Below are positions 1 to 29,971 of a DNA stretch of 29,971 bases, one piece after another. Each line of letters opens with the position of its first letter. Position 1 is the first letter of the stretch. The DNA is from a virus, in IMG/VR virus record IMGVR_UViG_3300023174_000492, positions 1-29,971 of that record, one strand, 5' to 3'. The notes beneath the pieces are model-generated. The model made no database searches. It had not been told where the DNA came from and saw nothing but the letters and a program-made list of their open reading frames with translations. The translations under genes were made by a program, and so were the position numbers.

Positions 1-616
1 CGTAGTGCATGCTGGCGATATCGGCTAGGCACCCAATCGACCAACCGACTGGCGCACCGATGCTCCGGCCGGCTGCCCGATCGACGCGGTGTAGGTGGCC
101 CATCACAACAGGCTTTCTAAGCATCTCGACATGGTCACGCACGGCTGCCTCCGAAAACATAAAGCCGTGTCCGAATGCCGTTCCTCCCAGTTCCCGCCAA
201 CCTTTCTCAATGTCGTAAGGCACGTACTGCGCCTTTAGATCCTTGCACATGTTGTAGATCTCCGACTTTGCTGACGTGCAGCAGTGCGCCACAATGGCCG
301 ACGGTGAGTATTGTAGAGCCGTTAGGCGGTGTTCATGGTTGCCCTCAAATATGTAGCGTGGCGCCAGTTCTCGAACAAAATTAAGCCCAGCGTCGAAGTC
401 CTCACGGATTGATGCCGTGCGTTCGGGAGAGTCAGGATCTTTCCTTGCGCTACCCATCAGTCCAGATAGATCAACAAAATCACCCAAGTGGAGCGTCATA
501 TCTGGTTGCCACCGCCTTTTCATCTCTAACGCAGCCTTGCAGGCAGCCGCATTCGCTAGGTGTCCGTGAGAGCAGCTGACCGCCAGCCACTTTTTCCATT
601 TGCGAATGACCTTCAC
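1..616 (-). CDS. Calcineurin-like metallophosphoesterase, 3' end cut by the window edge
   Basis: The visible 205 residues show most of the metallophosphoesterase signature: HLGDF (GD around residue 45), EGNHEHRL (GNHE, 92-95), GHG (149-151) and MGHLHR (GHLH, 173-176). Such enzymes bind two metal ions and cleave phosphodiesters or phosphomonoesters; the substrate here is unknown. Motif I, normally DxH, reads VSCSHGH (13-19), so the usual Asp is replaced by Cys. The start is a GTG whose last bases form a GTGA overlap with the stop of the upstream gene. I see no strong Shine-Dalgarno, so translation is probably coupled. A later ATG would delete the motif I strand and is unlikely. The reading frame stays open to base 1 and the stop lies outside the window. 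It follows the lysis genes, which says little about its job. The family assignment is firm; the role is not known. Confidence 0.85.
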   Translation of the reverse strand, partial: MKVIRKWKKWLAVSCSHGHLANAAACKAALEMKRRWQPDMTLHLGDFVDLSGLMGSARKDPDSPERTASIREDFDAGLNFVRELAPRYIFEGNHEHRLTALQYSPSAIVAHCCTSAKSEIYNMCKDLKAQYVPYDIEKGWRELGGTAFGHGFMFSEAAVRDHVEMLRKPVVMGHLHRVDRAAGRSIGAPVGWSIGCLADIASMHY

Positions 617-927
617 TTTTTGTCTTGGGCAGATGGAAAGCCCTGCAATACGGCTAAAATCTGCCTGCAACTTTCCCGCGATTGTGCCGCCACTACGCTT
701 TCGTCAGCGGCCCCCATCAGCGCAAGCTCCGCAATGACGGAAAGCTGCATCTTTAATGTGTGAACGTAGGTGCACAGATCCAGTACCTCCATCCACGCAT
801 CCTTCCACACGGGCCTGCGCCAAAGCGCCCCACCGTGCTCCTCTTGGCCCTTGCGGTACTTGGCATCCACGTCATTGGTTAAATCACGAATAATTCCAGC
901 CAAATGCTTCTCGTGTTCAGGCGTCAT
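613..927 (-). CDS. Small helical phage protein with an ExxD motif, possibly MazG-like
   Basis: This 104-aa protein has the pattern AKYRKGQEEHGG (residues 23-34) followed by a tryptophan-rich helix with MEVLDLCTY, in which E and D are spaced ExxD. Small phage proteins with a KY-x-G-x-x-EHGG element and an ExxD helix are common, and this layout recalls all-alpha NTP pyrophosphatases of the MazG type. I see only one clear acidic pair, so nucleotide hydrolysis is an inference. It overlaps the endolysin gene upstream by four bases (ATGA) and the phosphoesterase downstream by four (GTGA), so it is part of the same transcript. No membrane segment is visible. Confidence 0.6.
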   Translation of the reverse strand: MTPEHEKHLAGIIRDLTNDVDAKYRKGQEEHGGALWRRPVWKDAWMEVLDLCTYVHTLKMQLSVIAELALMGAADESVVAAQSRESCRQILAVLQGFPSAQDKK

Positions 928-1442
928 CGGCTACTCCACGGCCGGCTGCTAACTAAGGTAGTGGCCTTTGATTTTTGCGGGATGTCCTTGGCCCTTACTT
1001 GTTCCACAGGGTTGCGTGGAATGTCACGCCAGCTCTTAAATAAACTGGTTTGCAGATGGCCTGTTTCCCAGGTGATGCCGACCAGCCCAAAGCTTAGGCC
1101 TACGTGCTCGCCTAGCTTAAAAGCAGTTTCATCGTCCCAATTTGCGACCCATAGATCCGCATTTTTTGCCGTCCTCTTTAGCGGCACCCAATCGAACGCC
1201 AGCCCGTAGTTATGATAACTTTCCCCTGGGCGAGCCTTGGTCACAATCTTGCCTTTGCTCGTCCTGCCTTTTGCAAAAAGCGCAGCCTGCTCCTCCATTG
1301 TCCGACGGCCGCAGTAGATCAGCGGCTCAATCCGGCTGGTCACCATTTCATTGACCCAGCCCCTTACCTGTTTTTGAAAGCCGACGTCTAATGTATCAAT
1401 CGCCCGCAGGGTGCGGGAGCCAGCTTCAGCCAGGCTGGTCAC
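924..1442 (-). CDS. Endolysin, M15-family L-alanyl-D-glutamate peptidase
   Basis: This 172-aa protein matches the VanY/M15 peptidase fold used by phage endolysins such as that of T5, which cut the peptide stem of peptidoglycan. The zinc site is visible: SYHNYGLAFDW (75-85) supplies H77 and D84, and ETGHLQ (126-131) supplies H129, with E126 three residues before it in the place of the catalytic acid. GRRTMEEQAALFAKGR (45-60) is the usual substrate-side helix. There is no signal peptide or N-terminal membrane segment, so release would need a holin from the genes just upstream. The start is GTG and overlaps the stop of the lipoprotein gene (GTGA). The last 30 or so residues, rich in K, R and S, lie beyond the catalytic core. 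Confidence 0.9.
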   Translation of the reverse strand: MTSLAEAGSRTLRAIDTLDVGFQKQVRGWVNEMVTSRIEPLIYCGRRTMEEQAALFAKGRTSKGKIVTKARPGESYHNYGLAFDWVPLKRTAKNADLWVANWDDETAFKLGEHVGLSFGLVGITWETGHLQTSLFKSWRDIPRNPVEQVRAKDIPQKSKATTLVSSRPWSSR

Positions 1443-1684
1443 TGCCGCGCTCGCTCGCGTTGAGTTTCTGCCAAGCTGTCAGAAAGCGCTTTGAGCGATT
1501 CCGCAAATAAGTCTCGATAAGCCTGTGGGCAGGGTGGGTTTGTTCGTTCCGCTTTGTCCCAGGCGTAGATGAAGTAGCTGATGCTATCTGGCGACGGCGG
1601 CGGGCCGTCCTGCGTTTGCGTCGTGGCACAGCTGCAGAGCGCCAGAGCGCTAATCAGTAGGAGGGCGATGCGTCCACCAAGCAT
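1439..1684 (-). CDS. Small lipoprotein, candidate outer-membrane spanin (Rz1-like)
   Basis: This 81-aa protein starts with a short basic end and the hydrophobic stretch IALLLISALALCSC (residues 6-19), a lipoprotein signal ending at Cys19 with LCS before it; Cys17 is a possible alternative. The mature part begins ATTQTQDGPPPSPD, a Pro-rich linker like that of Rz1 proteins, followed by about 50 polar residues. The first 35 bases overlap the upstream single-pass membrane gene in another frame, resembling the overlapping Rz/Rz1 arrangement. By analogy it would join a partner to fuse inner and outer membranes after wall digestion in a Gram-negative host. The lipoprotein call is strong; the spanin role is inferred. 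A second reading frame across the same bases is Arg-rich and looks like a shadow. Confidence 0.7.
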   Translation of the reverse strand: MLGGRIALLLISALALCSCATTQTQDGPPPSPDSISYFIYAWDKAERTNPPCPQAYRDLFAESLKALSDSLAETQRERARQ

Positions 1685-1817
1685 TTATGTCTCTCTGTCT
1701 TTTCCTGCGTTCTAGTTCAATCGACTCAAAATTACGCTGAAGCGGTGATTTTCGCTTCAAAAACCACAGCACGATCCCGATTATCCCGCCCAGCGCCGTT
1801 AAGATGCCGGCGATCAT
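1650..1817 (-). CDS. Single-pass membrane protein, candidate inner-membrane spanin or lysis accessory
   Basis: This 55-aa ORF is placed six bases after the preceding holin-like gene. It reads MIAGILTALGGIIGIVLWFL (1-20, one membrane segment), then KRKSP and a highly charged stretch NFESIELERRKRQRD (29-43) that could form a short helix, ending WWTHRPPTD. Its end overlaps the lipoprotein gene by 35 bases in a different frame. An N-terminal anchor, a charged helix and an overlapping lipoprotein gene are the hallmarks of Rz/Rz1 pairs. However, Rz proteins are usually over 100 residues, so the reach across the periplasm would have to come mainly from the lipoprotein. It could also be a holin or antiholin. 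Confidence 0.55.
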   Translation of the reverse strand: MIAGILTALGGIIGIVLWFLKRKSPLQRNFESIELERRKRQRDINAWWTHRPPTD

Positions 1818-1823
1818 GGCCGA

Positions 1824-1988
1824 CTACTTTCTCGAGAATTTACTGAGAAAATCAACTACGGCTTGCAGGCTTTTCTCCGGCTGGTCGCCAGGAATGAGAG
1901 AAGCGACTGCGATGGCGGCGACAAGTACGGCCGAAAGGGCGCCGAGGTACGACTGCCAGTTGTTTAGTATGTTATTGAGTATGTCCAT
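1824..1988 (-). CDS. Small holin-like membrane protein
   Basis: This 54-aa ORF has one clear membrane segment, SYLGALSAVLVAAIAVASLI (13-32). It is preceded by a polar N-terminus, MDILNNILNNWQ, and followed by a charged C-terminus ending DFLSKFSRK. Size, topology and position between an XhlA-like gene and the endolysin fit a small holin. It starts 16 bases after the stop of the upstream gene; the ribosome site is weak (TGCTGG). With three or four short membrane proteins side by side I cannot tell which one forms the lethal hole. Confidence 0.55.
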   Translation of the reverse strand: MDILNNILNNWQSYLGALSAVLVAAIAVASLIPGDQPEKSLQAVVDFLSKFSRK

Positions 1989-2004
1989 GCCAGCAGACGG
2001 GGTG

Positions 2005-2265
2005 TCAAAGGCTGATGCGGCGCTTAATCAATTCCCAGATCGTGCTAAACACTGCCCCAGATACAAGCGCCACCAGCCACAGCTTTGTCTTAATCGTGTG
2101 AGCGTCCCTCTCCATGTTTGTTAGGCGACCGTGATACTCGCCCAGACTGGCTTGTGAGCGTTCCAGCATATCCATAATTACGCCCTGGCGTGTTTCTATT
2201 CTGGCGATTGATTCTCGGACTAGGCTTAACCGCTCTGATAGTTCAGCGACTTGATCGGTGCTCAT
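2005..2265 (-). CDS. XhlA-like lysis accessory protein with coiled coil and C-terminal membrane segment
   Basis: This 86-aa protein has a long amphipathic helix over about residues 1-58, with regular hydrophobic spacing in ELSERLSLVRESIARIETRQ and onwards. A membrane segment, LWLVALVSGAVFSTIWELI (62-80), follows, and the end is basic (KRRISL). This is the layout of the XhlA family, membrane proteins that act with a holin to release endolysin. Its position at the head of the lysis genes agrees. It overlaps the upstream 48-aa gene by four bases (ATGA). The match is by architecture, not by a diagnostic motif. Confidence 0.6.
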   Translation of the reverse strand: MSTDQVAELSERLSLVRESIARIETRQGVIMDMLERSQASLGEYHGRLTNMERDAHTIKTKLWLVALVSGAVFSTIWELIKRRISL

Positions 2266-2408
2266 AGGGTGGCGTTTTCAGCTCCTTCCGCAATGCGCAC
2301 CCAATCCACGCCGTCCTTATCGATCCAGCGTTCGATGAATCCCTCGGCTTCAAGAAAACGGAGCGAGCTTTCTAGCTCACGCCATTCGGCTGAATCGTAG
2401 CAGTCCAT
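2262..2408 (-). CDS. Tiny acidic hypothetical protein
   Basis: This 48-aa ORF begins directly after the stop of the 39-aa lipoprotein gene and ends in an ATGA overlap with the XhlA-like gene, so it fits the operon exactly. It is acidic and has three Trp: MDCYDSAEWRELESSLRFLE, then AEGFIERW and KDGVDWVRIAEG. The middle looks like a helix followed by a small beta hairpin (ERWIDKDGVDWVRI), as in the wing of a small winged-helix domain, but it is too short to call. I do not recognise it. It is supported by frame, position and tight junctions on both sides. Confidence 0.5.
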   Translation of the reverse strand: MDCYDSAEWRELESSLRFLEAEGFIERWIDKDGVDWVRIAEGAENATL

Positions 2409-2528
2409 TCACTTTGCCTTCCCCGCATCCTCGGCTGCAGACATATCGCTGTAATCCGGTAGCCCCGTGTTATTGGCTGGACGTGGCGAGCAGGAGCAGA
2501 GCAAGAGGGCGATAAGGAGGAGGGGCAT
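2409..2528 (-). CDS. Very small lipoprotein
   Basis: This 39-aa ORF reads MPLLLIALLLCSCSPRPANN followed by TGLPDYSDMSAAEDAGKAK. The hydrophobic start and LLCSC give a lipoprotein signal, with Cys13 the likely lipidated residue and Cys11 the alternative. The mature peptide would be only about 27 residues and Pro/Asp-rich. It starts by a one-base overlap (TAATG) with the stop of the last fibre gene, and the next gene starts directly after its stop. The CSC signal is strikingly like that of the 81-aa lipoprotein about 0.8 kb further on. It could be a second spanin-like part, or a protein that changes the outer face of the infected cell. Confidence 0.55.
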   Translation of the reverse strand: MPLLLIALLLCSCSPRPANNTGLPDYSDMSAAEDAGKAK

Positions 2529-3313
2529 TACTGGATGTCCATAATCCAGTTGTCATTAGTAGAAAACAACAAACCATTCGGAGATGCCGTAGGAACTATG
2601 GTTGAATGATTAACGACTTGAATTTCTGGTCCGAAACGATTGGAGCTTGTGGAGTTAGTCGGGCCTCCGGTCAGAGTAAGCAAGGGAGTTGGGCTTATTA
2701 CAATGTTTCTTACTGTTGATGATTCTGCTCCATAAAGATTTATGTTTCCAGTGCCATCGCTTTCGATCATGCAAGCAAAATAACGATTTGCATTTGCCAC
2801 AGTAGCAAAACCATTTGTGAGCGTGGTGTATGATGATGGGGTAAGATAAGCCGAATTAAACCCAATAAGTCGTGCTTGAACAACTCCACTAACCACAAAA
2901 AACTCAACCCCAAACCCTTTTACTGTGAGTCCATTTGAATCAGCGGCAGGAGCGGCTACGCTATTGCCAGTCCCTCCAAATACAAAACGAATGCGACAAT
3001 TTGTTGATGCAAGATACATCATTCCTTGAACAGCAAACCGTATCCTTTTTGAATAATCTATGGTAGAAGCACCATATTGAAAATCTGTTTCTAGCGGGTC
3101 GTAATATCCTTGTTTTACATATCCAGCGGCAGATGTTCCGCTTCTCATATTTAAGTTATACGAGCCTTGTGCTTGTGAAGCATCGTTAGTTGTTCCAGTT
3201 CCAGACGCAAGTGCATACATTCCACCAAAACCTAGTCTTCCAGCAATACTCCTACCTATGTTAAATAGTTTTTGATCTGCCGTGTTAATCGGCCCTGTAA
3301 AAAGGTTGCCCAT
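2528..3313 (-). CDS. Tail fibre or receptor-binding protein, distal part
   Basis: This 261-aa protein is rich in Ser, Thr, Gly and Asn and predicted to be nearly all beta. It has no signal peptide or membrane segment. It is the last gene before the lysis cassette and follows four other fibre-type genes, the usual place for a receptor-binding tip. The N-terminal LFTGPINTADQKLFNIG may be the attachment segment, and the remainder looks like a jelly-roll or beta-sandwich domain (IRFVFGGTG, GFGVEFFVVSGVVQARLIGF). The DNA is visibly more AT-rich than most of the late operon, as expected of a tip gene exchanged between phages. The function is inferred from context and composition. Confidence 0.5.
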   Translation of the reverse strand: MGNLFTGPINTADQKLFNIGRSIAGRLGFGGMYALASGTGTTNDASQAQGSYNLNMRSGTSAAGYVKQGYYDPLETDFQYGASTIDYSKRIRFAVQGMMYLASTNCRIRFVFGGTGNSVAAPAADSNGLTVKGFGVEFFVVSGVVQARLIGFNSAYLTPSSYTTLTNGFATVANANRYFACMIESDGTGNINLYGAESSTVRNIVISPTPLLTLTGGPTNSTSSNRFGPEIQVVNHSTIVPTASPNGLLFSTNDNWIMDIQ

Positions 3314-3315
3314 TG

Positions 3316-4395
3316 TTATCCCTCAAGGATTGACCAAGCCGCCCCAGTTGTTGCCCCTAACCAATAAACTGCACCTGTCGGGCAGAACGAATCAAATACA
3401 ATGCCAGACCCAGCGGATAGTTGTATTCCTTGCGTGGTTGTTGGAGAAAAACCGATGCCCATCGTCACGCTTCCGATTGAAATGTTTTGAGCAAAGAGAT
3501 ATTTGCGGGAGGTGTTGGTGACTGCGGTGGTAATTTGTGCCGTGTTTGCGGTTGTTACAGAACCAAACCGTGTTGTTAATGCTCCCGATGGATTTGCTGA
3601 AATTGATGCTGTAACAGAACCAATCTGGGCTGTGCCAGCCGCCAAAGCGGGAAGCGAGCCAATAGTGACGCTGTTACCTACCGTAACGGAGGAGATGCTG
3701 ATGGGAACCGTCCCGCTGATGGATGCGGTGACAGAGCCAATTTGGTTTGTGCCAGCCGCAAGACTTGGTAGCGAGTTTACTGTGACGGTGGTGGATGTAA
3801 GCGAAACTGGTTGCGTAGTTTGCCAAAATGTTCCGCTAACTGGAACCGTGCCGATGATAGATGCGGTGACGCTTCCGATCTGTGCCGTTCCTGCCCCGAT
3901 GGTTACCGTTCCCCCGCCAATAGTAACTACGCCGATGCGGGCTGTGCCGGCCGATATATTAGATGTAATTTGACCATTGATCTGTACTTGCCCGATTAAA
4001 TTAGAGCCTGTTGGTAGGGATGGAAGTGAATCTACAGTTACAGGAAAAGTACGATCAATTCCAAAAGTGTTCCCATCTCCATCTTGAATGCCAGCTATTA
4101 CATTTCCAACATTTACAGTGCCAGCAATCGTCTGGGTGGATGGGAAGTTTGAGATGGTGACTGCTGAGAATGTAACGGCTTGCGATGCTGGAAAATTACT
4201 GACTGTTACTGTTCCAGTAATTGCCGCACCTACTGTTACAGTTACGTTCTCCAACGCACTCAGGCTGTTGGCATCCAATGCCACGGTGACTGTATTGGCC
4301 ACGGTGACGGAGCTGGCCACGGCGCTTGTAAGTACGGCACTGGTCAGGGTGACGACGGTGGGTGTCTCAGAAATTGCTAGGTAGATATCAGCCAT
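3316..4395 (-). CDS. Repetitive beta-rich tail fibre protein
   Basis: This 359-aa protein is made largely of Thr/Val/Ser-rich beta strands with an internal repeat. SLPSLAAGTNQIGSVTASIS (208-227) and SLPALAAGTAQIGSVTASIS (247-266) are near identical. Partial copies lie at 123-141 (SLPSLPTGSNLIGQVQING) and at 168-180 (AGTAQIGSVTASI), the latter followed by SGTFWQTTQPVS. Two SNFP elements (66-69, 82-85) lie earlier. Such repeats build elongated beta-helical or triple-stranded shafts. The C-terminal 65 residues (from TSRKYLFAQNISIGSV) look like a compact beta-sandwich of the kind that caps phage fibres. The gene lies one base from the next fibre gene. A shaft role is inferred; repeat number may vary between relatives. 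Confidence 0.6.
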   Translation of the reverse strand: MADIYLAISETPTVVTLTSAVLTSAVASSVTVANTVTVALDANSLSALENVTVTVGAAITGTVTVSNFPASQAVTFSAVTISNFPSTQTIAGTVNVGNVIAGIQDGDGNTFGIDRTFPVTVDSLPSLPTGSNLIGQVQINGQITSNISAGTARIGVVTIGGGTVTIGAGTAQIGSVTASIIGTVPVSGTFWQTTQPVSLTSTTVTVNSLPSLAAGTNQIGSVTASISGTVPISISSVTVGNSVTIGSLPALAAGTAQIGSVTASISANPSGALTTRFGSVTTANTAQITTAVTNTSRKYLFAQNISIGSVTMGIGFSPTTTQGIQLSAGSGIVFDSFCPTGAVYWLGATTGAAWSILEG

Positions 4396-4402
4396 ATATT
4401 TG

Positions 4403-4735
4403 TTAAGGGACGGTTATGCGTGGGCTTAATGTCACCACGCCTTCAAGCAATCGGGTGTAGGTACCGCCAGCATTCATCAGTAAATCGTACTTTCCTCCGC
4501 TGGTAGGAACGACGAGGGTGGCGGCCGCTGACAGCGCCATGGTGAGCTGGCCACCGGCCGCGCTAGTCACGGTGCAGGTAAAGGCTGTGGCCACTGTCCC
4601 ACCTGGCATCTGGCGGATCTGGGCGGTGAACGTACGCCCCGCAATGTTGATCGGCGTAGATGTATCGGTGGTAAGAAAGAGCGTGCGGGAGAAATCTGTC
4701 CCCTGCTCAATCGTGATGTCGTAGGAGGCGGCCAT
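4403..4735 (-). CDS. Small beta-sandwich tail-surface protein
   Basis: This 110-aa protein opens with ASYDITIEQGTDFSRTLFL and continues with INIAGRTFTAQIRQMPGG and GGKYDLLMNAGGTYTRLLEG. This pattern (I-x-x-G-x-D/T-F near the start, then G-x-x-x-x-x-Q-I-R, then Y-D-L) is common in small phage proteins encoded among fibre genes, where it forms a beta-sandwich used as a connector or adaptor. It sits four bases after the 390-aa gene. The exact role is unknown; the tail-surface context is the main support. Confidence 0.5.
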   Translation of the reverse strand: MAASYDITIEQGTDFSRTLFLTTDTSTPINIAGRTFTAQIRQMPGGTVATAFTCTVTSAAGGQLTMALSAAATLVVPTSGGKYDLLMNAGGTYTRLLEGVVTLSPRITVP

Positions 4736-4738
4736 AGG

Positions 4739-5911
4739 TTAGACGTCAGGTTCGCGTACCACTTCGCTAGGCACGTTAATGGTGAAGGTATCGGAGCTAA
4801 AGGTGCCACGGGTGGTCGTCCACTGGATCTCGCCCAGGAGAGATTGATCGGCGTTGGATCCGGCTAATAGATTGGCGGCTTGTGCGGAAAGCAGATCGTC
4901 GTCCGATGCGGTCACGGTGATAGCGTAGTAGACGTCGCCAGAAACAGTGACTGTGCTGACGGTGGCGGCCGACCAGAAGTGATAGGGTGACGTGTTATTT
5001 GACGAACGAACGGCCAGCTTAATGTCTGTCGCCTGTGGATTGATCCCGGATGTGCCGTCGTGAAAGAGAATTGCGAAATTAATTGTATCGGCAGGACGGA
5101 GCTGGATGGTGCCGTGACGATGCGTGACCGCACGAGTGCCGAGATTTACCTGGAGATCTGTCAGGTACCAGTAGGAGTTATCTAGCCAAGAAAACATATT
5201 ACTAGATCCACCTGATGTCACCGCAGAAACAGTTAGAGCGGTTGGGATGATGACGTTAATTGTATCGGCTTGTATTGAGCTTGCCTCAGTTAATCTGCGC
5301 ATTATTTTTATATAATACGTGTCGGTTTTTGTAATAACCGATGAGTTGAAGATTGTTTCTGGCAATCCTCCGCCTAATGGCGGCCGCACATTTGTGGTAG
5401 AAAGTTCGTCTGAGTCTTTGTTTAGGATCGATATTTGCCAGATCTCTGGCGGATAATCAGGAGCAAGTGCTGTATTTATATTTGCCAGTGAAATTAAAAC
5501 AGGGCAAATTGAAGATGATCCAAGAGATGTGCATGTAATTGTTATATTTCCAGTTGATCCTTGGGAAACAGTCCAAGACCCTCTATCGTTAAAATCTGCT
5601 GCACTTGTTCCAACAACACCCACGGTTGCTCCGCTGGTCATGTCTCGAACCCTAAAGAATGAAGGATAAGTAGCCGCAAATGATGTAGTTACATTTACGG
5701 AATAACTGCCATAATACACTTCTGTTGGAATTAGCGCTGTGCCGCCTGAAATAGCTGAAACATAGCCAGCCGTAACGCCAACGCTGCCTCCTGCGCATGT
5801 TGATGAAGCAAGTAGATTGCCAGCAGTTGAGCCAGTTACAGACAACCACACCGCGCTTGTATAATCTATATTTGACTTATTTGCGTAAATTGCAGAAACG
5901 TTTAATGGCAT
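4739..5911 (-). CDS. Tail-surface or fibre protein of unknown function
   Basis: This 390-aa protein is mostly beta and rich in Ser/Thr/Asn/Ala. The N-terminal 150 residues (starting PLNVSAIYANKSNIDYTSAV) contain strand-turn-strand patterns such as GSWTVSQGSTGNITITC. The C-terminal half is less repetitive (SWLDNSYWYLTDLQVNLGTR, then HRHGTIQLRPADTINFAILF) and probably holds separate domains. There is no membrane segment or catalytic motif. It begins five bases after the large 795-aa gene and ends four bases before the small beta-sandwich gene. The part of the gene coding for the N-terminal half is more AT-rich than the rest, consistent with patchwork exchange. I do not recognise a family. Confidence 0.45.
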   Translation of the reverse strand: MPLNVSAIYANKSNIDYTSAVWLSVTGSTAGNLLASSTCAGGSVGVTAGYVSAISGGTALIPTEVYYGSYSVNVTTSFAATYPSFFRVRDMTSGATVGVVGTSAADFNDRGSWTVSQGSTGNITITCTSLGSSSICPVLISLANINTALAPDYPPEIWQISILNKDSDELSTTNVRPPLGGGLPETIFNSSVITKTDTYYIKIMRRLTEASSIQADTINVIIPTALTVSAVTSGGSSNMFSWLDNSYWYLTDLQVNLGTRAVTHRHGTIQLRPADTINFAILFHDGTSGINPQATDIKLAVRSSNNTSPYHFWSAATVSTVTVSGDVYYAITVTASDDDLLSAQAANLLAGSNADQSLLGEIQWTTTRGTFSSDTFTINVPSEVVREPDV

Positions 5912-5915
5912 AAAA

Positions 5916-8303
5916 TTACCCGATCACGATCTTGATCTGATCCGCATCGCCATAAGGCCGCATGGCGTAGCCAACCCAACCGCGTGCGTCGCCCTGGGTA
6001 TCAATGACGTCGAAGTTGGCCAGCCTGCCGCGCAGAATGAAATTGCGCGAGCTGGGCTTGCCTGTAGTCGCACTGGCCCAGATTCCGTAGGTCATGTAGT
6101 TGGCATCCATCTGGGTGGCGCTAGTCGCAAGGATCTCCACGCCCATGCCATGCTTCACCGGCTCATTCGTCACGATCAGTTGCTGTGACAGGATCGGCGT
6201 GCTGTTCCAAGTGATGTCAGAAATGTTGCCTGTCTGGGTGGCGGGTGAGGCCACGGTGGTAATCGTTCCCACGTCCACAATGCAGTACCACTGAGCAGTG
6301 GCGTTGGCGGCCTTGCTTTGTACGTTTAAATTCCACTGCAGCTTGGCACTGGTGCCTGCCCGAAACAGTTTGTCGTTAATTGGAATCTCAAACAGGCTGG
6401 CTTCATACGCCTTGGAATAGAACGTCCGGCCGCTGCTGTAGTTGTCGACCTGGTAGACAAGGCCACGAGTGCTTTCCGCGCCAATATAGGCTACGCCTGT
6501 GGGCAGACGTGAGCCGGGGATAAGGCCGATCCGTGGCACGAGGATGTTTAGCCCAGAGGTGTAAGCTCGCACGATGTCGACGGTTGTGACGGTAGGCAGT
6601 GCCACGCTGGCGGCTGTGCCAACGGTGACGGATAGCGCTTCCAGTAGTTGCGGAGCTTGAACGGATGGAACGGAGGAAATTTGCAAAATAGAATCTGTAG
6701 ACGCCCAAGTGCCCAGGCCGTTGGTAAACATAACAGCTTGCCGTGCCGAGACAGGAATTTCGTAAGGTTGCGTAACGCTAGAGCTAGAGCTGATACCCGT
6801 GGCGGGCAGAATATCCTCCACAGCGGCAAGGCGAGTGCCCAAGGAATTAAGTTGATCCTGCAGGGATACCACCTGGGCAATCGTGTGAGTATGAGCTTGG
6901 AACGCACTTGTCGGCCCAGCGCTGGAGATCATCACGGCCCAGCCTTGAGTCGGAACTGTGCCAATTAATTTTGTGACAATTATTGACTGACTCGTCGAAC
7001 TGCTGACAGAAATGTCTCCAACGCCTACGTATGGAGATGTCTGCTGTAGTATAGCCCCACCGGCAACATTTTCCCTAACAGTTACGTGAATCGCTTCTGT
7101 TCCAAGGTTGTGGGCGATCGTCCACGGGCCGGCGCCTGTCACCACTTTGGTGTAGCTCTGAATTCCAGTGATGACTTGATCTGTCGTGAAAGGGATATAG
7201 TTGACCGGCTGCGGTGGGTTAAGCCAGTTAATTGATTGAGCGGCCGCTAGGCCAGTCCACGCACCGTCGGCCTGCACGGTCAAATTCTGCTGAAATACGG
7301 TCACATACTGGACGTTGGGCGTGGTTACTGTGCCGTAGTTAATTCCTACTTCGCAAGTCAGCGGGTGCGTAATTTCATAGTCTCCACGTAATGCGGCCAG
7401 CATGCCTTGGGTGTTTAGATCCAGGTCAAAGGTAACGTCGCCTTGTGGTGAGATGGGCACAGCCACCGTGAGCAGGCTCTGTGTTGCCCCACTCATCGCC
7501 CCGGCAAACTCGATGTCGGCGGTATAGTTTTGCGGGTTGGTAACTAGGAAAATCTCTCCTGCCCCCACAGTAATGCAGGAAGTCATTAAGGCGGCTTGTA
7601 TCTCAGTCGCTCCATCATCCTTGTTCAGCAAGCCAGTGCGAGCCGTGCCGCGATAGATCTGGTAGGTGGTATCAAACGCAGGCGGTATGTAGAGCCGCTG
7701 CACCTCGTTCACAAACACGCCCGTGGTCGGATCGCTGTAGCCCGTAACAACGCGGGTGATAGTAGGAGCAGGCGGAACGATCAGACCGAATGCGCTGGTA
7801 TAAGCCAAAGGCGACTGCATTGGTCGTAGCTCTTGGTAGAATGTGTTGTTTGCGGAATAGCTAGTCACCCGGACAAAGCTGTCTGGCGTGAGGTTGTTTT
7901 CAACGATGGTGATGCCGCTGGTTGTAACCCAGTTGGCCGTCCTGCCGACGATGTAGGATCCTTGATCTTCCGTAACGCTCCAGCCGGTAGCGGCTGAGAT
8001 GCTGTTTAAGACGGCGGCCACGCTGGCGGCCGTAGATCCTAGGGTAATGGCACTGGATGTGACTGCGTTGACCCGCACTTTGAACGTGCCGGCCGTAGGC
8101 GCAACATCCACCGGGCCATAGCTAAGGCGGGCGGAGTAGATGGAAGGCGCGGTGACTGTGGTGGTGTTGTTGGATGTCTCGGTAAGGCGCACCGCAAGCG
8201 TGAACATATCGCCCTGCACGACTGTGGGCAGGGTAATTGAGCCAGGCTCAATCGTGTAGCTGGCCGTTTTCTTGGAAATGTTACCGTAAAGGAGTGTGGC
8301 CAT
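5916..8303 (-). CDS. Large tail fibre or baseplate-attached protein
   Basis: At 795 aa this is the largest protein in the window. About residues 1-380 consist of consecutive beta domains. A block WTIAHNLGTEAIHVTVRE (394-411) follows, an element often seen in phage fibres. Then comes QAHTHTIAQVVSLQDQLNSL and onward (about 469-497), a short coiled coil that would trimerise the protein, and finally a C-terminal beta domain (about 600-795). This order of shaft, coiled coil and tip domain fits a fibre attached to the tail end. It lies two bases after the 64-aa gene and heads the fibre block. The structural role is well supported; which receptor it binds, if any, is unknown. Confidence 0.6.
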   Translation of the reverse strand: MATLLYGNISKKTASYTIEPGSITLPTVVQGDMFTLAVRLTETSNNTTTVTAPSIYSARLSYGPVDVAPTAGTFKVRVNAVTSSAITLGSTAASVAAVLNSISAATGWSVTEDQGSYIVGRTANWVTTSGITIVENNLTPDSFVRVTSYSANNTFYQELRPMQSPLAYTSAFGLIVPPAPTITRVVTGYSDPTTGVFVNEVQRLYIPPAFDTTYQIYRGTARTGLLNKDDGATEIQAALMTSCITVGAGEIFLVTNPQNYTADIEFAGAMSGATQSLLTVAVPISPQGDVTFDLDLNTQGMLAALRGDYEITHPLTCEVGINYGTVTTPNVQYVTVFQQNLTVQADGAWTGLAAAQSINWLNPPQPVNYIPFTTDQVITGIQSYTKVVTGAGPWTIAHNLGTEAIHVTVRENVAGGAILQQTSPYVGVGDISVSSSTSQSIIVTKLIGTVPTQGWAVMISSAGPTSAFQAHTHTIAQVVSLQDQLNSLGTRLAAVEDILPATGISSSSSVTQPYEIPVSARQAVMFTNGLGTWASTDSILQISSVPSVQAPQLLEALSVTVGTAASVALPTVTTVDIVRAYTSGLNILVPRIGLIPGSRLPTGVAYIGAESTRGLVYQVDNYSSGRTFYSKAYEASLFEIPINDKLFRAGTSAKLQWNLNVQSKAANATAQWYCIVDVGTITTVASPATQTGNISDITWNSTPILSQQLIVTNEPVKHGMGVEILATSATQMDANYMTYGIWASATTGKPSSRNFILRGRLANFDVIDTQGDARGWVGYAMRPYGDADQIKIVIG

Positions 8304-8305
8304 GG

Positions 8306-8500
8306 TTACTTTGCGGGAGGCGTGTCAATCCCTGTCTCCTGCTCTGTAAAGCCCTTAAAGAATGAGGGGTCGAACTGCACGCCGGCAGCTATGGGATACC
8401 ACGGCCCTGGCTCAGTCAGTTGAACGACGCCCAGCTTCCGCAGCCTGCGATTTTCCTCGATAATCTTTTTGCGACGCTCTGCTGATTTGTCTAGGCTCAT
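8306..8500 (-). CDS. Small hypothetical tail-region protein
   Basis: This 64-aa protein has a strongly basic helical start, SLDKSAERRKKIIEENRRLR, then a Pro/Phe-rich half with VQFDPSFFKGFTEQETG. It overlaps the 343-aa gene by four bases (ATGA) and is followed two bases later by the large fibre gene, so it is clearly part of the tail transcript. Short proteins at this point may be adaptors or assembly factors, but no motif supports a specific function. I do not recognise it. Confidence 0.5.
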   Translation of the reverse strand: MSLDKSAERRKKIIEENRRLRKLGVVQLTEPGPWYPIAAGVQFDPSFFKGFTEQETGIDTPPAK

Positions 8501-9528
8501 ACGGCGTAGAACTTTCCTGCTAGGTTGCGTTGCTGGTAAAAGTCTAGGGCCGCTTGGGCAAAAAAGTTATTTTCAGCCAGAATATAGTCAAAGATCGGCT
8601 GGGCTACACCACCAGCTAGTGGAAGAACTAGGCTTAAAGGCTTAAATTCTTCCCGACGCTCAATCTGTTGGGTGGCGTGGACTAGGTTGTGATGGCAGTT
8701 GTATTTAATAAAGGGCTGCCAAGAGGCGAGGCTGGTAGGATCTAGTAGTGGCAGAACTGGCGACAGCAGATAGACGGTGCTTAAGTGCAGCCGATCTGTC
8801 GAACTGTCCACAAATCGTTGAAAGAACAAGTCGGCAAAGTTAGTGGTTTCAATAGGTACCACATACTTGGGCAAGGCAGTGACGGTCGCCTCGCGATCTG
8901 TGGGTGACAGGAATCCAGGGTTAATGCTGACCAACGTGCTATCGATTGATGCGGCAGAGATAGAGATTGAGTTGGTTAGCGATACTCGCGGCTGATTAAG
9001 CACTATATCGCAAGCCAGCAGCAGGCGTTTTGTTTCTGCCTTTTCGGCCAGCAGGTTTGTGTTGGCGTCCGACACGCCGAGCCTCTTAAAAAAGTCTGGC
9101 ACTTTCTCAAAAACTCCCGTCACGTTGCCACTGCCAGCGTTGCCCGATATGGACTCTGGATCGGCGTCAGATCCTATCTTGCGAAACGACAGCTTTACGG
9201 CGGCTTGCTCGTCCAGATAGATGTCCACCCGATCTGTCTTATTTGGTGCAGGCTTTTTTGCCTCAATGTTTTCCAGCCTTACACGCTCCTGTGCGGGCAG
9301 CGGAGCGTCCGAGTATTGCATTGTAATTTTTGCGGGGAATCCATTGACCAGCCCTGGCGATAAGGACGCCCGCCAGTAGGATATATTTGCGATGGGATCG
9401 GTATAATACTGTGCCTGAATCTGCCAAGGGTGCGGCCTGCTACCTGCTCCAGTGTAATCGAATTTGATAGGCAGATACTGCTCCACCTTGTGCAGTAGCT
9501 TTTGCCATAGCTGGGATGTGTATTTCAC
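8497..9528 (-). CDS. Tail-tip region protein of unknown function
   Basis: This 343-aa protein is soluble with mixed alpha/beta character and no transmembrane segment. It opens KYTSQLWQKLLHKVEQYLPI. The last third contains KYNCHHNLVHATQQIERREE (about 275-294), a His-rich stretch before a helical end. Its position between the tape measure and the fibres is where lambda-like phages encode tail-tip proteins (gpM, gpL, gpK, gpI, gpJ types), but I see no NlpC/P60 motif, iron-sulfur cysteine cluster or gpJ-like repeats. It overlaps its neighbours by four bases on each side, suggesting stoichiometric expression with them. Virion component is an inference from context. Confidence 0.45.
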   Translation of the reverse strand: MKYTSQLWQKLLHKVEQYLPIKFDYTGAGSRPHPWQIQAQYYTDPIANISYWRASLSPGLVNGFPAKITMQYSDAPLPAQERVRLENIEAKKPAPNKTDRVDIYLDEQAAVKLSFRKIGSDADPESISGNAGSGNVTGVFEKVPDFFKRLGVSDANTNLLAEKAETKRLLLACDIVLNQPRVSLTNSISISAASIDSTLVSINPGFLSPTDREATVTALPKYVVPIETTNFADLFFQRFVDSSTDRLHLSTVYLLSPVLPLLDPTSLASWQPFIKYNCHHNLVHATQQIERREEFKPLSLVLPLAGGVAQPIFDYILAENNFFAQAALDFYQQRNLAGKFYAV

Positions 9529-10115
9529 GCAGGCCAGTAGATCACCCGGTGCGATCCGTTATGAAAATAGGCACGCACTTGCAGATTGTGAGTGACGAAC
9601 TGAATAAAGTTATTTTTACGCAAGTAAGCCAGAGGGATTAGGCCAGAGGTGGTTCTGTCTTTTTCAGCGTAGTTTGCGCTGCCTGTGCGTGGGATCTCAC
9701 TGGGTTTTCTGCAAACGATCTCGCTGGATTTTAGCGTGAATGTTTCGGTAAATGTAACAAGGGCGCATACTAGGATAGGGCGTTCTGCCGGTAGTTTTGC
9801 TGGCGGTGCTGGCACGCCGTCTGGGTCGACGATGTCTTGCAGTTGGCCTGTGCTGGGTTTGATCTGCGGCAGCTTGCCGTTGATGTAGCCCTCGCTAATG
9901 CTGAAAAACTTTGTCCCGTTAAATCGGACTTGCAGTGGGGTAGAAATTGTCGGCGGCCGATCCACCATGGAAACATGCTGTCCGTTTGGGGTTGTGTTAA
10001 TTAAGACCCGATCGTCTACAGAAACGAGGCGCTGGGAATCAATCCACGCGACCAGCTTTTTGAACTTAGGCAGGATCTTGTCGCCCGATTCCGCCTTCAG
10101 CTCGTTGGGGATCAT
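9525..10115 (-). CDS. Tail-tip region protein of unknown function
   Basis: This 196-aa protein has an N-terminal helical part (IPNELKAESGDKILPKFKKL), then beta-rich segments, and a Pro-rich linker around DPDGVPAPPAKLPAERP (about 98-114). It ends in a hydrophobic stretch FIQFVTHNLQVRAYFHNGSH. There is no signal or membrane segment. It overlaps the preceding and following genes by four bases each (ATGA type). Like its neighbours it sits where tail-tip and baseplate genes are expected. No motif allows a function to be assigned, and it does not resemble a known lambda, HK97 or T5 tail protein to my eye. Confidence 0.45.
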   Translation of the reverse strand: MIPNELKAESGDKILPKFKKLVAWIDSQRLVSVDDRVLINTTPNGQHVSMVDRPPTISTPLQVRFNGTKFFSISEGYINGKLPQIKPSTGQLQDIVDPDGVPAPPAKLPAERPILVCALVTFTETFTLKSSEIVCRKPSEIPRTGSANYAEKDRTTSGLIPLAYLRKNNFIQFVTHNLQVRAYFHNGSHRVIYWPA

Positions 10116-10903
10116 GTGGCCCCTGGTACAGTGCCCTTTTCGTATAAGCCGTCAGCGACACCCTTTGAATCCAGCAGGACGTACTCTTGCACGACTTGCC
10201 ATGCCTCACCCTGTCTGCTGACGGCTGGAGCCTGCATCATCCAGCGCCGAGGGATTTCCTTGCCGTCTTTATCTTTCTCACCCTTTGGAATGGGGATGCC
10301 CGCTGGCAATTTATCTACGACCCGGCCTGCGGTATCCCAAATGTTAGGATTTACATTTTTTGTGAAGTAGGTGTGGCGTAAAGTTAGCGTTACTTCTTTG
10401 TAGCGGGTAACGCCAAACATGGGATTAGGAACAGTATTGCCAGATCCTAGCCCGCCACCTGATGTCGGGGTGTAAGTAGGCGGCCATTTTGCAAATCCAT
10501 CTGGCGTAAAGTACCCGCCAAAATCTACAGAAAGTTTATCGATGCGGGGATGCAGCTCGATCGGCTTACTTTCAAAAGAACAGAACATTTCAAACGTGCC
10601 CTTGACGCCAGACTGCAGCCAAACGACTCCGCCTGTATCGCTTGTTGAGGCTTCCGTCATCGCCTCGTAGGTGACCGACTGCTCGTAGGCTGTGTCGTTT
10701 ATCCTGGTATAGCTAATGTTTGTAGCCTGATAGCCATCTATTCTTGGCGCAGTTTGAAGCTGTGCGAAATCAGTAACAAAATACTTTTTATTGATGGTGG
10801 TTTTGCCAGTGGCTTGAAAGCTGCCACCACCGCCCAGCATCTCGACACCCGTGTTTGGGACGGATGATCCGCTGCCACTGCTGCCGCTGCTGCCCCTAGC
10901 CAT
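10112..10903 (-). CDS. Tail protein encoded directly after the tape measure, function unknown
   Basis: This 263-aa protein starts with a flexible Gly/Ser segment (ARGSSGSSGSGSSVPNTG) followed by a beta-rich body, for example KEVTLTLRHTYFTKN. The centre has another Gly-rich loop (PTSGGGLGSGNTVPNP). Its start overlaps the tape-measure stop by one base (TAATG). Genes in this place often encode the distal tail protein or an adaptor, which is the best guess here. The flexible N-terminus is odd for a distal tail ring protein. There is no catalytic motif. Confidence 0.45.
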   Translation of the reverse strand: MARGSSGSSGSGSSVPNTGVEMLGGGGSFQATGKTTINKKYFVTDFAQLQTAPRIDGYQATNISYTRINDTAYEQSVTYEAMTEASTSDTGGVVWLQSGVKGTFEMFCSFESKPIELHPRIDKLSVDFGGYFTPDGFAKWPPTYTPTSGGGLGSGNTVPNPMFGVTRYKEVTLTLRHTYFTKNVNPNIWDTAGRVVDKLPAGIPIPKGEKDKDGKEIPRRWMMQAPAVSRQGEAWQVVQEYVLLDSKGVADGLYEKGTVPGAT

Positions 10904-12273
10904 TAGCTAAATACCCCGGCGTTTTTGATAAGCAGATCCAGCTTATCCAGTACGCCTTGTAGGTCGGGTGGGTTTTCTAGTCTCACAGGTTGCGTGCGTT
11001 GTGCCTCCGTGCTGGATGGGATGTCACGTAGCTGGCTTCCTAGGCCGAATCTCTGCATCAATGCCTCGCGAGGGTCAAAGTCGGCGGCGTTGCCTCTTTC
11101 TTTGTTTATTCCCTGCAATCTCTCTAATCTGAGTTTAGCTTCATTAAGTTTATTTAAATCGCCGCCGCCGGCAGCTTTTATTGCGTCGGCTTCAGCGTCA
11201 GCCAAATCTTTCGCAACTGCACGACGTAGGCCATCAATTTGACCGCTAAGAGATGCCATCTCTACAGTTGCGGCAGCGCGGTCTTGTCCCTCGACCATTT
11301 TAGATATTTTTTCCCGTAGGGCTGCTTCTTCTTTAAGCAACTCGACCAGCTTATCACTATCTGAAAGAGAATTTAGGTAGTTTTGCCTAAGAATCTCGTC
11401 TGCCCGCTCATATGTTTTCTGTGTTTTTTCTGCCGCTTTTTCATATGCTTTGGCTGCTTTTTCAGTTGCATCTGTATCGGCGCCACCTCCAGCGACGCCA
11501 TCCATGTCTCTAACGCTATTTCCAGAACCAGTTGTGGATGATTTTATTTGATCAAAGAATTGAATCAGCGGCCGTATGGCAGCAAAGCGGGCATATGCTT
11601 CTACTGCATCCATAATTTTGGAAACAGCCGTTCCAAAAACTATTGTCACAACATTCTGAAACGCTTTTAATGCATCGGAGGCTGCTGAAAGCTGGGCAAT
11701 AGTTTGATTTGAAAATACCCCCATAGCTTGCCCATTGGCTGAAATCACTTCCGGCCCCATTCTTAAAGTCTCCATCAGCACGGCCGCACCCTTACCAGCC
11801 AGCTCTTGTGCTATCGCAAAATCCCGCATGCCAAGCGTGCCAGAGGCTACTGCCTTGGATAAGGCCATAAATAGATCCTGTGGGGTCATTCCCTGAAGTT
11901 GCTCTACGCTTAAACCAATTTTATTGAAAGCCTCTGCCATTTGCTCATTTCCGCCAATGGCTGCGCCCGCGTTCTTCGCCAGCTTATTCATAGCACTAGC
12001 CACATCCTCTAACCCTGCTCCTGAAGTGCTGGCCGCGTTTCCTATCTCTTGCAGGCTACTGGCAGCGACTCCAAACCGATTGGCTAAGTCTTGAAGCTGG
12101 TCGCCCTTGTCTATGGCATTGGAAAAGCCTTGTATGATTTTATCAAAAGCAAAGGCGCCTGCCAAGATGCCGCCAACCTTCATCCCAAACCCTTTGACAG
12201 AGTTTTCCATGGAGGCCAGCCCGGTGGTAAATCCAGATTTATCTACCCCTACTTTTACTTTCAGATCAGCCAT
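10903..12273 (-). CDS. Tail tape measure protein
   Basis: This 456-aa protein has the usual tape-measure features. The start ADLKVKVGVDKSGFTTGLAS (2-21) resembles the conserved head of many tape measures. A hydrophobic stretch VGGILAGAFAFDKIIQGFS follows, then a long helical body with Ala-rich repeats (QDLANRFGVAASSLQEIGNA, then LAKNAGAAIGG). A charged coiled-coil region (AYEKAAEKTQKTYERADEIL and onward) lies in the second half. Tape measures span the tail tube and set its length. At the usual 1.5 angstroms per residue, 456 residues predict a tail of about 70 nm, short for a siphovirus. The gene begins two bases after the preceding stop. Confidence 0.85.
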   Translation of the reverse strand: MADLKVKVGVDKSGFTTGLASMENSVKGFGMKVGGILAGAFAFDKIIQGFSNAIDKGDQLQDLANRFGVAASSLQEIGNAASTSGAGLEDVASAMNKLAKNAGAAIGGNEQMAEAFNKIGLSVEQLQGMTPQDLFMALSKAVASGTLGMRDFAIAQELAGKGAAVLMETLRMGPEVISANGQAMGVFSNQTIAQLSAASDALKAFQNVVTIVFGTAVSKIMDAVEAYARFAAIRPLIQFFDQIKSSTTGSGNSVRDMDGVAGGGADTDATEKAAKAYEKAAEKTQKTYERADEILRQNYLNSLSDSDKLVELLKEEAALREKISKMVEGQDRAAATVEMASLSGQIDGLRRAVAKDLADAEADAIKAAGGGDLNKLNEAKLRLERLQGINKERGNAADFDPREALMQRFGLGSQLRDIPSSTEAQRTQPVRLENPPDLQGVLDKLDLLIKNAGVFS

Positions 12274-12275
12274 GG

Positions 12276-13064
12276 TTATGCCTTGCTGAGAGCTATTTCG
12301 ATAGCCTTGGTCATCTTGTCTTTTTGTATGTCAAGAGCACGCTGGATCTGGCCTGCGTTTAGGCACTGATCGATCCAGGGGACGTGGTTAGTCATAGTTA
12401 CGTACTGATCGGCGGTAGCGTCGGAATTATCGATCACTGATCCTTTGGCACGCTTCCCGGCATGCCTAGTTACCCACTGCGGAATGCCACGGGATCCGCC
12501 TAATTGCTTTGCACAGTGCGCCCAGCCGGCTTTGGCGATGCCGACCTTCTTGTGCGTAGTCGCAACGTATTGCCCCAGCTTGTCCTTATCCACAATGCCC
12601 CGATTTGCGGTGCCATGCCGCCCAATGCCTCGATCGCCTTGTCCTGCCTTGCTTGTTCTTCTTCTGCCACCCTGCGTCCTCATCGATTGATGAAATTGTT
12701 TCATCGCACCGATTGAGGTCAAAATCTGATCCTCCTCACTCATCCAGACCCTTCCGTCTTTTGTTGTAAATCTTCTCTCAAAGTTCTCGGGGGCGTACTG
12801 CTTCATCCGAATCGCCTCGTCCATCCAGAATTTATTTAATGGCTTAAAGATTCCTTTGTTGGTTCCTTTTTTTGGCAATAAATCACCCGATATTGCCCCC
12901 TCACCTAATAACTTACCTTTTTCAGCCCCGAAAGGCTGAGTCTGAAACGCAAGATTCACGGCAACTAATCGCCCCTGCTGTTTGATTGCTTTTGCAAAAG
13001 ATATTTTCTTAGCCAAGGCGTATCGCTTGAGCTGGTAGCTAAAATCAGCATCGTCCATTTTCAT
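12276..13064 (-). CDS. Minor tail or assembly protein of unknown function
   Basis: This 262-aa protein is read from ATG at 13064 (MKMDDADFSYQLKRYALAKK), eight bases after a GGGGAAG ribosome site. The open frame extends another 84 codons upstream, but that part is Arg/Gly-rich, lies inside the preceding gene and looks like a shadow. The N-terminal third is helical and the protein is strongly basic, with a Gly/Arg/Lys-rich centre around GGRRRTSKAGQGDRGIGRHG. The C-terminus, QIQRALDIQKDKMTKAIEIA, is helical again. Order (after the tube-like genes, before the tape measure) suggests tail assembly, perhaps a tail completion protein of the HK97 gp10 kind, but this is weak. Confidence 0.5.
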   Translation of the reverse strand: MKMDDADFSYQLKRYALAKKISFAKAIKQQGRLVAVNLAFQTQPFGAEKGKLLGEGAISGDLLPKKGTNKGIFKPLNKFWMDEAIRMKQYAPENFERRFTTKDGRVWMSEEDQILTSIGAMKQFHQSMRTQGGRRRTSKAGQGDRGIGRHGTANRGIVDKDKLGQYVATTHKKVGIAKAGWAHCAKQLGGSRGIPQWVTRHAGKRAKGSVIDNSDATADQYVTMTNHVPWIDQCLNAGQIQRALDIQKDKMTKAIEIALSKA

Positions 13065-13069
13065 GGTAA

Positions 13070-13633
13070 TCACTTCCCCGCCCTCCTGGCGCGAACGGCC
13101 TCGATCGCCAGCAGCTCGCCCTCGGAAAGCAGATCCACGCTGCTGCCGTTCTGCATGGCAAACGCTACGTGGTACCAGTACGCCTGACCGATCGGCATGT
13201 TCCAGACCTTTGCTTCGTCCCACCCCGTCGCCCCGCATACGCCCGTAACGATGGCCAGCGACCAAGGCAGGCCCGTGGCCTCCCGGCCAGTGCCCCTCTT
13301 TTTCTCTGGCTGCCATAACTGTGGCAACGCATTAAAATCGTCCAGATAGGCGCGAAACTTTGTCGTCTCAATTAAGAAGTCGCACCGCCAGCTTTTCATC
13401 CAATCCAGCCACAGCCTGCGATCGGAAAGATCTGGCAGAATAGGAAACGGCGTCCGGCAAATGTTCACCGCTAGGCGCAGATCTCTGGCCGACGGGAACG
13501 ATCCTCCGATGAAATAGGGCGATTGAGCGACCTCTAGATTGAACATGTGCCACAAGGAAAGCGGCAGAAGTGGCAAGCCTAGGACGCGGTGATCCTGACG
13601 ATTTAAGAATGATTCGGCAAAGTGGCGATTCAT
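13070..13633 (-). CDS. Tail-region protein, possible tail assembly chaperone
   Basis: This 187-aa protein opens NRHFAESFLNRQDHRVLGLP and continues with LPLSLWHMFNLEVAQSPYF. The end, IGQAYWYHVAFAMQNGSS then a Glu/Ala/Arg-rich helix, is typical of proteins that feed the tape measure. The position between tube-like genes and the tape measure is where phages encode tail assembly chaperones, often as a pair made by ribosomal frameshifting. Here I find no slippery heptamer at the end of the gene, and the next gene has its own ribosome site, so frameshifting is not supported. The function is inferred from context only. The start has a weak ribosome site; Met30 is an alternative. Confidence 0.5.
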   Translation of the reverse strand: MNRHFAESFLNRQDHRVLGLPLLPLSLWHMFNLEVAQSPYFIGGSFPSARDLRLAVNICRTPFPILPDLSDRRLWLDWMKSWRCDFLIETTKFRAYLDDFNALPQLWQPEKKRGTGREATGLPWSLAIVTGVCGATGWDEAKVWNMPIGQAYWYHVAFAMQNGSSVDLLSEGELLAIEAVRARRAGK

Positions 13634-13647
13634 CGCCGTCTTACCGA

Positions 13648-13968
13648 CTACGAGGCAAGCGAGCTGTTTGGATTGTAGACGCCAGTGACGCTGACCTTGA
13701 CCACATCGCCGACTGTTTTTGTGTACGACTCGCCCGTCTTTACGTAGCTATTTCCGCCAACGGTAAAGGTGGCAGGAACAGAAGCGCCAGAGCTGATCCC
13801 CTCGATCGACACATTGTAGCGTGGATTGTAGTAGGTGGTAACTGTGGGAGCGGTGTTGGCTGTGCCGGGATCGATAACGATCTCCGTCTGCTCGCCAGTG
13901 ATGCTCATGGAGATAAACTCCTCAACTCCCGTGATGCTCGTTACCCCTGTGAATCCTTTGTATGGCAT
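13648..13968 (-). CDS. Candidate major tail (tube) protein
   Basis: This 106-aa beta-rich protein (PYKGFTGVTSITGVEEFISM at the start, YNPRYNVSIEGI in the middle, GDVVKVSVTGVYNPN at the end) is preceded by a strong ribosome site, TAAGGAAATAACAATATG, implying heavy expression. It lies between connector-type genes and the tape measure, where the tail tube gene is found in siphoviruses. Alternating strands and no helices fit a small tube or tube-decorating protein. The neighbouring 88-aa gene has an almost identical leader and similar composition, so either could be the major tube subunit. No diagnostic motif is present. Confidence 0.5.
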   Translation of the reverse strand: MPYKGFTGVTSITGVEEFISMSITGEQTEIVIDPGTANTAPTVTTYYNPRYNVSIEGISSGASVPATFTVGGNSYVKTGESYTKTVGDVVKVSVTGVYNPNSSLAS

Positions 13969-13980
13969 ATTGTTATTTCC

Positions 13981-14247
13981 TTAGGCGATCGTGCTAAATG
14001 TGACGGCGGTGTTCGTTAGCCTTGCAAAATCCGTATTCGACAGGCGCAACTCTTGGCGGAACGCCGTTGGGCCAGAGACGCCAGGGTGAGCAAATGAATC
14101 GGGCAGAGTTTCTGTAACCGTTTCAGTCCGTTTGTATTTCTTAAAATGCTTTACGACTGTGCCGTCTGTTCCCGTGATGTAGACATACTCGTCCGTGTTG
14201 CTGATGTTCTGGGAAATTCCAGCCGTCACTCCGTATGTCATCGCCAT
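13981..14247 (-). CDS. Small tail structural protein, possible tube or decoration subunit
   Basis: This 88-aa beta-rich protein starts AMTYGVTAGISQNISNTDEY and contains ITGTDGTVVKHFKKYKRTET. Its leader, TAAGGAAAACACAATATG, nearly matches that of the next gene, suggesting both are strongly translated. The N-terminal half recalls the next protein (a G-x-T start, a short strand pair, then TG-x-x-T-x-V), so the two might be distant relatives or partners. Position supports a tail tube or tail terminator-adjacent structural role. No motif proves it. Confidence 0.45.
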   Translation of the reverse strand: MAMTYGVTAGISQNISNTDEYVYITGTDGTVVKHFKKYKRTETVTETLPDSFAHPGVSGPTAFRQELRLSNTDFARLTNTAVTFSTIA

Positions 14248-14266
14248 ATTGTGTTTTCCTTAGGTG

Positions 14267-14665
14267 TCAACTAGGCGTGACGAAGGCGGTAAATTTCACC
14301 GAATCCTCCATCACCTTGTCGTTGCTGCCAGTGCTTTCCTCACCCAAGTAACCACCCATAAGAGTGGCGCCTGCGATTGTGGTTACGGCCGTCAGCTTGG
14401 TATTGAGCCAGTCAAAGTTAGTCCTGTGAGCCGTCACGGTGCTGGCCACTTCCAGCGGCGTCATAATCGAACAAGTGAAAGTAACCTTCCGGGTGGTAGC
14501 TAAAGATCCCTCCACAACTGGCACGCTAGACTCTGCGTGAACGATGCAGGCTGGGAGCTGTAACTCCGCAATCCTGTGCCCTGCTTGAACGTATAGCCCG
14601 GCTGGCTTACTGGCTGTGGATAGGTAGGCGGCTAGGCCGTCCTCCGCTGCGAGTCTTAAACTCAT
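14267..14665 (-). CDS. Tail completion or tail terminator-like protein
   Basis: This 132-aa protein is read from ATG at 14665, which forms an ATGA overlap with the stop of the connector gene. The open frame continues 45 codons further upstream, but that part is Arg-rich shadow sequence. The start SLRLAAEDGLAAYLSTASKP and the pattern ACIVHAESSVPVVEGS followed by strands KVTFTCSIMTPL resemble small phage proteins that close the tail top (lambda gpU-like, alpha helix followed by a beta sheet). Its place between the head-tail connector and the tube-like genes agrees. The assignment rests on order and fold impression. Confidence 0.5.
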   Translation of the reverse strand: MSLRLAAEDGLAAYLSTASKPAGLYVQAGHRIAELQLPACIVHAESSVPVVEGSLATTRKVTFTCSIMTPLEVASTVTAHRTNFDWLNTKLTAVTTIAGATLMGGYLGEESTGSNDKVMEDSVKFTAFVTPS

Positions 14666-14970
14666 CGCACGTCCTCTGGATCTGCCAGGATAAGAGTCGT
14701 CACCCCTTGATCGGATTGTACGCCGGTAAGTCTTTTGGGTGAACCGCCCACCGTCACGATCGTCATTAGCGCGGGCAGGCTGACTGCGGCCGTCAGGCAA
14801 ACGAACTCCGCATTCTGTGGATTTACGAATCCGCCCATGCCCAGCTCTGCGGTTTGTTCGCTAGGTGTGTAGACGCCACGGACGGCGAGGCCGGAGATGG
14901 TGGCAGTCGTCGGCATAGCCGCAATCATATCGGCCACCCCTGTGGTCATTAGGGTTTGGAGTTCGGTCAC
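14662..14970 (-). CDS. Head-tail connector protein, possibly gpFII-like
   Basis: This 102-aa protein starts TELQTLMTTGVADMIAAMPT and has a beta-rich rest with VRGVYTPSEQTAELGMGGFV and ending LTGVQSDQGVTTLILADPED. Small proteins with a short N-terminal helix, a long loop and a beta barrel, ending in a residue pattern like V-x-x-D-x-x-x-x-x-x-L-x-L, are typical of head-tail joining (lambda gpFII type). Position supports this: it follows the capsid and glycosyltransferase block and precedes the tail genes. It overlaps the next gene by four bases. A 16-base gap separates it from the methyltransferase stop. Confidence 0.55.
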   Translation of the reverse strand: MTELQTLMTTGVADMIAAMPTTATISGLAVRGVYTPSEQTAELGMGGFVNPQNAEFVCLTAAVSLPALMTIVTVGGSPKRLTGVQSDQGVTTLILADPEDVR

Positions 14971-14986
14971 GGTTAAAAGCCCGTTG

Positions 14987-15538
14987 TCAAAGTTGCTTTA
15001 GCCAAGAGTTTTCTAGCGCTTCCACTTCGCCCATGGTTTGTTGCACGGCTAAATCCACCCCGCCCCAGCCGCACTGATAATCGTGCCCGCCGATCAGCCC
15101 GCCTTTTTTTACCTTGGGTAGCCAAGCCAAGATGTCCGCCTTCACGTTTTCGTAGTCGTGTGCGGCATCGATAAAGACGGAGTCTAGGCATTGATCGGGA
15201 AAGAAGTTGGCGCCCTTGAGGCTAGTCATCCGTAACGGCACGAGTTGGCGTGAGACTGGCTTTACGTTTGCTATGAACTCCTCGTATAACGTGCCGTTTT
15301 TAATGCACTCTTCGCCCGCGTGTTCCTTGCTACCCAGCCAAGTATCTACGGCGTAGATCTCAATCCGTGGCGATTTGTTCCAAGCCTCGACCAGCAGAAA
15401 CGCAGTAGATTTCCCCTTCCAGCTTCCGACTTCCACGATCTTACCATCCATAGGGCAATTAGCCACAAGGCGCCGGTACAGATCTGGAAAGCTAAACCAG
15501 TCCTCCCCGCCTATGTTTAAATGCTGTAGTTTTTCCAC
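14987..15538 (-). CDS. SAM-dependent methyltransferase, class I
   Basis: This 183-aa enzyme shows the Rossmann-type SAM site: motif I KIVEVGSWKGKST (33-45), an acidic second strand in IYAVDTW, and SVFIDAAHDYENVKADI, the post-motif region of the Methyltransf_24/TylF-like group that methylates sugars and other small molecules. I chose the GTG at 15538, which has AAGGA seven bases upstream. The open frame runs 23 codons further upstream, inside the preceding gene, but with no matching ribosome site. It overlaps the second glycosyltransferase by 22 bases, so the two are co-translated. Together they suggest a methylated sugar product. The substrate is unknown, and a virion or host-surface glycan is equally possible. 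Confidence 0.8.
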   Translation of the reverse strand: MEKLQHLNIGGEDWFSFPDLYRRLVANCPMDGKIVEVGSWKGKSTAFLLVEAWNKSPRIEIYAVDTWLGSKEHAGEECIKNGTLYEEFIANVKPVSRQLVPLRMTSLKGANFFPDQCLDSVFIDAAHDYENVKADILAWLPKVKKGGLIGGHDYQCGWGGVDLAVQQTMGEVEALENSWLKQL

Positions 15539-16191
15539 TTGGTTTCCTTGACCGTGGCCACGCGGGTGGCGTGTTGATGTTCTTTGTGAAATTCTGGCCC
15601 TGGACAAAACGTGCCGCCCTCTGCCCCGATGTTTTGAATGCGACTGACGTGCGGGAATAGTTCGCCCATGCCCGTGCTTTCACGCACCCGCTGAACGGAT
15701 CCGTCCCAGAAGTTGCAATCCCAGGCGGGAACGAGATGTCTTTCAAATCGATCGCGCCAGGTCGCCCATCCCCAAGGCGTGAACCAGTTTCTAAATCCGC
15801 TGGCGTCGTTCTCCGCATCACCGCCGTGTTGATTGTAGCCAGATACCGTTAGCACTTTTGGGCCAGCGTTTTGCCCTGCCCACTCAAACCAACGCAGGCA
15901 GTCTGGGCTGGGAACGGTGTCGTCCTCTAGGTGGATGTGGTAATCCGATTTTCTGAATCCGTACGTCATAGCGTACTTAATCGCGGATCCGCAGCCCATG
16001 TGACGATCTGGAATGTGAACGCCAATGCCGTGCCCCTTAGCAATTTCGGAAAGCTCTGCCGTCTTGTCCGATGGATCGAGAATGACAGTGATCTCGTACT
16101 CACCCACGCCGTCACACCATGCCAGTGCTTTCAACACCTTGGCAAAGTAGTCCGGCCGATTGTAGCCGGATATGGTAAGCGTCTTATCCAT
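15517..16191 (-). CDS. Glycosyltransferase, GT-A fold, family-13-like
   Basis: This 224-aa enzyme starts DKTLTISGYNRPDYFAKVLK, the first beta-alpha unit of the nucleotide-sugar site. It has the metal-binding acidic motif HLEDDTVPSPD (88-97) and the conserved FTPWGWATWRDRF (137-149), characteristic of small transferases related to the GNT-I/GT13 group. It would move a sugar from a nucleotide donor to an acceptor in the cytoplasm; it has no membrane segment. The start overlaps the stop of the large glycosyltransferase by eight bases. Catalytic motifs look intact, so activity is likely. The acceptor is unknown. Confidence 0.85.
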   Translation of the reverse strand: MDKTLTISGYNRPDYFAKVLKALAWCDGVGEYEITVILDPSDKTAELSEIAKGHGIGVHIPDRHMGCGSAIKYAMTYGFRKSDYHIHLEDDTVPSPDCLRWFEWAGQNAGPKVLTVSGYNQHGGDAENDASGFRNWFTPWGWATWRDRFERHLVPAWDCNFWDGSVQRVRESTGMGELFPHVSRIQNIGAEGGTFCPGPEFHKEHQHATRVATVKETKWKNYSI

Positions 16192-18331
16192 TTGCCTTCA
16201 ACAAGGCGTAGGCAGCCAGATTGCCGCCCGTGCCTTTGTTATTTTGCAAGGCGTCGGCGCCCAAGCCTTCCGGCCTAATTTTTAGAGAGTTGCTGCGGTT
16301 CAAATCGGGCGTGTTGCAGACGAGCGTAGCTGTCCCAGCCTTTCGCAGTTCCGTGCTCATCATGTAATCGTCAGCCAAAAACTTGGCACGAGCCAAGGGA
16401 CTCAGCCCAGCAAACTCACTGGCTGGAATGGCTGGCCACAGATCGGCCTTCGGCATATCCGAACGCCGACACATCACGCCGCCAAATCCTTCCAGAATCT
16501 CGGCATGGCCGCCGTGATCGGGTGCGATGGCGTAGCCGGTGGCGCCTGTCATAAAAAATCCGCAGACACCTAGCGCCGTTTTGGGTCTAGTTTCTAGTTC
16601 GTCGGCGAGTGCCTGCAAAAGCAGTGGGCTGTAGAGGATGTCGTCGTCCAGCCAGCAAATCTTGTCGTCGGGATCCCCGCCTACTTCCAGCGGGCCGATA
16701 AACTTAGTCGCAGGCCCGTAGTCTTTGGTTCTGTGAATTTGTAATTTACCAGCATTGGCCAGCGCCTGTAGCTCTTTTGGAATATCCCCAAAGCGTTCCC
16801 CTGTGCGTGCCAGCTTTTCAGGCACAGACAGAATGATCTGATCGGCTGGGCGAGATTGAGCCAGTAGGCTCTGGATCGTGGGCATAATCTTGCCGATGCG
16901 TGTAGGGGTGGTAGTGAGGCCGACGATGACGTTACCCTTGCGGTCAACTGGATCGGGCAGACGCACGGCTGCGGCTGGCAAAATATCTTGGGTAAGAAGA
17001 TCCACGTCCCATCGCAGTGATGGGCAAACGGTGTCGGAAGCACATTTTACAAATAGCAAAATCCTGCCCAGCGCCTTGGCTGTGGCCTCCTCCGCATCTT
17101 TTACAATGTGAATCCTTTTGCCTGCTACATCAGTGCCAGGGTCGGTAATAAATAAAGCCTGTATCGCTGCCGGATTGTCCGAGGTATCGACAAAAAATTT
17201 ATGTAACCTAAAGCAATCCATAAATGGCCCGTTAAAGACCATGGTGATTTGCCCCCAGTTTTGACGGAATGTTTCACGCACGCATCGATCCGCGTCTGCG
17301 GTTTGGCCGACGGCCCGCAGGCACTGTTCGATGAGCATTTTGGGCAGGTGTCCGTACCACTTGGCGTCTAAATTCCAGATCACGCCCTGCGGCCTGGGCA
17401 ACATTTCCACTAGGTTTAAAAGTCTGACGGCTTCGCTAAAATTGCCTTCTTCGATCAGGACGGCGGCAAGGTGACCGTATGCCTCCCTGCGTGTGGGGCA
17501 GAGGGTAATCCCGCGCCCAAGATATTTGCGCCTTTTGTTGTGATCGGCACACATTACCCCAGCCATGCAATAGAGCTGGTAGCGTTCGGTTTCGCCGAGG
17601 TCTGGATGTTCTAGCCCCAAAAGGGTAGGCCCGATCGATTCTTGATATGCTCCGCGCAAGAATCCCTCCTGCGCCAAATAGTACAGGTTCATGCCGGTAT
17701 GCTGTAGAAGCGTGCCTAGGATCCGCTTGTTGCGTTCGCTAGAGTTTTTCTTGCAGGTGTTAGGTGCGTGGATAACGACAAGGTGGTCGGCTAGTCCGAC
17801 GCCTAGGCCGGGCACTGGCTTTACCCTCTCGTGAACGGCTCGTTCCCAGATGGCGGGCAAGCTGCCGTCCGGTTGGCGGCGGAAGATTCTTTCTCTGCGA
17901 TTGTCCCGCATTCCGCTATTTTGCACATCGTAACGGGTTACAAGGATCTCCCAGCCTTCTTTGGCTTGTTCACGGGCGAGGACGGCGTCGCGATGTAGCT
18001 TGGCCTGGCCGGGATCCAGCAAATCATCCGCATCAAACCAGATGACGTATTTGCCTGTGGCTAGGCTAAAGGCTTTGTTCCTAGCAGCGGCAAAGTGATC
18101 GATATGAGGCCAGTCTGCGTTTTCGGGGGCGTTATGGTATTCCCCCCAGACTAAAGCCTCGCCAGCGGCCTCCTGCGCGCAAATACGCACACCCTGCGCA
18201 TCATTTTTCCCGCAAGCGGAGACGACAACGACTTCGTCCCATAGGCCAGCGCAGGAGTTAATTAAGCGGGAAACTAGCTCCCCTTCATTGGGGCCGACGA
18301 TTAAAGCAAGAGACACAAGGGGGGTATTCAT
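16184..18331 (-). CDS. Two-domain glycosyltransferase with TPR-like middle
   Basis: This 715-aa protein is read from ATG at 18331. The frame extends 16 codons upstream, but that part is the terminator hairpin of the capsid gene. Domain 1 (about 1-130) is a family-2 GT-A domain with NEGELVSRLINS, HFAAARNKAF and the metal-binding VIWFDADDLLDP (DAD at 100-102). The middle (about 200-400) is helical with paired-helix repeats like TPRs, for example LCPTRREAYGHLAAVLIEEG and NFSEAVRLLNLVE. Domain 2 (about 480-715) starts VIVGLTTTPTRIGKIMPTIQ and carries ICWLDDDILYSP (DDD at 562-564), a second transferase site. Two active sites in one chain fit stepwise building of a short glycan. It follows the major capsid gene directly, unusual for phages. 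Confidence 0.85.
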   Translation of the reverse strand: MNTPLVSLALIVGPNEGELVSRLINSCAGLWDEVVVVSACGKNDAQGVRICAQEAAGEALVWGEYHNAPENADWPHIDHFAAARNKAFSLATGKYVIWFDADDLLDPGQAKLHRDAVLAREQAKEGWEILVTRYDVQNSGMRDNRRERIFRRQPDGSLPAIWERAVHERVKPVPGLGVGLADHLVVIHAPNTCKKNSSERNKRILGTLLQHTGMNLYYLAQEGFLRGAYQESIGPTLLGLEHPDLGETERYQLYCMAGVMCADHNKRRKYLGRGITLCPTRREAYGHLAAVLIEEGNFSEAVRLLNLVEMLPRPQGVIWNLDAKWYGHLPKMLIEQCLRAVGQTADADRCVRETFRQNWGQITMVFNGPFMDCFRLHKFFVDTSDNPAAIQALFITDPGTDVAGKRIHIVKDAEEATAKALGRILLFVKCASDTVCPSLRWDVDLLTQDILPAAAVRLPDPVDRKGNVIVGLTTTPTRIGKIMPTIQSLLAQSRPADQIILSVPEKLARTGERFGDIPKELQALANAGKLQIHRTKDYGPATKFIGPLEVGGDPDDKICWLDDDILYSPLLLQALADELETRPKTALGVCGFFMTGATGYAIAPDHGGHAEILEGFGGVMCRRSDMPKADLWPAIPASEFAGLSPLARAKFLADDYMMSTELRKAGTATLVCNTPDLNRSNSLKIRPEGLGADALQNNKGTGGNLAAYALLKANG

Positions 18332-18349
18332 ATTTTTTAGGTTGGGAAA

Positions 18350-18377
18350 GCCCGGTGCACCCCCCGATGCACCGGGC
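18350..18377 (-). terminator. Strong hairpin after the major capsid gene
   Basis: The stem GCCCGGTGCA pairs perfectly over ten bases with TGCACCGGGC around an eight-base loop. In the minus direction it lies 20 bases after the capsid stop and is followed by TTTCCC, a poor T tract. It probably acts as a partial terminator or an mRNA 3' stabiliser. Either effect would raise capsid mRNA relative to the downstream glycosyltransferase genes. Confidence 0.75.
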
Positions 18378-18397
18378 AACCCAGATGATTCTCTAAC

Positions 18398-19273
18398 TTA
18401 GACCAAGCGAACCAGTGAGGCTGTCGATCCACGGCCACAGCCGTAGAGCAAGATGTAGGAACGGTTACGGGTTCCGAGGGTCGGGTTGTAAAACTCGCGC
18501 ATTTGCAAGCTCAGGCCGGACACGGGTTCCGTCACGTTTTCTACGCTGCCAGGGTAATCGCTGGGCACTTCGGGCAGACGAGCCGCCACCAAGAGCGCTT
18601 CCTGTTGAGCCGCGAAGCCTTTGCTGATCGCGGAAGGGAGCGAAGGATAGCTGAACACTTCGATGCCGTTGACGATTCCAACTGAGCCGGTGCGGATTGC
18701 GTCACCTTGGATCTGGGCGTTCGCCACGATCGAGGAGTCGTTGAGCAGGCTGGCTTTGTTGTTCGGGCTAACAATGGCGTAGCGGCTGGCGCTAGGCACT
18801 TTGTTGCTATCGAGCACCACACCCATTGAAACAATGGAGCGGTAGCTGAGAACGTCCGCCGCCACGGTCATCGTGGAGGTGTAGGACGCGGCGCTGATCG
18901 TGCCGAGCAAGGTGTCGACCATCTGTTTGCCCAAGGCGTGTGCGGCCGATGCGGCAAAGCGCTCGATCAAATTGATTGAGGAGCTGGCTGCTTCATCGTC
19001 GTTGATTGCCACGGTGCTATGAACAAGGTTGTTCAAGGTCACGATGCAATCCGTCTGCGTGCGGTCTCCCGCGACGTAGCCGGCTGTGGTGCTGTAACCT
19101 ACGGCAGTTGCCGCAGTAACTAGATGGGTGGTGATGACGTCGCCTTTACGGGCGGAAGCGTCGGAGAAGTCCGCGTAGGCGGACGTGAGGAAAGGGAATT
19201 GCTCGACGAGCAAGCTAAGTGCGCGTTGAGAAACTAACTTTCCGTTACTGACTGAGGCGAGACTATTTGCCAT
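18398..19273 (-). CDS. Major capsid protein
   Basis: This 291-aa protein follows the protease-scaffold gene, as capsid proteins do in HK97- and lambda-like phages. It has a strong ribosome site, AAGGA seven bases before the ATG. The N-terminus ANSLASVSNGKLVSQRALSL is followed by a long beta/alpha region. A segment IERFAASAAHALGKQMVDTL (about 104-123) resembles the spine helix of the HK97 fold, and the late part (YNPTLGTRNRSYILLYG) resembles the conserved axial and P-domain end. The protein is rich in Ser and Thr, which could serve as glycan attachment points given the transferase genes immediately downstream. I see no obvious processing site. Confidence 0.85.
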   Translation of the reverse strand: MANSLASVSNGKLVSQRALSLLVEQFPFLTSAYADFSDASARKGDVITTHLVTAATAVGYSTTAGYVAGDRTQTDCIVTLNNLVHSTVAINDDEAASSSINLIERFAASAAHALGKQMVDTLLGTISAASYTSTMTVAADVLSYRSIVSMGVVLDSNKVPSASRYAIVSPNNKASLLNDSSIVANAQIQGDAIRTGSVGIVNGIEVFSYPSLPSAISKGFAAQQEALLVAARLPEVPSDYPGSVENVTEPVSGLSLQMREFYNPTLGTRNRSYILLYGCGRGSTASLVRLV

Positions 19274-19294
19274 ATATCTATCCTTCTTTCTTGG

Positions 19295-20233
19295 TTATCG
19301 TGCGAGCGTGTTTAGTTTTTGATAAATCACGGCCGCACGACCGGGATTTTTTTCCTCGTTGAATTGCTTCAGCAACTCAGCGCGGGAAAGGGTGGGTGCC
19401 ACAATTTCAAGGGGCTTTGTTCCCTTGCTGGCTTCTAAATCGATTTTGAGACGAGCAAGCTCGTTGTTTAAGGCAACGATCTTGGGATTCTCAGAAAGTT
19501 CGGCAGAAACTTCAGCCGCGACTTCTGGGGCGGGTTCGGTTACGGCGGGTTCAGCAGCGGCAGGTTCTGCGACAACTGCAGGAACTTCGGCAGAAAGTTT
19601 GGCGCTCATAGCAGGCATCTCGGTGGCGTCGCCAGCGGCGTCGGCTAGGACGATCCCAAGGATCTGATTTACTACGGCCAGAACATCGGTGATGGTCGGC
19701 TCGGCCAATTTCGTTACTGGGGCCGCCAGTGCTTCGGGCGCGGCTTCGATTACCGGCGCTGATTCCTTTACGGTTGTATCCATATTAAGCGATTTGTGTG
19801 TGTCAACCCGTGCGGAGTAAACACCGGTCGGATTGGCCGCCGGAGTGGTCACAAGATCAACGGAGTAGAGGGTGCTGACGTTGGCTAGTTGTGTGCCGTC
19901 CTGCGCAACTCTGGGAACGCCAGAAAAGCTGATGGAAAATCCGATCTGGCCTGGCAGTCGGGTTAGTAGCTCGCTAAAATAAGCAAAGCCATCGTGGCTC
20001 TCAAACAAGGTAAGATCGGCACGAACGCGGCCGCCATCTAAGCTGAAATTCTCTAGGTAGCCGATAATGTTAGAAACGCTGGAGCTGTGATCGGAAAGCA
20101 CCTTGATCTGGCCAAGGTCGTTGCCAGCCTGGACAACTTGTTCCAGCGTGTCTGCGTCAATGGTCATGCCGTGGCCCAGAGCGGGGCCAGCGGTGATGAC
20201 AGAAATTCCCTTAAATAATTTTGTTGAAGCCAT
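19295..20233 (-). CDS. Prohead serine protease fused to an internal scaffold
   Basis: This 312-aa protein has two parts. Residues 1-145 fit the S78-type prohead protease: catalytic His in VLSDHSSSVSNIIGYL (H49), catalytic Ser in LPGQIGFSISFSG (S100), and the usual ending YSVDLVTTPAANP (123-135). Residues 150-312 are very rich in Ala, Pro, Glu and Val (for example EVPAVVAEPAAAEPAVTEPA), then a charged helix, as in scaffold or delta domains that shape the prohead and are then digested. This matches the lambda gpC-Nu3 plan. A Met at 151 could give a separate scaffold, but it has no ribosome site. Position before the capsid gene supports the call. Confidence 0.85.
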   Translation of the reverse strand: MASTKLFKGISVITAGPALGHGMTIDADTLEQVVQAGNDLGQIKVLSDHSSSVSNIIGYLENFSLDGGRVRADLTLFESHDGFAYFSELLTRLPGQIGFSISFSGVPRVAQDGTQLANVSTLYSVDLVTTPAANPTGVYSARVDTHKSLNMDTTVKESAPVIEAAPEALAAPVTKLAEPTITDVLAVVNQILGIVLADAAGDATEMPAMSAKLSAEVPAVVAEPAAAEPAVTEPAPEVAAEVSAELSENPKIVALNNELARLKIDLEASKGTKPLEIVAPTLSRAELLKQFNEEKNPGRAAVIYQKLNTLAR

Positions 20234-20254
20234 GCCCGCGCATGACGTGTCAAA

Positions 20255-20494
20255 TTAGTCTAAATCTGTTGGCGGGATGAAGTGAGTGTTGGTTTTTCGC
20301 AATTCAGCAAGTATCTGATTCGTGGTCATTTCGGTGCGCATGGTTGAGCCTAAAAGTTCTTTGACGGCCTTCTCTGTGCGTTCGGCTGAGTTGGATATGT
20401 GAAAGACAAACACTGGCATTAAAATTAAAAGGATGGCTAAAAAGATGGCCGCTACTACAACTACCACAACCCCCATCATTCCTAGCCCTTCCAT
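20255..20494 (-). CDS. Small single-pass membrane protein in the head module
   Basis: This 79-aa protein has one strong membrane segment, GVVVVVVAAIFLAILLILMP (8-27, perhaps to 32), then a polar tail with a helical stretch NSAERTEKAVKELLGSTMRT and a soluble C-terminus ending PPTDLD. The charge pattern would put most of the chain on one side of the membrane. Its place between portal and protease is odd, because packaging and head genes are otherwise soluble. It could be a membrane-bound assembly aid, a superinfection-exclusion factor or a holin-like protein. A hairpin lies just before it and holds its ribosome site in the loop. I do not recognise the family. Confidence 0.55.
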   Translation of the reverse strand: MEGLGMMGVVVVVVAAIFLAILLILMPVFVFHISNSAERTEKAVKELLGSTMRTEMTTNQILAELRKTNTHFIPPTDLD

Positions 20495-20499
20495 TTGGT

Positions 20500-20524
20500 A
20501 AGCCTGCTCCTATGCGGCAGGCTT
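20500..20524 (-). promoter_or_regulatory. Hairpin between portal and membrane-protein genes
   Basis: The eight-base stem AAGCCTGC pairs with GCAGGCTT around a nine-base loop. In the minus direction the hairpin follows the portal stop by six bases. The only good Shine-Dalgarno (AGGAG) for the 79-aa gene overlaps the end of the loop and the second stem arm, so the structure may limit that gene's translation. There is no T tract, so a terminator role is less likely. Confidence 0.5.
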
Positions 20525-20530
20525 AATCAA

Positions 20531-22153
20531 CTACTTTTTCTTTTTTGTTTTCGTGCGGTACTTACCGATGCCTAAAGCAGAGACGACCATGTCCTGCTCG
20601 GCTTTGGTCAGCGTGTAGACGGCATCGTCGCGCATAGTGAAGGTTTCTGTAGAAGGCGTAGGCTCTGGCTCGGCCATAGTCAGGTGCACGGTTGCCTCCC
20701 CTGCCTCTAGTGCTGGGGTTACGGTGGTGTCTTGAGCCGGCGGGATGCTGGGCGGAGTAACGGCTGCGGTTGGCGCTGGCTGGTTACTAAAAATTTGCAC
20801 TGCGGTGGTATCGATTCCAGCGGCTGCGCACTGCTTTTTTATGTAAATTGATTCGGCGATTCTTTGGTTAATAGCTGTTTGATAGTCCTCTCCGCGTGAG
20901 GCGTATATTGATGCCATGGAAGTCAGGCCCATTTTCAGGTCCTCCCGGTCAGCTGCAGAATCCCGACCGGCGTCTATGGTGGCTTTCGCTGGTGTGTGAT
21001 ACTCAGCCGCCCACCACATCGTCATGCCTTTAGGCGGAGTTAGGTCACCGCGTTTAATCGCTTTTGCCAGCGCCCACTTTCTGATCCTTGAAATAAATTG
21101 GGTAACTACAGTCTGCGCCACCTCATCAAACCGGCGCTGTGCTTGGCCAAGAATTAAGCGGGTGTTAGGCCCGCTAAGTGTAGATGGATCCCACATCATC
21201 GCGTACGGCAGGCCAAGCGTTTGAGCGATGGCCTTTAGGTACTGATCCATGTGAGTCTGCAGATTTTGGCTAGGACGATCGTTTTTAATTTCTCGCAATA
21301 CTTTACCCATCGGCACATTCAGCAACGCACCGCCACCAAAGATTTTATCGGTAGTTAGATTGTAGTCGTCTGTTACGGTCGGGTTAAAGAAACCTGGCCC
21401 GCTGTTAGTTGTGGACTCTAAAGCCAATCCGATTTGCCCTGCTCTTTTTAGCGCAAGCATTTCCTGCTCAAGAATTTCTGATCTGTCTAAGCAAGTGTTA
21501 ATGCAAGACGCCAGCTTGCTAATCGATCGCACTTCATCTGCCCGATCGCGTTCTGCCAGCAAGATCAAATCATTTGCCTGCACCTCAGTAAATTTTTCGC
21601 CATCGTTACCCGTGCGAATGTAGTAGCTTAGTGGCCTGCCGTTCTTGTTCAATCGCACTCCGTCGAAAATGTTTGTCTCTGTGCCCAAGTAAGTCGGCGT
21701 TTCGCAGCGGTGCCCTTCAACCAACTGGATTAGCGGATAGCCGTCACCGTTATCAGTTAGCAGAGCAAATATTTCATTATCTCGCAACATGGTGCGGGTG
21801 GCTACCTGCTGCATGGTGTTCCAATCTAAAATTCCCCTCACGTCGCAACTTCCGCTCCACATATCAAACCACGCTTCGGCGTCTGCGTTCCATGCCTCGT
21901 CGCTGGTACGCGATTGCGCTTTAATGCCAGAGCCAATCGTGTTGCGGGTGATGGTGTCGATTGCGCCGCGAATGGTGGGGTCGTTATAGCAAAGCCAGCG
22001 GGCTAACGATGAGATTGCCTGCCGTGATGCGGCGCTAACGTCCAGCCGAGTATCGCCTAGCTGTGCTTCGACAAACCGACGCTTGCGAGTATCTGGGCCA
22101 ACCGCACGGAGCATGCGGCTCCAAGTCGTTATAATTTTTGAACCTAAACCCAT
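20531..22153 (-). CDS. Portal protein, lambda gpB family
   Basis: This 540-aa protein has the layout of lambda-type portals, rings of twelve through which DNA enters and leaves the capsid. Helices near the start include NDPTIRGAIDTITRNTIGSG (55-74), the usual beginning of the family's wing-forming region, and the later body has KAIAQTLGLPYAMMWDPSTL and SGPNTRLILGQAQRRFDEVA, typical of the stem and clip. The last 80 residues are low-complexity (Pro/Thr/Glu-rich) ahead of a basic end (KYRTKTKKKK). Length agrees with the family. It follows TerL and a small protein, and its stop is next to the hairpin before the membrane protein. Confidence 0.9.
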   Translation of the reverse strand: MGLGSKIITTWSRMLRAVGPDTRKRRFVEAQLGDTRLDVSAASRQAISSLARWLCYNDPTIRGAIDTITRNTIGSGIKAQSRTSDEAWNADAEAWFDMWSGSCDVRGILDWNTMQQVATRTMLRDNEIFALLTDNGDGYPLIQLVEGHRCETPTYLGTETNIFDGVRLNKNGRPLSYYIRTGNDGEKFTEVQANDLILLAERDRADEVRSISKLASCINTCLDRSEILEQEMLALKRAGQIGLALESTTNSGPGFFNPTVTDDYNLTTDKIFGGGALLNVPMGKVLREIKNDRPSQNLQTHMDQYLKAIAQTLGLPYAMMWDPSTLSGPNTRLILGQAQRRFDEVAQTVVTQFISRIRKWALAKAIKRGDLTPPKGMTMWWAAEYHTPAKATIDAGRDSAADREDLKMGLTSMASIYASRGEDYQTAINQRIAESIYIKKQCAAAGIDTTAVQIFSNQPAPTAAVTPPSIPPAQDTTVTPALEAGEATVHLTMAEPEPTPSTETFTMRDDAVYTLTKAEQDMVVSALGIGKYRTKTKKKK

Positions 22154-22154
22154 A

Positions 22155-22484
22155 TTAGTAGCTCACCGAATATGGCTTTTCCAAAAAGCGGGGGTAACTC
22201 ACTAGGCTTTGATCGCCTGTAAAGATTGCCGTCACCTCTGCGTCTGTCTTGCCCTGGATTAACCGCCAGCCGTCTAGCGCCGCTTTAGCCACCTCAACGG
22301 GCGTGATGCCTGACGTAACTTGGTAGCTAAACGATTTGCCAGCAACAGATGCGGAGATCATTGTGCGGCCTCCGTTTTGAAAAACTGTAACCTGCCCTGC
22401 GGCAATAGATTCCAAGGCCAGCAGCAACGCGGTTGCGTTTTTGCTGCTCTGAATCCAGAGGGAAAAAAGGAGAGCACGATCCAC
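22155..22484 (-). CDS. Small head protein between terminase and portal, possibly gpW-like
   Basis: This 109-aa protein has helix NATALLLALESIAAGQVTVF, a beta hairpin (RTMISASVAGKSFSYQV) and a second helix (PVEVAKAALDGWRLI). A helix-hairpin-helix plan in this location recalls lambda gpW, the small head-tail joining protein encoded between terminase and portal. gpW is about 68 residues and this is longer, so the resemblance is tentative. The start is taken as GTG at 22484; the ribosome site is not ideal (GGAG only two bases away) and no in-frame ATG is available between it and the upstream stop. It ends one base before the portal gene. Confidence 0.5.
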   Translation of the reverse strand: MDRALLFSLWIQSSKNATALLLALESIAAGQVTVFQNGGRTMISASVAGKSFSYQVTSGITPVEVAKAALDGWRLIQGKTDAEVTAIFTGDQSLVSYPRFLEKPYSVSY

Positions 22485-22506
22485 GACTCCGTTCCCATCG
22501 TGTCAA

Positions 22507-24246
22507 TCATACCTTCGCGTCCTGCACCATCGCTGCTTCCGCCTGAATCACCTTACCCCACACTGCAAATCCAGCCAGGTAGGTTTCGCAATCGTATAAA
22601 TGATCCTGTCTGCCCTTTACCCGAATCCACTCATAAACGTCCTTTCCAGTCTTGCGGTTAATCCGATGCGCCTTCCTATGGCTGGCCATGTGCTCTCGAT
22701 AATCTGGGCTGACGTCATGGGCTACTTCCCAGATCGGCCCTTGCCCTCTCCGCAACCAAGCCAGCAAGTCCTGACAGGCCGGTGAGCTGAGAAGTAGCAG
22801 ACGACAGCCTGCGTCGGTCGGCTGATCCGAGCTGTGCACCGACTTCATCCGCCCGGCTTGCCCCTCAATATAATAGTATTGGCGCTCTTCACCTTTGATC
22901 GCCGTCCATCCGTAACGTGCGGCGATGCGGTAGGTGTCTTGGGTTTCGTATCCTGAGTCGATGCAGGCATGAATGTTCTTCACGCCCAGCTCTGCCAATG
23001 TGTGAGCCACGTCCTCAATCGTTCGCCGGCGGCCTTCTTCAATTAGTCGGCTGGATCCGTCCCTAGCAAACGCACGCACCACAAACCAGAACTCGTCGAT
23101 CTGCCTGTCGATTGCGGCCAGCTTAATGTGATCCGCTTCCCATTCCTGCTTTTTGGCAAAGGCTCCTGGCGGGATATTGTTTAGCTCGTTGTCATCAAAC
23201 TGATCCTCCCAAGGCATCGCGCTCCAGCCGTTCACCCATCCTTGCAAGCCGTGTAGATAATGCTTTTCAGTTAGAAACTTTTTGGCGCAATCCGCAAAAG
23301 TAATCGTCGGGGAGTACCAGCTCGGCAAGCGAAACGAACGACGGCCAGCCTCCGAGCTTGCGTTTGCCGCCACCCACTTGCCCTGCTCGATCGACTGGCG
23401 GCGATTGCGTTCACTCCACGGTGCGTCGCACTTGGTGCAGTGGTAGGCGGCTGTTTCAGTTACCTTTCGCATGTCCCACTTGCCATCCTCTGATCGTGCG
23501 CTTTCATCCCATCGGATCTGCCCAAACTCCATCGCTTGATATTCCCCGCACGCATGGCAGGGGACGTGGAAAGTCTCCTGCGTCCCGGCTTGGTAATTGA
23601 TCCAGATGTCGCCGGTGTTTAGCGTTGGAGTTGAAGTCAGTACGTGCTTGCGTTGCGGGAACGCCTTTGTCCGCTCCAACGCAAGCGAGTAGGCAGCCGC
23701 ATCTTTTTCGGATGGAGTTGCAAAGGAGTCCAGCTCGTCCAGCACGGCTATGCAAATCGGGCGTGAGCTTAAGTTTGCTGGGCTATTTGATCCGACCAGG
23801 GAAAGAGTCATGGTCGCAAACTGCATTTCCAAAATCTTTAGATCGTCCATGTCTTGCGGGAATAGTCGCTTCACCGGCTTGCACTTCTCAAAGATCGGAG
23901 TCAGTCGCGTCTCACTGTATGACCTAGCAAGATCAGCGTTAGGCATGACCAGCAACGCGGGCGCTGGATCATTTGCAATCCTATACGCCAGCCAGATGGC
24001 CAGCGTCAGCGTCTTGCCTGTTTGTGATCCCCAGCAAAGCGTGACCGTGTGGACGCCCGGATCGGCCAGTGCTTCTAGTACCCCCCGCACGTAAGGCGTC
24101 CACGTCGTGTTATATAAACCCGGCCGTGCCGTGAGCCTGCTATCCAACTGGATGTTTCGCTCCGCCCACTCGATCACCCCTGGCGGCTTTTCGTAGTGCC
24201 AGCGGATCCGTGCTCGTCGGCGCAGCTCCTCTTGGGCTTTCGTCAC
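22507..24246 (-). CDS. Terminase large subunit, lambda gpA type
   Basis: This 579-aa protein is the DNA-packaging motor and nuclease. The ATPase half shows Walker A GSQTGKT (73-79), Walker B CIAVLDELDS (165-174) and the coupling motif TSTPT (204-208). Two Cys pairs, CHAC (230-233) and CTKC (270-273), form a zinc-binding insert typical of gpA proteins. The nuclease half has D380 (AAIDRQIDEF), D430 (HACIDSGYETQDT) and a late RQDHLYDCETYL, corresponding to the conserved acidic residues of the family. gpA-type terminases usually cut at specific cos sites. It starts with GTG and overlaps TerS by four bases (GTGA). Confidence 0.93.
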   Translation of the reverse strand: MTKAQEELRRRARIRWHYEKPPGVIEWAERNIQLDSRLTARPGLYNTTWTPYVRGVLEALADPGVHTVTLCWGSQTGKTLTLAIWLAYRIANDPAPALLVMPNADLARSYSETRLTPIFEKCKPVKRLFPQDMDDLKILEMQFATMTLSLVGSNSPANLSSRPICIAVLDELDSFATPSEKDAAAYSLALERTKAFPQRKHVLTSTPTLNTGDIWINYQAGTQETFHVPCHACGEYQAMEFGQIRWDESARSEDGKWDMRKVTETAAYHCTKCDAPWSERNRRQSIEQGKWVAANASSEAGRRSFRLPSWYSPTITFADCAKKFLTEKHYLHGLQGWVNGWSAMPWEDQFDDNELNNIPPGAFAKKQEWEADHIKLAAIDRQIDEFWFVVRAFARDGSSRLIEEGRRRTIEDVAHTLAELGVKNIHACIDSGYETQDTYRIAARYGWTAIKGEERQYYYIEGQAGRMKSVHSSDQPTDAGCRLLLLSSPACQDLLAWLRRGQGPIWEVAHDVSPDYREHMASHRKAHRINRKTGKDVYEWIRVKGRQDHLYDCETYLAGFAVWGKVIQAEAAMVQDAKV

Positions 24247-24722
24247 AGTGCCGCCTCTACCTGTCGCATGATCTGCCCAACTTCATTTTCCACCTCTGCC
24301 TCCACTTCAACCGCTGGGCGGTTAGCGCAGATCGGAGCCAACCGCTTTGCCATTCCTTTCAGTAGCGGGACAAGTGCGTTATCCCTTGCGGCCAGCACCT
24401 TGTCGGCCTCGTCCACTGGCACCATCGTGCCCTCTGCTTGATCGATATCTGGCCGGTCGCCCTTCATTCTGCGTAACGCCTCGACCAGTTTTGTGTAGTT
24501 ACTGATAAGCTCAGAGCGGTCGGCCCGCGTGTCGTCCTTGGCTGATTCGCCTAGGCTCGCTGCTAGATCCTCAAGCCGCTGGATCTCCACGTCCAGCCCG
24601 CCGCCCTTCGCCTTCACGAGCGGCTGGGCCTCCACCTTATTACGCTGAAGGTAAACGGTGGCACGAGATTTACCCGTGGCCGCCATCGCCCTCTTTACGT
24701 CGTGGTTAACTGGCCTAGCCAT
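24243..24722 (-). CDS. Terminase small subunit
   Basis: This 159-aa protein is read from ATG at 24722; an upstream TTG three codons earlier is less likely. The start ARPVNHDVKRAMAATGKSRA followed by TVYLQRNK is a helix-turn-helix typical of small terminases, with TGKSRATVYLQR as the recognition helix. The middle and end are charged coiled-coil helices (KDDTRADRSELISNYTKLVE), which would form the oligomer that loads TerL on DNA. It overlaps TerL by four bases. The repeats just upstream are the most likely DNA target. The ribosome site is weak. Confidence 0.8.
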   Translation of the reverse strand: MARPVNHDVKRAMAATGKSRATVYLQRNKVEAQPLVKAKGGGLDVEIQRLEDLAASLGESAKDDTRADRSELISNYTKLVEALRRMKGDRPDIDQAEGTMVPVDEADKVLAARDNALVPLLKGMAKRLAPICANRPAVEVEAEVENEVGQIMRQVEAAL

Positions 24723-24746
24723 AAGACACAACTATTGCGGTGCTAC

Positions 24747-24857
24747 ACTCAAGAAATTGACGAGAGTCGTTTTCACCGCGATGTTTCTAGTCAAGGAGAC
24801 TCCTTGTGTCGGATAAAAATTTCTACTCAAGAGAATTTGACCGCTCATACTCAAGAG
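24747..24857 (-). repeat. Repeats and palindrome upstream of TerS, candidate cos region
   Basis: Three copies of ACTCAAGA lie at 24747-24754, 24825-24832 and about 24849-24856. The first two are followed by a similar AATTGAC or ATTTGAC. A degenerate copy (AGTCAAGGAGAC) overlaps a perfect palindrome, CAAGGAGACTCCTTG (24792-24806). The last copy runs into the end of the 153-aa gene. Lambda cos has the same plan next to the small terminase gene: a two-fold symmetric nicking site and repeated sites bound by the small subunit. An operator for late genes is the alternative. Confidence 0.45.
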
Positions 24858-25312
24858 CCTTTGCCCGTCAGCTCAGTGTACTTCTTTGCGATCGGCTCTG
24901 AGTAGCGGATAAACTCTGTACGCATCTCGGATGTCCAGGCTTCAGGCTTGGATCTGTTAATGAACCACTGACTAACTTTAATCAGCGGAAAGAAGAACGG
25001 TTTGCGTTCGCTTGGTACGGATGTCGTGATCGGATCTGGCAGCATCTCTGTCCATAGCATGATCTGGCGCAAGGCGGCTGGGTCACCGTCTTGCAGTTTC
25101 TTCTGATGTGCCGCTACACGTTCTAACCGTTTGCCTTGCTCATTAGTTAGATTAACTGACTGCAGCAAATCAGATACGTTATCACCTTTAGCTCTTGCAT
25201 TGGATATGATGGCGCCGGCCTGTGCTGCTAAGCCAATCACTTCGCCCATCTGCTCAAGGGTTTCTGTGCGTCTCTTGTTTAGCTTCTTGATTATTTCTTT
25301 AAGTTCTTGCAT
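24851..25312 (-). CDS. Hypothetical protein between the HTH gene and the terminase
   Basis: This 153-aa helical protein has a charged N-terminal helix (QELKEIIKKLNKRRTETLEQ), a second segment GEVIGLAAQAGAIISNARAK and a C-terminal half with RKPFFFPLIKVSQWFINRSK. The first 80 residues faintly recall DUF3102-type phage and plasmid proteins. It overlaps the end of the HTH gene by 22 bases, and the ATG has an AGGGACAG just before it. It is the last gene before the packaging block and could be a replication or late-gene control factor. No catalytic motif is visible. Confidence 0.55.
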   Translation of the reverse strand: MQELKEIIKKLNKRRTETLEQMGEVIGLAAQAGAIISNARAKGDNVSDLLQSVNLTNEQGKRLERVAAHQKKLQDGDPAALRQIMLWTEMLPDPITTSVPSERKPFFFPLIKVSQWFINRSKPEAWTSEMRTEFIRYSEPIAKKYTELTGKGS

Positions 25313-25782
25313 CTGTCCCTGCCTTTCAATAAAGCGGCATTGTTAAACTTAGGAATCTCACGACGCCGCGTGTCGTGATGTTTCCTTGCCCTGAGATCGT
25401 AGGACTCGCGGGCCTTCTGACTTTTCTGCGCTCTTACTGGCAACCCAAGGCGATCAGTTAGACTGAGCACCCGCTTGCTGAACGCCTGCTTTGTGATCTT
25501 GTGTTCCTTGGCAAGCTGGGTCATCGACTTGGTTGATCTGTTAAGCACAACCGCCAAGACAGACTGTTCAAGCGTGTCCGCCATATTCTGAACGGCCGGA
25601 TGATCTGGCGCCTTAGTTATCAGGTAATGAAACACTTGGGTGGTCAAAGCCACTGATGACGTTGTAACAGTCAAACCAAGCTCATAAAACGCCTCATGGA
25701 CTAGATCCGCAATCCCATCGATTCGGGTGGAAACGTGAGCCGATCCGCATGGGATACGTTCTAACGCTTGCTGATCCATCAT
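25291..25782 (-). CDS. Helix-turn-helix DNA-binding protein
   Basis: This 163-aa protein has a helical core, with MADTLEQSVLAVVLNRSTKS leading into the HTH SMTQLAKEHKITKQAFSKRV and LSLTDRLGL (86-114), the clearest recognition region. The last 50 residues are strongly basic (RARKHHDTRRREIP, then LLKGRDRCKNLKK). The start lies directly downstream of the repeat array, and the nearest repeats end only 16 bases from its ATG, overlapping the likely leader (GAGG ten bases before ATG). It is thus a good candidate to bind those repeats, either as an autoregulator or as an origin-binding initiator. Its position beside the primase-helicase supports both. Confidence 0.65.
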   Translation of the reverse strand: MMDQQALERIPCGSAHVSTRIDGIADLVHEAFYELGLTVTTSSVALTTQVFHYLITKAPDHPAVQNMADTLEQSVLAVVLNRSTKSMTQLAKEHKITKQAFSKRVLSLTDRLGLPVRAQKSQKARESYDLRARKHHDTRRREIPKFNNAALLKGRDRCKNLKK

Positions 25783-25797
25783 ATTAAATTAACCTCG

Positions 25798-25926
25798 TTA
25801 GTGCAGTCGTTAGTGCAGTAATGGAAATGACCGTCTGCATTAGTGCAATAATAGGGCCTATAGGCCCTTTATTACTGCACCTACATGCTCCCAAATACTG
25901 CACTAGTGCAATAAGGGTTACTGCAC
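25798..25926. repeat. Array of seven GTGCARTAA-type repeats in both orientations
   Basis: The core is GTGCAGTAA or GTGCAATAA, often preceded by TTA or CTA. Plus-strand copies lie at about 25798-25807 (imperfect end), 25810-25821, 25840-25851 and 25903-25914. Minus-strand copies lie at about 25869-25880, 25895-25906 and 25917-25926. One opposed pair overlaps to form TGCACTAGTGCA (25899-25910). The array fills the gap between the primase-helicase and the HTH gene, as expected for a replication origin with iterons or a multi-site operator. Confidence 0.75.
25845..25880. terminator. Inverted repeat in the repeat array, possible terminator
   Basis: GGGCCTATAGGCCC (25854-25867) is a perfect palindrome, flanked by GCAATAATA on the left and TTTATTACTGC on the right, which extend the symmetry. 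In the minus direction it lies about 65 bases after the primase-helicase stop and is followed by TATTATT, so it could end that transcript. It could equally be part of the origin structure, since two GTGCARTAA repeats form its arms. Confidence 0.45.
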
Positions 25927-25931
25927 CAACT

Positions 25932-27887
25932 TTAGAATGGTTCATTTGTCACCTTTTTGCTGAATAAACCATCGCTGGCCTCTTCGATTAAACCGTCCTC
26001 TTTTGCCTGCTTTATGCGTGCCTTGGCCTGCCGTTCCTGTAGCCCTGTAGCCTGTTGTACAAATGTAACAACTTGGGTGTACTTAGCCCCTTCGGGTAGC
26101 TTAGACCAATCGATCGTAGATGCCCGGCGGCCAACCGACTTTTCAGGCGCTCCCACCTCAAGCCACGCCATGCCCTTGTCGGCATGCTTAAGGTGGACTA
26201 CAGGTTGCGTCTTGCTTGCAATTAAATCGCTCGCAGTAAGGCCAGAACGTAGCCCAGACCGCTTTCCGCGCTTGGTCACCTCTAGCTTATATGTATACGT
26301 TCCTTGTTCATCCTGGCCACAAGGCGACAGCATTAACACGGCCCGCGCCCAGTTTGTTAACTCGGATGAGCCAAACCCGCTGTACGCTTTGTCGTGCCCT
26401 TGATAACCGCTACCGTCCCGCGTCGGCTTAGGCGTATGGTGCATAAGCATCCAAGCAAATCCGCCAGATAGGGCGAGTGGGTTAAGCAAATTGCGCAGGA
26501 ATCCGCCGGCCGTCTCCTGGCTGGATAGATCGCCACCAATAAACGCCAGCAACGGATCAACCCACGCCAGATGCGGTTTGTGTTTTTCGACAAGGCGACG
26601 CATCCGATCGACAAACCGCTCGCCCGTGGACGTGCAATCACGCACGATTACAATGTTTTGCTTCACCAGTTCCAGCTCTTCTGCGGTCAGATCCAGCGCC
26701 CTTAGAATGCCCTGCAATGCCTCCGCCACATCGCCTTCATCGTTCTCGGCTTGGACGATCAGCGACTTCAACGGTTTGCCGTGTGGCGATATGCCAAATA
26801 GATCACGCCCGGCCGCCCAAGTGATAGCGGCCTGCAAGCACAGTACGCTCTTGCCCAAGCCACTGCTCCCCACCCACAGGGCCGATCCGCCACGGCATAT
26901 CCAACGCTTGCCTAGCAGTTGCGTTATGTCGGCATCCTCCTTAAAATTTACCAACTGCTCCCAGCTGTACGGCTCAGGAATATCACCGTAGATCGTACGC
27001 TCCTGCCACTCCATGTAAGTCAGCGTCGGTGCGCCACACTCGACCAACTCCTGCTGCTGGCCAGTGGCGGTACGCATGGCCCCTGGCAATCTGGACAACC
27101 GGCCGGCGTCTTTGTTGGCAGAGTCAGGCTTTGAGTGTTCGAGGTGCTTGTAAATAAAATCTACACGCTCGGCAAACTCCTTGGCATTGGCCGCCCGAAT
27201 ATCCACCCACGCGTGTAGACTGCGTGCCCCGCTCTTAATGATCGACGACGTAGGCAACCCACTGCGCTTAATTATCGCCCACTGCTCTTGCAAAGTGCTT
27301 TCATCAAACTCGATCAGGCAATGGCGAAACTTGGTGATTGATTCGGCTTTGCGGTTTTTGCCGTTGTTGGCGTTAATGGAGACGTAGACTCCAACTGCAT
27401 CGCCTTGCCATTCCTTTAGCCCATCGCCCTTAAAAAGGTCTAGCCATTCCTCCCGGCTTCGCGTTTCGCCTGCACCGTCCGGCCGCTCGCGGTCGCCGTC
27501 TTTAATCGATCTTGTGATATTTATGAAATCGCCCACGTCGAAGCAGGTGGTCAGGAACTTATCTACCGGCCCGCTCTCCACGCTGATTGGCATAGGAGGT
27601 ACTGGCAGATCCTCACGCACGATCGCCCCGTTCTGATAGCCGTACTTTGCTTTCGGCCTCCACGGCTCCCTAGCTGGCCTGCTGTAAGCGGATTTCACTG
27701 CTGCCACGCATTCATTCTGGGTTAGTCCATTCTTAAAGCCCCAGATCTCGGCCTCTGATTCCGCATCAAACTGCGACAACCCCTGATCACGGAATTGCAG
27801 CGCCATGCGGAATAACTGCGTGTTGCGCTCACCTTCTGGCGCACCGTTAAGATAAACAGCCTCGGTGGCTGGGGGCAGTGCGATCAT
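25932..27887 (-). CDS. Primase-helicase fusion protein (AEP-like primase plus RecA-like ATPase)
   Basis: This 651-aa replication protein has three parts. Residues 20-73 (NTQLFRMALQFRDQGLSQFD and onward) look like a PriCT-type helical domain. Residues about 165-285 resemble an archaeo-eukaryotic primase: strand with acidic pair CLIEFDES (190-197), then SGARSLHAW (219-227) and KDAGRLSRLPGA (259-270). Residues 325-560 are a RecA-fold ATPase with Walker A GSSGLGKS (340-347) and Walker B HLAWVDPLL (439-447), as in RepA-type hexameric helicases. It would unwind DNA and make primers. It overlaps the preceding gene by four bases and its stop is next to the repeat array. The C-terminal 60 residues may be a small winged helix. 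Confidence 0.85.
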   Translation of the reverse strand: MIALPPATEAVYLNGAPEGERNTQLFRMALQFRDQGLSQFDAESEAEIWGFKNGLTQNECVAAVKSAYSRPAREPWRPKAKYGYQNGAIVREDLPVPPMPISVESGPVDKFLTTCFDVGDFINITRSIKDGDRERPDGAGETRSREEWLDLFKGDGLKEWQGDAVGVYVSINANNGKNRKAESITKFRHCLIEFDESTLQEQWAIIKRSGLPTSSIIKSGARSLHAWVDIRAANAKEFAERVDFIYKHLEHSKPDSANKDAGRLSRLPGAMRTATGQQQELVECGAPTLTYMEWQERTIYGDIPEPYSWEQLVNFKEDADITQLLGKRWICRGGSALWVGSSGLGKSVLCLQAAITWAAGRDLFGISPHGKPLKSLIVQAENDEGDVAEALQGILRALDLTAEELELVKQNIVIVRDCTSTGERFVDRMRRLVEKHKPHLAWVDPLLAFIGGDLSSQETAGGFLRNLLNPLALSGGFAWMLMHHTPKPTRDGSGYQGHDKAYSGFGSSELTNWARAVLMLSPCGQDEQGTYTYKLEVTKRGKRSGLRSGLTASDLIASKTQPVVHLKHADKGMAWLEVGAPEKSVGRRASTIDWSKLPEGAKYTQVVTFVQQATGLQERQAKARIKQAKEDGLIEEASDGLFSKKVTNEPF

Positions 27888-28075
27888 TTTTTGACCAACC
27901 CTTCCAACGCTTTCTTAATCACGTACTCAATCACTGCCTCTTGATCTTTCTTTAATTGTTTCATCCCAAATGCGTGCAAAGCCTTTGCCGTCTTGGCGTC
28001 ATAGGTTACGTCGACTAAAACCTGCTTAGGCGCGGGCCGTGCTTTTCCAAAAGTAATTTTACCTAGATCTTTCAT
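27884..28075 (-). CDS. Small hypothetical protein before the primase-helicase
   Basis: This 63-aa protein is read from ATG at 28075, in an ATGA overlap with the stop of the upstream 58-aa gene and after AGGAG. The open frame continues 39 codons upstream, but that part is inside the 58-aa gene. It is basic with a strand segment QVLVDVTYDAKTAKALHAFG and a final helix KDQEAVIEYVIKKALEGLVK, a strand-helix-helix plan seen in ribbon-helix-helix DNA-binding proteins. That would make it a small regulator, but I cannot confirm it. It overlaps the primase-helicase start by four bases. Confidence 0.5.
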   Translation of the reverse strand: MKDLGKITFGKARPAPKQVLVDVTYDAKTAKALHAFGMKQLKKDQEAVIEYVIKKALEGLVKK

Positions 28076-28248
28076 TTGCGTTTTCTCCTTTTGCGGGGTT
28101 TGACTTCTTTCCAAACGTTGAAATCCTTGTCGCACTCGACCGACCAGAGGATCAGTTTCCGATAAAGTGATCCGGCCAAGCCCCAGCGGCACAAAGTCCT
28201 GCTAACCAGATCACCTAACCAGTATAAAAGCCACGACAACGCCCTCAT
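28072..28248 (-). CDS. Small hydrophobic phage protein with YWLGDLVSR motif
   Basis: This 58-aa protein begins MRALSWLLYWLGDLVSRTLC, continues GSLYRKLILWSVECDKD, and ends in a basic tail (VKPRKRRKRK). Small early phage proteins with a Y-W-L/I-G-D-L/W-x-S-R start followed by a Tyr/Trp-rich amphipathic helix are common in phages, from memory, and their function is unknown. The sequence is amphipathic, not a clean membrane span, so it could associate with the inner membrane. Four-base overlaps (ATGA) with both neighbours make it a real gene. Confidence 0.6.
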   Translation of the reverse strand: MRALSWLLYWLGDLVSRTLCRWGLAGSLYRKLILWSVECDKDFNVWKEVKPRKRRKRK

Positions 28249-28421
28249 TTTTTCTTCTCCAAATCTCGCTTCTGGTACACCTTTGCCCGCTTCAGCATCT
28301 CCTTGGCAATGTGCAGCGCCAAATCAAGGCGGCAGCGGGTTACGACCACACGGCCGTCGGCTAGGCTTTTCTTTGCCCGCTCAAGGATTTCGATTTGCCA
28401 AGTGATGCGTTTTACGGACAT
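28245..28421 (-). CDS. Small basic helical protein
   Basis: This 58-aa protein reads SVKRITWQIEILERAKKSLA and then DGRVVVTRCRLDLALHIAKE, ending in a Lys-rich tail MLKRAKVYQKRDLEKKK. It is mostly helix with a short middle strand and many basic residues, consistent with nucleic-acid binding, but no motif is decisive. It overlaps the nuclease gene by ten bases at its start and the following gene by four at its end (ATGA). Confidence 0.55.
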   Translation of the reverse strand: MSVKRITWQIEILERAKKSLADGRVVVTRCRLDLALHIAKEMLKRAKVYQKRDLEKKK

Positions 28422-28867
28422 AAACGCTCCTTAAATATGGCGAAGGCTATATCAAATGTTTTCTTGGACATTTCCTCGGTAAACATTTTTGGCTCAACCG
28501 ATACGTGCTTTCGCTCTTCTTGAATTATATGAAAAAAAAGTGGCCAAATAGAATCTGTGTAAAAGAATGCAATTATATCCACTTCGTCTTCGCTATATTT
28601 CGTTTTCTCATATCTGCCCTTGCAAACAGATCCACGCACCATTCCGTTTTTTATATCCTCAGAACTTTTTACATTAATAACGCACAATTGCTTCCCATGC
28701 TTTAGCCATACATCGCCAGAATCTTGGCCATGAAGTTGAGTCGCCTTAAAGCCCATCCTTAAAAGCATTCCGACGCAAAGCGGCTCATGTGCGTATCCTT
28801 GATCAAGATTGGATGAAGTTGATCTTGTTTCTGTAATGGCTTCTTGAAAAAGAGTTGTCTGTGTCAT
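28412..28867 (-). CDS. Putative PD-(D/E)XK-fold nuclease
   Basis: This 151-aa protein is read from ATG at 28867, an ATGA overlap with the preceding gene; an upstream ATG 11 codons earlier lies inside that gene. The core LCVGMLLRMGFKATQLHGQD then GDVWLKHGKQLCVINVKSSE matches the PD-(D/E)XK fold: E28 in the first helix, D52, and a strand with N65-x-K67. The usual Glu before x-Lys is Asn here, which is uncommon. The rest (VDIIAFFYTDSIWPLFFHII) fits the later strands. Such enzymes act as homing, restriction or resolvase nucleases. The gene is far more AT-rich than its neighbours (about 37% GC over 28441-28560 by hand count), suggesting recent arrival. Confidence 0.6.
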   Translation of the reverse strand: MTQTTLFQEAITETRSTSSNLDQGYAHEPLCVGMLLRMGFKATQLHGQDSGDVWLKHGKQLCVINVKSSEDIKNGMVRGSVCKGRYEKTKYSEDEVDIIAFFYTDSIWPLFFHIIQEERKHVSVEPKMFTEEMSKKTFDIAFAIFKERLCP

Positions 28868-29172
28868 TTCTTTACTCTTTTTGTAAAAACTACAACCCAC
28901 CCCCGACGTCGCTTTGAAAAAGTATATTTGTCTACGTATTTGTATTCATAATTGAGCGCGCCAATTACGTCCACAATGTCGCCTATTTCCCTTAGATAAC
29001 TTTTTTGTTTTTTCTTACGCCAAAAGATTGCAGTCCATTGCTTTACCTTTTGCTTTGTATCTTCAATTAGCCTATCTACTTCGTAGCCAAGTCCTTCTAT
29101 TCCGCATAATATCTTTTCAGCCTCTACCCACCTGGCTTTTTCTGTTTTAGTATTTTTAAATTGTTTTGTCAT
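28864..29172 (-). CDS. AT-rich hypothetical protein paired with the nuclease
   Basis: This 102-aa protein is read from ATG at 29172 with GGTGA before it. The frame is open for 42 more codons, but these overlap a separate small gene. It is Lys- and Arg-rich: TKQFKNTKTEKARWVEAEKI, then a helix, FWRKKKQKSYLREIGDIVDV, and a strand-rich end (RRRGWVVVFTKRVKK). No known motif is recognised. It shares the low GC of the nuclease gene and overlaps it by four bases, so the two probably arrived as a unit. A DNA-binding partner or an immunity protein for the nuclease is possible. Confidence 0.5.
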   Translation of the reverse strand: MTKQFKNTKTEKARWVEAEKILCGIEGLGYEVDRLIEDTKQKVKQWTAIFWRKKKQKSYLREIGDIVDVIGALNYEYKYVDKYTFSKRRRGWVVVFTKRVKK

Positions 29173-29176
29173 ATTT

Positions 29177-29305
29177 TCACCACTGCCCCATTCCCCAGCG
29201 CATGCGATTGGCGCGAGCCTCTTGCACACAGTTGGCGTACTGCTCCGGCGTGTAGGTGCCGATGATGCGGGCGGAGAACATGGATAGAAGCTGTGCAAGG
29301 GTCAT
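29177..29305 (-). CDS. Tiny hypothetical protein
   Basis: This 42-aa ORF is MTLAQLLSMFSARIIGTYTP then EQYANCVQEARANRMRWGMG ending QW. It begins directly after the stop of the upstream 81-aa gene and ends four bases before the next ATG, with normal GC. The residues form one or two helices. The neat fit between stop and start codons makes it a real gene. Function unknown. Confidence 0.5.
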   Translation of the reverse strand: MTLAQLLSMFSARIIGTYTPEQYANCVQEARANRMRWGMGQW

Positions 29306-29551
29306 TTAATTATCCTTTTGAATTGCTTCCAGATAAGCCGTTCTGAGATCAGGTTCTAACGTGTCGTCTGTCTCATCTTCAGGCGTTTCTATTTCGGCCT
29401 GCTCGCGCGCCAGCTCTTCCTCAATCTCTTCCTGACCACAAGTACAAATCTGCGAATCAATGTGTATGTAGCAATTTAAGCCATGCCGGGGATGAAGTTT
29501 TAGTTTTTCAATTTGCGCCTTCACTTCCTTAAATAACTTTCCGAAATTCAC
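29306..29551 (-). CDS. Acidic hypothetical protein with a Cys-rich middle
   Basis: This 81-aa protein has a basic helix at the start (NFGKLFKEVKAQIEKLKLHP), then RHGLNCYIHIDSQICTCGQE, with three Cys and two His that could bind a metal, and a very acidic tail (EQAEIETPEDETDDTLEPDL). The small domain recalls short phage zinc-binding proteins, but no exact pattern is seen. It overlaps the winged-helix gene by four bases (ATGA) and ends one base before the 42-aa gene. Confidence 0.5.
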   Translation of the reverse strand: MNFGKLFKEVKAQIEKLKLHPRHGLNCYIHIDSQICTCGQEEIEEELAREQAEIETPEDETDDTLEPDLRTAYLEAIQKDN

Positions 29552-29829
29552 AGCACCGCCTTCGGCAGCGGCCCTGCCAGTTTGTAGTGGTACTTGTTGC
29601 GATCGTATTCCAGCGGGTAGCCAAAGAAGTCACGCAGCAGATCGATGTCCCGCTGAATTGTCTTGTAGCTACATTCGAGCTTAACGCCCAACCTCGCACA
29701 GCTCGGCAGCGTTAGATCCCGACGCAACATTCCAACGATCACGCCCAGCCGGCGCAACGTTGGCCGTGTATCTCCAAGACCCGCAGCCCGATTGCGTTTA
29801 GATGCGAACGTGGCGGCTTTTGTGCTCAC
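29548..29829 (-). CDS. Winged-helix DNA-binding protein (HTH_11/WYL-regulator N-terminal type)
   Basis: This 93-aa protein has the winged helix seen at the start of DeoR and WYL regulators: helix VIVGMLRRDLTLPSCARLGV, recognition helix SYKTIQRDIDLLRDFFGYPL, and wing EYDRNKYHYKLAG (74-86). The ligand-sensing WYL domain is absent; the chain stops after the wing. It would bind DNA as a small early regulator. The start is GTG in a GTGA overlap with the upstream gene. The N-terminal 20 residues are basic and probably flexible. Confidence 0.75.
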   Translation of the reverse strand: MSTKAATFASKRNRAAGLGDTRPTLRRLGVIVGMLRRDLTLPSCARLGVKLECSYKTIQRDIDLLRDFFGYPLEYDRNKYHYKLAGPLPKAVL

Positions 29830-29971
29830 TTCATCACCTCCACCATCGCCACCTTCGGCAACCGCATTGCGTTGAACTGCTTTTCACTGGCTGCAAACAC
29901 GTCGATCACCGGGAGCTTCCCACCGCTTGCCTTCTTGCTTTTAACGGCAGTGCCCGTATCCACGGCCACCC
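29826..29971 (-). CDS. 3D-domain protein, 5' end beyond the window
   Basis: The visible 47 residues begin VAVDTGTAVKSKKASGGKLP and continue VIDVFAASEKQFNAM, followed by RLPKVAMVEVMK. The D-T-G-x-A-V-K start, the I-D-V-F-x-A-x-x-x-x-x-F-N middle and a final strand match the end of the 3D domain, a double-psi beta barrel found in MltA-type lytic transglycosylases. It would be expected to act on peptidoglycan, although short phage copies outside the lysis region are known and of unclear role. The frame is open to the window edge; the first part is missing. Confidence 0.7.
   Translation of the reverse strand, partial: VAVDTGTAVKSKKASGGKLPVIDVFAASEKQFNAMRLPKVAMVEVMK

Follow-up and report, generated by a model that had tools for sequence, protein, structure and literature searches.

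To our knowledge, experiments have demonstrated glycosylation of the virion by phage enzymes in only a few phages, mainly of actinobacteria. In mycobacteriophages the glycans are placed on the C-termini of capsid and tail-tube proteins (Freeman et al. 2023, doi 10.1016/j.chom.2023.05.028, as relayed in PMC12619734), and PMC11256854 likewise covers the glycosylation of virions in mycobacteriophages such as Che8. The GT domain of Listeria GmaR modifies flagellin with GlcNAc, and recognition of flagellin has been proposed for its TPR domain (PMC9638930). Here we analysed a 29,971-base IMG/VR virus record (IMGVR_UViG_3300023174_000492, positions 1 to 29,971; hereafter the window), in which three genes for glycan-building enzymes lie between the genes for the major capsid protein (MCP) and head closure. 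The initial annotation had regarded them as a candidate for an undescribed system, an expression that proved too strong since phage-encoded virion glycosylation is already known.

A three-gene cassette in the head operon

According to family searches, the window belongs to a tailed phage whose terminase is of the gpA type and whose portal is of the lambda type. Reading along the minus strand, the portal and a probable protease/scaffold gene precede the gene for the MCP (18398..19273; phrog_283, 2.4e-24), a protein of 291 aa that is the candidate acceptor. Then come GT715 (16184..18331; Glycos_transf_2, 3.3e-10), a 715-aa GT-A/TPR/GT-A fusion; GT224 (15517..16191; PF03071, 1.3e-6), a GNT-I/POMGNT1-like GT-A glycosyltransferase of 224 aa; and a Methyltransf_24 SAM methyltransferase (14987..15538; PF13578, 4.2e-18), 183 aa long from the GTG at 15538. 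The downstream border of the cassette is the head closure Hc1-like protein (14662..14970), with a weak match to phrog_82 (1.2e-3), followed by tail genes including the tape measure. The coordinates, families and order agree with the earlier description of three intact genes between the capsid gene and head closure, and the coordinates also return the overlaps that it gave, of 8 bases between GT715 and GT224 and of 22 bases between GT224 and the methyltransferase gene. In 41/43 distinct junctions GT715 and GT224 still overlap by 4 or 8 bases, and dN/dS of the three genes ranged from 0.04 to 0.17 in the informative comparisons, indicating purifying selection; together, these results argue that the cassette is not a product of chance. 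No membrane segment was found in any of its three proteins.

The capsid gene and GT715 are separated by a 12-bp hairpin whose GGGG loop is invariant (18350..18377, minus strand; z -4.28). It was present in each of the 52 distinct intergenic sequences, a single one of which has a 5-base loop, and as a single copy per locus in the loci searched. All 12 distinct stems pair fully (100% of cells), changes on both sides were seen at 9 of the 12 pairs, and none of the slid controls came near the observed covariation. An Rfam search with the hairpin gave no match. Its identification as a classic terminator was rejected, as the stem is not followed by a T run. Verrucomicrobia phage P8625 also carries a hairpin after its MCP, of unrelated sequence, which makes an ordinary role in gene expression, outside the glycan system, probable for the hairpin; it may separate high expression of the capsid from low expression of the enzymes. 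The hairpin also bears on the start of GT715: an in-frame TTG at 18379 precedes it and is an unlikely start, and the location of the hairpin downstream of this codon supports the ATG at 18331.

A fixed neighbour and an exchangeable slot

The sequence set came from scans with GT715, GT224, the MCP and profiles of the MCP, to which the window and two phage records were added; it comprised 213 sequences, which formed 95 groups after merging those with 1 kb exactly in common. Adjacency was counted in those groups, the window among them, whose MCP had an identity of 54% or more and was followed by no less than 150 nt of sequence. In 73/73 of these distinct contigs GT715 was the next gene after the MCP, at a distance of 21-75 nt, and it was absent only in seven P8625-like groups with an MCP 27-28% identical. 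The initial annotation had named a location of the cassette outside the late operon in relatives as evidence against a virion function; this was looked for, and in all 73 contigs GT715 still followed the capsid gene directly. A search of 50,697 phage records gave no relative of GT715, and the second half of the protein had no match there even at E 1; GTDB genomes searched with the GT715 and MCP profiles for a host or prophage returned no relative. The nearest isolate MCP, that of P8625, is 28% identical, and at this level Verrucomicrobia are only a lead as to the host. It is worth mentioning that the TerL proteins of five relatives (L009, L011, L025, L036 and L044) are 28-33% identical to that of the window, though their MCP or tail genes are close; judging from the sequences, the packaging enzyme seems to have been replaced as a module in these phages.

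Beyond GT715 the gene content varies. In 48/48 contigs spanning GT715 to head closure, head closure comes after a slot that contains glycan-type genes only, in eight combinations. The combination of the window, GT224 plus Methyltransf_24, occupied 25 of the 48 slots; GT224 was accompanied by another SAM methyltransferase in 7, by a GT7-like/NAD-epimerase protein in 4 and by FkbM in 1. In 7 contigs the slot contained only an FkbM methyltransferase and in 2 only a GT34-like transferase, and single contigs carried a methyltransferase, a DXD transferase, GT224 and Methyltransf_24, or a transferase, a methyltransferase and an epimerase. This tally was counted by hand, and two methyltransferase types without a Pfam match were named by eye from their motifs; tblastn identified the slot genes of L065, L123 and L044 as FkbM-type methyltransferases. 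Genes of at least 100 aa of any other kind were not found in the 48 slots, nor were the flippase or membrane transferase families of gtr-type systems among their genes, and about 300 nt located 3' of the methyltransferase in five contigs contained no ORF of at least 100 aa.

Comparison of individual relatives points to recombination within GT715 itself. The first half of GT715, the MCP and the portal are 93-99% alike between the window and contig L002, whereas L010 is 98% identical to the window in the C-terminal half of GT715 and 95% in GT224, yet its MCP is only 56% identical. Likewise, in L028-L030 identity to the window is 93-94% for the C-terminal half and 89-90% for GT224, and 45-47% for the middle part of GT715 and 51-52% for hc1. 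A sliding identity profile of GT715 changes sharply near residue 450-465, placing a breakpoint inside the gene. In Mantel tests on 31 contigs, the P-values of which are approximate because few clades dominate, the C-terminal half of GT715 correlated with GT224 (0.54; partial correlation given the first half 0.49, p 0.001), and the partial correlation of the first half with GT224, given the C-terminal half, was 0.00. The first half correlated 0.76 with the distant hc1 and 0.50 with its own C-terminal half (bootstrap difference 0.25, interval 0.13-0.36), the opposite of the pattern expected from adjacency alone. At the sequence level, GT224 and the C-terminal half of GT715 thus appear to travel as one cassette.

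GT224 and Methyltransf_24 seem to be general glycan tools. GT224 relatives at 36-41% identity (L209-L211) sit elsewhere, on other IMG/VR contigs, next to a methyltransferase. One of them is found in L210, where a glycan cluster near RuvB (4335-11294) includes IMPDH-like and nucleoside deoxyribosyltransferase-like genes. Consequently, the argument for a virion function rests on GT715 and on its position.

Enzyme identities, putative pathway and acceptor

The earlier identification of a 715-aa protein with two glycosyltransferase domains, a 224-aa GT-A transferase and a methyltransferase holds. GT715 comprises a GT-A domain (residues ~1-190), TPR-type helices (~197-357), a middle domain and a second GT-A domain (~465-715). 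Its AlphaFold model has a mean pLDDT of 81.7 and a pTM of 0.59, a value that leaves the relative placement of the domains uncertain. A profile of 29 GT715 relatives matched GmaR over residues 4-210 (2.7e-9) and consensus TPR proteins over residues 215-328 (4.1e-11) in the PDB, so that the first half shows the GT2-TPR arrangement of a GT-A domain with a DxD motif followed by TPR repeats. With the whole model, the best Foldseek matches were the SunS/ThuS peptide glycosyltransferases (1.1e-13), followed by two-domain heparosan and chondroitin synthases; against the SunS equivalog TIGR04195 GT715 scores 12.2 bits, below the cut-off of 350. The catalytic acids D100, D102 and D103 are invariant and D562-D564 nearly so. 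Taken together, these matches suggest that the first half of GT715 resembles protein-glycosylating enzymes.

POMGNT1 and GnT-I are extenders of protein-linked glycans, and both were the top Foldseek matches of the GT224 model, the core of which is well predicted, in contrast to its C-terminal part. GT224 scores 27.9 bits against PF03071 (GNT-I), above the gathering cut-off of 25.4, and its EDD motif (E89 D90 D91) is invariant. The methyltransferase scores 66.6 bits against PF13578 (Methyltransf_24; gathering cut-off 26.3), with the motifs EVGSWKGKS and DAAHDY intact.

On these grounds we consider it probable that the three enzymes of the cassette assemble a short methylated glycan on a virion protein. 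The GT2 domain and TPR scaffold in the first half of GT715 would bind a virion protein and attach the first sugar, as GmaR does with flagellin; the second GT-A domain would add another sugar; GT224, being of the GNT-I/POMGNT1 type, would extend the glycan; and the Methyltransf_24 enzyme would O-methylate its end. As the genes downstream of the priming half are swapped between lineages, the outer glycan would vary while the priming step stays constant. The initial annotation had called a methylated glycan on the virion plausible, a proposal for which the fixed position (73/73), the protein-type first half of GT715 and the lack of membrane segments provide support, the substrate itself being inferred.

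The main alternative is a role in modifying a surface glycan of the host during infection, which would change the receptor or block superinfection in the manner of serotype-converting prophages. Phage-encoded transferases for serotype conversion are known from reviews, and a variable gene content would also suit variable host surfaces; however, the locus always lies within the late head operon, the three proteins lack membrane segments, none of the 48 slots has a flippase or membrane transferase family, and the GT2-TPR architecture points to a protein acceptor, which makes this alternative improbable. We judge still more improbable, to the point of being hardly credible, that the enzymes glycosylate modified bases of the phage DNA as a protection against restriction. 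Viral glycosyltransferases for DNA hypermodification do exist (Pyle 2024, as cited in PMC12619734), but no base-modifying enzyme (hydroxymethylase or thymidylate-synthase-like) was present among the annotated genes of the window, which may be incomplete and whose host could supply the base, and in the PDB the GT2-TPR half matches protein glycosyltransferases and TPR proteins. The position in the head operon, the protein-type primer, the lack of membrane segments and the glycan-only slot together favour glycosylation of the virion over both.

Within virion glycosylation, the MCP is the most likely acceptor in view of the gene order, a tail or other virion protein being also possible. No C-terminal extension of the kind reported to be glycosylated in mycobacteriophages was seen on the MCP. 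Covariation with the MCP as an indicator of the substrate was considered and found unsupported: distances of the first half of GT715 correlated 0.71 with those of prot, 0.76 with hc1 and 0.36 with the MCP (0.07 given prot), so the first half follows the backbone generally and the MCP is not singled out. That the glycan is carried by a tail or minor protein is a tentative variant, clearly the less probable one. These distances track hc1 and the tail genes more than the MCP, and a 263-aa protein encoded after the tape measure (10112-10903, minus strand) opens with a Ser/Gly-rich tract (MARGSSGSSGSGSS), with a variable N-terminus of the form MARGSSxSGGGGGS, that is conserved in kind while its letters vary across relatives; this tract is a possible glycan acceptor. 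Nevertheless, by gene order GT715 is tied to the capsid gene in all contigs, and the distance correlations are dominated by few clades. Near the tail fibre genes, the window also encodes (3316-4395, minus strand) a 359-aa Ser/Thr/Val-rich repetitive protein with TVTVSNFP and GSVTASI repeats, for which no convincing family match was found.

Relation to known systems

Bacteria swap O-antigen or flagellin glycans. There is, in our judgement, an even chance that these phages possess a modular virion-glycan locus, with a fixed priming GT2-TPR enzyme, a fused exchangeable second transferase and exchangeable tailoring genes, making the outer coat sugar swappable; if this is true, phages swap this sugar as well, altering particle recognition or adsorption. 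A whole uncultured family would then keep its priming enzyme fixed beside the capsid gene and exchange the outer sugars by recombination, and coated, variable particle surfaces would be a core trait of some environmental phages. The cassette would also represent an ordered, expressible four-step pathway in which both the acceptor and the function of the coat could be tested.

Like GmaR (flagellin O-GlcNAc transferase, PDB 22ao), GT715 has an N-terminal GT-A domain followed by TPR repeats, but GmaR continues into a C-terminal antirepressor domain (PMC9638930) and GT715 into a middle domain that precedes another GT-A domain. The SunS/ThuS chains matched are of 333-421 residues, that is, one GT domain plus helices, whereas GT715 is a two-GT fusion. 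GT224 shares the PF03071 family, EDD motif and fold of POMGNT1/GnT-I (GT13) and, unlike them, is a soluble phage protein.

A similar gene arrangement occurs in an unrelated podophage, Podoviridae sp. ctxSa4 (MW202718, from the Manatee Spring metagenome), in which a 761-aa GT2-TPR-GT1 protein is encoded two genes after the capsid gene, with more glycosyltransferases and methyltransferases further on, forming a parallel head-operon glycan island (L216, MW202718.1, 7354-17676). In contrast to the window, its capsid is SU10-type and its second GT belongs to the GT1 type; a relationship to GT715 is recognisable in the first GT domain alone (91.9% probability), and a search of IMG/VR with this podophage transferase gave no match. 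In a Manatee Spring siphophage (L215, MW202497.1, 3472-7791), genes for a GT2-TPR transferase, GroEL and another transferase separate terminase and portal.

The comparison with actinobacterial phages made in the initial annotation stands for the types of enzyme more than for their sequence. Che8 also encodes GT2 enzymes and Methyltransf_24, and its gp108 joins both domains; however, the hhalign comparison with gp108 gave a probability of 20% (E 0.0011) over only 30 residues around the DxD motif, no TPR domain was matched in Che8, unlike in GT715, and the Che8 genes lie near the right end of the genome and not in the head operon. In summary, GT715 and GT224 are phage-encoded glycosyltransferases, as in virion glycosylation of the mycobacteriophage type, and the locus differs from that system in having different enzymes, locked to the capsid gene, and an outer half that is exchangeable.
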